The translations under genes and the position numbers were made by a program. This document shows, in pieces, positions 1 through 64,000 of a stretch of DNA of 64,000 bases. The stretch lies in assembly GCF_001042655.1 (NCBI RefSeq), contig NZ_AP012332.1, positions 558,001 through 622,000 on the forward strand, read 5' to 3'. How positions within the stretch are numbered: position 1 is the stretch's first letter; each line of letters opens with the position of its first letter. The notes below the pieces were generated by a model. The model saw only the letters and a program-made list of their open reading frames with translations, was not told where the DNA came from and ran no database searches. The DNA is from Gardnerella vaginalis ATCC 14018 = JCM 11026 (GTDB lineage Bacteria; Actinomycetota; Actinomycetes; Actinomycetales; Bifidobacteriaceae).

Positions 1-326
1 TCTCCACCGTGTACGGTGTCGTAATAGTGCCATTGCCAGCAATCTTTTTCTATGTTTCCTAATGATGCTGCGATTCCACCTTCGGCAGAACCTGTATGAG
101 ACCTTAACGCTTGAAGCTTGCAAATCACTAATATTTTAGGCTGTTTTCCTTGAGATTTTAGCGTTTTATATTCTTCAGATTTCACTAATCCCAGTGCTGC
201 AGAAAGTCCTGCTGCTCCTGCGCCGATAATCACAACATCGTATGATGATTGCTCTACTTGTATTTGCACAGTTTTTTCTTTAACTGTAGTAGTATTTTCT
301 TTTTGCTGACTCAAGTTTGACTGCAT
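1..326 (-). CDS. SdhA/FrdA-type flavoprotein subunit (N-terminal part, cut by window edge)
   Basis: Only the first ~108 residues lie in the window; the gene runs leftwards past position 1. After a polar ~28-residue leader comes the dinucleotide-binding motif [15 protein letters not shown], then [17 protein letters not shown] and a [10 protein letters not shown] stretch. These match the start of succinate dehydrogenase/fumarate reductase flavoproteins (the histidine that carries covalent FAD in that family lies in the SHT motif). The ATG at 324-326 follows dprA by about 30 nt with only a weak GAGAAAAT ribosome site, so co-transcription with dprA is likely. In fermentative Bifidobacteriaceae such a subunit would more plausibly reduce fumarate or feed an L-aspartate oxidase-like reaction than run a TCA cycle; that part is inference, and the truncated C-terminus prevents a finer call. 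Confidence 0.75.
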
Positions 327-355
327 AACATTTATTTTCTCATATTTTCTGCTTT

Positions 356-1870
356 TTATTTAAGATTTTTCCTATTTAAACTAAAAACACCATTTTGGTT
401 TTTGACTATTCCATTTAATTCAAGAATTGCTATTTCTCCAGAAATCTTAGATATTGAAAAATCATTATTTGAGTTTGTATGAAGCATGATTGCGTGTATA
501 TTGTCAATGTTTGCGCATATTTTTTTGCTCTTACACTCTTGAATTGCTTTCAATACAATTTTTTGAAAATCATTACATGTATCTGGAATAATATTGTTAT
601 TGCTTAAAGAGTGTGGCAAATAATGGTGGGAATTAGGATAGATACTATCTATATCATTTTGTGAACATATCATCATAGCTTTTCCATCGTGAATAAGCAT
701 ATTGCATCCAGCATTACTCGGTGATGTTACATCTCCTGGAACAGAATAAATCTCGCGATTTAAGCTATTCGCCCAGTTTGCTGTGTTTAAAGCTCCAGAT
801 CGTAATCGTGCTTGAGATACTATTACCTTGCTAGCAATAGCCGCAATAAGGCGATTTCTTAGTAAGAATCTACGTGCAACAGGAGTAGTGTCTGGACATA
901 GTTCACTAATGCATGCTCCGCCGCTAGAAAGAATAGCATCAAAAAGTTGAGCATTGCTTGAAGGTCCCATTTTGTTCAAACCTCCAGCAAAAACAACAAT
1001 TGTTTTGCCAACAGGATTAACATTTGCTACATGAGAGTCTAAAGCATCCAAGGTTCCCCAATGAGCTGCAGCGTCAATACCATAAGCTCCGCCAGAAATA
1101 ACTGTGTGCCCCTTTTTAGCGCACGATTTAGCGAATGTAAAGCTAAGCTCGTATCCGTAGTCATTGCAACCTCTAGAGCCAACAATCGCAAGTGGCTGAT
1201 TACATTGAATAAGCGCGTTGGGATCTCCAATTCCCCACAAACACAATGGGGGAGCTACTTGGCATTGGGTTGCTAAATCTTGTAGCTGTTTTGGCCAATA
1301 TTTACTGTTTGGTGAAATAATCCATTGCGTTCCGTTAGAACTAAACCATCTTTTAAGTTGATTTGAATCCCAAGAAGGCAATTGTTTTAGTCTTAAACAC
1401 CATTTTTTAATGGATCTGTGTAATATATCAAAATTGTTAATAGCAATTTTATTGTCAGCATTATTGCTTCCCCATATTTTAAGACCTTTCAGAAAATATT
1501 CTTCTAAAACAGAAACTTTTGAGTGATTTTTTATAATGTTAAGAATTTTTCCATTATTTTCTAAATCATCTAAATTCGATTTAGTCTGGTTTTCTAAAGA
1601 TCCGTCTATGTAAAAATCATCTTGACAGCAGCCATTTTGCAGATTTAATTCTAGCTGCTTGTTTTTTGTTTTACCAATAGATTCACTTATAGATTCGCAA
1701 ATAAGGTGAAGTGCTTCCACAATACTGCCAGTGTTTACTGACCCTATTACAAGTGTGTACATTATTGCATCTGCGCCATCAATACAAAATGTGAGTATTG
1801 CGCGCGATAAAGTATCGTTATCTATTCTGTAAGTATTGTTGTTGCCATTTATGCTATTAATATTGTTCAT
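356..1870 (-). CDS. dprA: DNA processing protein DprA/Smf
   Basis: 504-residue DprA. The Rossmann-like ssDNA-binding core is clear: [24 protein letters not shown], the basic [10 protein letters not shown] segment, [11 protein letters not shown] and [14 protein letters not shown]. The family protects incoming single-stranded DNA and loads RecA during transformation. A C-terminal winged-helix-like tail (from about residue 430) ends the protein. It is longer than the usual ~360-400 residues because of a ~130-residue N-terminal region rich in Asn and Ser. Its ATG overlaps the comM stop by four bases (ATGA), which indicates translational coupling in a yraN-comM-dprA operon. Natural competence is not shown by this alone. 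Confidence 0.93.
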
Positions 1871-3552
1871 ATTCTGGTCCTTAAACTAATTGCCTGAGCC
1901 ATGTCAGTTAAATCTGGAGAAGTGTGCCCATAAAGATCAGCTAAAGTCCATGCAAGCCTTAAAGCTCGATCTGCTCCGCGTAAACTCAACTTGTGGTTTT
2001 CAAGTGATTTATTAATCAACTCAATAGCGTATTTAGATGTGTATTTTCTAAGCCATGTTCCAGACGCTTGAGCGTTACAACTCCATCCGAGTTTTCTAAA
2101 ACGATTTTGAGCAACCAGCCTTGCGTTTTTTACGTTTTCTCGCATCATTGCACTAGTTAGAATTTTTTCTGACATTTGACTAGATCCATGTTCTGATTGC
2201 GCTTTTGAAGTAATAATTTTTTCTACAGGTGGAACATCCATTTGAATATCAATCCTGTCTAGAATTGGTCCAGAAAGTCTAGAAAAATAACGTATTCGTT
2301 CCTTCTCTTTGCATGTGCATCGTTCGCCATTGCCATAGGCGTATCCGCATGGGCATGGATTTGCTGCGATAACAAGTTGGAATTTAGCAGGATATAATGT
2401 TGTTCCTTTAGATCTTGAAACAGCTATATGACCAGATTCCAATGGTTCTCTAAGAGTTTGCAAAACTCTTGGTGAGAATTCTGGAGCTTCATCCATAAAC
2501 AAAACTCCACAATGTGCACGAGTTATTATTCCAGGCTTGGCTAGACCTGCGCCTCCTCCTATAAGAGATGCTGCAGAAGATGTATGATGAGGTGCCTCAA
2601 AAGGCGGAACATCTGTTATTCCATAGTATGGTAGTGTTCCGCAAAGTGACCTAATAGATGCCACTTCAAGCTGTTCTTGTTCGTTTAGTGGGCACATGAT
2701 GCTTGGCATTCTAGATGCCAGCATAGTTTTACCAGATCCTGGAGGTCCAATCATCATAACGTGGTGTCCGCCAGCTGCAGCTACTTGCAATGCCCACTTT
2801 GTGTGTTCTTGCCCTAATACTTCCGACATATCACCGATTTCTCCTAGCGGATTGGCGCTTTTTATTGGATCAACATTATCCGTATTATTCATGTTTGAAG
2901 TCGTATTATCGTTAAGTGCTGATTTGGAATAGAGTCTTGTATTATCGATTTCTTTAATATGAAGATGATCATAAGGGTTAATTGCTTTTAATGCTCGTTC
3001 TCTGTTCTTTTCGGCAATCGGTCTAGCCTTGTTTTCTAATTTCCCGTTTAGTTCGTCTACCAAATCTAAAATGTGTTTAATCCCAATTACTTCAATTCCA
3101 TTTATCAGCTTGGCTTCTGAAAGATTTTCGTAGGGAATAATCATTTTTGTAATATTTTTTTGCTTGGCATATAAACAAATTGGTAGCATGCCTTGAATTG
3201 GTAGAACTGACCCATCTAAGTTAAGTTCTCCTAAAATAATCGTATTTTCTAGCTCGTTAAGTGGAATAATTCCTCTAGCACTAAGTATGCTTGCTGCAAT
3301 TGCAAGATCGTAAGATGCTCCACTTTTTGGCATAGACGCAGGTGAAAGATTCACTGTTAACCTTGTTTCTGGCCATTCGCAGCGTAAAGACGTATATGCT
3401 GATTTAACTCGTTCTCTCGCCTCGCTTAAAGAGGTGTCAGGAAGACCAATAATAGAGAATCCTGGCAATCCACTAGATATGAATGCCTGCAATTGTATTG
3501 TAAAGGCTTTCAAACCCAGTAATCCTACAGATAATGCGTTTCCAATAACCAT
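1867..3552 (-). CDS. comM: ComM/YifB family Mg-chelatase-like AAA+ ATPase
   Basis: 561 residues. The N-terminal ~190 residues are the YifB-specific domain (LKAFTIQLQAFISSGLPGFSIIGLPD), followed by an AAA+ core with Walker A GPPGSGKTML, Walker B-like LFMDEAPEF and a zinc-like CPCGYAYGN...CTC cluster. The C-terminal Mg-chelatase-type domain holds the LRGADRALRLAWTLADL segment. ComM is a hexameric helicase that drives branch migration when transformed DNA is integrated. A ~50-residue Asn/Asp/Ser-rich linker lies between the first domain and the ATPase. The start ATG shares one base with the yraN stop, and dprA overlaps the stop codon, so the three genes form one tightly packed transcription unit. 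Confidence 0.93.
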   Translation of the reverse strand: MVIGNALSVGLLGLKAFTIQLQAFISSGLPGFSIIGLPDTSLSEARERVKSAYTSLRCEWPETRLTVNLSPASMPKSGASYDLAIAASILSARGIIPLNELENTIILGELNLDGSVLPIQGMLPICLYAKQKNITKMIIPYENLSEAKLINGIEVIGIKHILDLVDELNGKLENKARPIAEKNRERALKAINPYDHLHIKEIDNTRLYSKSALNDNTTSNMNNTDNVDPIKSANPLGEIGDMSEVLGQEHTKWALQVAAAGGHHVMMIGPPGSGKTMLASRMPSIMCPLNEQEQLEVASIRSLCGTLPYYGITDVPPFEAPHHTSSAASLIGGGAGLAKPGIITRAHCGVLFMDEAPEFSPRVLQTLREPLESGHIAVSRSKGTTLYPAKFQLVIAANPCPCGYAYGNGERCTCKEKERIRYFSRLSGPILDRIDIQMDVPPVEKIITSKAQSEHGSSQMSEKILTSAMMRENVKNARLVAQNRFRKLGWSCNAQASGTWLRKYTSKYAIELINKSLENHKLSLRGADRALRLAWTLADLYGHTSPDLTDMAQAISLRTRI

Positions 3553-4013
3553 TAGAATGCTCCTAAAATGTGACGTAGTTGAATATTTTTATCTTTTGAA
3601 ATTAGTATTGATACAACGTCGAATCGTATTTTTCTGTGTTTAAAAAAGTTGTGCTCGTCTAACCACTTAAATCCAGCTTTATGTGTTTTTAAGCATTTTT
3701 CGTTTGTTACTGCTTCTAGTGGAGTTCCAAATCTTACGCTTCGTCTCGTTTTTACTTCTATGAATACAATTCTTCCAAACGGATCCATCATCACAACATC
3801 AAGCTCTCCAAAACGACTATGCCAATTTCTGTCTAATAGAATCCAATTTTTAAGAATTAGTTTTAGAGATGCGTATTCTTCTCCAAGATTTCCTATTGTT
3901 TTATTAGGGATTGAAAAATCGCATAGTTCTACTTCAATTTCTGCTATGCGATTTAAAATTTCTTCTTTTAATCCCACGCCATCCGTGCAATATTCGTTTT
4001 GCTTATATGTCAT
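3552..4013 (-). CDS. YraN family (UPF0102) endonuclease-fold protein
   Basis: 153 residues. The restriction-endonuclease-like core reads GNLGEEYASLKL, RNWHSRFGELDVVMMDPFGRIVFIEVKTR: a family GE-D-ExK pattern with E of GELD and the EVK motif in place. The last ~50 residues end in KIRFDVVSIL, also typical. The ~35-residue N-terminal addition is not part of the family core. YraN proteins are commonly next to comM/dprA and are assumed to act on DNA, but no firm biochemical role is known. It is first in the yraN-comM-dprA operon. Confidence 0.88.
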   Translation of the reverse strand: MTYKQNEYCTDGVGLKEEILNRIAEIEVELCDFSIPNKTIGNLGEEYASLKLILKNWILLDRNWHSRFGELDVVMMDPFGRIVFIEVKTRRSVRFGTPLEAVTNEKCLKTHKAGFKWLDEHNFFKHRKIRFDVVSILISKDKNIQLRHILGAF

Positions 4014-4245
4014 ATTGCTATTTCATCAACACTAAAAACGAATTACCAGATTTTTCAATCAATGTGGTTAAAGGATGTTTTTGGCGTGTTGCGTTGGTTT
4101 TAAAGGGAAATTAGCACATAAATATAATTCATATTTTTTTTTTATTATGCGTTAATTGTGATTATTTTTAAATCTTTTTCATCTTTTATAAAGAATCGCC
4201 TACAGTATTAATGAAAACTATATAAATATATGCAATACTTGAATT

Positions 4246-6384
4246 ATGCAAATTAGACCAGGTTCTATGTATCCGCTTGGAGCTACCTACGACGGTGCAG
4301 GCGTGAACTTCGCATTGTTCTCTGAGGTGGCAAAGCATGTTGAGCTATGCTTGTTCGATGAGCAAGACAATGAGACTCGCATCGATATGACCGAGCAGAA
4401 TTCTTACGTTTGGCATACTTACATATCTGGAATACAGCCAGGGCAGAGATACGGTTATCGTGTGCATGGACCGTATGATCCAAATCATGGATTATGGTGT
4501 AATCCAAACAAACTTCTTTTGGACCCTTATGCAAAGGCAATAGAAGGCAATATTGACGGTGACGAAAGCCTATTTTCGTATTGGTTTGCTAATCCAGATG
4601 ATTTAGCCGCAATGAACACTTTGGATTCTGCAGATCACACTATGAAAGCAGCTGTTATTAACCCATATTTTGATTGGGGTAACGACCAGCATCCAATGAT
4701 TCCGTACCACGATAGCGTGATTTACGAGGCTCATGTTAGAGGAATGACGAATTTAAATCGTAATGTTCCTCCAGAAATTCGTGGAACATACGCAGGTTTA
4801 GCTCATCCAAGTGTAATATCTTACTTAAAAAAGCTTGGTATTACTGCTATTGAGCTTATGCCTATCCACCAGTTTGTAAATGATTCTTTCTTGCAAAATA
4901 AGGGATTAAGCAATTATTGGGGATATAACACCATTGGATTCTTTGCTCCTCAGAATTCGTACTCGAGTTCTGGACAACGTGGCGAGCAAGTTAACGAATT
5001 CAAGGCAATGGTTAAGGCGTACCATGCTGCAGGAATGGAAGTTATTCTAGACGTTGTTTACAACCATACCGCTGAAGGAAACGATAGAGGTCCAACCTTA
5101 AGCTTCCGCGGAATCGACAATCGCGCATACTATCGTCTTGTAGATAACGATCAGAGACATTACTTCGATACTACTGGTACTGGAAATTCGCTTCTTATGC
5201 GTTCTCCTAAAGCATTGCGACTAATCACAGACAGCTTGCGCTATTGGGTAACTGAAATGCACGTAGACGGATTCCGATTTGACTTGGCGGCAACGCTTGC
5301 TCGTCAATTCCAAGAAGTAGATAAGCTTTCTGCATTCTTCGACATTATTGAGCAAGACCCTATTATTTCTAGCGTAAAACTTATTGCAGAGCCTTGGGAT
5401 ATTGGCGTAGGAGGATATCAAGTTGGAGGATTCCCTCCAAGTTGGTCCGAGTGGAATGGTCGCTACCGCGATTGCGTACGCGATTTTTGGCGCTCGCAGC
5501 CTTCGACTTTGCCTGAATTTGCAAGCCGACTTATGGGAAGCTCCGATTTATATGAGCAAAATGGACGTAAGCCTGTAGCTTCTGTAAACTTTATTACCGC
5601 TCACGATGGTTTTACTATGAACGATTTGGTGAGCTATAACGAAAAGCATAATGAAGCGAATAAAGAAGGTAATAACGACGGTGCTAACGATAATCGTTCG
5701 TGGAATTGTGGAGTAGAAGGTCCTACTAATATTCACGATGTTAACGAACTTCGTCAACGTCAAATGCGAAACCTGTTCTCAACTTTGTTGATGAGCCAGG
5801 GCATTCCTATGATTTGCGCTGGTGACGAGATTATGCGTACTCAAAATGGAAACAACAACGCATATTGCCAAGATAATGCTATTTCTTGGATTAATTGGGA
5901 TTTTAATTCCACACAAAAAGATATGTTTGATTTTGTTTCTAAGCTTATTCATTTAAGACTAGATCATCCTGTTCTTCACAGGCGTAGATTCTTTACTGGT
6001 CGAGAACCAGGGGATGATGTTTCAGAGATTCCACAAGTAGAATGGTTTGATCATACTGGTTCTGTTATGGATATGGAGGCATGGAGTAATACTCATGCTC
6101 TTTCGGTAATGATTTATTTGAATGGTTCAGATATTCCAGAAACCGATTGGTATGGAAGCAGAATGGTAGATAATGACTTCCTTCTTATTTTCAATGCGCA
6201 TTATGAGCCTATAACATTTACTTTGCCAGATAAGAATTATGGTGAAAAGTGGACTCTTGTTGTGGACACTCATAATCCAAAAGGACCGCAATTGCATTAT
6301 GAATCAGGATTCAATATTGTTGCTCAATCGCGAAGTTTCCTTCTGCTTATGAGTGAAAATCAAGAAGAAAATAATCTAGCATAA
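4246..6384 (+). CDS. glgX: glycogen debranching enzyme GlgX (isoamylase type, GH13)
   Basis: 712 residues, normal for GlgX. The N-terminal CBM48-like domain (PLGATYDGAGVNFALFSEVAKHVELCLFD) is followed by a GH13 barrel: VILDVVYNHTAEGN (region I), VDGFRFDLAATLAR with the nucleophile Asp (II), LIAEPWDIG with the acid Glu (III) and FITAHDGFTMNDLVSYNEKH (IV). The enzyme cleaves alpha-1,6 branch linkages in glycogen after phosphorylase trimming. The start MQIRPGSMYPLG fits bifidobacterial homologues, but there is no Shine-Dalgarno sequence before the ATG. An A+T-rich TATAAA-like -10 at about 4221 would leave only a very short leader. Transcription ends at the strong hairpin at 6407-6452. Confidence 0.95.
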   Translation: MQIRPGSMYPLGATYDGAGVNFALFSEVAKHVELCLFDEQDNETRIDMTEQNSYVWHTYISGIQPGQRYGYRVHGPYDPNHGLWCNPNKLLLDPYAKAIEGNIDGDESLFSYWFANPDDLAAMNTLDSADHTMKAAVINPYFDWGNDQHPMIPYHDSVIYEAHVRGMTNLNRNVPPEIRGTYAGLAHPSVISYLKKLGITAIELMPIHQFVNDSFLQNKGLSNYWGYNTIGFFAPQNSYSSSGQRGEQVNEFKAMVKAYHAAGMEVILDVVYNHTAEGNDRGPTLSFRGIDNRAYYRLVDNDQRHYFDTTGTGNSLLMRSPKALRLITDSLRYWVTEMHVDGFRFDLAATLARQFQEVDKLSAFFDIIEQDPIISSVKLIAEPWDIGVGGYQVGGFPPSWSEWNGRYRDCVRDFWRSQPSTLPEFASRLMGSSDLYEQNGRKPVASVNFITAHDGFTMNDLVSYNEKHNEANKEGNNDGANDNRSWNCGVEGPTNIHDVNELRQRQMRNLFSTLLMSQGIPMICAGDEIMRTQNGNNNAYCQDNAISWINWDFNSTQKDMFDFVSKLIHLRLDHPVLHRRRFFTGREPGDDVSEIPQVEWFDHTGSVMDMEAWSNTHALSVMIYLNGSDIPETDWYGSRMVDNDFLLIFNAHYEPITFTLPDKNYGEKWTLVVDTHNPKGPQLHYESGFNIVAQSRSFLLLMSENQEENNLA

Positions 6385-6406
6385 AAATATTCATATATAA
6401 AACTAA

Positions 6407-6452
6407 TTGAGGCTTAGATTCTAAAAACTAGATTCTAAGCCTCAACTTTTTT
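6407..6452. terminator. terminator between glgX and the convergent membrane-protein gene
   Basis: A perfect 12-bp stem (ttgaggcttaga / tctaagcctcaa, 6407-6418 and 6434-6445) has a 15-nt loop and is followed by a T run on the plus strand. The T-rich complement on the other side makes it plausibly bidirectional, serving both converging genes. Confidence 0.85.
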
Positions 6453-6457
6453 ATTGA

Positions 6458-7555
6458 TTAACCTATATCATATTGAATATTGTTTTTAGAATGTTCATTT
6501 ATTTTAATTTGCAAACGGTCGCTTTGCATTGCAGCGACCTGTCTTGAAAATACTATTATCCATCCTAAAAAGAGTAAACAAGATAATGCTTCTACATTAG
6601 TTAATGTGTTATGACCCTGCACCCATTGATTTCCAACCCATGCGGTAAGGACTACTGCTAAATCTGAAGCTACGTAGAATGTTTTAGAAAGTCTAGGAGC
6701 AAGCCAAGGAAGGCAAATAAGCATAGTGCAAATAAGACCAGTAACACCTCTTGCACATAAATCATGTATAACTGGGTGAGGAGTGTATCTAAATGTTCCT
6801 ATGCCAATAAACGCAATTCCCCCCAAAATTAGTAATGTAGCCATAATGGTGGTTCTAGTTTTAAAGTGTTTTGTAATATTAGTGTCTTTATGTTGCAAAA
6901 TTTCTTTCTGAGTGGCAACGAACTCTGTTATAGCAAAGTAGCTTGTAATAATAATGCATATTCCAGATAAAATCAGCGTAGCATTAAACATGCTTGCAGC
7001 AAATGTTGTTTTATCTCCTAGTTGAGAGAAGTTATTGTTGTACCAATACGGGTCGTCGGATGTCAATCCAGCTGTTGCTGCACCAGAAATCACAAATAGT
7101 GGTAGCAGTGATGCAACGGTTTTCGCCTCTAAGAGTTCCGCTTGAACCAGAGTTGCGTATCCAACAATTCCACTTAAAGCACAACAAAGTACAGGAAGAT
7201 AACTGTTTACTGCGCTTCTTCCAATAATGCTATTGATTATAGAAAGCAGAGCGAAAGACATAAGCAGCATTGTTGCGCCATAAATCGTAGATAATGCGAT
7301 TATTTCAAAAGCATGTTTTGCAATTTGTAGCCAATTCTTTTTAAGTATTTCTTTGTGTGTTCTTAAATATCCGACTACAAAAGTACACATGCTGCAAATA
7401 GCCACTATTCCAGATGCTACCGTAAATAATCGTTGCGTAACTTGCCAAATCGCTGGCATAGTTTTCATGTATACAGACATTACGACTATGCTGAATATTG
7501 CACAAGCTAAAAAAGCTATTAATCCAGCCGCTGCTGCACGCTGAAAACGCCCCAT
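6458..7555 (-). CDS. multi-spanning membrane protein, function unknown (DUF998-like)
   Basis: 365 residues with about nine or ten hydrophobic segments, a short basic N-terminus (MGRFQR) and a polar C-terminal tail. The second half contains NNFSQLGDKTTFAASMFNATLIL, then two helices on, HPVIHDLCARGVTGL; this resembles the DUF998 membrane family but I cannot confirm it by eye. No catalytic or transport motif is evident. It stands alone: convergent with glgX (shared terminator) and divergent from tRNA-Pro. No function is assigned. Confidence 0.7.
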   Translation of the reverse strand: MGRFQRAAAAGLIAFLACAIFSIVVMSVYMKTMPAIWQVTQRLFTVASGIVAICSMCTFVVGYLRTHKEILKKNWLQIAKHAFEIIALSTIYGATMLLMSFALLSIINSIIGRSAVNSYLPVLCCALSGIVGYATLVQAELLEAKTVASLLPLFVISGAATAGLTSDDPYWYNNNFSQLGDKTTFAASMFNATLILSGICIIITSYFAITEFVATQKEILQHKDTNITKHFKTRTTIMATLLILGGIAFIGIGTFRYTPHPVIHDLCARGVTGLICTMLICLPWLAPRLSKTFYVASDLAVVLTAWVGNQWVQGHNTLTNVEALSCLLFLGWIIVFSRQVAAMQSDRLQIKINEHSKNNIQYDIG

Positions 7556-7689
7556 GCTAACCTCTAAAATCTATCGCCTATTTTCAATGCTATTTATATT
7601 CTATCGCGCGTGTTGCAAATTTGCGTTTGTCTGCGATGTGCGCTATTGTAGTTGATTGTGCTTGGAGCTGGTAGTCAGCTTGGAACCCT

Positions 7690-7763
7690 CGGGGTGTAGC
7701 GCAGTTTGGTAGCGCGCCTGCTTTGGGAGCAGGATGTCGCAGGTTCGAATCCTGTCACCCCGA
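7690..7763 (+). tRNA. tRNA-Pro (anticodon TGG)
   Basis: The 74-nt cloverleaf has acceptor CGGGGTG paired with CACCCCG, the D-loop element AGTTTGGTAGCGC, anticodon stem CCTGC/GCAGG with loop TTTGGGA (anticodon TGG), and T arm AGGTTCGAATCCT. The discriminator base is A and CCA is not encoded. A short T tract directly downstream probably ends transcription. Confidence 0.97.
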
Positions 7764-7977
7764 CTTTTTTGTATTTGCTTGTATTTACTTGTTTTTGTGT
7801 AATTTTTAATTAAACTGTGTACGTAGTTGTGTACTTATATAAATGTGTTTATACAAAATTGCGTATTTGCATTTTCAACACTTACTATACAAAAAAGTAC
7901 TCTATGTGTATTCTTGAAAAGGTGAGTTTTTGATGCATTATTTGCGTTAGATTCTTACATTGTGATTATAAATATTT
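7764..7977 (+). other. intergenic region between tRNA-Pro and the TPP riboswitch
   Basis: AT-rich, with a T run just after the tRNA. I see no convincing ORF or RNA gene. It should hold the promoter for the ykoEDC transcript, but no -35/-10 pair stands out enough to call. Confidence 0.4.
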
Positions 7978-8076
7978 GACTCGGGAGCCGTTTTTGGCTG
8001 AGAGGAAGCGAAAGCTTCGACCGATTGAACGTGTGCTAAGTAATGTTAGCAACGGATGTCGCTCTTTCCCCGTGCC
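7978..8076 (+). promoter_or_regulatory. TPP riboswitch (THI element) upstream of ykoEDC
   Basis: The conserved thi-box features appear in order: a CGGGAGCC start, the invariant GGCTGAGA segment at 7996-8003, a TTGAACGTGTG segment matching the TTGAACCTGAT consensus, the CTAAGTAATGTTAG stem-loop, and an AACGGATG tail matching the AGGGA side. It sits directly before a thiamine-precursor transporter operon, which is the expected regulon. TPP binding would lower expression. Confidence 0.85.
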
Positions 8077-8104
8077 CAAATCTTTCAATATTGAAGAAAG
8101 GCAC
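8072..8104 (+). promoter_or_regulatory. Shine-Dalgarno-sequestering hairpin (expression platform)
   Basis: GTGCC at 8072-8076 can pair with GGCAC at 8100-8104, with an inner TTCAA/TTGAA stem. The ykoE ribosome-binding site AAGAAAGG (8094-8101) lies inside the 3' arm, so this hairpin would block translation initiation. Its 5' side directly follows the riboswitch P1 3' strand, as expected for a translational switch. Confidence 0.6.
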
Positions 8105-8109
8105 TTATT

Positions 8110-8712
8110 ATGACTAATGTTTCAATTGAACATTCTAATCGCTGGCGTATTCTTGATATCGTCATAGCTGCTATTATCGCTGTTGCATCTGGCGTATTAT
8201 TCTGGGCTTGGGATATTGTGTGCGCAGCTCCTACTAATCTTTTTGCAAGCCTATTGCCTGGTGCTGAAGGTTTATCTAATGGTTTTTGGCTTTTTGCTGG
8301 ACCTTTAGCTGCAATAATCGTGCGTAAGCCTGGTGCTGCATTGTTTGCTGAAACTCTTGCTGCTTTTGTGGAACTTATGTTAGGAAATCAATGGGGTGTT
8401 GGCGGATCGTTAATCGTCGGCATTATTCAAGGTGTTGGCGCTGAACTTGCATTCATTTTCTTTATGTATAAAACATGGAATTTGCTTTCCACTGCAATAT
8501 CTGGATCGTTAGCAGGCGTAGCTTGCTTTATTTATAATTGGGTTAGCGGCGGTCAAGGCTGGAGTACTCAGTATATTGTTGCAAATCTAATTACTTCTAT
8601 TATTTCTGGTTTTATTGTTGCAGGCGTTGTAGTGTGGTTTGTTCAAAAAGCATTAGCTGCAACGGGCGTGCTTGATCGTTTTGAATCAGGACGTCCTCAA
8701 GCATTAGTGTGA
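8110..8712 (+). CDS. ykoE: ECF transporter S component YkoE (thiamine/HMP precursor uptake)
   Basis: 200 residues with about five or six membrane segments. It matches the YkoE family: WRILDIVIAAIIAVASGVLF..WD, LPGAEGLSNGFWLFAGPLAAIIVRKPGAALFAE and GNQWGVGGSLIVGIIQGVGAELAF. This is the substrate-binding integral membrane subunit of the YkoEDC ECF-type transporter, thought to import hydroxymethylpyrimidine or a related thiamine precursor. The ATG has a good AAGAAAGG site that can be sequestered. It is first in the operon and separated from ykoD by 197 nt containing an unusual large inverted repeat. Confidence 0.92.
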   Translation: MTNVSIEHSNRWRILDIVIAAIIAVASGVLFWAWDIVCAAPTNLFASLLPGAEGLSNGFWLFAGPLAAIIVRKPGAALFAETLAAFVELMLGNQWGVGGSLIVGIIQGVGAELAFIFFMYKTWNLLSTAISGSLAGVACFIYNWVSGGQGWSTQYIVANLITSIISGFIVAGVVVWFVQKALAATGVLDRFESGRPQALV

Positions 8713-8739
8713 GTTATATCTAAATACTCATTGCAACTT

Positions 8740-8786
8740 GTAAACTATCGTGTTTTGTGTAAAAAGTACAAAACACGATAGTTTAC
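8740..8786. repeat. perfect 19-bp inverted repeat between ykoE and ykoD
   Basis: Arms at 8740-8758 and 8768-8786 are exact reverse complements (gtaaactatcg.. / ..cgatagtttac) with a 9-nt A-rich loop. No T run follows, so it is not a standard terminator. It may stabilise or cleave the mRNA to tune S-subunit against ATPase levels, or be a mobile palindrome. Confidence 0.8.
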
Positions 8787-8840
8787 TCGTATGATGCTTA
8801 TATTTTATATTTGTTTTACTTTATATTTTTGAAATTGTGT

Positions 8841-8918
8841 TATGCAATTTTTATATTTTAGATTTTGCTATGCAATGAAAATTTTGCTATGCAATGAAAG
8901 TTTGTTTGTATGCAATTT
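8841..8918 (+). repeat. four copies of TATGCAAT before and at the ykoD start
   Basis: TATGCAAT occurs at 8841, 8869, 8888 and 8909. The middle two lie in an 18-19 bp near-tandem repeat containing ATGCAATGA, i.e. mini-ORFs Met-Gln-stop. The last copy is the ykoD start itself (ATGCAATTT). No Shine-Dalgarno is visible. Confidence 0.7.
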
Positions 8919-10499
8919 GTGAATAAAACTGAATGGACTCCAGCTAGCGTAGTTGCTAAAAACTGGGGTTGGAGACACGCTACTCGCAAAGATTTTGTGT
9001 TGAGGAATGTAAATATTGATATTAATCCTGGTGAGCATGTGTTGCTTTTAGGTGCTTCTGGCGCTGGAAAAAGCACATTTATGGCTGGTTTAGCAGGTGT
9101 TTTAGGCGATGAAACAGAAGGCATGGAAGAAGGTAGCCTTCTAATCGGTGGTGTTCATGCTAGGGATGCTCGCGGAAAAGTTGGACTTGTTATGCAAGAT
9201 CCAGATTCTCAAATCATTCTTGAAAGAGTAGGTGACGATGTAGCTTTTGGAAGTGAGAATCTTGGAGTTGATAGCGAAGAGACTTGGAATCGCGTAAAGC
9301 TTTCGCTAGAAGCTGTTGGTTTAGACAATATTACTCAAGGAAGTCAGGGTCTTAGACGCTCAACACAATCTTTATCTGGAGGCCAAAGGCAACGTCTTGC
9401 TTTAGCAGGAGTGCTTGCAATGCATCCTGGATTGCTGCTTTTAGATGAGCCTACAGCTAATCTTGATCCTGAAGGTGTTCAGCAAGTGCATGATGCTGTA
9501 GCGAATATTCTTAAAAAAACAGGTTCTACAATGATTGTAGTTGAACATCATATTGATGTGTGGCTGGATTTGATTGATAGAGTTATTGTTATTGGAAAAG
9601 ATGAAAATAATAATGATTCAAATGTAGGATGTGTTATTGCAGACGGTAAGCCTGAGGATGTTTTTGAAAAATATGGCGATATGCTTGCAAAAGGTGGTGC
9701 TTGGGTTCCAGGAAGAACAGTTAAATCTTTTGCTCCTAAACATTGCGATGACGAGATCAAAGACGAAATAAAAGACGAGATCAAAGATACGGAAGAATCT
9801 GTTGCGCTCTATACTAATGATTGCTCTTTTGGAAGAACTCTGCCACTAGCTGAACATGTTAATGTAGCTTTTCGTTTTGGCGAAGTAACGGCTTTAATGG
9901 GACCTAATGGTGCTGGTAAAACTACGCTAGCGTTAACGCTTGCAGGCTTGTTAAAACCAATTGCCGGCAGTGTGTGCATGATGGAAAAGTATGTGCCAAA
10001 ACGACGTAAAAATAATCTTTTTACTTGGAAAAGTCAAGAATTATTAGGGCGAGTTGGCATGGTGTTTCAGGAGCCAGAACATCAATTCATAACATCTTCT
10101 GTAAGAGATGAAGTTGCTGTAGGGCCTAAAAAGCAAGGAAAAAACGAAAAGGAATCTTACGATATTGCCGATAGCATGCTTGAACGTATGGATTTGAAGC
10201 GTTTTGCTCTTGCTAATCCTTACACATTATCTGGAGGAGAAAAACGTAGACTTTCTGTAGCTACGCTTTTAGCTGCTGCTCCGCGTGTTGTTATTATGGA
10301 TGAGCCTACTTTTGGACAAGATTTTAAAACTTGGACAGCAATGGTAAAACTTATTGCGCAAATCCGCGATAGTGGCTCAGCGGTGATTATGGTTACTCAC
10401 GATGATGAGCTTGTAAAGTCTTTAGATGCCAGAGTAATAAGAGTTGAGTACGAAAAAATCGTAGAGTCCGCTCATAACTATAGCGAAGGGAATGAGTAG
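8910..10499 (+). CDS. ykoD: ECF transporter ATPase YkoD (fused tandem ABC domains)
   Basis: 529 residues, two fused ABC ATPase domains. Domain 1: Walker A GASGAGKST, signature LSGGQRQRLAL, Walker B LLLLDEPTANLD. Domain 2: GPNGAGKTTL, LSGGEKRRLSV, VVIMDEPTFGQD. The energising subunit of YkoEDC, working with YkoE and YkoC on the cytoplasmic face. A charged linker near residues 280-293 consists of repeated DEIK units encoded by a 12-bp tandem repeat. ATG at 8910 is the first in-frame start; it lacks a clear ribosome-binding site and follows two ATG-CAA-TGA mini-ORFs, so its translation may be unusual. ykoC begins 2 nt after the stop. Confidence 0.92.
   Translation: MQFVNKTEWTPASVVAKNWGWRHATRKDFVLRNVNIDINPGEHVLLLGASGAGKSTFMAGLAGVLGDETEGMEEGSLLIGGVHARDARGKVGLVMQDPDSQIILERVGDDVAFGSENLGVDSEETWNRVKLSLEAVGLDNITQGSQGLRRSTQSLSGGQRQRLALAGVLAMHPGLLLLDEPTANLDPEGVQQVHDAVANILKKTGSTMIVVEHHIDVWLDLIDRVIVIGKDENNNDSNVGCVIADGKPEDVFEKYGDMLAKGGAWVPGRTVKSFAPKHCDDEIKDEIKDEIKDTEESVALYTNDCSFGRTLPLAEHVNVAFRFGEVTALMGPNGAGKTTLALTLAGLLKPIAGSVCMMEKYVPKRRKNNLFTWKSQELLGRVGMVFQEPEHQFITSSVRDEVAVGPKKQGKNEKESYDIADSMLERMDLKRFALANPYTLSGGEKRRLSVATLLAAAPRVVIMDEPTFGQDFKTWTAMVKLIAQIRDSGSAVIMVTHDDELVKSLDARVIRVEYEKIVESAHNYSEGNE
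9750..9788 (+). repeat. in-frame 12-bp tandem repeat in the ykoD linker
   Basis: About three and a quarter copies of a GACGAGATCAAA-like unit encode DEIK repeats between the two ABC domains. The unit length keeps frame, so copy number could vary without disrupting the protein. Confidence 0.75.
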
Positions 10500-10501
10500 A
10501 A

Positions 10502-11395
10502 GTGAATAAAACTAGTAGTGCAGAAGAATCGTCTAGTATTAAAGTTAAAGACTTTGAAAGTTTATTAAAAGTTTCGCATATTGATGTAACAGCGTCTTCT
10601 AAACGTTTAGAAAGTGAACGACTAGTTTCGCCTTCTTGGTTTATTCGTAAGCTTAATCCAATAAGTCGTTTTATTGGAGCGTTATTACTTTGCTTGCCTA
10701 TGTTCGTTACATTAGATATTGTTTCTGCTTCTATTGCATTTGGTTTAGATATACTGTTATTTGCAATTGCTGGAGTAACTCCTTGGTATGTTTTACGCCA
10801 TACTTGGCCAGTTTGGATTGCTGCTTCTGGTAGCTTTATATCTGTGCTTTTATATGGCCAAAGTTCTGGAGATGATATATTTAAGTTTGGCTGGATGCAT
10901 ATAAGCCAAGGATCATTGTATTTGGCAATTTGTACGTTTGTTCGTGTTGCATCTGTAGCAGTTCCAGGCGTTATATTAGCCATTGGATTAGATCCAACTG
11001 ATTTAGCAGACGGCTTAGTGCAGATTTTGCATTTTTCTCCACGATTTGTGTACGGAGCATTAGCTGGATTGAGAATGTTTAGTCTATTGCAAAATGATTG
11101 GCGTGCTTTTGGTTTAGCTCGCAGGTCTCGTGGTATATCGGATGGTAAAGCGTTACAGCGCATGCTTTCGCAATCTTTTGGTTTGCTCGTGTTATCTATT
11201 CGCAGAGGTACGAAACTTGCTACAGCTATGGAAGCTAGGGCTTTTGGAAGTAGTATTAAACGTGTTCCAGCACGAAAATCGAAGTTAACAGCATACGATT
11301 GGATATTTTATGTAATTTGCATTGCTGTTCCTGCTATTGCTTTATATGCTTCAATACAAACAGGATATTGGCATAATGCGTTTATTCATATGTAA
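10502..11395 (+). CDS. ykoC: ECF transporter transmembrane (T) component YkoC
   Basis: 297 residues, GTG start 2 nt after ykoD with an AAGGGA site inside the ykoD end. Hydrophilic N-terminal ~45 residues, then a CbiQ-like core with RFIGALLLCLPMF and about five membrane segments. The two coupling motifs are degenerate but placed as expected: GLARRSRGIS and TAMEARAFGS (A-R-[G/A] helices that contact the ATPase). It completes the YkoE-YkoD-YkoC transporter. There is no terminator before aroA, 50 nt downstream, so read-through is possible. Confidence 0.9.
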   Translation: MNKTSSAEESSSIKVKDFESLLKVSHIDVTASSKRLESERLVSPSWFIRKLNPISRFIGALLLCLPMFVTLDIVSASIAFGLDILLFAIAGVTPWYVLRHTWPVWIAASGSFISVLLYGQSSGDDIFKFGWMHISQGSLYLAICTFVRVASVAVPGVILAIGLDPTDLADGLVQILHFSPRFVYGALAGLRMFSLLQNDWRAFGLARRSRGISDGKALQRMLSQSFGLLVLSIRRGTKLATAMEARAFGSSIKRVPARKSKLTAYDWIFYVICIAVPAIALYASIQTGYWHNAFIHM

Positions 11396-11445
11396 AGCAT
11401 TGTGAAAATTACAATGCGTACATATTTATAGATAGTATTCATAAT

Positions 11446-12828
11446 ATGAGCGAAATAATGAATCCTTATAATCATGATGATGTTTGGCAAGCTCCATCGT
11501 GCAATATGCCTTTGAATGCAACAGTGAATATTCCTGGAAGCAAATCATTGTCTAATCGTTATTTGATTTTAGCAGCTCTTGGTAAAAAACCAGTTGTTCT
11601 AAAGGGATTGTTGCGGTCAAGAGATACGGAACTTATGATTAACGCGCTAAGCGTATTTGGAGTTAAATGCGATTCGCTAAGCTGCGATGGTACAACAATT
11701 TGCGTTATTCCGCCCAAAAATGGCGTTTTTAGTGTAGATGATTGTGCGGTTGTTAATTGCGGCTTAGCTGGAACGGTTATGCGTTTTGTAACGGCTTTAG
11801 CGCTGTTTGCAAATAATTGTGTGAAATTTGATGGAGATGAGCAAGCATATGCTCGTCCAATGAAGCCTGTTCTAGATGGATTGGAACAATTGGGCGCAAA
11901 AATCGTATATCACGGAAAAGTTGGATTCTTACCATTTAGCGTTATTCCGCCTAAAAATCTTGAATCATATGGTATAAATGACGCGCAAAATTCTTGCAAT
12001 AATCGCGTTATTCGTATCGACTCTTCGTCATCGTCTCAATTTATATCTGCACTTCTGCTAATTGCATCTCGTGTTCCAGGAGGGCTACAAATCGAGCATA
12101 TTGGAAGCAAATTGCCTAGTATGCCGCATATTCAAATGACAATGGAAGATGTGCGCAAAGCTGGCGGAGTGGTAGATATGCCAGAAAGTGGAGTATGGCG
12201 TGTTAAAGAGCATGATTTGACTTTGCCGCATGAAGTTGTTGTAGAGCCAGATCTTTCTAACGCGGCGCCTTTTATTGGAGCAGCGTTGATTGCTGGCGGA
12301 TGCGTTAAAATCCCTAATTGGCCTCTTAAAACGACTCAGCCTGGGGGGTTGTTGCCTGGGATTCTTGAGCAAATGGGCGCAAAAATTGTTTTTGAGCATT
12401 CTAGATCAGATTCTTCAACATTGTGCGTAACTGGTAGCGGAAAAATTCATGCCATTAAGTCGCTTGATTTGGCTGCTGCTGGCGAGGTTGCGCCAAGTAT
12501 TGCTGCGATTCTTGCGTTTGCAGACAGTGTAAGCGAGTTACGCGGTATTGCGCATCTAAGAGGCCACGAAACAAACCGCTTGAGTGCAATAGTTACGGAA
12601 CTAAATCGCGTTGGAATAGGCGCAGAAGAGCTAGATGATGGAATTCGTATTATTCCTAGCAAAAATATGCATGGGGAAGTGATAGAGACTTATGCGGATC
12701 ATCGCATGGCAACTTTTGCATCAATGTTAGGGCTTCGTATATCTAATATAAGCGTAAAAAATATTGCCACTACGCGCAAAACGCTTCCTGATTTTCCAAC
12801 AATGTGGAATAACATGCTTAAAGAGTGA
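11446..12828 (+). CDS. aroA: 3-phosphoshikimate 1-carboxyvinyltransferase (EPSP synthase)
   Basis: 460 residues. Contains PGSKSLSNRYLILAALG (shikimate-phosphate binding), NCGLAGTVMRFVTAL, the SSSSSQFISALLLIA segment, EPDLSNAAPFIGAALIAGG and ETYADHRMATFASMLGLR near the C-terminus. It transfers the enolpyruvyl group of PEP to shikimate-3-phosphate in chorismate synthesis. The NCGLAGTVMRF version of the usual LGNAGTxxR motif is as commonly seen in actinobacteria. No strong Shine-Dalgarno precedes ATG 11446; ATG 11458 is an alternative start. Ends at a strong shared terminator. Confidence 0.93.
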   Translation: MSEIMNPYNHDDVWQAPSCNMPLNATVNIPGSKSLSNRYLILAALGKKPVVLKGLLRSRDTELMINALSVFGVKCDSLSCDGTTICVIPPKNGVFSVDDCAVVNCGLAGTVMRFVTALALFANNCVKFDGDEQAYARPMKPVLDGLEQLGAKIVYHGKVGFLPFSVIPPKNLESYGINDAQNSCNNRVIRIDSSSSSQFISALLLIASRVPGGLQIEHIGSKLPSMPHIQMTMEDVRKAGGVVDMPESGVWRVKEHDLTLPHEVVVEPDLSNAAPFIGAALIAGGCVKIPNWPLKTTQPGGLLPGILEQMGAKIVFEHSRSDSSTLCVTGSGKIHAIKSLDLAAAGEVAPSIAAILAFADSVSELRGIAHLRGHETNRLSAIVTELNRVGIGAEELDDGIRIIPSKNMHGEVIETYADHRMATFASMLGLRISNISVKNIATTRKTLPDFPTMWNNMLKE

Positions 12829-12865
12829 GCCTAAATAGTGAGCTTAAATAATATGCTTAAATAAC

Positions 12866-12900
12866 AAATAATCCCGAGTTTTTTTAACCCGGGATTATTT
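12866..12900. terminator. bidirectional terminator between aroA and ackA
   Basis: Perfect 11-bp stem (aaataatcccg / cgggattattt) with a T-rich loop, lying between converging aroA and ackA. A/T-rich flanks on both sides fit a two-way terminator. Confidence 0.75.
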
Positions 12901-12940
12901 ATGTGTTACGTTTTTACGTTACGTTGTTTTACACTACGAT

Positions 12941-14170
12941 TTAGCGTTCAAACTTGTTGCCGTAAGAATCGACTCCATCTTCTGCAATTTGTGCAGACTT
13001 TCGAGCGATTGCCAACTCTTCGTTAGTTGGGATTACAGCAATAATCACAGAGCTATCTGGAGTGGAAATAATGCGTGGCTCCTTAGAACGAACCAAGTTC
13101 TTCTCTTCATCGAGCTTAACGCCGAATGGAGCAAGCTTTTCGCACACAAGAGCGCGAACAATCTCGTCGTTTTCGCCAACGCCAGCGGTGAATGTGATTA
13201 CGTCCACGCCGCCCATTTGAGCAGTGTAGTTGCCAATATAGCCAACAATGCGGTGAACGTACACGCCGAGAGCAAGCTTAGCGTCTTCGTCGCCTTCTGC
13301 AATTAGCTTGTGAATGTCTCGCAAATCGCCGTGGCCAGTCATACCCATCATGCCAGAACGCTTGTTGAAGAGCGTATCAAGCTCGTCTACGTTCATGTGA
13401 GCGTTGCGAATAAGGTGGAACACTACAGCTGGGTCAATATCTCCAGTGCGGCCGCCCATCATTAAACCTTCGAGAGGCGTTAAGCCCATAGAAGTTTCAA
13501 CTGGCTTGCCAGAAATCTGAGCGGAAGCAGAAGCGCCATTGCCAATGTGCAAAACAATCTGCTTTAAGCCTTCTGCAGGCTTTCCAACAACGCTTGGAAC
13601 TACAGAGCCAATGTATTCGTGGGAAGTGCCGTGAGCGCCATAGCGACGAATGTGGTACTGGTTTGCAATATCTTTGTTTAATGCGTAAGTTGCAGCAACT
13701 TGTGGCAAATCGTGGAAGAACGAAGAATCGAACACCATAATTTGTGGAACATCTGGCAAAAGTTCAGTCATGACTTCAGCGCCAACAGCCTCAGGACCGT
13801 TGTGAAGTGGAGCCAAAACAGCCAAATCCTTCACCTTATTAATGGTCTTTTTGTTTACTAATGCAGGCTTAGGGAATGTTAAGCCACCCTGAACAACGCG
13901 GTGTCCAACAGCTACGATTCCAGACTTGGAAAGATTTGGACCATATTCCTCGAAGAAGCCGAGTACGCGCTTTAAGCCTTGCTCGTGATCATGCACTGGC
14001 TCGTCAAACTCATGCTTTTCGCCATTGAATACGTGCTTGTAGTGTCCGTCAACTGGCTCGCCAATTTTTTCTACAATACCAGATGCAATACCTTCGCCGC
14101 TTTCCAAATCGACGAGCTGGTATTTAATCGAACTAGAACCAGAATTGATAACAAGAACGGTTTTTGCCAT
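12941..14170 (-). CDS. ackA: acetate kinase
   Basis: 409 residues from MAKTVLVINSGSSSIKYQL. This start at 14170 is preceded by GGAGG with good spacing; an in-frame ATG 15 nt upstream overlaps that site and is less likely. Other family motifs: GHRVVQGG, VFDSSFFHDLPQVAATYAL, GAHGTSHEY, LHIGNGASASAQ, GRTGDIDPAVVFHL and FTAGVGENDEIVR. It converts acetyl-phosphate plus ADP to acetate plus ATP, the energy-yielding end of the bifid shunt, and lies beside pta and xfp. Codon use is noticeably more G+C-rich than in most neighbours, as expected for a highly expressed gene. Confidence 0.96.
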   Translation of the reverse strand: MAKTVLVINSGSSSIKYQLVDLESGEGIASGIVEKIGEPVDGHYKHVFNGEKHEFDEPVHDHEQGLKRVLGFFEEYGPNLSKSGIVAVGHRVVQGGLTFPKPALVNKKTINKVKDLAVLAPLHNGPEAVGAEVMTELLPDVPQIMVFDSSFFHDLPQVAATYALNKDIANQYHIRRYGAHGTSHEYIGSVVPSVVGKPAEGLKQIVLHIGNGASASAQISGKPVETSMGLTPLEGLMMGGRTGDIDPAVVFHLIRNAHMNVDELDTLFNKRSGMMGMTGHGDLRDIHKLIAEGDEDAKLALGVYVHRIVGYIGNYTAQMGGVDVITFTAGVGENDEIVRALVCEKLAPFGVKLDEEKNLVRSKEPRIISTPDSSVIIAVIPTNEELAIARKSAQIAEDGVDSYGNKFER

Positions 14171-14227
14171 GAGGGAATCCTCCATAAAGTGTTGATAAGG
14201 CTAGTAAATTGCCACGTTTAAGTGTAC

Positions 14228-14285
14228 AGGTAAGTTCCTACAATGAGTAGGTTTTATTAGTCAGAATCTCTGCAGGAACTTACCT
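14228..14285 (-). repeat. long-loop inverted repeat between pta and ackA
   Basis: 12-bp perfect arms (aggtaagttcct / aggaacttacct, 14228-14239 and 14274-14285) around a 34-nt loop in the pta-ackA intergenic region. No T run follows on the minus strand, so it may be an mRNA processing or partial attenuation site rather than a full terminator. Confidence 0.6.
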
Positions 14286-14309
14286 ATTTATTAAATTTGT
14301 TATTTATTG

Positions 14310-15974
14310 TTAGAATTGTGCTTCCAATGCTGTAAGAGCAACAGTGTTAATAATATCTTGAACCAACGCTCCTCTAGACAAGTCGTTAACAGGCTTGTTT
14401 AATCCTTGTAGGATTGGTCCAACAGCTAAAGCGCCGCTAGAACGCTGAACAGCTTTATATCCAATGTTTCCAGCGCATAAATCTGGGAACACAAACACAT
14501 TTACGTGACCTGCTACATCATTTCCTTTAGCTTTGGACGCAGCAACAGTTTCAGACCATGCAGCGTCAAATTGAATAGATCCAACAACTTTCAAATCTGG
14601 GTCTTTTTCTTTTACAAGCCTTGTAGCTTCCTCAACTAAATCAACGTCTGGGCCTTTTCCAGATCCAAGAGTGGAGTAAGATAGCATTCCAACTTTAGGA
14701 TCTAATCCGAAAGCTTTAGCGGTTTGTGCAGATTGAAGAGCAATGTTAGCCAATTGTTCAGCGTCTGGGTTCAGATTAATAGCACAATCAGCAAATACTG
14801 CTACATGATCCTTAAAGCACATAATGAATGCGCCAGAAACAAGCTTAGATCCAGGCTTAGTTTTAATAACTTGAAGAGCAGGGCGCACAGTATTTGCTGT
14901 TGAGTTAACAGAGCCAGAAACAAGTCCGTCTGCTAATCCAAGTACTACTAGCATTGTGCCAAAGTAGCTTGCGTCTTTAAGCTGTTCTCTAGCTTGCTCT
15001 TCGGTCATGCCTTTCTTTGCGCGCAATTCGCAAAGCTTGCTAATCATTTTGCTAAGAACCTCTTCGTCGCTCATAGATTGGAAGCTTGCTTTGCTAAGAG
15101 ACTTTAATCCAAGCTCTTGTCCTCTTGCAAGAATAGATTCGCGTTCTCCAACAATAATAATGTTTACAATGTCTCGTTCTAGCAAATAGTCAGCTGCTTT
15201 TAGAATGCGGTCTTCTTCTCCTTCTGGAAGCACAATTGTTTTCTTATTTGCTTTAGCTTTTCCAAGCAAGCTGTATTGGAAGGCGTACGGGGTAGTAGGT
15301 GCATTAAATGGCTGTTTCAAAGCGCTAATAATCTCTTCATCTGCTACATAATCGTTGAATTTATCTGATTCTGATTCTGATTCGCTTATAGAAGGCAAAG
15401 TCCAAAGTGGAGTGCCATTATTGTTTTGAGCGTAGTTTTCTTTTACTTCTTTTGCTAAGTCTTCTTTGCAATCAGTTACAAATACGCCTAATACTTTTGT
15501 GTATTCTTTGCTAACGCTTGCACATTGTGCTTCGATTGTTTGCAAGATTTGCTTGCTATCTCTACCTTCTGCGCAAATGCTTAGGAACACTGGAGAAGCT
15601 AAGTCGGCTGCCACACTTGCATCAAATCGGAATAAATCTGGATCAAATACAGAAGTAGAATCGCTTGCTACAATAACGCATCCTTGAGCGTTCGTCACGC
15701 TAATCAGCTCGTTGAAGTGAGCTACAATGTCTCCTCTTAGTGTGTCTTTGTTTTTACGAACTGCGCATGGGCATGCTGCGATCACTTGTTCTAGAGTCGG
15801 TTTTGTATTGCTTGATGCTATTAATTCGCTTGTAAACGCGTCATCATGCTTTGCGGATGGTCTAAAAACAGTTGTTGGATAATGACTTGAAAGAGCTTTT
15901 GTAACTCCTAGTGCTACGACATTGCGACTTTGTGCGCAATCTGCGCTGATAATAGTTACGTTAACTAACGACAC
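14310..15974 (-). CDS. pta: phosphate acetyltransferase
   Basis: 554 residues. The C-terminal ~330-residue catalytic PTA_PTB domain is clear: KKTIVLPEGEEDRILKAAD, DGLVSGSVNSTANTVRPALQ, FADCAINLNPDAEQLANIALQSA, MLSYSTLGSGKGPDVDLVEEA and FPDLCAGNIGYKAVQR. The N-terminal ~200 residues are a degenerate P-loop/DRTGG-like regulatory region as in long Pta proteins, without a clear Walker motif. It interconverts acetyl-CoA and acetyl-phosphate. GTG start with GGAGAA eight bases upstream. It precedes ackA in the same direction, and xfp feeds it acetyl-phosphate. Confidence 0.95.
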   Translation of the reverse strand: MSLVNVTIISADCAQSRNVVALGVTKALSSHYPTTVFRPSAKHDDAFTSELIASSNTKPTLEQVIAACPCAVRKNKDTLRGDIVAHFNELISVTNAQGCVIVASDSTSVFDPDLFRFDASVAADLASPVFLSICAEGRDSKQILQTIEAQCASVSKEYTKVLGVFVTDCKEDLAKEVKENYAQNNNGTPLWTLPSISESESESDKFNDYVADEEIISALKQPFNAPTTPYAFQYSLLGKAKANKKTIVLPEGEEDRILKAADYLLERDIVNIIIVGERESILARGQELGLKSLSKASFQSMSDEEVLSKMISKLCELRAKKGMTEEQAREQLKDASYFGTMLVVLGLADGLVSGSVNSTANTVRPALQVIKTKPGSKLVSGAFIMCFKDHVAVFADCAINLNPDAEQLANIALQSAQTAKAFGLDPKVGMLSYSTLGSGKGPDVDLVEEATRLVKEKDPDLKVVGSIQFDAAWSETVAASKAKGNDVAGHVNVFVFPDLCAGNIGYKAVQRSSGALAVGPILQGLNKPVNDLSRGALVQDIINTVALTALEAQF

Positions 15975-16152
15975 GACTTTTCTCCTTTGATGCGTCTGTG
16001 TTTATTCTATTTTGCATTGCATTTTCGTTTTACTATTCTTCGTATTTCAACGTTGAAAAATTTACATATCAAACGAAGAATCCTCTAGTTATTCTAGAGC
16101 TATTTGCGGAACAACAAGCTGATTTTTTAATTTTTTGCATATTTTTTATTAA

Positions 16153-16191
16153 TTTTTTAGGGAGCCAACCTTTCGATTGACTCCCTAAAAA
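16153..16191. terminator. bidirectional terminator downstream of xfp
   Basis: A near-perfect hairpin: left arm tttttagggagccaa, right arm ttgactccctaaaaa, with a single G-T pairing. Poly-A/poly-T edges make it effective on the minus strand for xfp, and it separates xfp from pta. Confidence 0.8.
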
Positions 16192-16225
16192 TCAACTAAG
16201 CAATTTTAGCATTGATAGCTTAAAA

Positions 16226-18703
16226 CTACTCGTTATCGCCAGCGGTTGCAGCGGTAGCGGTGACAGCGCCTGGCTTGTCGGTCTTAACGCCTGGCCATAC
16301 CCAATCGGTGTAGTCTGGGTGATCAAGACCCTTGTCGACTGCATACTGGAAGGCTTCGAGGCGGAAGTCCTCGAGCTTCTTGATTTCGTCGGCATACTTA
16401 GCAGCGTCAACCATGCGCAATGCTTCAGCAGTAAGCTCGTAACGATCCATGTCGTTCACGCGAACCATATCGTATGGCGTGGTGGTGGAGCCCTGCTCCT
16501 TGTAGCCATGAACGTTGAAGTTGTCGTGGTTTGGACGATCGTAAATCAAGCCGCGAACGTCATGTGCGTAGGAGTGATAAGCGAAGAGGACTGGCTTGTC
16601 AGCAGTGAAGAGATCAGTGAACTCTTCGTCAGTCAAAGCTTCGTTGTTTTCCTTAGCGGACTGCAACTTGAGCAAGTCAACAACGTTAACAACCTTGAAC
16701 TTAACGCCAAGCTTGTTCAACTTGTCGGCAGCTGCCATCAATTCCTGCTGTGGAACATCACCAACACCAGCGAGAACAACCTGAACTTCGTCATTGTTCT
16801 TAGCGTTGGAAGCCCACTTCCACTCAGCAGCACCCTTCTCGAGCTCTTCGCGAGCTTCGTCGAGAGTCAACCAAGTAGCAGCTGGCTGCTTACCAGCGAA
16901 GATGGCGTTAATCATGTTGGTGGACTTGTAAGCCTTTTCAGCAACAGCAAGCAACATGTTGGAATCTACTGGGAAGTAGATGCCGATTACGTGATCGTTG
17001 TTGAAGGTCTTGTTCAAGAGCACGGAGGTTACGCCTGGATCCTGGTGCGAGAAGCCGTTGTGATCCTGACGCCATACGTGAGAGGATACCAACAAGTTCA
17101 CAGAGGAGATTGGCTTACGCCATGGGATCTCACGAACGGTAGCCTCAAGCCACTTTGCGTGCTGGTTCAACATGGAATCGATGACGTGTACGAAGGACTC
17201 ATAAGAGCTCCAGATGCCGTGACGACCAGTGAGCAAGTAGCCCTCGAGGAAGCCTTCCATCTGGTGCTCGGAAAGCTGTTCGGTGACCTGGCCGGTAACA
17301 GCCATGTGCTCATCGACTAAGCCAGAAAGGTAGCCAGCATCCCACTGCTTGTTGGTTACTTCGTAAGCAGCCTGCAAACGGTTGGAAGCGGTCTCATCTG
17401 GGCCGAAGATACGGAAGGAATCTGGGTTGTTCTTGATGATGTCGCGAGTGTAAACGCCAAGACGACGGGTAGCTTCGAGCTGACCCCAGCCGTGACCGAA
17501 TTCCTTAACTTCCTTGACTTCGTAATCCTCAAGCTTTGGAAGCTTCAAATCTTCACGAATACGACCACCGTTGGCGTTTGGATTTTCACCAATACGGAGT
17601 TCGCCCTTTGGCATGAAGGAAAGAACGTCTTCCTTAACAGCACCCTTTTCGTCGAAGAGCTCTTCAGGCTTGTAGGACTTCATCCAGTTCTTCAAAACCT
17701 CGAAGTGAGCTTCGGTATCGCGAGCAGATGCCAGTGGCACCTGGTGTGCACGCCAAGAGCCTTCGGTCTTCTTGCCGTCGATGAACTTCGGGCAGGTCCA
17801 ACCCTTTGGAGTGCGGAAGATGATCATTGGGTAGTAAGGACGAGTTACATCGTTAGTCTGAGCTTCAGCCTTAATATCGCAAATCTCATCGAAGATGGTT
17901 TCGAACATGTCAGCGAAGCGACGGTGGATGGAAAGATGATCCTCATCGTCGAAGCCAGCAACGAACTCGTATGGTTCGTAACCCATGCCGTGGAAGAACT
18001 CATGAAGCTCTTCGTCAGAAATACGGGAAAGAATAGTTGGGTTAGCAATCTTATAACCGTTCAAGTGCAAGATTGGAAGCACGATACCGTCGGTACGTGG
18101 GTTCACAAGCTTGTTGGACTGCCAACCAGTGGCCAAAGGACCAGTTTCAGCTTCGCCATCGCCGACGATTGCTGGAACGAACAAGCTTGGGTTGTTCATA
18201 ACAGCGCCGTAAGCGTGAGAAAGTGCATAACCAAGCTCACCACCTTCGTGGATGGAACCTGGGGTTTCAGGAGCGAAGTGAGAAGGAATACCGCCTGGGT
18301 AAGAGAACTGACGGAAGAACTTCTGTAAGCCAGCTTCGTCCTTAGTGATCTTTGGATAATATTCAGTGTATGTGCCGTCGAGGTAGGACTGAGCAGTACC
18401 AGCTGGGCCGCCGTGGCCTGGACCCATGATGATTACAGTATTCTGCTGGTGATCAGCGATAAAGCGGTTGATGTGTCCAATAAGGAAGTTAAGGCCTGGA
18501 GTAGTGCCCCAGTGACCTACCAGACGATGCTTAACATCTTCGCGAGTAAATGGCTCCTTCATTAGAGGGTTGCTGCGAAGATAAATCTGACCGATTGCGA
18601 GATAGTTTGCTACGCGCCAATACTTGTCTACGCCTTCGATGGCCGCCTCAGAAACTGGAGCATTTAGCTTCTTCCAAGGGGTGCCAATAACAGGACTCGT
18701 CAT
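16226..18703 (-). CDS. xfp: xylulose-5-phosphate/fructose-6-phosphate phosphoketolase
   Basis: 825 residues starting [16 protein letters not shown], exactly the bifidobacterial length. The 18703 start has AGGAG upstream; an ORF start 18 nt earlier is not needed. Visible motifs: [15 protein letters not shown], the thiamine-diphosphate region [33 protein letters not shown] and [16 protein letters not shown] sequence, and [12 protein letters not shown] near residue 550. It splits fructose-6-phosphate or xylulose-5-phosphate to acetyl-phosphate, the defining step of the bifid shunt. Strong codon bias and higher G+C fit very high expression, and explain the long open frames on the opposite strand. 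Confidence 0.98.
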
Positions 18704-19118
18704 GTGTACTCCTGTACTCAAGCACTTTTCAGTGCAATTTTAATCATTACCATTTGGTTATAGAGGCTGAAAAACGAATGTATTAGCCTCTTTTTCCATC
18801 ATTCTCAGTATAGTAACAGCTTTTGACTTTTGTGCGTTTGATTACTCACTACGTGCGATTTTGTTGAAAAAATGTGTTAAAGTGTTCGCAAAAATCTTCT
18901 TAAAATTATCATTTATGTTATGTTTTATGTTCACTTTATTGTTATATAAAGCTTGATTGGTTTTAAAACTAGATAAGTCACGGCGTTTCGAAGCGCTGCA
19001 ACGTCGCAAAGCGCCATTAGTATAAAATGAATCAGCCTTAAATATCACCTTTAAAACATTTGCAAAAAATAAAGTGATAAATAAGGAATATATAAGAAGC
19101 GTGTAAATAAGGAGAATC
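18704..19118. other. 415-nt divergent intergenic region between xfp and guaA
   Basis: No gene seen. It contains a small dyad with a T run (agaggct/agcctct, about 18762-18796), a TATACT-like -10 for xfp on the minus strand near 18810, a G+C-rich imperfect palindrome around 18985-19018 (gcgct...agcgc), a TATAAAAT -10-like box just after it, and the guaA ribosome site AAGGAG. The palindrome beside the promoter could bind a regulator; this is inference. Confidence 0.4.
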
Positions 19119-20681
19119 ATGGCAAAAGGTCCGGTACTTGTAGTTGACTTCGGTGCCCAATATGCCCAGCTAATCGCTAGAAGAGTGAGGGAAGCAAACG
19201 TTTATTCGGAGCTTGTTCCACACTCTATGCCTGTAGAAGAAATGCTGGCAAAAGATCCAAAAGCCATAATTCTCTCTGGCGGGCCTGCTTCCGTTTATGA
19301 ACCAGGAGCGCCAAAAATTGACACAAAGATTTTTGAAGCAGGAGTTCCAGTGCTCGGAATTTGCTACGGATTCCAAGTTATGGCTCATGAGCTTGGCGGA
19401 GTCGTAGACAAAGCCGCATTGGGTGAGTATGGAAAAACGCATGCAACTATTGATGAAGCAGAAGGATTGCTTGCTAATTCTCCATTAGATCAAAATACTT
19501 GGATGAGTCACGGAGTGGCAGTTAAGAGCGTGCCAGAAGGATTTGAGGTGCTTGCTCACACTCAAGGTGCTCCAGTTGCAGCTATGCAAGATAAAAGTCG
19601 CAAGCTTTACGGAGTGCAATGGCATCCAGAAGTCAAGCATACGCCTTTAGGTCAAAAGCTGATTTCCACATTTTTGCACGAGTGCGCAGGATTGGAAAAT
19701 GATTGGAATCCTTCGAATATTATAGAAGATCAGGTTGCAAAGATTCGCGCTGAAGTTGGAGATGCACAAGTTATTTGCGGACTTTCTGGAGGAGTAGATT
19801 CCGCAGTTGCAGCAGCACTGGTACATAAAGCAATCGGAGATCAGCTCACTTGCGTTTTTGTAGACCATGGCCTTCTCCGTAAAGGCGAAGTTGAGCAAGT
19901 GAAGCACGATTTTGTTGAGGCCACTGGAATCAAGCTTATTGCAGTGGATGCAGAAGATGACTTTTTAGATGCGCTTAAAGGCGTGAGTGAGCCAGAGCGC
20001 AAGCGCAAGATTATTGGCGAAAAGTTTATTCGCACATTTGAAAAAGCGCAACGTCAAGTTATTGAAGAAGCTGGAAAATCTGGAGCAGAAGTTAAGTTCC
20101 TTGTACAAGGCACACTTTACCCAGATGTTGTGGAATCTGGTGGCGGAGACGGTGCTGCAAACATTAAGTCGCATCACAATGTTGGCGGCTTGCCAAAGGA
20201 CTTAAAGTTTAAGCTTATTGAGCCTTTACGCACTTTGTTTAAGGATGAAGTTCGCGCAATTGGTACGGAGCTTGGGCTTCCAGACGCTATTGTGTGGCGC
20301 CAGCCGTTCCCAGGCCCAGGATTGGGAATTCGCATTGTTGGCGAGATTACTCGCGAGCGTTTAGCTGTTCTTAGAGAAGCAGATGCGATTGCGCGCGAAG
20401 AGCTTTCGGCAGCTGGATTAGATCGCGATATTTGGCAATGCCCAGTTGTTCTTTTGGCAGATGTTCACTCTGTTGGAGTTCAAGGAGACGAGCGCACATA
20501 TGGATCTCCAATTGTGCTTCGACCAGTAAGTTCTGAGGATGCTATGACTGCTGATTGGTCGCGAGTTCCTTACGATGTATTGGCAAAGATTTCTACTCGA
20601 ATCACAAACGAATGTCGCCAGATTAATCGCGTTGTGTTAGACGTTACATCTAAGCCGCCTGCCACAATCGAGTGGGAATAG
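19119..20681 (+). CDS. guaA: GMP synthase (glutamine-hydrolysing)
   Basis: 520 residues. N-terminal class I glutamine amidotransferase: [31 protein letters not shown], nucleophile Cys in GICYGFQ, and QWHPEVKHT with the His/Glu pair. The ATP-pyrophosphatase domain follows with the P-loop [15 protein letters not shown], and the dimerisation domain ends [20 protein letters not shown]. It converts XMP to GMP. Start ATG has AAGGAGAATC upstream. The amylase gene follows after 87 nt with no visible terminator. Confidence 0.97.
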
Positions 20682-20768
20682 ATGGTTCTAATATAGTGAG
20701 GTAGAATCTAGCTCTAAAAAGAATAAAGTAAGAACAAAGCAAAGCCGCAATTCTTGCAGGAAGGAACA

Positions 20769-22454
20769 ATGATGATCCACGGCATAGAAGTATTTACGAG
20801 CTTCAATAAAAAGGCGCTTGTAAAGTTAAAGTTTGTGTTGGCAAGAGTTGCGGCTATAACATCTTGCGTCGCTATGATTTTGGCTGGAGCAGTAGTCGCA
20901 AGCAGCCCAGCGATTGCAGATGAGGGTGCAAAATCATCTCAAAAAACTACACAAAAAGGTGTAATCGTAACAGCGTTCCAACAAAATTGGAGAAGTATAG
21001 CTAAGGAATGCAAAAAAACGTACGGCCCAGAAGGCGTAAAGTACGTACAAGTATCACCTCCGCAAGATCATATTAAAGGTGACCAATGGTGGACAAGCTA
21101 TCAACCTGTAAGCTATAAGCTAAATTCAAAACTTGGCACAGAAGACGAGTTTAAAAAGATGATTACAACGTGCAAAGCTTCGGGTGTTGGAATTATTGCA
21201 GATGCGGTAATAAACCACACAACTGGTTTTGCAAACAAAGACGCTGTTGGTATTGGTGGAAGCAAGTATGATGCTGCAAATCAGTCGTTCCCAGATGCAG
21301 GATATACAAAAGACGATTTTCATAAGTCAACAGAAAATATCAACACGTATCGAAAAGCAGAAATCGTTTGGACGCATCGACTTGTTGGACTGTTGGATTT
21401 AGACACTTCTAATCCTCATGTGCAAAAAACTTTGGGAGAGTACTTTGCGCATATGTTAAAGCTTGGAGTGGCTGGGTTTAGAGTTGATGCTGCAAAACAC
21501 ATGTCTCCGCAAGATGTAAAGGGCATAAAAGATGCAGCTGCAGAGGCTGCTGGAACAACGCCAGATAAGATTTGGTGGATGCAAGAAACAATAGGGTTTT
21601 CTGAGCAAGACCCTAGAATTCAGCCAGACCAATATTTGCAAACTGGTGAAGTGAATGAATTTGAGTACTCTTATAGGCTTAGAAACTATTTTTATGGGTC
21701 TATTGAGAATCTTAAACATATCACAGATAAGTTAATTCCAAGCAAAAAAGCTGCGATTTTCGTTACAAATTGGGATACTGAGCGAGATAATGCAAGCAGA
21801 GTTTTGACGTATAAAGATGGTAAAAAATACGAGCTTGCAAACGCGTTTATGTTGGCGTATCCATATGGAACTCCAAATGTGTTTTCTGGTTATGAGTTTA
21901 CAAAACGAGATGAGGGAGCACCTGGAGCTACGCAAACTTCAATTCCTGATGTGAGTTGTGCAAAGGATTCTAAGTGGCAATGCACGCAAAGGCTAACTTC
22001 GATTCGCGGAATGATTGGGTTCTACAACGCCGTTAGGGGCACTAAGGTTACTAATTGGCAAGATGATGACGATAATAACGTTGCATTTAGCCGAGGAAAC
22101 AAGGGTTTTCTTGCGATTAATAATACGGAAGAGCCGCAAAAAGTGAGTTATAAGACTGACTTGCCAGATGGTGAATATTGCAATGTTTATGAGTCTAAAG
22201 ATTGTACTAAAACTGTGAGCGTTAGTGGCGGAAAAGTAAAGACCACTGTTGATGCGGAATCTGCTGTTGCTCTTCATGTTAATGCTGTAAAAAGTCTTGG
22301 AAATGCTAGAGCTAGAAACGTTACAATATTTATTTGCGTGTTTGTTGCGTCAATTTGTACGTTTGTTGTTAATAGAAGATTTGTTGAAAAATCGAAGAAG
22401 CTTGCCAAAGGCAATAGTGATGGTGTTAAAACAGGTGAGACTAAAGGTAAGTGA
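20769..22454 (+). CDS. secreted, membrane-anchored alpha-amylase family glycoside hydrolase (GH13)
   Basis: 561 residues from ATG 20769, chosen because AGGAAGG lies just upstream. A signal peptide (basic start, hydrophobic AAITSCVAMILAGAVVASS, cut near AIA-DEG) and a C-terminal membrane segment (VTIFICVFVASICTFVV) followed by a Lys-rich tail predict a surface enzyme facing outward. The GH13 barrel shows DAVINHT (region I), GFRVDAAKH with the nucleophile Asp near residue 239 (II), MQETIGF with Glu near 274 (III) and FVTNWDTERD (IV). In region IV the usual His before the third catalytic Asp is Trp. Likely degrades vaginal glycogen or starch-like glucans outside the cell. GlgX is the intracellular counterpart. 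Confidence 0.88.
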   Translation: MMIHGIEVFTSFNKKALVKLKFVLARVAAITSCVAMILAGAVVASSPAIADEGAKSSQKTTQKGVIVTAFQQNWRSIAKECKKTYGPEGVKYVQVSPPQDHIKGDQWWTSYQPVSYKLNSKLGTEDEFKKMITTCKASGVGIIADAVINHTTGFANKDAVGIGGSKYDAANQSFPDAGYTKDDFHKSTENINTYRKAEIVWTHRLVGLLDLDTSNPHVQKTLGEYFAHMLKLGVAGFRVDAAKHMSPQDVKGIKDAAAEAAGTTPDKIWWMQETIGFSEQDPRIQPDQYLQTGEVNEFEYSYRLRNYFYGSIENLKHITDKLIPSKKAAIFVTNWDTERDNASRVLTYKDGKKYELANAFMLAYPYGTPNVFSGYEFTKRDEGAPGATQTSIPDVSCAKDSKWQCTQRLTSIRGMIGFYNAVRGTKVTNWQDDDDNNVAFSRGNKGFLAINNTEEPQKVSYKTDLPDGEYCNVYESKDCTKTVSVSGGKVKTTVDAESAVALHVNAVKSLGNARARNVTIFICVFVASICTFVVNRRFVEKSKKLAKGNSDGVKTGETKGK

Positions 22455-22610
22455 TTCTGGAATAAATCTTTAGGTGAGCTTTAGTTGAGCTTTAAGTGAT
22501 TCTGAAATAAATCAATAGCCTAAAACAGGTTGACTCTGTTAAAACGTTTATTTATAATGATTATTCTGGCTTTATGCCAGTATCTAATTGATAGTTTGAT
22601 AAATCAAAAG

Positions 22611-23003
22611 GGGTCGATCGGTTTCGACGGTGATCTGTTCGCCGCGGGGAAGCGTGCCGAGAATGCGAAAGTCCACTCGTAAACGTCCTTTCGCAAAAGA
22701 ATAAGTGCTAAATCTAATCGCACTGAGTTCGCTCTTGCTGCCTGAGCTTCGCGCCAGGATTAACCAGTGAGCAGCTGCTCCGTTTACCCACTCACGTCTT
22801 CGGAGTGGTGCTAAACGTCATTAGAAGACTTGCTTGAATTGCCGAGCTGCAGGGTAGTTCAGGGACTTTTACTGTAGATATGCTCGCCATGAATTGTCTG
22901 CGATAACATGGGGGCAGAAAAACTGCCGTACGGCCAGCAGACTACGCACGTAGAAGACTGAGGGTACGGTTTCCGGACCGGGGTTCAATTCCCCGCGACT
23001 CCA
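22611..23003 (+). ncRNA. ssrA: transfer-messenger RNA (tmRNA)
   Basis: 393 nt. The 5' GGGGTCG pairs with 3' CGACTCC (one G-U), the T-arm-like GGTTCAATTCC is near the 3' end, and the discriminator A ends it; CCA is not encoded. The tag reading frame starts GCT at 22707 and reads AKSNRTEFALAA then TGA at 22743-22745, the bifidobacterial form. It rescues stalled ribosomes with SmpB. A terminator follows immediately. Confidence 0.97.
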
Positions 23004-23011
23004 CAAACGCA

Positions 23012-23045
23012 AAAACGCCACTGCTCACACAGTGGCGTTTTTTGT
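23012..23045 (+). terminator. tmRNA terminator
   Basis: 12-bp perfect stem (aaaacgccactg / cagtggcgtttt) with a 6-nt loop and T run, 9 nt after the tmRNA end. Confidence 0.92.
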
Positions 23046-23163
23046 AGCAAATCCCAATGTTTACAACGCCTTTAGCATAGAACAGTGGGCGTTGTTTACC
23101 GCTTGCACACAAGTATGTACGATATGTGATATAGCACATACAACAGACGGAAATAATCAGAGC

Positions 23164-23197
23164 AAAAGCTCTAGGTATAAGATCTAGAGCTTTTTGA
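23164..23197. terminator. terminator for the DUF4065 gene (bidirectional)
   Basis: 11-bp stem (aaaagctctag / ctagagctttt, 23164-23174 and 23184-23194). T runs follow on both strands; it sits ~50 nt past the minus-strand DUF4065 stop. Confidence 0.75.
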
Positions 23198-23244
23198 TTT
23201 TCCTATGCATACTTATTTGCGCCGTATGTTTTGACCTATACCAC

Positions 23245-23991
23245 TTATTTATTTTTATTTTTATCATTAATATCATTGTTTATGTAGTCAACAAAATGTC
23301 GTGCTGTAATACGAACAATGTTTTCATCAAAATAAATTTTATTATTTTTAAGCCCATTCAATATGCTTAATTTTTCTCTTAAAATTTTTTCAGCCCGTCT
23401 TATTCTTCTAACTTTTTCATCTTGATTATATTGATTAAATTTTTCAATTTGTTCAGAAATTATATCTTGTATGTCTTTTTGTAGTTCTTCATCATCTTTT
23501 CTAAATTCTTTGCTTCGTGTTGTTCGTGAATTCGTATTAATTACTGGATGTTTTACGTAATAATCATGAATAATTTTCTTAGATATTTCTACTTCATTAG
23601 CCTTATTTGGTAATATCCCTCTGCGTGCATCAATCCATGGCATCTCACTGCGGGCGCGATTTTCTAGTTCTTCAATACTAAAATCAATTAAAGCGTCGCA
23701 AACGTTATAGATAGTGAGTAAATTAGAATAAGTAAGATGATTTTTAAGTTCATAAGGTCCTAGAACAATATCTTTACATTCTATAAAAACATCATTAATT
23801 CTGTGCATCTTAAATAAATCTAGGCATACTGGACCGTTGCGCCAAGCCTGAAAATTGTTATAGAACAAAGGAGAATTAGTGGATGCTAGGTTATAAGCTT
23901 GGCAATAGTAAGAAAGTAATTGTAAGCGATTAATATTCATTTTCCCATAACGTTTTAAAATCGCATATGCTACATGAGAAATAGTAATCAT
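23245..23991 (-). CDS. DUF4065/Panacea-domain protein (GepA/SocA-like)
   Basis: 248 residues from the ATG at 23991, chosen for GGAG eight bases upstream; a longer frame to 24066 adds only a hydrophobic stretch. Core features of the Panacea domain: HVAYAILKRYGKMNINRLQLLSYYCQAYNLA, FQAWRNGPVCLDLFK, ELENRARSEMPWIDARRG and ISKKIIHDYYVKHP. In other bacteria this domain is the antitoxin half of many unrelated toxin pairs and is also found in phage. A ~95-residue charged, helical C-terminal extension follows. No adjacent toxin gene is visible, so it may be a solitary or immunity gene. It lies right after tmRNA, a classic integration hotspot, in an AT-rich patch, suggesting acquisition. Confidence 0.75.
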   Translation of the reverse strand: MITISHVAYAILKRYGKMNINRLQLLSYYCQAYNLASTNSPLFYNNFQAWRNGPVCLDLFKMHRINDVFIECKDIVLGPYELKNHLTYSNLLTIYNVCDALIDFSIEELENRARSEMPWIDARRGILPNKANEVEISKKIIHDYYVKHPVINTNSRTTRSKEFRKDDEELQKDIQDIISEQIEKFNQYNQDEKVRRIRRAEKILREKLSILNGLKNNKIYFDENIVRITARHFVDYINNDINDKNKNK

Positions 23992-24362
23992 ATCTATTCT
24001 CCATCGGTGCAGAAAAGACAACAAAATGATTAACGTAAAACCAAATGGAATCCTTTTATAAATCACGTTGAACGAATAATTTTAGTTGTAAAATGCTACG
24101 AACACGTGTAAACAATAAAAATCATTCGGTTTTAAGTTAGCGAAAACGGTACCATATAAAATAAAACACATCAACAATAGCGCGTGTCGTTCTCAATGGG
24201 GATTGTAATACAGTGTGGTAATCAACTACTGCTTTGGTGTCGAAGCAAAATCTCCTACTACTTTTATTGACTTTTATGTATGTTTGATTGTGTAAATTTG
24301 TAGAAGAGATTCTTCTTTAAGGTTGATTTTAGTTCGTTTAATATGATTATTAGGAGCGCATT
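23992..24362. other. 371-nt AT-rich region between the DUF4065 gene and miaA
   Basis: No convincing ORF, tRNA or repeat. It should contain divergent promoters for the two genes. AGGAG just before 24363 is the miaA ribosome-binding site. I found no copy of the tmRNA 3' end that would mark an attachment site. Confidence 0.4.
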
Positions 24363-25352
24363 GTGTGCAAACCGCCGAAAGTGATTTCGATTGTAGGTCC
24401 AACAGCATCTGGCAAAACGAGTCTTGGTATTGCAATTGCGAAGAAATTTGCTGAACGTGGTGTAAAAGCGGAGATTATAAACGCAGACGCATATCAAATG
24501 TACCGTTATATGGATATTGGTACAGCAAAAGCCACTAAAGAAGAGCAAAGCGAGATTAAGCATCATTTAATAGATATTATTGATCCAGAAGAATCCATGA
24601 GCGTTGCAAAATTTCAAACGCTTGCTAGGCAATGCATACGCGATTTGCAAAAAAAAGGTATTCGCCCAATTCTTGTTGGAGGCTCTGGTCTATATGCTCG
24701 TGCGGCTGTAGATGATATAACTTTTCCAGGTACAGATCCTAATATTCGCAAAGCTTTGGAAGATCGTGAAAAGTCGCAAGGAGCAATGGCTCTTTTTGAA
24801 GAGTTACAAAAACTGGACCCTGTGGCGGCTAAAAATATGGATCCAAGAAATTCGCGCAGAACAATTCGCGCTCTAGAAGTTATTGAGTTAACAGGAAAGC
24901 CATATTCTGCTACTCTGCCAAAATACAAGTATTTGATTGATTGTGTGCAAATAGGATTGGACTTAAACAGAGAAGATTTGGATGCGCGAGTGGAGCTTCG
25001 CACAAAAATGATGCGCGAGCAGGGTTTTGTAAACGAAGTTAAAGAGATTCGCTCAAAGCTTGGTGTTACTGCGAGTAGAGCTTTGGGATACAAGCAAATA
25101 ATGGACTATTTAGATGGCTTATGCAGCGAAGATGATGCTTTTGCTGATATTGCTCAGAAAACTAAACGTCTTGCTAGAAAACAAATGGGTTGGTTTGGAA
25201 GAGATTCGCGTATTCATTGGGTTAATGCTTTGCAGCCAGATGTGGTTGATGCCTCAATGAAGATAATTAATGCTGCTGATAATGGCGATTTTAAAGATGA
25301 TTTGATTGCCGAATCAACTTCCCATCATCTCGGCGCGTTAATTGTCGAATAG
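24363..25352 (+). CDS. miaA: tRNA dimethylallyltransferase MiaA
   Basis: 329 residues, GTG start with AGGAG seven bases upstream. The P-loop [68 protein letters not shown] and [11 protein letters not shown] are all present, with [13 protein letters not shown] near the C-terminus. It adds a dimethylallyl group to A37 of tRNAs that read UNN codons. DAYQMYR replaces the commoner DSxQxYR but Asp is retained. A weak hairpin lies downstream. Confidence 0.95.
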
Positions 25353-25400
25353 TAATAATAGAATAAGTTTTTAGATAATTAATCTTTAGATGTTTATGCG

Positions 25401-25426
25401 TGAACCCTAGCTTAGGCTGGGGTTCA
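25401..25426 (+). terminator. hairpin after miaA, possible weak terminator
   Basis: 11-bp stem (tgaaccctagc / gctggggttca, one G-U pair) with a 4-nt loop; no T run follows, so efficiency is doubtful. Confidence 0.45.
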
Positions 25427-25503
25427 TTGCGTATAAGGCATATTGGGAATGATATTGAGAAACGATATCGAGATACTTATTTGTATGAACATAGGAGATT
25501 TGT

Positions 25504-26505
25504 GTGAATAATCATCATTTGTCAAACTCTTCCAGTGAAATCTTAGAGAAGAATGATTTAAGTACTTCTGGAACTAATGCCGCTTCTTTGCAAGATGCTA
25601 TTAGCGCAAGTCACGCGCATCAGCATAAGCTTTCGCTATCACTAGCGTTAACGTCAATTGTGTTTTTGGCAGAAGTAATCGGATCTATTTTAACTAATTC
25701 GATTTCTTTGCTGATTGATGCTGGTCATATGCTAACGGATATTTCCGTTTTAGCTGCATCTACGGTTACTGCGATTTTAATGCGCAAAAAGCCTAATGCA
25801 AAGCGCACTTGGGGGTGGGCAAGGCTAGAAGTGATTACTGCTGCAGCTGGCGCTCTTGTGCTTCTTTTTGTAGGCGTTTATGCGATTGTGGAGTCGGGGA
25901 TGCGTCTTTTTGGCGCAAGTCATAATGAAATTCACGGTGTAAGTCAGCTGCTTTTCTTTGGTATTCTAGGTCTTCTTGCAAATATTGCTTCGCTTATAAT
26001 TCTTGTTTCTCAATCTAAAGACAATATGAATATGCGAGCAGCGTTTTTGGAAGTTATGAACGATGCTTTAGGCTCTGTAGCAGTAGTTGTTTCTGCATTA
26101 GTTATGATAGCTACAAATTGGAGCGGTTTCGACGCTGTAGCTGGCGGAATTATAGCAATTTTGATGATTCCTAGAGCGTTGCACTTGCTTAAAAATGCTG
26201 TAAAAGTTTTGCTTGAGCAAACGCCGGAAGGATTGGATATAGAAAAAGTTCGCGATCATCTTGAACACGTTCCTCATGTTCTTGCTGTTCACGATTTGCA
26301 TGCAAGTACTGTTTCTACAGGAATGCCTATTTTTATGGCACATGTTGTTGTAGAGCGCGATTTAACAATGGATCAGTGTGCTGATATTTTAAGCCAGCTT
26401 CAAGATTGTTTGCGTGAGCATTTTCCAGTTTCTGTTTCGCACACCACATTCCAACTAGAACCTGAAGGATATACCACTCAAAGTTCGTCGGAACATCATG
26501 AGTAG
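25504..26505 (+). CDS. cation diffusion facilitator family metal exporter
   Basis: 333 residues, GTG start with AGGAG six bases before. Six membrane segments followed by a ~90-residue cytoplasmic domain (LEQTPEGLDIEKVRDHLEHVPHVLAVHDLHASTVSTGMP), the CDF arrangement. TM2 has SLLIDAGHMLTD (HxxxD metal ligands), but the TM5 motif reads FLEVMNDALGS where CzcD/ZitB proteins have FLHVLGD: the His ligand is Glu, so metal choice may differ from Zn. A His-containing N-terminal tail (HAHQHK) may buffer metal. Proton-driven efflux of Zn, Co, Cd or Mn is the family role. Confidence 0.9.
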   Translation: MNNHHLSNSSSEILEKNDLSTSGTNAASLQDAISASHAHQHKLSLSLALTSIVFLAEVIGSILTNSISLLIDAGHMLTDISVLAASTVTAILMRKKPNAKRTWGWARLEVITAAAGALVLLFVGVYAIVESGMRLFGASHNEIHGVSQLLFFGILGLLANIASLIILVSQSKDNMNMRAAFLEVMNDALGSVAVVVSALVMIATNWSGFDAVAGGIIAILMIPRALHLLKNAVKVLLEQTPEGLDIEKVRDHLEHVPHVLAVHDLHASTVSTGMPIFMAHVVVERDLTMDQCADILSQLQDCLREHFPVSVSHTTFQLEPEGYTTQSSSEHHE

Positions 26506-26573
26506 TTTCGTTGAGTAGTTTTGTATTGCAACATTTACGCGTGTTGTAACTATATGTAAAGTAGAGTGATATT

Positions 26574-27539
26574 ATGCCGTTAAAAGAGTTAATAGACAAC
26601 GCGCATAGCGATCGCGTTAAGCGTATTTGCGCAATAAGTCGTGCAAAATCGCGAGTGGATGGGCGCTTTTTAGTAGAAGGTCCGCAAAGCGTTAGGGAAG
26701 CGGTAAGGTACGCGCATAAGTCGATTCTAGACATTTACGTTTTGCAAGATGCTGTTAATAGTGACTACATTGATGTCAATTCTTTTAAAAATCTTAAAAA
26801 TGGCATTTTGCAAAATGGATCTTTAGAAACAATAAGCAAAATTGTTGACGAATCCTTAAAAAATCAGTGCTATGTGCACCCTGCAACAGCAGAAGTTATG
26901 CATAAGATCAGTACGGATTGTCAAGGGATTGTTGCCGTTTGTGATTCTACTATTTTAGATAAAGAATTTATAAAAGAATTTAATAGTATTGGGGTAGAAA
27001 GCAAATATAAGTCTGGTTTTGCTTATGATCCTATATTGATTGCAGCCTGCTGGCAGGTAAGAGACCCTGGCAACGCTGGTGCGATTATTCGCGTTGCAGA
27101 TGTAGCTGGTTGTAGTGCCGTTGTTTTTGTTGACGATTGCGTGAATCGTTTTAATTCAAAGCTTGTTCGTTCTACTGCAGGCTCATTATTCCATTTGCCA
27201 GTAGTGACAATGAGTGAGGATGATTGGTTTGATTGGACAAAGTCATTAAAAATAAGGGTTATTGCAGCTGATATTTATGGAACGGAAAATAAAAAACCAA
27301 AGTCTTTTGCAAATCTTCTAAAACCACTAAGTGATGATTTAAATAAAGGATATAACGAAGGATCTAATGCAATATTATTTGGAAACGAAGCCAGAGGATT
27401 GCCAGAAGAAATATTAAATAGAGTAGACGAAATATCGGTAATACCTATTTACGGAAAAGCAGAATCAATGAACTTGGCAACCAGCGCTGCAGTAATGCTA
27501 ATGGGCTTGGCTATGTCTAGTCATGAGCGAAAAATGTAG
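26574..27539 (+). CDS. SpoU/TrmH family RNA 2'-O-methyltransferase
   Basis: 321 residues. N-terminal substrate-binding part (RVKRICAISRAKSRVDGRFLVEGPQSVREAV), then the SPOUT knot domain: motif 1 VRDPGNAGAIIRVADVAGC, motif 2 ILFGNEARGLPEEI, motif 3 VIPIYGKAESMNLATSAAVML. It methylates a ribose in rRNA or tRNA with S-adenosylmethionine; the target cannot be read from the sequence. Loop insertions between motifs are rich in Asn and Lys. It lies just upstream of pheS, a common placement in actinobacteria. Confidence 0.93.
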   Translation: MPLKELIDNAHSDRVKRICAISRAKSRVDGRFLVEGPQSVREAVRYAHKSILDIYVLQDAVNSDYIDVNSFKNLKNGILQNGSLETISKIVDESLKNQCYVHPATAEVMHKISTDCQGIVAVCDSTILDKEFIKEFNSIGVESKYKSGFAYDPILIAACWQVRDPGNAGAIIRVADVAGCSAVVFVDDCVNRFNSKLVRSTAGSLFHLPVVTMSEDDWFDWTKSLKIRVIAADIYGTENKKPKSFANLLKPLSDDLNKGYNEGSNAILFGNEARGLPEEILNRVDEISVIPIYGKAESMNLATSAAVMLMGLAMSSHERKM

Positions 27540-27599
27540 ATTTGAGACGTTTTTTGAATGCTTCACAAAAGTACACATAACACGGATAGGAAGGGTGCT

Positions 27600-28667
27600 G
27601 TGGCAAGTAGTAAGCCGTTCGACGCGAAGGCAATTACAAAGGTAGTAAAAGAGGGTATAGCTTGTGTTCAAGCCGCTAAAACAATGGAAGAGTTGAAAGC
27701 GGCAAAAACTAAGTATGCAGGAGCTCAGTCTGCAATGACCCTTGCCAGCAAGTCTATTGGAAGTCTTCAAGTAGAAGAAAAGAAAGAAGCTGGCAAGATA
27801 ATGTCGGCTTTACGCGCTGATTTTGGTCGTGAATTTGCAGCAGCCCAAGAGCGTATTAAGGCTATTGAAGAAGCTAATATGCTTCAAAAAGAAACAGTCG
27901 ATATGACCTTGCCAATAAATCGTAAGCCGCTTGGCGCTCGCCATCCGATTGCGCGTATTATTGAAGACTTTGAAGACTTCTTTGTGTCTATGGGTTGGCA
28001 GATTTCTGCAGGACCAGAGGTAGAAACAGAGTGGTTCGATTTTGACGCGTTGAATTTTGGTCCAGATCATCCTGCTCGTCAAATGCAAGATACTTTTTAT
28101 GTGCAAGGTAATCAGGCAAAGGATGCTGCAGGATTTGTTGGATCTAACATGGTTTTGCGTACGCAAACTTCTTCCGATCAGGTTCGTGCGTTAATTGAGC
28201 GAGGAGTACCTCTGTATATTGCGTCCCCAGGCCGAGTATTCCGCACGGATGAGCTTGATGCAACGCATACTCCAGTCTTCCACCAGTGCGAAGCTTTGGC
28301 AGTAGATAAACATTTGAGCATGGCTGATTTAAAGGGTGTTCTTGATCGCCTTGCTGTTGCAATGTTTGGTCCAGATGCAAAAAGCCGTTTGCGCCCAAGC
28401 TACTTCCCGTTCACGGAGCCTAGTGCGGAGTTGGATCTTTGGTTCCCAGATAAGAAGGGTGGCCCAGGTTGGATTGAATGGGGCGGATGCGGAATGGTGA
28501 ATCCGAATGTTCTTAAGTCTGCAGGCTTAGACCCAGATGTTTATACGGGATTTGCTTTCGGTGTTGGCTTGGAGCGCACTTTGCTGCTTCGTCACGATAT
28601 TAACGATATGCACGATTTGGTTGAAGGCGATAAGCGCTTCAGTGAACAGTTTGTGATGGGAGAGTAG
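27600..28667 (+). CDS. pheS: phenylalanyl-tRNA synthetase alpha subunit
   Basis: 355 residues from the GTG at 27600 (MASSKPFD), preceded by AGGAAGGG with good spacing; the longer frame from 27558 lacks a site. An N-terminal coiled coil (~85 residues) contacts tRNA. Class II catalytic motifs: HPIARIIEDFEDFFVSMGW, WFDFDALNFGPDHPARQMQDTF, LRTQTSSDQVRAL and FGVGLERTLLLRHDI. Forms the alpha2beta2 enzyme with PheT, encoded 5 nt downstream. Confidence 0.96.
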   Translation: MASSKPFDAKAITKVVKEGIACVQAAKTMEELKAAKTKYAGAQSAMTLASKSIGSLQVEEKKEAGKIMSALRADFGREFAAAQERIKAIEEANMLQKETVDMTLPINRKPLGARHPIARIIEDFEDFFVSMGWQISAGPEVETEWFDFDALNFGPDHPARQMQDTFYVQGNQAKDAAGFVGSNMVLRTQTSSDQVRALIERGVPLYIASPGRVFRTDELDATHTPVFHQCEALAVDKHLSMADLKGVLDRLAVAMFGPDAKSRLRPSYFPFTEPSAELDLWFPDKKGGPGWIEWGGCGMVNPNVLKSAGLDPDVYTGFAFGVGLERTLLLRHDINDMHDLVEGDKRFSEQFVMGE

Positions 28668-28672
28668 TACTC

Positions 28673-31297
28673 ATGCCAATGGTAGATATTGACTGGCTTA
28701 AAGATCATGTTGAAGTGCCAGAAGGTTTGACTTACGAGCAGCTTGCTAAAGATTTGGTGCGAGTTGGCTTAGAAGAAGAAGAGATTCACGACTCTCAAGT
28801 TACAGGTCCTATTGTTGTAGGATACGTCGTTGATGCTACTCCTGAGCCGCAAAAAAATGGCAAAATTATTAATTGGTGCCATGTTGATGTTGGAGATAAA
28901 TACAACGAGGTAGACGAAAATGGTAATAAGGTTCCTCGTGGAATTATTTGCGGTGCTCCAAACATGGCTGCTGGAGAAAAAGTTGTTGTAACTCTTCCTG
29001 GGGCAGTTTTGCCTGGCGATTTTAAGATTGAGCCTCGCAAAACTTACGGCCACATTTCTAATGGAATGTGCGCATCCGAGCGCGAGCTTGGTTTGGGAGA
29101 TAGCCACGATGGCATTATTTTGCTTCGCGAATACGGTTTCTCTAAAGCTGAATATGATGCTTTGAAACCTGGAGACGACGCAATGTCGCTTCTTCACTTA
29201 AACAAGCCTTTGCTGGAAATTAACATCACTCCTGATCGTGGATACGCGTTTTCTTATAGGGGTGTTGCGCGCGAATATCACCATTCAACTGGTGCAACTT
29301 ACACTGATCCAGTAATTGAACTTAATAATAAAGCTGATCAAGTAGTTTCTATGTCTGATGGAGCTTCTAAAGATATAGAAGTTAGTATTGAAGATAATAA
29401 TCCTATTCATGGTGTTGTTGGATGCGACCGTTACTACGCTCGCGTTGTTAGAAACTTTAATCCAGATTCTTCTAGCCCTAATTGGATGCGTAGGCGTTTA
29501 ACTCGTGCTGGAATGCGTGGTATATCTCTTGCAGTAGACGTTACAAATTACGTAATGCTCGACTTAGGTCAGCCTCTTCACGCTTATGATTTAGATAAGA
29601 TTGAAGGTCCTATTGTTGTTCGCCGCGCTAAAGCTGGAGAGCGTTTAACAACTTTAGATGGCAAAGACAGAGAGCTTAACGTTGAGGACTTGCTTATTTG
29701 CGATTCTCCAAAGGGAAATCACGGTTCGCGTGTTCTTGGACTTGCTGGCGTAATGGGCGGAATGTATGGAGAAGTAACGAGCGAAACGAAGAATATTCTT
29801 GTTGAAGCTGCACACTTTGACCCCGTTTCTATTGCACGTACAGCTCGTAGACATAAGCTTCCAACTGAGGCATCTCGCAGGTTTGAGCGTGGCGTTGATA
29901 CTGCTTTGCAGCCAGCAGCTGCGCAAATGGCTGTTACAATGCTCAGCGATTTTGGTTCTGGAGAGCCTTCTAATACGCCTACAGACGTAAACAATACTGT
30001 TGATAGAAGTGTTATTGTTTTCAAAGCTAGCGAAGTAGAGCGTGTTTCTGGCTTAAGCATTGATTTGAATCGTATTAGCGATATTCTTACGGATATTGGT
30101 TGCTCTGTTGCTGGCGGCGGAAACGGATCCTTCTCTGTTTTGCCTCCAACTTGGCGCCCAGACTTAAATGAGCCATGCGATTTGGTCGAAGAAATCGCGC
30201 GCTTGGTTGGCTACGATGAGATTCCTGTTAAGGTTCCAGCTGTTCCTGTTACTGGCAAAACTGGTTTAACGCAAGATCAAGCAACTCGTAGAGCTATTGC
30301 ATATGAACTTGCTGAAATGGGCTTGATTGAATCTTTGAGCTACCCGTTTGTTGGTCAGGAAGATTTTAAAGCTTTCCGTGAAGACGTTGATTCTGTTGCT
30401 AAAGTCAGCGTAAAAATCGCAAATCCTTTGGCTGGCGATCGTCCTTGGCTTCGAAGGAATGTTCTTACCACTTTAGCTGGAACGGTTCGCAGAAATATTC
30501 GTCGTGGCTTAAGTGATGTTTCTCTTTATGAGCTTGGTCACGTGTATTTTGCGGATCCTAATGCTCCAGCTATTCCTGCTTTGCCTGGTTCGGTTCGTCC
30601 TACGGATGCTCAGCTTGCTGCGTTGGATGCAGGTTTGCCTGAGCAGCCTTTGCATGTTGCAGCTCTTTTAACTGGTAATGCTGAAGAAACAGGTTGGCTT
30701 GGAACTCATAGAGAAGTTGATTGGAGTGATGCTGTAGAAGCTGTTAATCGTTTAGGAAAGCGAATCGGCGTTGCTTTTGACGTTCGTCAGATTAATTCTG
30801 ATGATGTTCCTGCTTCTTGGCATCCAGGTCGTACCGCGAAGGTGTATATTCCTGTTGATGGTGCCGACGATGTTGAAATTGGTATTGTTGGAGAGCTTCA
30901 TCCTCAGGTTGATGAGAATTTGGGTTTGCCAAAGCACTCTGCAGCATTCGAGCTTGATTTGAGCGCATTGTTTGATGCTATGCAAGTTAAGCCTGTTCAG
31001 GCAAAACCTGTTTCTACATTCCCTCCTGTTAAGCAGGACTTCGCGTTTGTTGCTCCTTCTTCTTTGACTGCTCACGATTTAAAGGAAGCTATTGTTAAAG
31101 CTTCTGGTGATTTGCTTGAGTCTGTAGAGTTGTTCGATGTTTATGAAGGCGAACAACTTGGAGAAGGGCTAAGATCTCTTGCTTATTCTGTAACATTTAG
31201 GGCTGCTGATAGAACGCTTTCTAGCGATGATATGGAAGCGGTTCGAGAGGCTATTACAAAGTCTGCTCAAAAATTGCATGCAACATTGCGAGTATAA
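28673..31297 (+). CDS. pheT: phenylalanyl-tRNA synthetase beta subunit
   Basis: 874 residues. N-terminal EMAP/OB-fold tRNA-binding part (ICGAPNMAAGEKVVVTLPGAVLPG), B1/B5 domains (ITPDRGYAFSYRGVARE, RRFERGVDTALQPAA), editing domain and a C-terminal anticodon-binding (ferredoxin-fold) domain beginning SAAFELDLSAL and ending with VREAITKSAQKLHATLRV. Operon with pheS; ends at a strong terminator. Confidence 0.96.
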   Translation: MPMVDIDWLKDHVEVPEGLTYEQLAKDLVRVGLEEEEIHDSQVTGPIVVGYVVDATPEPQKNGKIINWCHVDVGDKYNEVDENGNKVPRGIICGAPNMAAGEKVVVTLPGAVLPGDFKIEPRKTYGHISNGMCASERELGLGDSHDGIILLREYGFSKAEYDALKPGDDAMSLLHLNKPLLEINITPDRGYAFSYRGVAREYHHSTGATYTDPVIELNNKADQVVSMSDGASKDIEVSIEDNNPIHGVVGCDRYYARVVRNFNPDSSSPNWMRRRLTRAGMRGISLAVDVTNYVMLDLGQPLHAYDLDKIEGPIVVRRAKAGERLTTLDGKDRELNVEDLLICDSPKGNHGSRVLGLAGVMGGMYGEVTSETKNILVEAAHFDPVSIARTARRHKLPTEASRRFERGVDTALQPAAAQMAVTMLSDFGSGEPSNTPTDVNNTVDRSVIVFKASEVERVSGLSIDLNRISDILTDIGCSVAGGGNGSFSVLPPTWRPDLNEPCDLVEEIARLVGYDEIPVKVPAVPVTGKTGLTQDQATRRAIAYELAEMGLIESLSYPFVGQEDFKAFREDVDSVAKVSVKIANPLAGDRPWLRRNVLTTLAGTVRRNIRRGLSDVSLYELGHVYFADPNAPAIPALPGSVRPTDAQLAALDAGLPEQPLHVAALLTGNAEETGWLGTHREVDWSDAVEAVNRLGKRIGVAFDVRQINSDDVPASWHPGRTAKVYIPVDGADDVEIGIVGELHPQVDENLGLPKHSAAFELDLSALFDAMQVKPVQAKPVSTFPPVKQDFAFVAPSSLTAHDLKEAIVKASGDLLESVELFDVYEGEQLGEGLRSLAYSVTFRAADRTLSSDDMEAVREAITKSAQKLHATLRV

Positions 31298-31334
31298 GTT
31301 CGAGTATAAGTTACAGAGTCGCGTTTTTTAAATT

Positions 31335-31382
31335 AATACGGCTGAATGATTAGTATTATCTGGTTGTTCAGCCGTATTTTTT
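31335..31382 (+). terminator. pheST terminator
   Basis: Perfect 12-bp stem (aatacggctgaa / ttcagccgtatt) with a ~20-nt loop and T run. Confidence 0.9.
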
Positions 31383-31419
31383 AGTAAATAAAATAGTATT
31401 TATGGCTTTGTTAAAATGT

Positions 31420-31456
31420 ATATATTCATGAATATATTTATGTATTCATGTATATT
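31420..31456 (+). promoter_or_regulatory. tandem ArgR-box-like operator upstream of argR
   Basis: An 18-bp perfect palindrome at 31420-31437 (centre TTCATGAA) is followed by a second imperfect box, TGTATTCATGTATATT, with centres 20 bp apart. This matches ARG boxes (TGAAT-ATTCA halves) and their tandem, same-face arrangement. It lies 36-72 nt before the argR start and suggests autoregulation. Confidence 0.65.
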
Positions 31457-31491
31457 AGATTGGAGTGCTCTTTAGAAAGGTATTGCCAATT

Positions 31492-32115
31492 ATGGTTGAG
31501 TCTAATAGGAAGTCAAATAATTTTAGTAGCGATGATGCGCTTAATCATAGTTATGTGAATGAAGATAATAATTTTGACGATGCTTTTGATGATAATGACG
31601 ATTTTGGTTCTATTGAATCCGCTGGAAAGCAGCGTCCTACGACTAAAGCTGCACGTTTAAATGCGATTGAACAGGCGCTTTTAAGTGAGGTTATTACTTC
31701 ACAGTCTCAGCTTGCTAAAGTTTTGGCTCGTCATGGTTTTGAGGTTACTCAAGCAACTTTGAGTAGAGATTTGGATGAAATAAATGCGGTTAAAATTCGT
31801 CTTACAGACGGCAGAATTGCTTATGTTCTAGGAGATGGAACTGGTAATCGTCACGCAATGGATACCGTTAGGATTGATCAACAGGTTGCTAGGACTCTTT
31901 CTGGTCTTATTACAGAAGTTGGATTTGCTAATAATATTGTTGTGATTCACACTCCTTCGGGCGCTGCTCAATATGTTGCAAGTGTTATTGATAGGCAGCC
32001 TTTAAAAGGTATTTTAGGTTCGGTTGCTGGCGATGATACAGTGCTTATGGTTTGTGTTTCTAACGAAGAAGCAGAAGATAGAGCTAATTGGATGCTTTCA
32101 GTTGCATCTAGGTGA
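31492..32115 (+). CDS. argR: arginine repressor ArgR
   Basis: 207 residues from ATG 31492; AGAAAGG lies upstream, so the GTG at 31465 is less likely. DNA-binding winged helix: AARLNAIEQALLSEVITSQSQLAKVLARHG and VTQATLSRDLDEINAVKI. The C-terminal arginine-binding/hexamer domain has VIHTPSGAAQYVASVID and ILGSVAGDDTVLMVC (GTIAGDDT-like). An acidic, Asn/Asp-rich N-terminal extension of about 50 residues is longer than in typical ~150-170 residue ArgR. It controls arginine synthesis genes and probably itself through the operator just upstream. argG and argH follow. Confidence 0.95.
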   Translation: MVESNRKSNNFSSDDALNHSYVNEDNNFDDAFDDNDDFGSIESAGKQRPTTKAARLNAIEQALLSEVITSQSQLAKVLARHGFEVTQATLSRDLDEINAVKIRLTDGRIAYVLGDGTGNRHAMDTVRIDQQVARTLSGLITEVGFANNIVVIHTPSGAAQYVASVIDRQPLKGILGSVAGDDTVLMVCVSNEEAEDRANWMLSVASR

Positions 32116-32400
32116 TTTTGTATTAGTTTATTCATTTTATAGTTATATTTGTGTCTAATATGCATCGATGGATGTTGAATTTATAATACTTGCTGCAAAG
32201 ACCACAGTGTTGTGGTTTTGCACTTTGTTATAGTGTAATCAATTGCATAAGTATTATTTTTATTGTCTTATTTTTTTAAATATTATTTTTCGGAATGTAA
32301 TAAAAACGTTGTATTTCTAAGCGTGTTGAGATTTTATCTATGGTTGTATAATATACTATATATCGTTTATTTATTCAATATATGACCTTGGGAGGTCACT
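32116..32400 (+). promoter_or_regulatory. argR-argG intergenic region with probable argG promoter
   Basis: Very AT-rich 285 nt. A TATAAT at 32347-32352 is a plausible -10, and a half ARG-box (TTATTCA, about 32371-32377) lies between it and the strong GGGAGGT site for argG, where bound ArgR would block transcription. No gene seen. Confidence 0.4.
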
Positions 32401-33615
32401 ATGACTAGTAAGAAACGTATTGTATTGGCGTATTCGGGTGGCCTCGATACATCTGTAGCTATTCCGTACCTTAAAGAGCAAACAGGTCAAGACGTTGTAG
32501 CTGTGTCACTAAACGTTGGTCAAGGTGGAGAAGCGCTCGAAGTCATTAAAAATCGCGCTTTGGCTTGTGGTGCTGTTGAATCGTATGTAGTTGATGCTCG
32601 TGAAGAATTTGCGGATAACTATTGCATGCTCGCATTAAAAGCAAATGCAATGTACGAAGACGTGTATCCTTTAGTTTCCGCGCTTTCTAGGCCGCTTATC
32701 ACTCGTCACTTAGTTCACGCAGCGCACGAATTTGATGCTGATACAATCGCACACGGTTGCACTGGCAAAGGAAACGATCAGGTTCGTTTTGAAGTTGCAA
32801 TCCAGTCTTTGAATCCAGATTTAAAGGCAATTAGCCCAATTCGCGATTTGTCGCTTACTCGCGATGTGGAAATCGCTTTTGCAAACGAGCACAAGCTTCC
32901 GATTACTCAAAGCAAGAAAAGCCCATATTCTATAGACCAAAATGTTTGGGGAAGGGCTATTGAAACAGGCTTTTTGGAAGATCCGTGGAATGCTCCAACC
33001 GAAGAATGCTACTCTTACACAAAGAATCCTTTGGAAGCTACAACTCCAGACGAAGTTACAATCACGTTTGAAAAAGGTATTCCAGTTGCAATTGACGGTC
33101 ATAGCGTAACTCCATTGCAAGCAATCGAAGAAATGAACAAAAGAGCTGGGGCACAAGGAATCGGTAGAATCGACATTATTGAAGATCGTCTAGTTGGCAT
33201 TAAGTCTCGCGAATTGTACGAAGTTCCAGGCGCGCAAGCTTTGATTACGGCTCATCAAGAGCTTGAGAATTGCTGCTTGGAGCGCGAACAGCATAGGCTT
33301 AAGCGTGCTCTTGATAAAAAGTGGGCGGAATTTGTGTATGACGGCCAGTGGTTCTCGCCAGTTGTGCGTTCTTTGAACGCGTTCATAAACGAAACGCAAG
33401 AGCATGTTTCTGGCGATATTCGCATGACTTTATACGCTGGAAAGGCTGTTGTAACAGGCAGAAAGTCGGATGAGTCTTTGTATGACTTTAACTTGGCTAC
33501 TTACGATTCTTCCGATACTTTCGACCAGCGCGCTTCCAACGGATTTATTGAAATCTACGGATTGTCTAGCAAGGTTGCAGCGGCTCGAGATATGCGCGTT
33601 GCAAAGAACAACTAA
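32401..33615 (+). CDS. argG: argininosuccinate synthase
   Basis: 404 residues. N-terminal ATP PP-loop [60 protein letters not shown] and [25 protein letters not shown] are family hallmarks. It joins citrulline and aspartate with ATP. Strong GGGAGGTC site before the ATG. argH starts 30 nt downstream. No earlier arginine genes (argCJBDF) lie in this cluster. Confidence 0.97.
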
Positions 33616-33645
33616 CAAGAGGAAAGCAGAAAGAAGAATATAACT

Positions 33646-35151
33646 ATGCACGATGCAAATGCCGATGCAAATGTCAACGCAAACCATCCAATAGCCTTGT
33701 GGGGCGGACGTTTTAGCTCAGGACCTTCCGCAGAGCTTGCAAAGCTTAGCAAATCAACTCAATTTGATTGGCGATTAGCGGATGATGATATTGCAGGATC
33801 TCGCGCTCATGCGCATGCGTTGCATCGTGCAGGTTTATTAACAAATCAAGAATACGAGGATCTTCAAAAAGCTCTAGACGAGTTGCAAAATCGCGTGGAT
33901 AATGGCACTTTTACGCCAATTGAAGAAGACGAGGATGAGGCAACTGCATTAGAGCGCGGTTTGCTTGATATTGCAGGAAGCGAACTTGGCGGAAAACTTA
34001 GAGCTGGACGCTCTAGAAACGACCAAATCGCAGCTTTAATACGCATGTTTTTGCGCAGACACTCGCGCGTTTTGGCTACTCTCGTGTTAGATGTTTGTAA
34101 TGCTTTAGTTGCTCAATCTTTAGCTGCAAAAGATTCTGTAATGCCTGGTCGTACTCATATGCAGCATGCTCAACCTATTTTGCTTGCACACCAGCTAATG
34201 GCTCATGTTTGGCCGCTTTTGCGAGATGTAAATCGCCTTGCGGACTGGGATTCGCGCGCAAACGAAAGCCCGTATGGGGCAGGGGCATTGGCTGGCAACA
34301 CTCTTGGACTAGATCCCGAAGAAGTTTCTAAAGAACTTGGTTTTTCTGCTGTTTGCGCGAATTCTATTGATGCTACAGCAAGTAGAGATATTGTTGCGGA
34401 GTTTTCATTTATTGCAGCCATGATTGGCGTTGATATTTCTCGCTTAAGCGAAGAGATTATTATATGGAATACTCAAGAATTTGCGTTCGTAACTTTAGAC
34501 GATGCTTATTCTACTGGATCTTCTATTATGCCTCAAAAGAAGAATCCAGATATTGCGGAGCTTGCTAGAGGAAAAGCAGGACGATTAATCGGAGATTTAA
34601 CTGGATTAATGGCCACTCTTAAAGGTCTTCCTACTGCTTATGCAAGAGATTTGCAAGAAGATAAAGAGGCAGTTTTTGACCAAATTGACACTCTAGAAGT
34701 TCTGCTTCCAGCATTCGCAGGGATGGTTAGAACAATGCGATTTAATATTGCTAGGTTGCGTGAACAGTCTGCTACTGGTTTTGCCTTAGCTACAGATATT
34801 GCAGAATGGCTTGTAAAACAAGGTGTTCCATTTAGAAATGCGCATAAGTTATCAGGATTATGCGTAAAACGTGCTGAAGAACTTGGTGGGGATTTAGACG
34901 TTTTAAGTGATGATGATTTTGCTAATATTCTGAATGATTTTGTAGATCGAGCCGATATTGAGAATCTTAAACTTGTTCTTTCTAGTGATGGATCAGTAGC
35001 TTCTAGATGTGGAAAAGGTGGAACGGCTTTTGTTCGCGTAAAAGAACAAATTACTCAAGCTCAGCTTGCGATTGATGAGTATAAGAAATTTTCTGAATCT
35101 GTAAGTGATGGAACTGCTTATAAGAGTGTCGCCCTGTGCTGCCAAAATTGA
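33646..35151 (+). CDS. argH: argininosuccinate lyase
   Basis: 501 residues. [20 protein letters not shown] at the N-terminus, [40 protein letters not shown], and the lyase signature [24 protein letters not shown]. It splits argininosuccinate to arginine and fumarate. Co-transcribed with argG. About 30 residues longer than usual, mostly an Ala/Asn/Asp-rich N-terminus and C-terminal tail. Confidence 0.97.
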
Positions 35152-35217
35152 AAGGCTTGGATTGCGCTTTTAGCGCCCGATGCCTAGGTAAGTTTTGGCA
35201 ATAATAAGGAGATACGA

Positions 35218-36537
35218 ATGGCTCAGGTCAGGAATTACAAGGAAGCTGGATTTGCTTCCTTGTTTGAAGAGCTAAAGTGGCGTGGATTAATTTCACAATC
35301 TACTGATGAGCAGCAGCTTGCTCAAGCGCTTGACGGAGAACCATTAACGTATTATTGCGGTTACGATCCTACTGCTGCTTCATTGCATATTGGTAATCTT
35401 GTTCAGCTTATTAATATGCGTCATTTGCAAGCTGCAGGTCATCATCCTATTGCGTTAGTTGGTGGTGCTACTGGTTTGATTGGTGATCCTCGTCAAAGTG
35501 GCGAACGCACGCTTAATTCTAAAGATATTGTGGCTGGTTGGGCAGAGCGCTTACGCAAGCAGATTGGCAGAATTTTGCCTCTTGATGGAGAGAATCCTGT
35601 TCGTTTTGTTAGCAATTACGACTGGGTTTCTAAGATGTCTGCTATTGACTTTTTGCGTGATGTTGGTAAGAACTTCCGTGTTGGCACAATGCTTTCTAAG
35701 GATATTGTGGCTCGCCGCTTAAACTCCGACGAAGGCATTTCTTTTGCTGAGTTCAGCTATCAGGTTTTGCAAGGAAACGACTTCTTGTACTTGTTTGATA
35801 ATTACAACGTGACTTTGCAACTTGGCGGTTCGGATCAGTGGGGTAATTTGACTTCTGGCATGGACTTGATTCGTAAGGTTCGCGGAGCTTCTGTGCACGT
35901 GTTTACAAGCCCGATTATTACGGATAATCAAGGTCGTAAGTTTGGCAAATCGGAGGGTAACGCAATGTGGCTTGATCCTACAATGCTTAGCCCTTATCGC
36001 TTCTATCAATTCTGGTTTAATCAGCCAGACGATGAAGTTGTTAAGCTTCTTAAAGCTTTTACGTTCTTGCCTAAGAGTGAGATTGAGCGTTTGAACAAGC
36101 AAATTCAAGAAGACCCAGGAAGTCGTGAAGCTCAGCGTGTTCTCGCTTGGGAAGTTACGAGCTTTGTTCATGGTGAAGATGTTACGAATCAGGCTATTGC
36201 TGCTTCTTCGGCATTGTTTGGTAAGGGTGATTTAGACGCTATTGATGAGCAAACTCTTGAAGCTGCCTTGGATGGTGTTAAGGTTAAGGCGCAGGATGGT
36301 AGTTTAGAATTTGCTAAAGCAAATAGTGGTGATCGCGTTGTTGAAGCTGCTGTTGCTGCTGGATTGTTCCGCACAATTTCTGAAGCTCGTCGTGCTATTG
36401 AAGCCGGTGGTTTGTACGTTAACAATAATCGAGTAGACAGTGTCGATGACATTTTGAATGATAATTCATTCTTACATGGTCGTTTTGCTTTGATTCGTAG
36501 GGGCAAGAAGGCTATTGGCGCTGTTGAGCGTGCTTAG
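35218..36537 (+). CDS. tyrS: tyrosyl-tRNA synthetase
   Basis: 439 residues, class I synthetase. HIGH-equivalent is [18 protein letters not shown], the catalytic loop is [11 protein letters not shown], and the Tyr pocket shows YFCGYDPTA-like YYCGYDPTA and [23 protein letters not shown]. An S4 RNA-binding domain ends the protein ([20 protein letters not shown]). AAGGAG precedes the ATG. No T-box leader is seen in the 66-nt gap after argH. Confidence 0.96.
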
Positions 36538-36620
36538 TTTTTTAAGCGTGTTTGATTTGTTTTTAATATTAGATTTTTAGTATAATTTTATATTTTTAGA
36601 ATTTGAAAGGTATGCCAATA

Positions 36621-38186
36621 ATGGGCGAAGAACGCGGATCGCGTAGTGGTAAGTCGTTTGGTAATCGTGGCCATTTTAGCCGTCAAAATGGCGGTAAAAA
36701 TGGTGGAAACGGCGAGCATCGTGGCGGATTCCATAAGGGTGGATTCCACAAAGATGGTGGCAGAAAGTTTAATCACCGTGATGGCGAACGTAGATTTGAG
36801 CACAATGATCGCAGATATGATGATCATAAGAACGGTCGTCGTGACGATTTTGAGCGTGATTCTGGTAGTTCAGAAGGTTTAAGACGCAATGGATTCCACA
36901 AAGGTGGATTCAATAAGAGCGGTTTTAAGAAGGATAACGATCGTAGGTTTAACCATCGTGATAATGATCATAGGTTCAACCGTGATGATCGTGATAACCG
37001 CAGTGATCGCAGATTCGATAGAAAAGATAATCACGAAACTCGCAGAAATCGTGGTTTTGATGCCAAGTCGGAAGAAAATGGCAATCCAAGGTACAAGAAG
37101 TTTGATCGTGATAATCGTGGCGAGCGCAATGATCGCCGCTTTGAAGATAATCGAGGTGGCTTCCACAAGGGTGATTTTAAGAAGAATGATTCTAGAAAGC
37201 GCGATTCAAAGTCGTCTTTCCGCTTTGAAAATGGTCCTCGTAGAAACTCGGATGGAACTGTTTCTTACCCATCTCAAAATCCTTATACTGATAGGCGTCC
37301 AGGCGAACCTAAGATGCCTAGGGGCTTAGAGTATTCCATGCTTTCTAAAGAATCTCGTGAGCGTTTGCGCGGTCTTTCTAAGGAACATTCTGAAAATATT
37401 GGTTTGCATATTCTCGCAGCTTATGCTTTGCAAGAAGAAGATCCAGAGCTTGCATTGGAACATGCAAAGTGGGCTGCAAAGCAGGCATCGCGTATTGATT
37501 TTTCGCGCGAAACATTAGGATTTATTGCATACCGTCAGGGTGATTACAAGCTTGCTGCGCGCGAGTTTAGAACAGCTATGCGGATGAATGGCTACATGGA
37601 TTATCTTCCATTTATTGCCGATTGCGAGCGCGGTATGGGCAACCTTGATAAGGCTTTGGAAATCTGCATGTCGGATGAAGCTAGAAGGGTTACTGGCGAA
37701 GTCAAGGCAGAAATGTTCCTTGTGTACGCAGGTGTTTTGGCAGATACAAACCATTCGGATAAGGCTATTGAGCTTGTTCACGCAATGGGTAGGTCTAAGG
37801 GTTTGCCTGGCGAGTATAGAATGCGTGCAGTTCAAGCGGAACAGTACTTCCTAGAGGAGGCTGGGCGAAGTGATGAGGCTATTGAGCTTGACTCTTTGCT
37901 TGATCGCTTAGAAGAGCAATACGCAGATATTGAAGACGAAGAAAATCCAGAAGATGTTGTGATTGACTACGATTTGGAACATCTTAATGACGCGATTATG
38001 GACGAAGTTGGCATTAGTGAAGATGATGCGCAATTTGCTCCAGATGATGACTCGGATGATTCAGACGATTCGGATGATTCAGACGATGATTCGGGCGAAG
38101 ATTCAGACGATTCAGACGATGATTCACAAATCGCAGACAATACTGAAACTATAGAGATGAGTGCAGTTAAGTCTGAAGAGGAATAG
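36621..38186 (+). CDS. low-complexity N-terminus plus TPR-like protein, function unknown
   Basis: 521 residues from ATG 36621; GAAAGG sits ten bases upstream, whereas ATG 36612 is too close. Residues ~1-230 are extremely rich in Gly, Arg, Asp, Asn and His, with repeated GGFHKGGF and RRF/HRD elements, like RNA-binding disordered regions. Residues ~240-430 look like TPR/alpha-solenoid helices (EDPELALEHAKWAAKQA, YRQGDYKLAAREFRTAM, GNLDKALEICMSDEA). The last ~60 residues are acidic Ser-Asp repeats. Homologues with a TPR core exist downstream of tyrS in bifidobacteria as I recall, but no function is assigned. A G-C-rich terminator follows. Confidence 0.8.
   Translation: MGEERGSRSGKSFGNRGHFSRQNGGKNGGNGEHRGGFHKGGFHKDGGRKFNHRDGERRFEHNDRRYDDHKNGRRDDFERDSGSSEGLRRNGFHKGGFNKSGFKKDNDRRFNHRDNDHRFNRDDRDNRSDRRFDRKDNHETRRNRGFDAKSEENGNPRYKKFDRDNRGERNDRRFEDNRGGFHKGDFKKNDSRKRDSKSSFRFENGPRRNSDGTVSYPSQNPYTDRRPGEPKMPRGLEYSMLSKESRERLRGLSKEHSENIGLHILAAYALQEEDPELALEHAKWAAKQASRIDFSRETLGFIAYRQGDYKLAAREFRTAMRMNGYMDYLPFIADCERGMGNLDKALEICMSDEARRVTGEVKAEMFLVYAGVLADTNHSDKAIELVHAMGRSKGLPGEYRMRAVQAEQYFLEEAGRSDEAIELDSLLDRLEEQYADIEDEENPEDVVIDYDLEHLNDAIMDEVGISEDDAQFAPDDDSDDSDDSDDSDDDSGEDSDDSDDDSQIADNTETIEMSAVKSEEE
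38047..38130 (+). repeat. Ser-Asp-Asp coding simple repeat
   Basis: Imperfect 9-bp units (gattcagac / gattcggat) in the 3' end of the preceding gene encode repeated DDS. In-frame and prone to copy-number change. Confidence 0.8.
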
Positions 38187-38204
38187 TACAACCATATCTT
38201 CTAA

Positions 38205-38246
38205 GCCCGGCTTCTGTATTATGAGAGTATAGTAAGCCGGGCGTTT
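38205..38246 (+). terminator. terminator after the TPR protein gene
   Basis: 9-bp G+C-rich stem (gcccggctt / aagccgggc) with a ~20-nt loop; a short GTTTG tail follows. Confidence 0.7.
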
Positions 38247-38284
38247 GCTACTTTGATATTTTTAAAATCATGCGGGGATATTCT

Positions 38285-39382
38285 ATGCAACTTGATGAAC
38301 GAACGAATTTTTCAAATAGTAAATCTGCGTTAAGCAAGAATTTTCGCTTAGCTTTGCTTGACTTAGACGGCGTAGTGTATAGAGGCGGAAAATCCGTTGA
38401 ATATGCTGCTGAATCAATTGAAAATGCTCAAAAAAATGGCATGTTTATTGAATATACGACTAATAATTCTTCTCGTTTTCAAGAAGTTGTAGCAAGTCAA
38501 CTAGAAAGTTTCGGCTTAAAAGTAGAGCCGTGGCAGATTATAACTTCTTCTGTTGTTGCAGCAAGAATGGTTGCTCGCTACGTTCCGAGAAATTCTAATG
38601 TTTTAGTGCTTGGAGCCGATCATCTCATACAAGAGGTTCGTAGTGCTGGTCTTAATCCAGTAAAGTCTTGTAAAGACAATCCAAAAGCTGTTATCCAAGG
38701 CTGGTATCCGCAAATGACTTGGCAAGAAATGGCACAAGTCGCTTTCGCAGTAGAGCATGGAGCTAAGTATTTTGTTACTAATCGCGATTTAACAATTCCA
38801 CGTGAGTTCGGTATAGCTCCTGGATGCGGTTCTATGATTCAAGCTGTAGTAAATGCAACTGGAGTTGAGCCTATTGCTTCTGCTGGAAAACCCGAGTGCG
38901 CAATGTATGACGAAGCGAGATTGTTGGTTGCTGCAAATGCAAATCACAATGATGAAGATGTTAAAGAATATGCAGAAAAAGATGAGTTTGGGAATCCTGT
39001 AATAAGTATTTCGCGTTCGCTAGCCGTAGGAGACCGATTGGATACAGACATCGAAGCTGGTACCAGAGGGGGATATGAGTCTCTTCTAGTGCTTACTGGT
39101 GTCACCAATCCGCGTATGTTGCTTGAGGCTCCAAAACACTTGCGACCAAGCTTTGTTTCTAAGGATTTAAGAGGACTAAACGAGGCTCATGAGTCTCCAA
39201 AGCGTGTTGACGACGTTACATTTGTATGCGGAACTTCTAGAGCACAAATTGTTTGTAATTTTATTGAAGTAAACAATCCTAATGATTGCAACGCTTTGCG
39301 TGCTGCTTGTGTGCTCGCTTGGTGTTTAAAGGATAGTGGAAAATCGCTTGAAGACTACATTCTTCCAGAGTTTTCTTTATGA
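38285..39382 (+). CDS. HAD-superfamily NagD-like phosphatase
   Basis: 365 residues from ATG 38285 (GGGGAT site upstream; an ATG 15 nt earlier overlaps it). HAD motif I is LALLDLDGVVYRGG, motif II TTNNSSRF, with the C2 cap between, and motif IV LAVGDRLDTDIEAGTRGGYESLLVLTGV. NagD-like enzymes dephosphorylate small phosphosugars or nucleotides; the substrate is not evident. Likely co-transcribed with tlyA, nadK and recN downstream (short gaps). Confidence 0.88.
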   Translation: MQLDERTNFSNSKSALSKNFRLALLDLDGVVYRGGKSVEYAAESIENAQKNGMFIEYTTNNSSRFQEVVASQLESFGLKVEPWQIITSSVVAARMVARYVPRNSNVLVLGADHLIQEVRSAGLNPVKSCKDNPKAVIQGWYPQMTWQEMAQVAFAVEHGAKYFVTNRDLTIPREFGIAPGCGSMIQAVVNATGVEPIASAGKPECAMYDEARLLVAANANHNDEDVKEYAEKDEFGNPVISISRSLAVGDRLDTDIEAGTRGGYESLLVLTGVTNPRMLLEAPKHLRPSFVSKDLRGLNEAHESPKRVDDVTFVCGTSRAQIVCNFIEVNNPNDCNALRAACVLAWCLKDSGKSLEDYILPEFSL

Positions 39383-39420
39383 ATATATGAGTTTGCATAT
39401 GTGTGTATGAGGATTTTTCA

Positions 39421-40200
39421 ATGTCTGACGGAGATGATTTAGTTCAGCGATTAGATTGTGAACTTGTAAATCGCGGATTAGTGAAAAGTAGAACGACAGC
39501 TCAGCGTTTAATTAAGTCTGGGTTAGTAAAAGTAGATAATCGAATTGTTTATAAATCATCATTTTTAGTGGAAAAAGCGCAAGAAATAAGTTTTGATGAA
39601 TCAAAAAAAGAAAATTCTTGTCTTAAATATGTTTCTAGAGGAGCACTCAAATTAGAAGGTGCGTTCTCTTTATTTGAAGATTTAGGATTAAAAGTTTATT
39701 CAAATACTAAAGCGCTAGATATTGGTGCTTCAACTGGCGGTTTTTGCGATTATTTGTTGCAAAATGGCGTTAATCGCGTTATTGCTTTAGACGTTGGACA
39801 CGGTCAATTGCACCCAAAGATCGCAAGCGATCCGCGCGTTATCGAAATGAGTGGCGTAAATATTAGAGATGTTTACGCGCAAGATCTGCCTTACAAGCCT
39901 AATCTTATAGTCTCAGATGTTTCTTTTATATCTCTTACTTTTGTTATTCCAGTAATCGCGCGTATTGCGCAAAACAACGCGAATATTGTTCTTCTTGTAA
40001 AGCCACAATTTGAAGTTGGTAAAGGAAATCTTGGAAAAGGCGGAATTGTAACAGATAAAGACCTAAGACTTAAAGCATTAGAAAATATTAAAGAATGCGC
40101 TAAAAATAGTGGTTTAAAAGTTGTTTCAACTCATGAATCTCCTATAGAAGGAACTCATGGAAATATTGAATATCTTCTTTATGCGCGATTTAATAGTTAA
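39421..40200 (+). CDS. tlyA: TlyA family rRNA 2'-O-methyltransferase
   Basis: 259 residues from ATG 39421, GAGGA upstream. N-terminal S4 domain (RLDCELVNRGLVKSRTTAQRLIKSGLVKV), then an FtsJ-like methyltransferase fold: YVSRGALKLEGAF, SAM-binding ALDIGASTGGFCDYLL, VIALDVGHGQLHPKI, LIVSDVSFISLT and LVKPQFEVGKG. TlyA methylates 16S/23S rRNA ribose and determines capreomycin sensitivity in mycobacteria; it was earlier named hemolysin A. Placement before nadK and recN is the standard actinobacterial tlyA-ppnK-recN cluster. Confidence 0.95.
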   Translation: MSDGDDLVQRLDCELVNRGLVKSRTTAQRLIKSGLVKVDNRIVYKSSFLVEKAQEISFDESKKENSCLKYVSRGALKLEGAFSLFEDLGLKVYSNTKALDIGASTGGFCDYLLQNGVNRVIALDVGHGQLHPKIASDPRVIEMSGVNIRDVYAQDLPYKPNLIVSDVSFISLTFVIPVIARIAQNNANIVLLVKPQFEVGKGNLGKGGIVTDKDLRLKALENIKECAKNSGLKVVSTHESPIEGTHGNIEYLLYARFNS

Positions 40201-40308
40201 AAATAATTATTTGATAAATATTTTTTACATAAGCAGTACAATGCGCAATATGTAGTGCAACAATTACAATATTTATTGTTATTTGCAAAACCACAAAGGG
40301 GCTGTGTT

Positions 40309-41337
40309 ATGCCAGAACTTTTAGTAGATGATGATGCTTCTTATGCTCGTCGCGCTCTGGTAGTTACGCATGCGCGTCTTGATAGTCACAGTGCCGTTGT
40401 AAATCAAGTTACCACGCAGCTTAGTAGTGCTGGTTTTCATGTGGATGTGTTTCATAGTGCTGCCGTATCTGATTTTGCGCAAAAAACAGCACATGTTATT
40501 GATGAAAACACAGAGATTGTTGTTGTGCTTGGTGGAGATGGCACAATGCTTCAAGCTGCAGAATTGGTGCATTGCACTCCTGTTCCAATCATAGGTATAA
40601 ATCTTGGTCATGTTGGATTTTTGGCGGAATTTGAAAGCTTCCAAATAGATGAGGCTATTAGAAGAATTGCTCAAAAAGATTACTTTTTAGAGCATAGAAT
40701 GGAAGCTCATGTAGACGTTTGGCTTCCTGGAGCGAGTGAGCCTTTAAGCGATTGGGCGCTTAACGATATTACTTTAGATAGGGCAGATCGCGGTAGAATG
40801 GTGGAGCTTTCGATTCGCGTTGATAATGTTGAAATGTCGTCTTTTGGCTGCGATGGTGTTATTGTTTCTACTCCTACTGGATCCACAGCTTACGCATTTT
40901 CGGCAGGAGGTCCAATCATGTGGCCAAACGTCGAGGCTTTGCAACTGGTTCCTTTGGCTGCACACGCGCTTTTTTCTAGACCATTGATTATCGGAGCAGG
41001 TTCAACTTTTACTATTGATATTTTGGAAGATTCAGCTTCTGGTGGTTGGATTTGTTGTGATGGTAGGCGTCAAAGGGCTTTACCGCAAGGCTCTAGGATT
41101 CAAATTCGTCAGTCCAAAGATGAGCTGTTTTTAGCGCGTCTTTCTGGTGTTCCATTTACGCAAAGATTAGTTACTAAGTTTGATTTGCCTGTAGTTGGTT
41201 GGCGCGAAAATCGTCGTAAAAAGTCTTCCAAACCTAAGGAATATGAGGCTAATCTGCATAATGAAACCGATAGGAATTATGAAGATGTTCCAAATGTCTC
41301 AAATAACTACCATAACCCTAATAGCTTAAACTCGTAG
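40309..41337 (+). CDS. nadK: NAD kinase
   Basis: 342 residues from ATG 40309 with AAAGGGG upstream; a longer frame from 40255 is hydrophobic and unlikely. VVLGGDGTMLQAAEL (GGDG motif), IGINLGHVGFLAEFE, LNDITLDR, TPTGSTAYAFSAGGPIMWPNVEAL. It phosphorylates NAD to NADP. The last ~40 residues are polar and Asn-rich. recN starts 9 nt after the stop. Confidence 0.96.
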   Translation: MPELLVDDDASYARRALVVTHARLDSHSAVVNQVTTQLSSAGFHVDVFHSAAVSDFAQKTAHVIDENTEIVVVLGGDGTMLQAAELVHCTPVPIIGINLGHVGFLAEFESFQIDEAIRRIAQKDYFLEHRMEAHVDVWLPGASEPLSDWALNDITLDRADRGRMVELSIRVDNVEMSSFGCDGVIVSTPTGSTAYAFSAGGPIMWPNVEALQLVPLAAHALFSRPLIIGAGSTFTIDILEDSASGGWICCDGRRQRALPQGSRIQIRQSKDELFLARLSGVPFTQRLVTKFDLPVVGWRENRRKKSSKPKEYEANLHNETDRNYEDVPNVSNNYHNPNSLNS

Positions 41338-41346
41338 GGGGCATCC

Positions 41347-43125
41347 TTGCTTGAAGAATTAGAAATTCGTAATTTAGGACCAATCTCTCACGCGGTTATT
41401 ACTCCCTCATATGGAATGACTGCTATTACTGGAGAAACAGGGGCTGGAAAATCTATGCTTCTAAGCGCTATAAGACTTATATCTGGAGGAAAAGCTGATT
41501 CTTCTAGAATTGCATCTTTTGCGTCAGAATCATGGGCGCAAGGCGTTTTTTCTGTTTCAAAGTCAGGAATTGTTTCTAATCTTTTGCAAGAATCTGGGAT
41601 AGATGTTGAAGAATCTGAAGGCGATGATTCTAAAATAGATGTTTATGTATCTCGTACTGTTCCAAAATCTGGTAGGTCTAGGGCGGTAGTATCTGGTTGT
41701 TCTGTTCCTAAGACTTTGCTGGATAAAATTTGTTCGCAAACAATAACAATTCATGGGCAAAGTGATCAGTTGCGTATAGCAACAAGTGCAAAACAGCGTG
41801 AGTTCTTGGACTCAATTTCTTGTGATTCAAAAGAATTACAAGAATATTCTGTGGCATTTAAAGAATGGCAGGATTCTGTTGAATCTTATAACAGGCTTAT
41901 AAATCAAGAATCTTCTTCTAGGCAGCGTGCAGATTATTTGCGAGAATCGCTAGAAAAAATTCGCCAAATCGATCCAAAACGGAATGAAGATGAAGAGCTT
42001 AAAGCTAAAAGAGATCGCATAGAAAACGCTGCTCAAATCGTTGGAGCTATTAGCGAAGCAATTTCTTCGTTAGACGCAAGTCAAATTGACTACGGCGCAA
42101 TAGATTCCGTTGACGCATTACATTTGGTTGACAATGCATCTAAGGCAATTCGCTCGATTCGAGTTGATGGAGATTATAGCGCGATTGCAAATCAACTTGA
42201 CGATATTTCTTCCCAAATTTCCGACATTGTTATGCAGCTCGCTCAGCAATTAGATGTTGATGAGAGTCAGGAAGATTTAGACGCTATTAACAATCGTATT
42301 CACGATTTAAGCGATTTAACACGCAGATGGGGTCCACAGATCGACGATGTTTTAGAGTGGGCTAAAAAGGCGCAATTTGAGCTTGAAGATTTGGATGATT
42401 CACCTGAGGCTATTGATCGCGCTAAAAAAGCTTGTGATAAGTATTATTCTAATGCCAAAAATTTAGCAGATAAACTTTATGATTTGCGCAAAAGTGCAGC
42501 AGAAAAGTTTAGTTTTGAAGTTAGTAAAGAGCTTGAATCTTTGGCTATGCAAGATGCTCAGCTTTTAATCAAAGTTAATAGGCGTAAAGTAGATGAAACT
42601 GGAGTAGTTGACTTAGATTCTCATGGTTTAGACAATGTTGAGTTTCTTTTTAAGCCTTTCCCGTCGTCTGATTATTTGCCAATGGGTAGCAGTGCTTCAG
42701 GTGGAGAGTTAAGTAGACTTATGTTAGCTATGGAGTTGGTTGCGGCAAAATTCAATAACAGCGACTCTCATTCTATGACTTTTATTTTCGACGAGGTTGA
42801 TGCGGGAGTTGGAGGAGTTGCAGCAGTGGAATTAGGCAAACGCTTAGCTCAACTTGCTAAAAGTTCTCAGGTGATTGTTGTAACGCATTTGGCTCAAGTT
42901 GCTTCTTTTGCTGATGTTCAATTTGTGGTTAGAAAAAGTTTTAGTGATTCATCGGTTTCTGGTGATTCTTCTAATGATTTTGACTCTTCATTAGTCGTAG
43001 ATACTACTGTTACTAAGTTGGATGATTCACAGCGTGAGCAGGAAATAGCTAGAATGCTTTCTGGAAGTCAGTCGCAAGCTTCTTTAGAGCATGCTAGAGA
43101 ATTGTTAAAAACAAGCAAAATTTAA
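41347..43125 (+). CDS. recN: DNA repair protein RecN
   Basis: 592 residues, TTG start with AGGGGG upstream. SMC-like: N-terminal LEELEIRNLGPISHAVITP and Walker A ITGETGAGKSMLLSAIRLI, central coiled coil, C-terminal signature SGGELSRLMLAMELV and Walker B FIFDEVDAGVGGVAAVELG, then VIVVTHLAQVASFAD. Binds and holds broken DNA ends for RecA-dependent repair. The C-terminal part holds a Ser/Asp-rich insertion. End of the tlyA-nadK-recN run. Confidence 0.96.
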   Translation: MLEELEIRNLGPISHAVITPSYGMTAITGETGAGKSMLLSAIRLISGGKADSSRIASFASESWAQGVFSVSKSGIVSNLLQESGIDVEESEGDDSKIDVYVSRTVPKSGRSRAVVSGCSVPKTLLDKICSQTITIHGQSDQLRIATSAKQREFLDSISCDSKELQEYSVAFKEWQDSVESYNRLINQESSSRQRADYLRESLEKIRQIDPKRNEDEELKAKRDRIENAAQIVGAISEAISSLDASQIDYGAIDSVDALHLVDNASKAIRSIRVDGDYSAIANQLDDISSQISDIVMQLAQQLDVDESQEDLDAINNRIHDLSDLTRRWGPQIDDVLEWAKKAQFELEDLDDSPEAIDRAKKACDKYYSNAKNLADKLYDLRKSAAEKFSFEVSKELESLAMQDAQLLIKVNRRKVDETGVVDLDSHGLDNVEFLFKPFPSSDYLPMGSSASGGELSRLMLAMELVAAKFNNSDSHSMTFIFDEVDAGVGGVAAVELGKRLAQLAKSSQVIVVTHLAQVASFADVQFVVRKSFSDSSVSGDSSNDFDSSLVVDTTVTKLDDSQREQEIARMLSGSQSQASLEHARELLKTSKI

Positions 43126-43189
43126 TCTAAAATCTGAATCTAATTCAAAGTAATTTTTATAAAACAGGATTAATATCAGGATTAATAAT

Positions 43190-43888
43190 ATGAGCGAAAA
43201 TGTGTTAGTTGATAATTCAAATTGTGCAGCAATTTTTGATTTTGATGGTACTTTGCTTTACTCTTTACATGTTTGGGATGATATAGACGAAAAGAGTTTT
43301 GCTAAACGCGGTATTAAAGTGCCTGATGATTTTGCTGATTCCACTGCAACAATGACTCCTCGAGAAGTGGCTGATTATGTTATTGCACGTTTTGGTTTTA
43401 CGGATTCTCCCGAAGATTTAATGCAGGAATGGAATGATATGGCTAATGAAGCTTATTCTAATCAACTGCTTCTTAGAAAAGGCGCTAAAAATTACGTTGA
43501 TTATTTGCATAAAACAGGTGCAAAATTAGTTCTTATGACTACTCTTTCTAAATCTTTATGCGAAGCATCTTTAAAGCGAACAGAATTATGGCAATATTTT
43601 GATTTGATGATTTTTGGTGAAGATTTACAATCAGATGGGAAAAATAGTCCTCAAACTTATTTAGATTTGTCCAATAGAATAGGTGTAAAACCAGAGTATT
43701 GCACTGTTTTTGAGGATTCAGCTATAGCTTTAAAGTCGGCTCGTTTGGCTGGAATGAAAACTTGTGGTGTAGCGGATTTAGATAATAGTGATTTAAATCC
43801 AGAATTTAATAATTGTTGCACAGTTTTTTGTGATTTTGATTTCGCTCCAAAAGTGTTATGCAAAAAACTAAGTGAAAATCAAAATTAA
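43190..43888 (+). CDS. HAD-superfamily hydrolase (phosphoglycolate phosphatase/beta-PGM-like)
   Basis: 232 residues. Motif I AAIFDFDGTLLYSLHVWDDIDE, a helical C1 cap, Thr in LVLMTTLSKS (motif II), Lys in SDGKNSPQTYL (motif III) and CTVFEDSAIALKSARLAGMKTCGV (motif IV). Substrate unknown; sequence around motif I resembles sugar-phosphate HADs. Its 3' end overlaps the 3' end of the RNase P RNA gene on the other strand. Confidence 0.85.
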   Translation: MSENVLVDNSNCAAIFDFDGTLLYSLHVWDDIDEKSFAKRGIKVPDDFADSTATMTPREVADYVIARFGFTDSPEDLMQEWNDMANEAYSNQLLLRKGAKNYVDYLHKTGAKLVLMTTLSKSLCEASLKRTELWQYFDLMIFGEDLQSDGKNSPQTYLDLSNRIGVKPEYCTVFEDSAIALKSARLAGMKTCGVADLDNSDLNPEFNNCCTVFCDFDFAPKVLCKKLSENQN

Positions 43889-44263
43889 GTTGAGGTTTCA
43901 CATACCCCGGGTTTTGTCGCGTGCAAAATGCACACGGATGACCATCCATCTCGATTTGACGTTACCGCCAAACTCTAGCAGTCTACCCGAAGACTTAGGC
44001 GAGCAGCCCTTAAACACCTTCTGCTTGACCTTGCTCCCAATGAGGCTTGCCATGCGGCTAACTGTTACCAGAAGCCCGGTGGTCTCTTACACCGCCGTTT
44101 CACCCTTACCTAAACAAAAGTTTAGGCGGTCTATTCTCTGTTGCGCTATCTCTCAGGTTGCCCTGGGCGGACGTTATCCGCCATTGTGCTCTACGGAGCC
44201 CGGAAGTTCCTCAGCTACTCCGAATGAACATTGCAGCCGCGGTCATCGTGAAACCTCAACCTT
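43887..44263 (-). ncRNA. rnpB: RNase P RNA (type A)
   Basis: On the minus strand. The P1 helix pairs gttgaggtttcac (5' side, 44248-44260) with its complement at 43889-43901. Conserved cores are present: GAGGAACTTCCGGGCTCC near the 5' end, ACAGAGAATAGACCGCC, and a 3' domain containing the GGTATGTGAAACC end. Catalyses tRNA 5' maturation. A TATAAT -10 on the minus strand (44268-44273) places the start near 44261. Long antisense open frames here are artefacts. Confidence 0.95.
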
Positions 44264-44267
44264 CCCA

Positions 44268-44273
44268 ATTATA
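44268..44273 (-). promoter_or_regulatory. rnpB -10 element
   Basis: Consensus TATAAT on the minus strand, seven bases before the predicted rnpB 5' end; no good -35. Confidence 0.65.
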
Positions 44274-44334
44274 ACAGACGTTTTAATTTTGCGCATATTT
44301 TGCGACTCGCTAGAAAATGGCGGCTTTTAGCGGA

Positions 44335-44340
44335 TATAAT
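44335..44340 (+). promoter_or_regulatory. hpf -10 element
   Basis: Consensus TATAAT about 75 nt before the hpf ATG, divergent from the rnpB promoter. A small CCGAT/ATCGG hairpin lies in the leader. Confidence 0.5.
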
Positions 44341-44414
44341 GAATGTATCAGCGGCGCTGGTGCCGTTGACGTGTACACAAACCGATTTATATCGGATTAC
44401 TTAAGGAGGTTCGC

Positions 44415-45089
44415 ATGGAAATCGTCATCACCGGACGTCATACGCAGATTAAGCAAAGATTCCGTGACGTTGTGGAAAGCAAGATGAATCGTGTGACCGC
44501 CATTGCTCCAGATGCGCAGCGCATTCAGATTGTGCTTAACACTGAGGGCAATCCAAGGCAGGCAGATACTGCAAAAAGAGTTGAAATTACTGTAGTTGCA
44601 GGAAGTACGGTTATTCGCGCAGAAGCATCTAGCACAGACCAATACAGTGCATTGGATATGGCTCTTGATAAGTTGACGCTTCGTTTGCGCAGAACTCGCG
44701 ATCGTCGTAAGGACCATCGTCGTGGATATGAGCAAATGGTTCCAGTTGATTTGGGTGTTGCAGAGCCAGAAGTTGAAACAACTGTTGAAGAAGTTGCACA
44801 AGAAGATGGAACGAATAGTGCAGATGCTGCGGTTGCTTCCGACTTGGGTCCTGGCGAATCAGTAGAGGTGAGTGTTGGAGATACTCCTATTGTGATTCGT
44901 CGCAAGCTTCATATTGCTGAGCCAATGAGCATTGACGAAGCGTTGTATGAAATGGAACTTATTGGTCATGATTTCTTCCTGTTCGTAAATAAGGAAACAA
45001 TGAGACCTTCGGTTGTGTATCGTAGGCATGGATGGAGTTATGGTGTGTTTGAAATTGATACTCCAGAAAACGTTTCTAAAAAGAAGTAA
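44415..45089 (+). CDS. hpf: ribosome hibernation promoting factor, long form (HPF/RaiA)
   Basis: 224 residues. N-terminal S30AE domain: EIVITGRHTQIKQRFRDVVESKMNRV, then basic KLTLRLRRTRDRRKDHRRG. After an acidic linker (~130-160) comes the C-terminal dimerisation domain PIVIRRKLHIAEPMSIDEALYEMELIGHDFFLFVNKET, which makes it the long type able to form 100S ribosomes alone. Strong AAGGAGG site. Sits between rnpB and secA, as in many actinobacteria. Confidence 0.95.
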   Translation: MEIVITGRHTQIKQRFRDVVESKMNRVTAIAPDAQRIQIVLNTEGNPRQADTAKRVEITVVAGSTVIRAEASSTDQYSALDMALDKLTLRLRRTRDRRKDHRRGYEQMVPVDLGVAEPEVETTVEEVAQEDGTNSADAAVASDLGPGESVEVSVGDTPIVIRRKLHIAEPMSIDEALYEMELIGHDFFLFVNKETMRPSVVYRRHGWSYGVFEIDTPENVSKKK

Positions 45090-45152
45090 TAAAGAAGTAA
45101 TAAAGCAAATAAGGGTAAAACATTATTAAATAGAAATTAACTCATATGAGTC

Positions 45153-45188
45153 AATGCCCGTCTAGTAAGAGTCTAGGCGGGCATTTTG
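45153..45188 (+). terminator. hpf terminator
   Basis: 13-bp stem aatgcccgtctag / ctaggcgggcatt with one G-U pair and a 7-nt loop, followed by TTTG. Confidence 0.85.
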
Positions 45189-45301
45189 TGCGTAGTGTCA
45201 GACTCGCTATCTTATAAAAATCGCAGCCGTCGCGTAATATAGGCACAGTTTACGTCTATATTGGCTAGCCGAATAATAGACACGACCTAAGGGAGCTAAA
45301 C

Positions 45302-48073
45302 GTGGTAGATATCGTCGATAAAGCCTTGCGCATGGGTGAAGGCCGTCAATTGAAGCGCCTTGAGAATGTTGCAAAGGCTGTGAATGCGCTAGAAGATGAG
45401 ATTTCTGCGCTTTCCGATGAAGAGCTTAAAGGGCAAACGGCAAAATTCAAGCAGAAGTTAGACAATGGTGCAAAACTTGATGATTTAATGCCAGAAGCAT
45501 TTGCTACAGTAAGAGAGGTTTCAAGGCGTACTCTTGGTCAGCGTCATTTTGACGTTCAGCTCATGGGCGGTGCAGCATTGCATTGGGGCAATATTGCAGA
45601 AATGAAGACTGGTGAAGGTAAAACACTTGTTGCAACACTGCCTAGCTATTTGAACGCTTTGGAAGGTAAGGGCGTTCATGTTGTTACTGTTAACGACTAT
45701 CTTGCTAGCTATCAAAGTGAGCTTATGGGTCGTATTTACAGGTTCCTTGGCATGAGCGTTGGATGCATTATTACAGATCAGCAGCCTCCAGAGCGCAGGA
45801 AGCAATACAACGCAGATATTACTTACGGCACAAACAACGAGTTTGGTTTCGACTATTTGCGAGACAACATGGCTTGGGAAAAGGGCGATCTTGTTCAGCG
45901 TGGTCATCACTATGCAATCGTCGATGAGGTTGATTCCATTCTTATTGATGAGGCTCGTACGCCACTTATTATCTCGGGACCTGCCGAAGGTGATGTTACG
46001 CGTTGGTATCGCGAGTTTGCAAAGCTTGTTCTAAAGCTTGATCGCGATGTTGATTACAAAATTGATGAGAAGCGCAAGACTGCTGGTATTTTGGATCCAG
46101 GCATTGCAAAGATTGAAGATTATTTAGGTATTGATAATCTTTACGAGCCAAGCAACACTGCTTTGATTGGCTACTTGAACAATGCTTTGAAAGCTAAGGA
46201 ATTGTTCCTTCTTGATCGCGATTATGTTGTTACTAATGGCGAAGTTTTGATTGTTGACGAGCACACTGGCCGTGTTCTTCCAGGTCGTCGTTATAGCGAA
46301 GGCTTGCATCAGGCGATTGAAGCTAAAGAGAATGTTGAAGTAAAAGCAGAAAATCAGACTTTTGCAACTATTACTTTGCAAAATTACTTCCGCATGTACG
46401 ACAAGCTTGCTGGCATGACTGGTACTGCAGAAACGGAAGCTGCCGAGTTTATGGGAACATACAAGCTTGGCGTTCTTCCAATTCCTTCTAACCGTCCAGT
46501 TATTCGTATGGATAAGGATGATTTGATCTTCCGCACTAAGAAGGAAAAGCTTGCTGCGATTGTTCGAGACGTAGCTCAGCGTCATGCAAAGGGTCAGCCT
46601 GTTTTGCTTGGTACTGCATCGGTTGAATCTTCCGAAATCGTTTCTTCGCTTTTGGATGTTGCTCGTATTCCTCATCAAGTGTTGAATGCTAAGCAAAACG
46701 CTAAGGAAGCAGCTGTTGTTGCTGTTGCAGGTCGTAAGGGTGCTGTGACTGTTGCTACAAACATGGCAGGTCGTGGTACAGATATTATGCTTGGCGGAAA
46801 CGTTGAGTTTTTGGCAGATGCAAAGCTTAAAGCAGAAGGCTATTCTCCAGACGATACTCCAGAGGAGTACGAGAAGCGTTGGCCAGGTGTTTTGGCAGAA
46901 GTTAAGGAACAAGTTAAAGACGAGCACGAAGAAGTTAAGAAGCTTGGTGGCTTATATGTTTTAGGCACTGAGCGCCACGAATCTCGTCGTATTGATAATC
47001 AGCTTAGAGGTCGTTCTGGCCGTCAGGGTGATCCTGGCGAATCGCGCTTCTACTTAAGCTTGGAAGATGACTTAATGCGTTTGTTCAACACTCAGCTTGT
47101 TGCGCGTGTTATGGCTAAGGGCTTGCCAGAAGGTGAGCCAATCGAATCTAAGTATGTTTCTAATGGCGTGCGCACGGCTCAAAAGACTGTTGAGGCGCGT
47201 AACTTTGAAATGCGTAAGAACGTTTTGAAGTACGATGATGTTATGAATAAGCAGCGTACTGTTATTTATTCAGAACGTCAGATTGTTCTTAAAGGTGAAG
47301 ATATTCATGAAGATATCTTGAAGTTTATTAAAGATACTGCCGATAGCTATGTTCGCGGAGCTATGAACGGTTCTGATAAGCCAAAGAACTGGGATTGGGA
47401 AGGTCTTAAAGACGCTGTTAATGCTGTTATGCCAATTATTTTGGATTGGGATCAGCTTCGCCTGCAGATTGAGTCTCTTAAGGGAGAAAAAGCTGTTGAA
47501 GCTTTGCGAGACACTATAGTAGATGGCGTTACTACTATTTACGCTGTGTTTGAAGAAAGAATGGGTTCTGATAACTTGCGCCAGTTTGAGCGTAGAGTTG
47601 TTCTTGCTGTTCTTGATCGAAAGTGGCGTGAACATCTTTATGAGATGGATTATTTGAAGGATGGTATTGGTTTGCGCGGTATGGGTCAGCGTGACCCTCT
47701 GGTTGAATATCAGCGCGAAGGTTTCCAGATGTATAACTCAATGATTGAGGCAATTAAGGAAGAGTCTATTCAGCTTCTATTCCGTATGAATCTCGAGCAG
47801 ATTGTTGCGGAAACTGAAAACCAAGATGATTCTTATGTTGATGCCGATATTCAGCAAGCAGAACAAGAAGAAGATGAGCATTCTGGAATCGTTGGTCCTG
47901 CTCCTATGAGCCATGCTGATGGTGAAGTGCCATTGAGTAAGCGTCCAAAGGTTGAAGAATGGAAGACTCCTTGGGCTGATGGTCGTACCTTCCCAGGAAC
48001 GAACAAGAATGATGAGTGCCCATGTGGCTCTGGCAGAAAGTACAAGTTATGCCATGGTCAGAATGAGGATTAA
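45302..48073 (+). CDS. secA: preprotein translocase ATPase SecA
   Basis: 923 residues, GTG start with AAGGGAG. NBD1: [17 protein letters not shown] (Walker A), [38 protein letters not shown] (Walker B). NBD2: [20 protein letters not shown] and [22 protein letters not shown]. The scaffold and wing regions are complete and the C-terminus carries the Zn motif [14 protein letters not shown], which binds SecB or ribosomes. It drives Sec export, including the signal peptides of the amylase and LPDTG proteins in this window. Ends at a strong terminator. Confidence 0.98.
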
Positions 48074-48123
48074 AATAATTTTAGTTTAAACGAAGATTAA
48101 ATTTTAAGTTGTAATCTTTAAAA

Positions 48124-48160
48124 AATGAGGCTGGTGCTTTAACATCAGCCTCATTCTTTT
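48124..48160. terminator. secA terminator (convergent gene downstream)
   Basis: 13-bp stem aatgaggctggtg / catcagcctcatt with a G-U pair, 6-nt loop and a CTTTTG tail. Confidence 0.85.
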
Positions 48161-48172
48161 GTATAAATGCAC

Positions 48173-48715
48173 TTAAACTCGTGCGCCTTTTCCGTAGTCG
48201 TTGTAATCTTCACTAGAAGTATAATTTTTCTTTCTACTCATAAGTAAGCCTGCAGATCCAACAAGAAACAGAAAAGCGCTTATAGTACCTGAGTATGCTG
48301 CGAAATATGGCACTAAGACGCTAAGAATTACGCCCAAAATACCCAGAATAAGAATAGTCCATAAAACTATGAGGGTAATAGAAATATTCTTAAAATGTGG
48401 GTTTGGTGGAACAAAATCGTCTCCGTAAGAATCCATTGTTTCATCAACATCTAACCAACTGGTCTTAACGTTATCTCTTGGACCAGCATTATTGTATGAC
48501 GCTATTTTAGTAAGTGGTTTTGTCGCCTGACTAATACGTTTTTTAAAGATTTTCGCACTTTTAGATTTCTCTATTTCTTTAAAATCTTCTGCATGATCTC
48601 TAATAAAATCAGACCAATTCTCATTAAAAGAATTATCGCCAAAAGAATCGTCATTATTGTTGTTTGAGTTTTTGTCCTCAGGGTGAGGGGAGTTGGTATT
48701 CTTAGAAGAAGTCAT
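48173..48715 (-). CDS. membrane protein with acidic cytoplasmic domain, unknown
   Basis: 180 residues. The first ~110 are hydrophilic, rich in Asn, Asp, Ser and Lys and probably disordered; then two adjacent hydrophobic helices (ITLIVLWTILILGILGVILSV and YSGTISAFLFLVGSAGLLM) and a short tail. No recognised domain. Convergent with secA and divergent from plsC. No function assigned. Confidence 0.7.
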   Translation of the reverse strand: MTSSKNTNSPHPEDKNSNNNNDDSFGDNSFNENWSDFIRDHAEDFKEIEKSKSAKIFKKRISQATKPLTKIASYNNAGPRDNVKTSWLDVDETMDSYGDDFVPPNPHFKNISITLIVLWTILILGILGVILSVLVPYFAAYSGTISAFLFLVGSAGLLMSRKKNYTSSEDYNDYGKGARV

Positions 48716-48791
48716 AAATTATACTGTAGCAAGTCTGCTTGATTGCGTAATGATTCGCTTTTAGTAACTCTTGCTAGAAGGGGTTTTTAGA

Positions 48792-49481
48792 ATGTTGTAT
48801 TGGTTCTTTGTAAAGGGGTTTGGATTTATTGCGCGTTTACGGATTAATCCTACTGCTCAAGGCGTTAACAACATTCCTAAAAAAGGTGGGGCTATTATTG
48901 CCGCAAATCATCTTGCCGTGATTGACGATGCACTTTTGCCTCTCACATGCCCTAGGATGATTCATTTTATGGGTAAAGCCGAGTATTTCGAAGGCAAAGG
49001 ATTAAAGGGTCGCTTTAAAAAATGGTGGTTTACGTCCGTTGGCGTATTCCCAGTGGATCGTTCTGGAGGTTCTAAATCTCTTGGGGCATTGAATCATGCT
49101 CGTGAGATATTAGAAAATGGACAGCTTTTTGGAATTCATATTGAAGGAACTAGAAGTCCTGATGGAAGATTGTATAAGGGACATACTGGTGCAGCTCGCT
49201 TAGCTTTGGAAACAGGATGCCCGATTATTCCAGTTGCGATTATTGGTACTAGGGAATTGCAAAGGCATGGTCAGGTTATGCCTGCAAAGGGCTATACAAA
49301 GGCTATTTATGGCGAGCCTATTGAAGTTGAAAAAATGAATCCAGAAGATATTACGCACGATATTCTTCGTGAGCTTACCGATAGAGTAACCAAGACAATT
49401 CAAAAAATGAGCGGTCAAGAATATGTTGACGAATATGCTCAAACCGTTAAAAAGCGTATTATGGCAGAATCAGCGAAATAA
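48792..49481 (+). CDS. plsC: 1-acylglycerol-3-phosphate acyltransferase (PlsC family)
   Basis: 229 residues from ATG 48792 with AGAAGGGG upstream (TTG 48771 is an unneeded earlier frame start). Catalytic HX4D is in AANHLAVIDDALLP, the second block FPVDRSGG, and the acceptor-phosphate block IEGTRSPDGRLYKGHTGAARLALETG. Adds the second acyl chain in phosphatidic acid synthesis at the inner membrane. Confidence 0.92.
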   Translation: MLYWFFVKGFGFIARLRINPTAQGVNNIPKKGGAIIAANHLAVIDDALLPLTCPRMIHFMGKAEYFEGKGLKGRFKKWWFTSVGVFPVDRSGGSKSLGALNHAREILENGQLFGIHIEGTRSPDGRLYKGHTGAARLALETGCPIIPVAIIGTRELQRHGQVMPAKGYTKAIYGEPIEVEKMNPEDITHDILRELTDRVTKTIQKMSGQEYVDEYAQTVKKRIMAESAK

Positions 49482-49614
49482 GCTGGTAAATTGTTTGTTG
49501 TAGATTATTTGAGTAAAAATATTTTGATTCAAACAACCTACAACATAACTCACAACATTTCATACAACATTTTATACAATGTGTGTGTAGCATTACCTAC
49601 GTTATTTGTATAAA

Positions 49615-51936
49615 TCAAATAACGGTTAATGTAACAACTGTTAGGTTTCCTCTTTCATCAAGAACACGAACTTGTGTACCAGGAGCTACAGACTGGAATC
49701 TTACCGTGTGCATAAAGTCTCCAAGCGGAGCGGAAACATTTACTTTTAGTCCTAGGGCTTCAAGAGCTTTTCGAGCGTCGTTAGCATTTTTATTGCGAAC
49801 ATCTGGCATAGTAACAGTTCTTGGACCTTTAGAAACAACGACATTGAGTTTATCTCCCCAATGAAGTTGCGCTCCTTTTTCTACAGATGTGCTAATAATT
49901 TTGCCTTTTTCAACGGTATCATTGAACTCTTCACTGTATGTTGGAACAAGTTTTGCGTCGTTAAATGCTTTATCCGCATCTTCTTTTGTTCGGTTAACAA
50001 CATCTGGCATAGAAACAGGCATAGGACCTTTAGATAATACAACAGTAATGTTCTTATTGTGATTCATTTGCATTCCTGGTGTTGGAGAAATTTCTACAAC
50101 ACAGCCTTTAGGAACATCTAATGAATAAACGTCGTTGCTTTCTTTGTGATTAATAGAAGTAAAACCAGCTTTGCGTAAAGCTTTTATAGGATTCTTACCA
50201 GTTGTTGATGTTGGATCGATAATATCTTCAGGAATTGTAGATTGTCGTATTCCTTTTGACACAATAACATGAACTTTATTATTTCCGTGTTTAGATACAT
50301 GACCGCCACTGAAATCAGGATTAGTGGAAATAATGTTTCCAGAAGGTATATTATCGCTAAATTCTTTTTGAACAGAATAAGGAATATTGGATATTTTAAG
50401 AGTTTGCTCGTAATCAAACCATGGAATATTTGTGATTTTGCAAGCTTCTTGTGTTTTGCATGACTGCGTATTTGGTTTCGGCAAAGACCAGTAGCTTCCA
50501 GGTCCTAGATAATACCAGTAAGAACCAAATGCGATTGCTGCTGCAACAACTGCCGCGTTGCTAACAGCTATAATAACAACTTTATTGTGTAATTTTTTAT
50601 GATTAGAGTTTTGACTTTTACCGTCAGTGCTTAAATCATTCTTATTAAATTGAGGAGCACGCATAGCAATAGTTAGCATATTGCTATCATTAAAATCTTC
50701 AAGTTGATTCACACTGTTTGAAGAATTTTGACTATTGGAATAGTTAAAATCAGTGTTACTGTTTTTTTGAACTATTGTCATAGTTGCATCAATATCAGTT
50801 GTTTTATCAATATCAGTTGTTTTATCAATGTCTTTAGTTTTAGACAATACCTCATTTCCAATATTGTTAGGATTAGAAGTACTCTGATTTACATTCTCTT
50901 TACTAACTTTATCAGCATTATTCGCATCGTTCGCATTAGGAGGAAGAGGTATGTTAGAGTAATTTCTTTTATCGAATTTATCTGAATCAGACATTCTATT
51001 TTCAGTTTTGATTGCGTCTAAAGTCGTATTTAAAAGTTGATCTTCATTATCGTAATTTGGATTAAACTTATATTGCCAATCTTCTTTAGGCATATTAGCG
51101 CAAATTTGTCTAAGCATACTAAGTGCTTTAGAAGCGTCACTCGGTCTTTTTTCCATTTCTCGAGCAGTAATAGATGCAAGAAAATCAGCTATAGAAGAGT
51201 TGATATCGCTACAAATTGTTTTTATAGATGGAGTGTCTTCATGAACATGCTTAAAAACAAGCGTAACAGGATTATCTGCGCTAAAGGGAACACGCCCAGC
51301 AAGCATTTCCCAAGCCATCATTCCAGCAGAGTATAAGTCTCCTTGAGGAGTGGCAAGATTCTTTTCAATCATTTCTGGAGCTAGGTATGCGGCGGTTCCA
51401 AGAAGAAGACCAGTAGAAGAAAGTGTAGCTTGCGATATAGCACGAGCAAGACCAAAATCAGTTATTTGCACGTGACCGCGGTCGTTAATAAGAATATTTT
51501 CTGGTTTAATATCTCTGTGTACAACACCAGCAAGGTGTGCGGATGCAAGACCATCTAAAGTTTCCGCGAGAACTCGAAGAGTGTCTTTTAGGCTAAATGT
51601 GCCATATTTGTTCATTTCGTATCTAAGATTTACTCCATGAACATATTCCATCACCAAGTAGTCAAGCCCTTCAAATTCACCAGTATCGTAAACCTGAACA
51701 ATATGAGGATTCGCTATTGCAGCGGCAGATGTAGCTTCACGCCTAAATCTTGCAATAAATTGCTCTCTATGTATTCCTTGAGCTAGTTGAGTATGCATGA
51801 TTTTAAGCGCAACTGGGCGATTAAGACGCTCATCTTGCGCTTGATAAACGGTAGCCATGCCGCCTTCTGCTATCTTCCGCATTATGCGATAGCGATTCTC
51901 AATACACATTCCTGGTTGCGCTTGAACTTCACTCAT
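49615..51936 (-). CDS. pknB: serine/threonine protein kinase with PASTA repeats (PknB-type)
   Basis: 773 residues. Kinase domain: IAEGGMATVYQAQDERLNRPVALKIM (P-loop and Lys), VVHRDIKPENILIND, ITDFGLARA, APEMIEKN. A ~160-residue Asn/Asp/Ser-rich linker holds a DKTTDI tandem repeat, then one membrane segment (VVIIAVSNAAVVAAAIAFG), and an extracellular part with about four PASTA units, each with a VSKG/SKGP-type end and MPDV starts (VSMPDVVNRTKEDADKAF, VTMPDVRNKNANDARKAL). Such kinases sense peptidoglycan fragments and regulate growth and division. It stands apart here from pstP/rodA/pbpA, which usually neighbour it. ATG 51936 is at the minus start. Confidence 0.95.
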   Translation of the reverse strand: MSEVQAQPGMCIENRYRIMRKIAEGGMATVYQAQDERLNRPVALKIMHTQLAQGIHREQFIARFRREATSAAAIANPHIVQVYDTGEFEGLDYLVMEYVHGVNLRYEMNKYGTFSLKDTLRVLAETLDGLASAHLAGVVHRDIKPENILINDRGHVQITDFGLARAISQATLSSTGLLLGTAAYLAPEMIEKNLATPQGDLYSAGMMAWEMLAGRVPFSADNPVTLVFKHVHEDTPSIKTICSDINSSIADFLASITAREMEKRPSDASKALSMLRQICANMPKEDWQYKFNPNYDNEDQLLNTTLDAIKTENRMSDSDKFDKRNYSNIPLPPNANDANNADKVSKENVNQSTSNPNNIGNEVLSKTKDIDKTTDIDKTTDIDATMTIVQKNSNTDFNYSNSQNSSNSVNQLEDFNDSNMLTIAMRAPQFNKNDLSTDGKSQNSNHKKLHNKVVIIAVSNAAVVAAAIAFGSYWYYLGPGSYWSLPKPNTQSCKTQEACKITNIPWFDYEQTLKISNIPYSVQKEFSDNIPSGNIISTNPDFSGGHVSKHGNNKVHVIVSKGIRQSTIPEDIIDPTSTTGKNPIKALRKAGFTSINHKESNDVYSLDVPKGCVVEISPTPGMQMNHNKNITVVLSKGPMPVSMPDVVNRTKEDADKAFNDAKLVPTYSEEFNDTVEKGKIISTSVEKGAQLHWGDKLNVVVSKGPRTVTMPDVRNKNANDARKALEALGLKVNVSAPLGDFMHTVRFQSVAPGTQVRVLDERGNLTVVTLTVI
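50788..50830 (-). repeat. 18-bp tandem repeat in the pknB linker
   Basis: Two full units of atcaatatcagttgtttt and a partial third encode DKTTDI repeats between kinase and membrane helix. Frame is kept by unit changes. Confidence 0.8.
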
Positions 51937-52026
51937 GTAGTAAATCCCTTATACGCGTATTAAACCAACTACCTAAAAGTGTACAGGCAATACAGTATCC
52001 ACTAAATATTTAGTATATCAGTGATT

Positions 52027-53127
52027 TTACTGCCATTCTCTAGGAATGAATTTGCTAGAAACCTCGTTCAATATGGATTTTCCAAATTCAGATAATGTAC
52101 TGTTATCTATTTTTTCTTGCGATTCAACCCAAAGATTGTGAATGCGCTTTTTAGACTTACTTATAGCACCACTCTGATTGAAAATGTTAATAATCCTATT
52201 AACATCATCTTCATTGCGATTATTAGAGTTATAAGCATCTATCAAAAATAGACGGTCTTCGCTTGAAGAAAGATCTAGAGCATCAGCCAAAAGGACAGTG
52301 CGTTTACCTTCTCGAATATCGCCTCCAATAGGCTTTCCAGTGTGAGCAGAATCTGAAACAATATCAATAAGATCATCTGCAATCTGAAAAGCAATTCCCA
52401 ATGGTTCACCAATATCATTCGCCAACTTAATAGCGTAATTTTTATTAAGTCCAGCAGATAAAAATCCGAGCGCAAGTGGAGCTATAGTTGTGTAACTTGC
52501 AGTTTTCCAACGAAAAACATTTATTGAGGATTCTGCTAGTTTCTTTGGATTTTTAAGGCTCATCATTTCTATGGAAAGATCTAAAACTTGACCAATACCA
52601 ACATTTCTTTGCATATTTGCAAACTCGCCTAAAACTTCTTGAGGATTGCGCAAATTAGTACATGCTTTTCTAGTTATGTCAAAGCTTTGAGTTGCTAAAA
52701 TATCTCCAAGCATTAATCCAAGTCCAATGCCGATATGCTTGCTATTGCATGCTTTGCTCAATGCGCAATATGCGCTTGGTCTTCCTCGTCTTAAAGCAGA
52801 TTCGTCGATTATATCGTCATGTACAAGTGCTGCAGTTTGAAAGACTTCTAAAGCACATGCAACATCTAGCATTGCGCAATATGCAGTGTCTTTAGAGCAG
52901 TTACCGCGTACTGCATCGAAAGCTTCTAAAGCTAAGTAAGCTCTGAGTCTTTTGCCGCCTTCACTAGAAGAAATTGCTTGTTTCACTACATCTTTAAGTG
53001 TTTTATCACAACTAGAAATAAGGTTTTTACAAGCTAAAGAATTAAATTGGTCATAAATTAATTCGCTTATACGCGTCTCTATACATGACTTTTGCGAATC
53101 TAAACTCATATTAAGAGTTATCCACAT
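52027..53127 (-). CDS. polyprenyl diphosphate synthase
   Basis: 366 residues. First Asp-rich motif AALVHDDIIDESALRRGRPSA and second AFQIADDLIDIVSD identify a trans-isoprenyl diphosphate synthase that condenses IPP onto allylic diphosphates. Also GGKRLRAYLALEAFD at the N-terminus and TGKPIGGDIREGKRTVLL. Product chain length (geranylgeranyl to longer) cannot be read reliably. Start is uncertain: ATG 53127 has a weak TAAGG; ATG 53109 (MSLDSQK) is an alternative. Confidence 0.9.
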   Translation of the reverse strand: MWITLNMSLDSQKSCIETRISELIYDQFNSLACKNLISSCDKTLKDVVKQAISSSEGGKRLRAYLALEAFDAVRGNCSKDTAYCAMLDVACALEVFQTAALVHDDIIDESALRRGRPSAYCALSKACNSKHIGIGLGLMLGDILATQSFDITRKACTNLRNPQEVLGEFANMQRNVGIGQVLDLSIEMMSLKNPKKLAESSINVFRWKTASYTTIAPLALGFLSAGLNKNYAIKLANDIGEPLGIAFQIADDLIDIVSDSAHTGKPIGGDIREGKRTVLLADALDLSSSEDRLFLIDAYNSNNRNEDDVNRIINIFNQSGAISKSKKRIHNLWVESQEKIDNSTLSEFGKSILNEVSSKFIPREWQ

Positions 53128-53287
53128 GCCTTAGACATTACAAAATGAGTATTTTTCTAGTATTTTCTAGGATTTTATAGCCTTTAACCACATTGCGTTA
53201 TTTTTATTGCACTAATTTGTTTCTGCTGCAAAACTCTTATTACCAAGTTAAAAACAGTATAAAAACACAACAAAATAAGGAGGAATT

Positions 53288-54238
53288 ATGCAAATAAAAA
53301 GTGAATTGAAAAACAAGCAAGTTTTTGAAGATAATGATCATGAATATTCAACTTTGAAAGAATTAACAAATTTATATGCTGCAGGTACGTTTTGCGGAAT
53401 ATCTGAAGAGTACTTTGCTATGACTTGTGTTGCTGGAAATAGTATAGAAAAAGTGAATATCAGTAATGTTCCAAAAGAATGTATGACAGTTTTAGATATT
53501 CCTAAAGATTATATTAACAAACATCATAATTATGAAGATTATTGGATTAAATGTCTTAGAGATTTAACGCCAGATCTTTTTGAAAAATACATAGGCATAG
53601 ATTATATGAGCAAAAATTTGAATGTTAAAAAAGAGGAAGCTGTATTTTCAAGTTATGATATTTTTGTTACACAATCTATACGAAACTGGCATAACATGGT
53701 TTCTAAAAAAGACGGCAATATTGTGGGTTATGACTTAATAATGTTGCCGATTGCAATGCTAAATAACATTAATGTTCGAGATACTCTGCTTGTGTCTTTA
53801 CTAGACAGTAAAGGCGAGTATTACAACATAAATGATCTACTCGTGCTAGCTTTAGCTCCACGAGAAAAAGAAAGATCTAAGGAATTAAGAGATTTTCTAG
53901 AAGAAAAATTTAACGAAGAATATGAGTTGCCTGATATTTGTAAAGCGCTAGACGTTGTTAACTTGCTAAAAGCTATGACTTATGTTGTAGATAATAATCC
54001 TAAATTAAAAGTACAAGTTTACGCATTAATGTCTTATATAAGCTGGTGGTTTAAGCTAGGAGATGTTGAAAGATACGTTTCAATGGCGCTAGAAATCGAT
54101 CCTGATTGTTCTATGGCTATGATTGTGGATAATGCATACAAAAGTCATGTTGAGCCAGCATGGTGTAGAAAATTCGCCACGCCGCAAGTAGGGAAGCAGA
54201 AAAAATCGTCCTTAGAAGATGATTTACTTCTTAAGTAA
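53288..54238 (+). CDS. DUF4192-like protein upstream of sigma factor gene
   Basis: 316 residues, strong AAGGAGG site. The C-terminal segment VYALMSYISWWFKLGDVERYVSMALEIDPDCSMAMIVDN resembles the actinobacterial DUF4192 end (Trp-rich helix, 'ALxxDP' repeat), and DUF4192 genes usually stand immediately upstream of the primary sigma factor gene, as here. The N-terminal half is divergent and no catalytic motif is seen. Function of the family is unknown. AT-rich codon use; rpoD has its own promoter in the gap that follows. Confidence 0.65.
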   Translation: MQIKSELKNKQVFEDNDHEYSTLKELTNLYAAGTFCGISEEYFAMTCVAGNSIEKVNISNVPKECMTVLDIPKDYINKHHNYEDYWIKCLRDLTPDLFEKYIGIDYMSKNLNVKKEEAVFSSYDIFVTQSIRNWHNMVSKKDGNIVGYDLIMLPIAMLNNINVRDTLLVSLLDSKGEYYNINDLLVLALAPREKERSKELRDFLEEKFNEEYELPDICKALDVVNLLKAMTYVVDNNPKLKVQVYALMSYISWWFKLGDVERYVSMALEIDPDCSMAMIVDNAYKSHVEPAWCRKFATPQVGKQKKSSLEDDLLLK

Positions 54239-54247
54239 AAGTTGCCC

Positions 54248-54276
54248 TTGCCATAACTATGCCTTTGTGGTATAGT
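54248..54276 (+). promoter_or_regulatory. near-consensus promoter of the primary sigma factor gene
   Basis: -35 TTGCCA (54248-54253), 17-bp spacer, -10 TATAGT (54271-54276); each hexamer differs from consensus at one base. About 90 nt before the TTG start. Confidence 0.75.
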
Positions 54277-54368
54277 GAGATGCCTTTAAAGGGCATAGCA
54301 AGGTATGATGAATGCCTTAATATGGCGGATTACTTTGCACATAGCAGGGAATCTACAGGAGGAAAAGT

Positions 54369-55673
54369 TTGGCGAGCGAAGATACATCTATTGTCGATTC
54401 CAAGATGGGCAAGGAAGAAAATCAGGAATTTAAAATGTCAGAAGATGTTGATGATCAAGATGTAGATGTTGACGTTGATGCAGACATGGATACAGATGAA
54501 GAACATATGGATTTAGAAGATTTTGATGAAATCCATGATGATCTTGATGTAGACGATGTTGACAATTTAGATGACGTTGACGATATGAATAATCTGGATG
54601 ACATTCCAGATGATGAAGATTCCGAAGATTCTGACGATAATAAAGAAGAAGCGCCACAAGTTCCACAAGCAAAAGGTGCTTTTATTGTTCGAGATGATGA
54701 TGACGACGATAATCTTACGCCTTCTGGAAATCCTAAGCGTCGAGTAATCGCCACTGGCGCTACAGCGGATCCTGTTAAGGATTATTTAAAGCAGATTGGT
54801 CGCGTGAGCCTGCTTAACGCAGAGCAGGAAGTTGATTTGTCAGAGCGTATTGAGGCTGGTTTGTATGCTCAGCATTTGCTTGATACGCAAATTGACCAAA
54901 TGGAGTTTAAGCGTAAGCGTGAGCTTAAGTGGGCTGCAGCAGACGGTAAGAAAGCTAAAGATCATCTTCTTGAAGCAAACTTGCGTCTTGTGGTTTCTCT
55001 TGCAAAGCGTTATACAGGTAGAGGCATGCTTTTCCTTGATTTGATTCAGGAAGGTAATCTTGGTTTAATTCGCGCAGTAGAAAAGTTCGATTGGAAGAAG
55101 GGCTTTAAGTTCTCAACCTATGCTACTTGGTGGATTCGCCAGGCTATTACTCGTGCTATGGCAGATCAGGCTCGTACTATTCGAGTTCCAGTGCATATGG
55201 TTGAAGTTATTAATAAGCTTTCTAGAGTTCAGCGCCAGATGCTTCAAGATTTGGGTCGCGAACCTACGCCAGATGAGCTTGCGCGCGAGCTTGATATGCC
55301 TGTTGAAAAGGTGCAAGAAGTACAGAAGTATGGTCGTGAGCCAATTTCTTTGCACACTCCTTTGGGTGAAGATGGTGATTCTGAGTTTGGCGATTTGATT
55401 GAAGATACTGATGCAATCGCTCCATCGGACGCTGTAGCATTCTCGCTTCTTCAGGAACAATTTAGACAAGTTCTTGAAACTTTGTCTCCTAGGGAAGCTG
55501 GCGTTATTAAAATGCGCTACGGTTTGGAAGATGGTCAGCCAAAGACTTTGGATGATATTGGTCGAGTATATGGTGTTACTCGTGAGCGTATTCGTCAGAT
55601 TGAGTCTAAGACAATGTCTAAGTTGCGCCATCCTTCTAGATCGCAAACTTTGCGTGACTTCTTAGATCAGTGA
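54369..55673 (+). CDS. sigA: primary RNA polymerase sigma factor (sigma-70, RpoD/SigA type)
   Basis: 434 residues, TTG start with AGGAGGAAAAG just upstream. Residues ~20-115 are a highly acidic Asp-rich region. Region 1.2 begins [16 protein letters not shown]; region 2 holds [37 protein letters not shown], the rpoD box; region 3 [17 protein letters not shown]; region 4 [20 protein letters not shown] and [20 protein letters not shown]. It directs housekeeping transcription. parE follows. Confidence 0.96.
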
Positions 55674-55781
55674 TTTTAGAATAATTAACAAGTAAAGTGT
55701 CGTATTGTTGCTTTGTTTAGCAGGGATGCGACACTTATTGCTTAGTGGTTGCTTAATATTCGTGTTGTACAAGGGGTAGAA

Positions 55782-58142
55782 GTGGTCTCTAATAAAGATC
55801 GAGAACAGTATGATGCCGACAGTTTGACTGTGCTTGAAGGCTTGGATGCTGTACGAAAGCGCCCAGGCATGTATATTGGCACCACTGATAGTCAAGGTTT
55901 AATGCATTGCCTTTGGGAAATCATTGATAATGCTGTTGATGAGGCTTTAGCTGGGGCTTGTGACCATATTATCGTCACTCTTCACGACGATGGTTCTATT
56001 GAAGTTGCAGATAATGGACGTGGTATTCCAGTAGATGTAGAGCCTAAAACAAAACTTACAGGTGTTGAAGTCGTTTTAACTAAGCTTCATGCTGGAGCTA
56101 AGTTTGGTAATGCTTCGTACAATGCTGCAGGTGGCTTGCATGGCGTTGGATCTTCTGTTGTAAATGCGTTGAGCTTGCGATTGGATGTTGAAGTTGATCG
56201 TGATGGTAAAACGCATCACATGGCTTTCCATCAGGGTCATCCTGGAGTTTATAGTGACGCAGATTCAATGCATCCGTCTCCAGCTTCTCCGTTTAAGCGC
56301 ACTCGCAAGAACAAGCCTACTGAGCTTGAGATTATTGGTACTGTTTCGCCAAAAACTACAGGTACTCGAGTTCGCTATTGGGCTGATCCTGAGATTTTTA
56401 ACTCAACAGCTCGCTTTAGTTATGAACAGTTAATTGATCGAGTTCGTCAAACTAGTTTTTTGGTTCCAGGCTTGCGCATTACTGTTATTGACGAACACGT
56501 ACCAGAAGGCGAATTTAGCGATATTCAAGAGATTGATGTTAGCGCTAGTGATGATGCGAATGCTAATATTAGTGATTTAACAGATGATTTGGCTTTTAAG
56601 GATGAATCGCAAGCAACCGTAGATAATGAATCTAATGAGCTAAATCAATCTGAATATGAATCAGAAGAATCTGAATCTGATGGCGAATCAGAAGAAACCA
56701 CTGCGCAATCTGTTGCAAATAGTGAGTCTTCTAGAGAATTGCAAAATAAGCATCATCCTCGAGTGGTTGAATTTTTGCATAACGGCGGAGTAAGAGATTT
56801 CGTTGATTTTCTTTCAAAGGGTCAAGCAGTCTCAGATATTTGGCGTATTTCTGGCGAAGATACGTATGTAGAGGAGACACAAGCTGTTGATTCTGCTGGA
56901 GATTTACATGCTCAGCAAGTGACGCGTAAATGTGGCGTTGACATTGCAATGCGCTGGGTAAATGGCTACGATTCAACGATTATTAGTTTCGTAAACGTTG
57001 TTGAAACTCCTGGCGGAGGCATGCACGTAGACGGATTCTTGCAAGGATTGACTAAGCAAATTCGTAAAGCTGTTGAAGATAATGCTCGCAAGCTAAAAGT
57101 AAATCTTAAAGATTCAAACACTAAGATTGAGCGAGACGATATTCTAGCTGGAATGGTGGCTGTTGTAACAGTTCGCATTGCTGAACCTCAATTCCAAGGT
57201 CAAACTAAAGATGTTCTTGGAACTGCTCAAGTTAAGCCAATCGTTACAAAAATGACTGACGCTCAATTTGGGGAAATGATTAGCGGATCCAAGCGAGGAT
57301 TCAAAGAACAGTCTGCCAGAGTTTTAGAAAAAATTGTTTCCGAAATGCATGCGCGTATTCAAGCGCGTAAAACTAAGGAAGTTACTCGTAGAAAGAATGC
57401 ACTTGAGTCTGCTTCAATGCCACCAAAACTTTCTGATTGCCAGCCTGGAAACGATGATGTTGCAGAACTTTTCATCGTCGAGGGTGATTCTGCTCTAGGC
57501 ACTGCAAAAGCTGCTCGAAATTCTGCTTTCCAAGCGCTTTTGCCAATACGCGGTAAGATTTTGAACGTTCAAAAAGCAAGTCTTGCGCAAATGTTATCCA
57601 ACAAGGAGTGCGCTGCAATTATTCAAGTTGTTGGAGCAGGGTCGGGCGCAAGTTTTGATATTTCGCAAGCGCGTTATAACAAGATTGTTATGATGACCGA
57701 TGCAGATGTTGATGGCGCGCATATTCGTATTTTGTTGCTAACGCTGTTCTACCGCTATATGCGTCCGCTTATTGAGAACGGGCATGTTTATGCTGCTGTG
57801 CCGCCTCTTCACAGAATTGCTCTCGCTGGAAAGCACAAAGGCGAGTATATTTACACGTATTCCGATGACGAATTGGCTGGAAAACTTGATGATTTGCAAG
57901 CTAAGGGCATTGATTTTAACAGCGATATTCAGCGCTACAAGGGATTGGGTGAGATGGATGCGGATCAGCTTGCAGACACCACTATGGACCCTAGAACGCG
58001 AATGCTAAGAAGGATTCGTATGGAAGATGCTCAGCAGGCGAGCGAAGTATTCGATTTGCTTATGGGTGATGATGTTCCTCCGCGCAAGCAGTTTATTGTT
58101 GATAACGCTGACGACTTCGATCGTTCCAAAATCGATACCTGA
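55782..58142 (+). CDS. parE: type II topoisomerase subunit B (ParE/GyrB-like)
   Basis: 786 residues from GTG 55782 (AAGGGG upstream). GHKL ATPase: WEIIDNAVDEALAG, DNGRGIPVD, GLHGVGSSVVNALS. Toprim: IVEGDSALGTAKAARNSAFQALLPIRGKILNV and MMTDADVDGAHIRILLLTLFYRYMRPLIENG. The EGDSALGTAKAAR form, rather than EGDSAGGSAKxGR, and the place after sigA favour the actinobacterial ParE-like paralogue over gyrB (usually beside dnaA). An acidic Ser/Glu/Asn-rich insertion of roughly 75 residues (about residues 250-325) interrupts the transducer domain. Its gyrA/parC partner is outside the window. Confidence 0.88.
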   Translation: MVSNKDREQYDADSLTVLEGLDAVRKRPGMYIGTTDSQGLMHCLWEIIDNAVDEALAGACDHIIVTLHDDGSIEVADNGRGIPVDVEPKTKLTGVEVVLTKLHAGAKFGNASYNAAGGLHGVGSSVVNALSLRLDVEVDRDGKTHHMAFHQGHPGVYSDADSMHPSPASPFKRTRKNKPTELEIIGTVSPKTTGTRVRYWADPEIFNSTARFSYEQLIDRVRQTSFLVPGLRITVIDEHVPEGEFSDIQEIDVSASDDANANISDLTDDLAFKDESQATVDNESNELNQSEYESEESESDGESEETTAQSVANSESSRELQNKHHPRVVEFLHNGGVRDFVDFLSKGQAVSDIWRISGEDTYVEETQAVDSAGDLHAQQVTRKCGVDIAMRWVNGYDSTIISFVNVVETPGGGMHVDGFLQGLTKQIRKAVEDNARKLKVNLKDSNTKIERDDILAGMVAVVTVRIAEPQFQGQTKDVLGTAQVKPIVTKMTDAQFGEMISGSKRGFKEQSARVLEKIVSEMHARIQARKTKEVTRRKNALESASMPPKLSDCQPGNDDVAELFIVEGDSALGTAKAARNSAFQALLPIRGKILNVQKASLAQMLSNKECAAIIQVVGAGSGASFDISQARYNKIVMMTDADVDGAHIRILLLTLFYRYMRPLIENGHVYAAVPPLHRIALAGKHKGEYIYTYSDDELAGKLDDLQAKGIDFNSDIQRYKGLGEMDADQLADTTMDPRTRMLRRIRMEDAQQASEVFDLLMGDDVPPRKQFIVDNADDFDRSKIDT

Positions 58143-58262
58143 TTTTGTTTTACTTGTGCGTTAAGTTACTTAATTTGTAATTTTCTTCGCATTATATAAT
58201 GTGTATTACAAATTTTGAATTGTAATTACATTATGACATTTAGTTAAGTTATAATGATTTTA

Positions 58263-58271
58263 TGATATAAT
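58263..58271 (+). promoter_or_regulatory. extended -10 promoter of the first LPDTG gene
   Basis: TGATATAAT at 58263-58271 is a perfect extended -10, about 90 nt before the ATG; a second TATAAT lies at 58250. No good -35, as is common with extended -10 promoters. Confidence 0.5.
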
Positions 58272-58360
58272 TGCGAATGCAGGTTTGCTTCAATAGTGGA
58301 AGTGAATCTGGGATTTTGCATTTATTGATTTTCTTAGAATTTGTTTTATAAGAGGGAAAA

Positions 58361-60540
58361 ATGAACAAGAAAACTGTGATTTTATTATCGACTACGATGA
58401 TGAGTATTGCTACTGCTGCTTGCGCTTTTTGCATGGCTCAAACTGCAAATGCTGCTGATACTTACGTGGATTTTGGCACTTCAACTGCAAAAGTTACTAC
58501 CCCCCCCCCCCAATTGAAAATAGCTCTTCTCAAAAAACCAATTCTTCTGAGACAAATGGCATAAAGTCTTCTGATCCTTCTGATTCTTCTGATAAAGATA
58601 ATATAAAACCTGAAACGAATTCGAAACCAAATTCTAATACAAAGACTGAATCCAAGCTTGAGACTAAGAGTAATGTAAAGTCTAGTATCAAGCTTTCTGC
58701 AAATACTAATGTAAATTCTGTAGTTGAGACTACTACTAAATCTAATGCAGATTCTGTTGTAAATACTGATACAAAGACTGAATTAAATATTTATTCAAAG
58801 TCTAAGGGTGAGGAAGCTCCAGTTTCACCAACAATTTTTAATCAAGCGCTTTTTGCTAGTGGTAAGCCAGCTCCTAATCAAACTCCTAAACCTCAAACAC
58901 AAACGACTGAGCTTAAGGTAAGTCTTTGCTGGGAAACCATGAACAAAGATAATAAAAATGCATTTATTAAGAGCGATAGCGATTTTGGTCAATTGAATTT
59001 TGAGAATTGGGACTTTGGTTCCACGCTAGATTCTTCTAGGAAAGACGTAAAGGACGCGTTTAAGAATATCCAGTTTCAGATAAAAGATACAACTGATAAC
59101 AAGGTAGTAGCAACAACTACTGGAACTTATGATCCTTATACTGCTACTAGTGCAACCAAAAGCTTGGGTAGTTATGATTCAAGCCATACTTATGAAGTGT
59201 CAGTGGTAAACAGCACAGTTCCAAGCCCGTATTATGTGACGTATAACAATGTTGCCACAGATGAATCACAATCGTTTGAACCTGATGTCACGCACTTTAC
59301 GTGGAATCCATCTAAAGGGTCTAATAAAAACTATCAAAATAAATATTTTCGTCTAAATGCCTTGGAGATTGTTTATGCGAAGGATGAGTCTGTGGCAGAC
59401 AAGTGCTTCTCGTATGAGCAGCCAAAAAAGGATGACGGAAACTATCGATCTGATGGTAACTGGAATTTCAAGTATAACAAGGATAATATTTTTGAGCGTA
59501 TTCGTGTAAAAGATAATGCTATTCAGTTCCCAACGGATGAAAATGGCAAACCTAAGGTTCCTGTTAAAGCTGGTTACAAGTTTGTTGGTTGGCAGTTCTA
59601 TGTTGCTAAAAAAACAGATAATCGTCCATACACGTCGTTTGACCGTATGAGTGATGACGATAAAAAGATCATTAATAGTACAACTGTTGCGTATTCGGAT
59701 TTTGGTACTAAGCCATTTATTGATTATCCGTATATTTTTGCGCTGATAAGGGATAACAAGGGCGTTAATACATTTGGCAGTAAACTCGGTACGCAGTATT
59801 GCTCTACAAATCACACATTTGTTGTATTCCCTAAGTGGGAGGTTGCTGGTCATACAGTTACTTTTATGGATGGAGATACTCAATATGCACAAGTAAAAGT
59901 GCAAGACAATAAGTCTATTAGTGGTGATGAATGGACTGACCAGTCTATGCCTGCTAATCCTACTAAAGCTGGTTTTACTTTTAATGGTTGGTATCAGGAT
60001 AAAAATGGAACTGGGGATGTGTTTACTGGTGATACTGTTGTAGCTAATAGTGATATGACTGTATATGCGTCGTATGTAAAAGAAACATCTCCTACACCAT
60101 CTCCTGCACCTACGCCATCTCCAGCTCCTGAACCAACACCAACACCGGCTCCAGTTCCTGAGCCGAAACCAGAGCCAACCCCAACTCCAGAACCTGAGCC
60201 AGATGTGACTCCTGAACCTGAGCAGAAGCCTGTTCCTGATGTTCCTTATGTGCCTGACGATTCGTGGATTCCTCTTCCTGAGATTGTTCCTGAGAATCCA
60301 AGGTATTCTGTTGTTGAGCAGCCTGTGTTGAATCCTGTTCATTCTTCGGATAAGCCAGTTGGGCATTCTGTTGAGCAGCGTTTTAAGGCTGTTGATGCTG
60401 GTGAGGCTTATAGTGCTAAGTCTCCTGCTAAGCATTTGCCTGATACTGGTGTTTCACTGGTTATGTCTATAAGTACTTTGTTTGTGTCTTTGTTTGCTGG
60501 TTTTGGTTTGTCTATGTTCAAGTCTCGCCGCAAGCATTAA
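58361..60540 (+). CDS. LPDTG-anchored surface protein, phase-variable; OFF frame as sequenced
   Basis: ATG 58361 with AGAGGGAAAA. Signal peptide MNKKTVILLSTTMM...AQTANA-ADT, then a 12-C tract at 58500-58511. In the frame from the ATG translation ends at TAA 58562-58564 after 67 residues. Reading the frame that reaches TAA 60540 without any stop needs +1 C (13) or -2 (10), giving about 726 residues: Ser/Thr/Lys/Asn-rich stalk, a unique central domain, a Listeria-Bacteroides-type repeat (FMDGDTQYAQV..., GFTFNGWYQDKNGTGDVFT), a Pro-Thr/Glu-rich wall-spanning part and LPDTG at 60436-60450 with a membrane helix and RRKH end. It would be attached to the wall by sortase. The gene is continuous in its other frame, so it is a contingency gene rather than a dead pseudogene, though a sequencing slip in the tract is possible. 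Confidence 0.85.
58500..58511 (+). repeat. poly-C tract (12 C), phase-variation switch of the first LPDTG gene
   Basis: Twelve consecutive C in an otherwise AT-rich gene, about 46 codons after the start and just behind the signal peptide. Changes of one base shift the downstream frame. Confidence 0.9.
60193..60540 (+). repeat. 3' cassette copy A (duplicate of 63201-63548)
   Basis: Encodes the Pro-rich end, the EPDVTPEPE region and the LPDTG/membrane anchor. Aligned without gaps to 63201-63548 at a constant 3,008-nt offset with about 16 differences by my count; the last ~117 bp are identical. Confidence 0.85.
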
Positions 60541-60596
60541 ACGCAAATATCGCATATAATCGCGTATAAACGCGGTATAAGAATTAAGAATATTGG

Positions 60597-60650
60597 AATA
60601 AGGCTTCTGATTAATGTTTTATAGCATCAAGTTAGAAGCCTTATTTTATA
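60597..60650 (+). terminator. terminator after first LPDTG gene
   Basis: 12-bp stem aataaggcttct / agaagccttatt with a ~25-nt loop and T-rich tail. Confidence 0.8.
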
Positions 60651-60747
60651 TGCGATTTTTGATGTAAACTGTATTAAAGGTTTGTTTTAAGAATTATTAC
60701 TTTGTAAGTCAGTGTTCTATTGTGCTTTATCTTAAAAAGGAGGGTTT

Positions 60748-61047
60748 ATGATTGGTAATAAGCAAGAAGTCTTTGACAAAGATAAGCTTGATTTTGCAAT
60801 ATTTTGTATTGAAAATGTTGCAAATAAGCTTAATCAAAACCCTCGAGATACGTATGATGCTTTGACTAAGAAAAGTAATATTCTTATGTCTTATATTGTT
60901 CCATCTTATGATGTTTTGCATACTCAAGGCAAAGAGTATATTACAAATGACATTATTTCCTTTATGCGTGAAAAAGGTGTGGCAAGTTTTAGGGGAGTGA
61001 TGGATTTTGAAGGCGAATCCTATTTTGTTGCAAAAGAAGTATGCTAG
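60748..61047 (+). CDS. DUF3791-like small protein
   Basis: 99 residues, strong AAGGAGG site. DKLDFAIFCIENVANKLNQNP and YIVPSYDVLHTQGKEYITNDIISFM match the DUF3791 pattern as I recall it. DUF3791 genes often flank a DUF3990 gene (ADP-ribosyltransferase-like toxin fold) in human-associated bacteria, but no DUF3990 lies here. The last ~40 nt overlap the next gene. Role unknown; a toxin-antitoxin remnant is one possibility. Confidence 0.6.
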   Translation: MIGNKQEVFDKDKLDFAIFCIENVANKLNQNPRDTYDALTKKSNILMSYIVPSYDVLHTQGKEYITNDIISFMREKGVASFRGVMDFEGESYFVAKEVC

Positions 61048-61234
61048 GGTTGTAAGTTTGTTAGCTGAGCGTGCTGGGTTGAGTTATGAACAGGCGCTTG
61101 ACGTATTTTACCATTCCGTCACTTATGATTTGATGCGTAATGGTATTTCGGATATGCATTGTATGAGCGACGGATATTTGGTTCAAGATCTGCTTGATGA
61201 GATGCATAATTCTAAAATGTGTGTTAATGCATGA
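61007..61234 (+). CDS. small companion protein of the DUF3791 gene
   Basis: 75 residues, TTG start with GGGGAG eight bases upstream, overlapping the previous gene by 41 nt (translationally coupled). LLQKKYARVVSLLAERAGLSYEQALDVFYHS and ISDMHCMSDGYLVQDLLDE form a compact helical protein of the kind commonly paired with DUF3791/DUF3990. Unknown function. Confidence 0.6.
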   Translation: MKANPILLQKKYARVVSLLAERAGLSYEQALDVFYHSVTYDLMRNGISDMHCMSDGYLVQDLLDEMHNSKMCVNA

Positions 61235-61353
61235 CTTTTGTAATAAATTAAACGATTGCGTGATATATCATGCTTGCATTAGTATTTCGACTATAAAGCG
61301 TACAATGTGTGTATGTTTTTACATTATTGCGTTATATATCTTTAAGAGGAAAA

Positions 61354-63548
61354 ATGGGTAAGAGAACTAATATAATTTTGACTAGCGCTATGATGGGTAT
61401 TGCTACTGCTGCGTGTGCTTTTTGCGTAGCGCAAAGTGCGAATGCTGCTGAAACTTCAGCTGCTTCTTCTGGTGTTAATACGTCTGTAAATTCTTCTGCC
61501 GCAACTTCTAATACACCCGGGGGGGGGCTTTAGATAGCACTTCCTCAGAACATGCTAAATCTGTTGATAAAGATAGAAGTGCTCCTGAGGAAACGCCTGT
61601 ATTTGATACTGCTGCTAACTATAAGAAAGTTGGCGAAGATGATGACCAAATTAAGTACACTTATGTGAATAATACTACTAAAAAAATCACAAATCCATTT
61701 CCAGATGTAATTTCAGATGACGAGATTGAAAAAGCGTTTAAGAATAAAGAAACTTCTGTAGAAAAAATTTATTTTAAGCCTGCTGCTACTTCAGATAATC
61801 CTAATCCCAAAAGTGAGATTGTTAAAAATAGATTCTTAAAGAATGTTGATGGAGAATATATTGTTTACAAAGTATATAAAAATGATTATGTTTCTGGCAA
61901 AAATGAGTCACAGATTACTTCATCTCAGGGTGTGTCTGTAAATGGTTCTATATCAAAAGATGGTAGTATTTATGCAGGCTCTGAACAAACAATTACAGCT
62001 TCTGCTGAACCAGTTGATTTTGAATTAAATGGTTATACTGTTGCAAAGAATTGTAAAAAGTCTATTGATATTCGCTCTGAGTATGCTTTCAAAAATTACT
62101 TATATTTAAAACTCACGTATAAGTATAAGTTTAATTTTGAAAGATTTAAATTTGTGTATGTTTATTGTCATCAGGCTGGGTGCAATACAAGTTATAATCG
62201 TTATTTTTCTGCAGCAGATGCGCAGTTCCATTTTGTGGATGATTTGCAATATAGATCTAAGAATCCAAATGGGGTAGATAAAGATGGTAAGTTAAAGCAG
62301 CGAGGAAATTCTGACACTCATCCATCTTTAACTGATGCAGACAAGAAGAAGGGTACTCTAATATCGTCGGTTCCATTTTACGAAATTGCGGGATTGGCGG
62401 ATATTTCTGGTACTTCTGCTGTAATAACTGATAAAGCAGCCTTCTATCGAACAGATAGTGGTGACGGTAAGACATCTATTTTGTCTTTTGATAAAGATCC
62501 AGATATAAAATATGCGAAGCGTCCTATACTTACTGATCTTACTGGTAAGAATATTCCAGGATACGTGTATTGGGATAATGACATTGATAAGCCTCAGAAC
62601 AAGAATCATGAGTTTGCGAACGATAAGGATACTAAGGAAGATCCTGGTAATCACTATCTTTCCTTTGCTTATGAAATGAAGGATGGCAAGCCTGTTAAGC
62701 GTCTTACACGTAAACATTATTATGTTACTTTTAGAGCAATTCCTACGCAGTTGGTCGTTAAGTATAAGAAGTCTGATGGAACATTTGAATCAAATGCAAA
62801 GTACGAGCTTTTAGATTCTGGTAATGCGAAAATTGGCAATGAATTTGCTTCTACGAGTGGTGATGTTACTACAAGCAACAAAGAAGCTTTAGTTACTATG
62901 ATGAAATCGTCTAGTACTACTTTCCTTAAAAGTTTTACTGGCTACTTATCTAACGGTGCTGTATATTTGTTACCTGGAAAATATACAGTAAAGCCAAATG
63001 TTAAAGCGCCTGAAGGGTACGAGTGGGTTGTAGATTCAAATAAACAGGATTCTAAAACTAGTGCAGATATTAATATCGGACTTCAAACTGGAAAGACTAC
63101 TGCTATACAATTTATTACTTTTGTATTGAAGAAGAAGCCAACTCACCCTATTCCTACGCCATCTCCAACTCCTGAACCTACACCAACTCCGACTCCAGCT
63201 CCTGAGCCAGATGTGACTCCTGAACCTGAGCCAATACCAGTTCCTGATGTTCCTAATGTGCCTGACGATTCGTGGATTCCTCTTCCTGAGATTGTTCCTG
63301 AGAATCCAGAGTATTCTGTTGTTGAGCAGCCTGTGTTGAATCCTGTTCATTCTTCGGATAAGCCAGTGGAGCATTCTGTTGAGCAGAGTTTTAAAGCTGT
63401 TGATGCTGGTGAGGATTACAATGCTAAGGCTCCTGCTAAGCATTTGCCTGATACTGGTGTTTCACTGGTTATGTCTATAAGTACTTTGTTTGTGTCTTTG
63501 TTTGCTGGTTTTGGTTTGTCTATGTTCAAGTCTCGCCGCAAGCATTAA
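61354..63548 (+). CDS. LPDTG-anchored surface protein, phase-variable; OFF frame as sequenced
   Basis: ATG 61354 with AAGAGG (not the earlier frame start at 61309). Signal peptide MGKRTNIILTSAMMGIATAA...AQSANA-AE resembles the first gene. A 9-G tract (61519-61527) after ACACCC is followed in this frame by CTT TAG (stop 61531-61533, 59 residues). The other frame is open to TAA 63548 and is joined by +1 G (10) or -2 (7), giving about 731 residues: a unique N-terminal region, a SpaA/Cna-B-like domain near the end (LVVKYKKSDGTFESNAKYELLDS, YLLPGKYTVKPNVKAPEGYEW), a Pro-rich part and LPDTG at 63444-63458. The same offset as in the first gene. Sortase substrate of the cell wall if switched on. Confidence 0.85.
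61519..61527 (+). repeat. poly-G tract (9 G), phase-variation switch of the second LPDTG gene
   Basis: Nine G after CCC, directly followed by CTTTAG: with 9 G the frame stops at once, with 10 or 7 G it enters the long ORF. Confidence 0.88.
63201..63548 (+). repeat. 3' cassette copy B (duplicate of 60193-60540)
   Basis: The second copy of the anchor-region cassette, in the same orientation, about 95 percent identical. Direct repeats this close could recombine and delete the DUF3791 pair. Confidence 0.85.
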
Positions 63549-63615
63549 ATATGCATGTAGTAGGTTGATTTTATGTAAGAATCTAAGTTATGTTGTGTTG
63601 ATATTGTGATTCAAG

Positions 63616-63668
63616 AATTCCCCCTGTTGTGTAACTCGTATGGTTGTTTGCAGGGGGAATTTGATTTT
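63616..63668. terminator. terminator after the second LPDTG gene
   Basis: 11-bp stem aattccccctg / cagggggaatt, ~24-nt loop, then TTGATTTTATT. Lies between converging genes. Confidence 0.75.
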
Positions 63669-63692
63669 ATTGTGTTTTGTTTCTGTTTCGCT

Positions 63693-64000
63693 TTATTTAC
63701 TGGCAAACATATCTTTCGCATACTGGCGAATATCATCTGGATTTATCATATTGTATTTTTCTTTTATTTTTGTGAAGTATTCGCCAATTATCTTTTTGCT
63801 GATTATTTTATTTGATGAATCATTAGTTTTTAGATTTCCGCGAGTAAGTATCCAAGGCTCCTCATGATGCGTAAATCGTTCAAGTTCTTTACCGCTGTAG
63901 CAGCAAAGATTATCAATAACGCTATCGCATACTGCTTTTTCGGTAGCTGATAGTGTGGTTGTTAGTTCTGATGTAAATAATGTCACATCACTTTTTTGAA
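63693..64000 (-). CDS. DUF4065/Panacea-domain protein (C-terminal part, cut by window edge)
   Basis: Frame is open from the stop at 63693 through 64000, so the gene continues past the window; a GTG at 63986 is only an internal codon. The seen ~102 residues end in a Panacea C-terminus: LSATEKAVCDSVIDNLCCYSGKELERFTHHEEPWILTRG and IISKKIIGEYFTKIKEKYN match the E-PW-RG and I-YF pattern of the first DUF4065 gene (23245-23991) but are a different protein. Panacea domains are antitoxin modules in many toxin-antitoxin pairs; any partner would lie beyond position 64000. Confidence 0.72.
   Translation of the reverse strand, partial: QKSDVTLFTSELTTTLSATEKAVCDSVIDNLCCYSGKELERFTHHEEPWILTRGNLKTNDSSNKIISKKIIGEYFTKIKEKYNMINPDDIRQYAKDMFASK

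What the first reader, a model, noticed from the sequence alone, without database searches (positions are those of the whole stretch)
58361..60540. Contingency gene: poly-C12 tract switches an LPDTG surface protein
Seen: ATG, signal peptide and 12 consecutive C, then a stop 17 codons on in the present frame, while another frame is open from the tract to the anchor at 60540 with no stop. Adding one C or removing two joins them. Placement right after the signal peptide is typical for phase-variable surface genes; this tract would make the protein an ON/OFF antigen or adhesin. A missing base in sequencing is a rival explanation, but a 12-C run in an AT-rich gene is itself a slippage-prone element.
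Basis: partly seen in the sequence, partly recalled or inferred. Interest (0 to 1): 0.88.

Follow-up and report, generated by a model that had tools for sequence, protein, structure and literature searches.

The report
Slippage switch in a Gardnerella surface-protein gene
A run of twelve identical bases near the start of a surface-protein gene in a vaginal Gardnerella bacterium appears to switch the protein on or off by copying slips; it is a new example of a switch type already reported in this genus.

Summary
Window 58500-58511 is a pure run of 12 C, 46 codons after an ATG (58361) with a signal-peptide-like start. The present frame stops 16 codons after the run; another frame is open for 675 codons to an LPDTG anchor ending at 60540. 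The run is not chance: all 24 C/G runs of 8 or more in the genome are at least 9 long, against 0.3-2 expected. Three clear orthologues in other species keep a C run at this place; two are frame-continuous, one is broken. Public proteins of the family show several frame states: of 86 that could be placed, 57 exported-frame, 23 out-of-frame through the run, 6 starting downstream. The gene is the first of four tract-bearing LPDTG genes between two topoisomerase genes; three are broken, one continuous. Best reading: a translational phase-variation locus driven by replication slippage. Homopolymer slippage is already published for Gardnerella (PMC11287997) and for B. breve pili (PMC9187656), so this is a new member of a known kind. 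Switching within a clone is not shown for this tract.

The parts
55749..58142 (+). upstream neighbour: type II topoisomerase subunit B gene (gyrB/parE type)
   Evidence: NCBIfam (PRK05644 over its cut-off; gyrB and parE equivalog models under theirs)
58350..58356 (+). Shine-Dalgarno-like AAGAGGG before the ATG
   Evidence: read by eye
58361..58564 (+). reading frame as it stands: ATG, signal peptide, tract, early stop TAA 58562-58564
58361..58453 (+). signal-peptide coding part (31 residues, ending in an A-x-A motif); N-terminus shared with paralogues and orthologues
   Evidence: cleavage motif judged by eye, no predictor run
58500..58511 (+). poly-C run, 12 C: the slippage element
58513..60540 (+). 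open frame after the tract (675 codons plus stop), searched as a separate piece
58864..60075 (+). ectodomain piece that was folded: a part resembling Cna-B/pilin-like domains, then an InlB B-repeat
   Evidence: mean pLDDT 71
59851..60069 (+). InlB B-repeat (PF09479 Flg_new)
60436..60450 (+). LPDTG sorting motif, then hydrophobic stretch and SRRKH tail
61354..63548 (+). second LPDTG surface gene, also frame-broken; its end is 94.6% identical to the first over 367 bases
61519..61527 (+). poly-G run, 9 G, of the second gene

Best explanation
This is a contingency gene of a Gardnerella species. Replication slippage in the C run just after the signal-peptide coding part changes the run length and so decides whether ribosomes starting at 58361 go on into the 675-codon ectodomain and LPDTG anchor. 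In the continuous state a sortase-anchored InlB-B-repeat protein would be displayed; in the other states translation stops early. In the assembly at hand the gene is broken. It is the first of four such genes in one chromosomal interval, each with its own run, so cells could show different sets of these proteins. Shown: the anatomy, the conserved tract, natural alleles in different frame states, no MutS match. Inferred: slippage rate, reversibility, surface display, and a role in adhesion or immune escape.
For: Anatomy. Runs far above chance; CCC is 1 of 164 proline codons in six window reading frames, the tract itself left out. Of five genomes with a clear orthologue, the window's own included, four could be judged at the tract: all four have a C run of 10 to 12; two are continuous, two broken; the fifth (G110) could not be judged. 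A more distant relative in G077, matched in pieces, also has a C run there and is broken. Public proteins: of 141 retrieved (one search listed 120 of 230 hits, one search added 21), 57 run in the exported frame, 23 enter the tract from an out-of-frame start, 6 start downstream, 17 belong to a paralogue, and 38 have another N-terminus with no proline run in the 70 residues printed (14 of the first 86 placed by eye). Coding tracts in fetched stretches of ten genomes: 5 continuous of 15 clean cases, from seven genomes. No MutS match in the genome; four sortase matches.
Against: No reads, colonies or protein data for this tract. Frame states of public gene calls may include homopolymer miscounts, and gene callers choose starts mechanically. 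The tools hold one genome per species, so variation between close strains rests on gene calls. In the 53 exported-frame proteins without an interrupted tract, the proline run at the tract has one single length; in the 23 out-of-frame ones 21 share one length and two differ, so the length range seen is narrow. The share in the exported frame is 57 of 86 in public calls against 5 of 15 in genomes; callers may favour the exported frame.
Confidence: 0.88

Rival explanations
1. The deposited run length is a sequencing or assembly miscount, and the gene is continuous in the sequenced strain.
For: Runs of 12 are hard to count; a B. breve study found annotated tract lengths that differ from deep-sequenced ones (PMC9187656, passages).
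Against: It explains neither why the run exists nor why it is kept in other species, nor the broken states of further tract genes. It could still be true of this one allele without touching the contingency reading.
Confidence: 0.1
2. The gene is a decayed pseudogene, and the run is an accident.
For: Broken frame in this assembly.
Against: 675 codons stay open after the run; an 85% identical orthologue is continuous; 57 public proteins run in the exported frame.
Confidence: 0.02
3. The run acts by transcriptional slippage or ribosomal frameshifting, so that some full-length protein is made from every tract length.
For: Long homopolymers can slip in transcription (general knowledge; not tested here).
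Against: It does not by itself explain alleles of different frame state or different tract lengths; it may act on top of DNA slippage.
Confidence: 0.08

Closest known systems
Homopolymer-tract genes of Gardnerella spp. (Garcia et al. 2024, PMC11287997; abstract, sections 11 and 12, and passages read)
   Same: Same genus; tracts of 8 or more tied to surface proteins with InlB B-repeats and LPXTG sites; length difference between colonies shown by Sanger for one GA-module gene in strains 14018 and AKK101.
   Different: In the parts read, this gene, its array and the position of the tract just after the signal peptide are not described; the supplement was not readable here.
B. breve UCC2003 pilus G-tract switches bbr_0113 and bbr_1889 (PMC9187656; abstract, section 21 and passages read)
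   Same: Family Bifidobacteriaceae (recalled); an intragenic G-tract splits the first gene of a sortase-dependent pilus cluster into two frames; slippage measured by maximum depth sequencing.
   Different: There the switch governs a pilus cluster with a dedicated sortase gene; here a stand-alone surface gene with a C tract, and the four sortase matches lie elsewhere.
Slipped-strand mispairing in Gardnerella sialidase nanH3 (Kurukulasuriya et al. 2021; not held; seen only as cited in PMC11868660 and PMC10187134)
   Same: Slipped-strand switching in a Gardnerella gene, by the title.
   Different: A sialidase, not this surface-protein family; text not read.
Listeria inlA 5' poly-A tract (PMC2831843, abstract read)
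   Same: Homopolymer at the 5' end of a surface-protein gene that inactivates it by frameshift.
   Different: Another phylum and another tract base; internalins carry leucine-rich repeats (recalled), not found here.

Membership tests
Translational contingency locus (homopolymer slippage) | Pure homopolymer of 8-9 or more inside the coding region | tested here: met
   12 C at 58500-58511, 139 bases after the ATG
Translational contingency locus (homopolymer slippage) | Start codon and main frame lie on either side of the tract, in frames set by its length | tested here: met
Translational contingency locus (homopolymer slippage) | Natural alleles in more than one frame state | tested here: met
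Translational contingency locus (homopolymer slippage) | Frequent reversible switching within a clone | not testable with these tools
   no reads; length difference between colonies shown in print for another Gardnerella tract
LPXTG sortase-anchored protein | Signal peptide, LPxTG, hydrophobic stretch, basic tail | tested here: met
   by sequence; no dedicated signal-peptide predictor was run
LPXTG sortase-anchored protein | Sortase in the genome | tested here: met
   4 matches to PF04203
InlB B-repeat protein | B-repeat domain above the curated cut-off | tested here: met
Internalin | Leucine-rich repeats | tested here: not met
   no LRR family among Pfam hits of the 675-aa piece; the NCBIfam internalin_H model matches at 26.6 bits against a cut-off of 1050
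B. breve-type pilus switch | Tract gene heads a pilus cluster with its own sortase | tested here: not met
   sortase matches at about 21, 484, 1193 and 1326 kb, the tract at 616 kb

The most novel reading that the evidence does not exclude
The interval between the topoisomerase B and A genes is a surface-coat generator of Gardnerella: a group of LPXTG genes that share a signal peptide and, in part, an anchor but differ in the middle, each with its own slippage run whose frame state is set independently and at random, giving many surface combinations per clone; a second set of surface genes is tuned by runs in promoter spacers.
Probability: 0.4. Interest if true: 0.55.

Novelty: new member of a known kind. 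Interest (0 to 1): 0.4.

Why it matters
Gardnerella is tied to bacterial vaginosis, and clonal heterogeneity is a proposed reason why isolates behave differently. Surface proteins that flip independently would confuse antibody, vaccine and adhesion work done on one clone, and a genome in which three of four such genes are broken will hide them from annotation and proteomics. The locus is a ready test case: it is compact, the tract positions are known, and the same strains can be read by deep sequencing.

Tried and rejected
Strand polarity. In the window's genome 23 of 24 runs have G on the GC-skew leading strand and the window run is the only exception, which looked like a replication rule. 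Over five genomes it is 90 of 103, and short runs show the same graded trend (67, 73, 80 and 88% for lengths 3 to 6). It is explained at least in part by strand composition; rejected as a special feature. For G106 the count was 20 of 22 with whole stretches and 19 of 22 with 6-kb flanks. One search covered 11 further genomes and its list was cut; four of them (G106, G058, G100, G036) were used here, while G025, G077, G105 and G107, also listed in full, were not.

A three-state switch. Twenty-three public gene calls enter the tract in another frame, most of them from an ATG about 51 bases before it. That ATG overlaps the codons for the signal-peptide cleavage motif and has no Shine-Dalgarno sequence by eye, so I take it as a gene-caller artefact; not excluded.

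Interrupted, 'locked' tract. Four public proteins (P0053, P0054, P0058, P0060) have Pro-Pro-Leu at the tract, and all four are in the exported frame. Their DNA was not seen, so this is only suggestive. G110 first seemed to lack the tract; in fact it could not be judged.

Rows dropped. One search printed 21 tracts in stretches of ten genomes (none in those of G108 and G110). I dropped 3 judged non-coding, 1 that runs off its stretch (G077) and 2 whose upstream side could not be read (G077, G105), leaving 15 from seven genomes. One of the 15 (G105) has another signal-peptide type, and not all stretches are proven to be the same chromosomal interval.

Full report
What is there. The window holds a 12-C run at 58500-58511. 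Upstream, an ATG at 58361 behind AAGAGGG opens a frame with a signal-peptide-like start. The present frame runs 16 codons past the tract and stops at 58562-58564. A different frame is open for 675 codons after the tract and ends at 60540 with LPDTG, a hydrophobic stretch and a basic tail.

More than chance. The window's C/G runs fall off as 365, 61, 7 and 2 for lengths 3 to 6; then come only one run of 9 and one of 12. In the 1,667,406-base genome there are 24 runs of 8 or more, and all 24 are 9 or longer; 0.35 (order-1) to 2.1 (order-0) of that length are expected from window composition. CCC is 1 of 164 proline codons in six window reading frames, so codon usage does not make the run.

Kept in other species. 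The post-tract piece was searched in 112 genomes of the genus as the tool defines it; 65 match, the window's own included, most of them over a small part of the piece. Four other genomes hold a clear orthologue (85, 79, 75 and 71% identical). Three of them have a C run at the same place with differing flanks; the fourth could not be judged. Of the three, two are frame-continuous and one is broken. A more distant relative in G077, matched in pieces at 37-58% identity, also has a C run there and is broken. By equal contig length, two of the genomes are Gardnerella greenwoodii 00703Dmash and Gardnerella vaginalis KA00225. The window's own strain is not named by any tool; the closest public proteins are labelled Gardnerella vaginalis, and the genome length recalls G. 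vaginalis JCM 11026/ATCC 14018, from memory only.

Natural frame states. Two protein searches gave 141 distinct public proteins (one search listed 120 of 230 hits; one search added 21). I sorted them by N-terminus: 53 in the exported frame by script and 4 more by eye; 19 entering the tract from an out-of-frame start by script and 4 more by eye; 6, by eye, starting downstream of the tract; 17 of a paralogue; 38 with another N-terminus and no proline run in the 70 residues printed, one of them named as Fannyhessea vaginae (P0119). The same gene family thus exists in several frame states. Gene callers and assembly errors blur the ratio.

The array. L038 (615,000-634,000 of the genome) shows four tract genes in one direction between the topoisomerase B gene and a topoisomerase A gene on the other strand. 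The first three are broken, the fourth is continuous, and all four end in LPDTG. The group is not contiguous: a SocA/Panacea-domain gene and an MFS transporter gene lie between the second and the third. Genes 1 and 2 share about 80% identity over 118 bases at the start and 94.6% over 367 bases at the end, with a further 56-base match (91%) just before that; nothing else matched at E 0.001. Groups of tract genes occur in other species: four in G036 and at least three clean cases in G077. Over fetched stretches of ten genomes, 5 of 15 clean coding tracts are continuous, the one in three expected if frame states were random; public gene calls give 57 of 86, which does not fit that figure unless callers favour the exported frame. 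Independence of the genes was not tested.

Known or new. Listings that paired Gardnerella with phase-variation or slippage terms or with InlB B-repeat led to PMC11287997. It reports abundant tracts of 8 or more across Gardnerella, tied to surface proteins with InlB B-repeats and LPXTG sites, and shows 9/10 length variation between colonies for one GA-module gene (section 11). In B. breve an intragenic G-tract switch in pilus genes was measured by deep sequencing (PMC9187656; abstract, section 21 and passages). Slippage in nanH3 is cited but that paper is not held. For another surface protein, Cna, many ATCC 14018 cells were not stained by antibody, which the authors link to phase variation (PMC12095359; abstract and passages). 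In the parts read, this gene and its array are not described; supplements were not readable. Hence: new member of a known kind.

A point for that literature. PMC11287997 places about 70% of G/C tracts upstream of predicted ORFs. Part of this can be an annotation effect: in a broken allele the caller starts after the tract, as in the 6 downstream starts here. Other upstream tracts look like promoter-spacer runs (by eye).

Noticed in passing
G000: L031, L033, L035, L045, L050 (51.7, 244.6, 301.9, 1266.3, 1529.2 kb): Five intergenic G runs share one flank, TTGACTTTTTTAAAC-[G9-11]-TATGTTAATAA, a run in the -35/-10 spacer by eye. Each stands 41-129 bases before an ORF for a protein with a shared signal peptide (MMNKKAIAAFAAGATLLAGFAMATPA) and a similar C-terminus, without Pfam hits. 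The same flank occurs six times in G106. Possible phase-variable promoter family.
   Followed up: partly
G000: 156163, 402040, 475333, 1202031, 1249766: Five further intergenic runs sit directly before a hexamer beginning with TA and 8-10 bases after a TTGxxx hexamer (by eye; not tested against shuffles).
   Followed up: no
G000: 1148510 (L042): G run between the arms of an inverted repeat AGCCTA...TAGGCT followed by T (by eye): a run in a possible terminator loop.
   Followed up: no
G000: 1101795, 1305822, 1508014: Three more coding-type tracts outside the array, with 771, 784 and 1088 open codons after the run; the first is continuous, the other two broken.
   Followed up: partly
P0062-P0120: The ectodomain (about 59-76% identical) occurs on proteins with quite different N-termini and no visible tract, one of them named Fannyhessea vaginae (P0119), which suggests exchange among vaginal bacteria.
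   Followed up: no
L038 6694-7803 (-), genome about 621.7-622.8 kb: A SocA/Panacea-type antitoxin domain gene lies inside the array interval.
   Followed up: no
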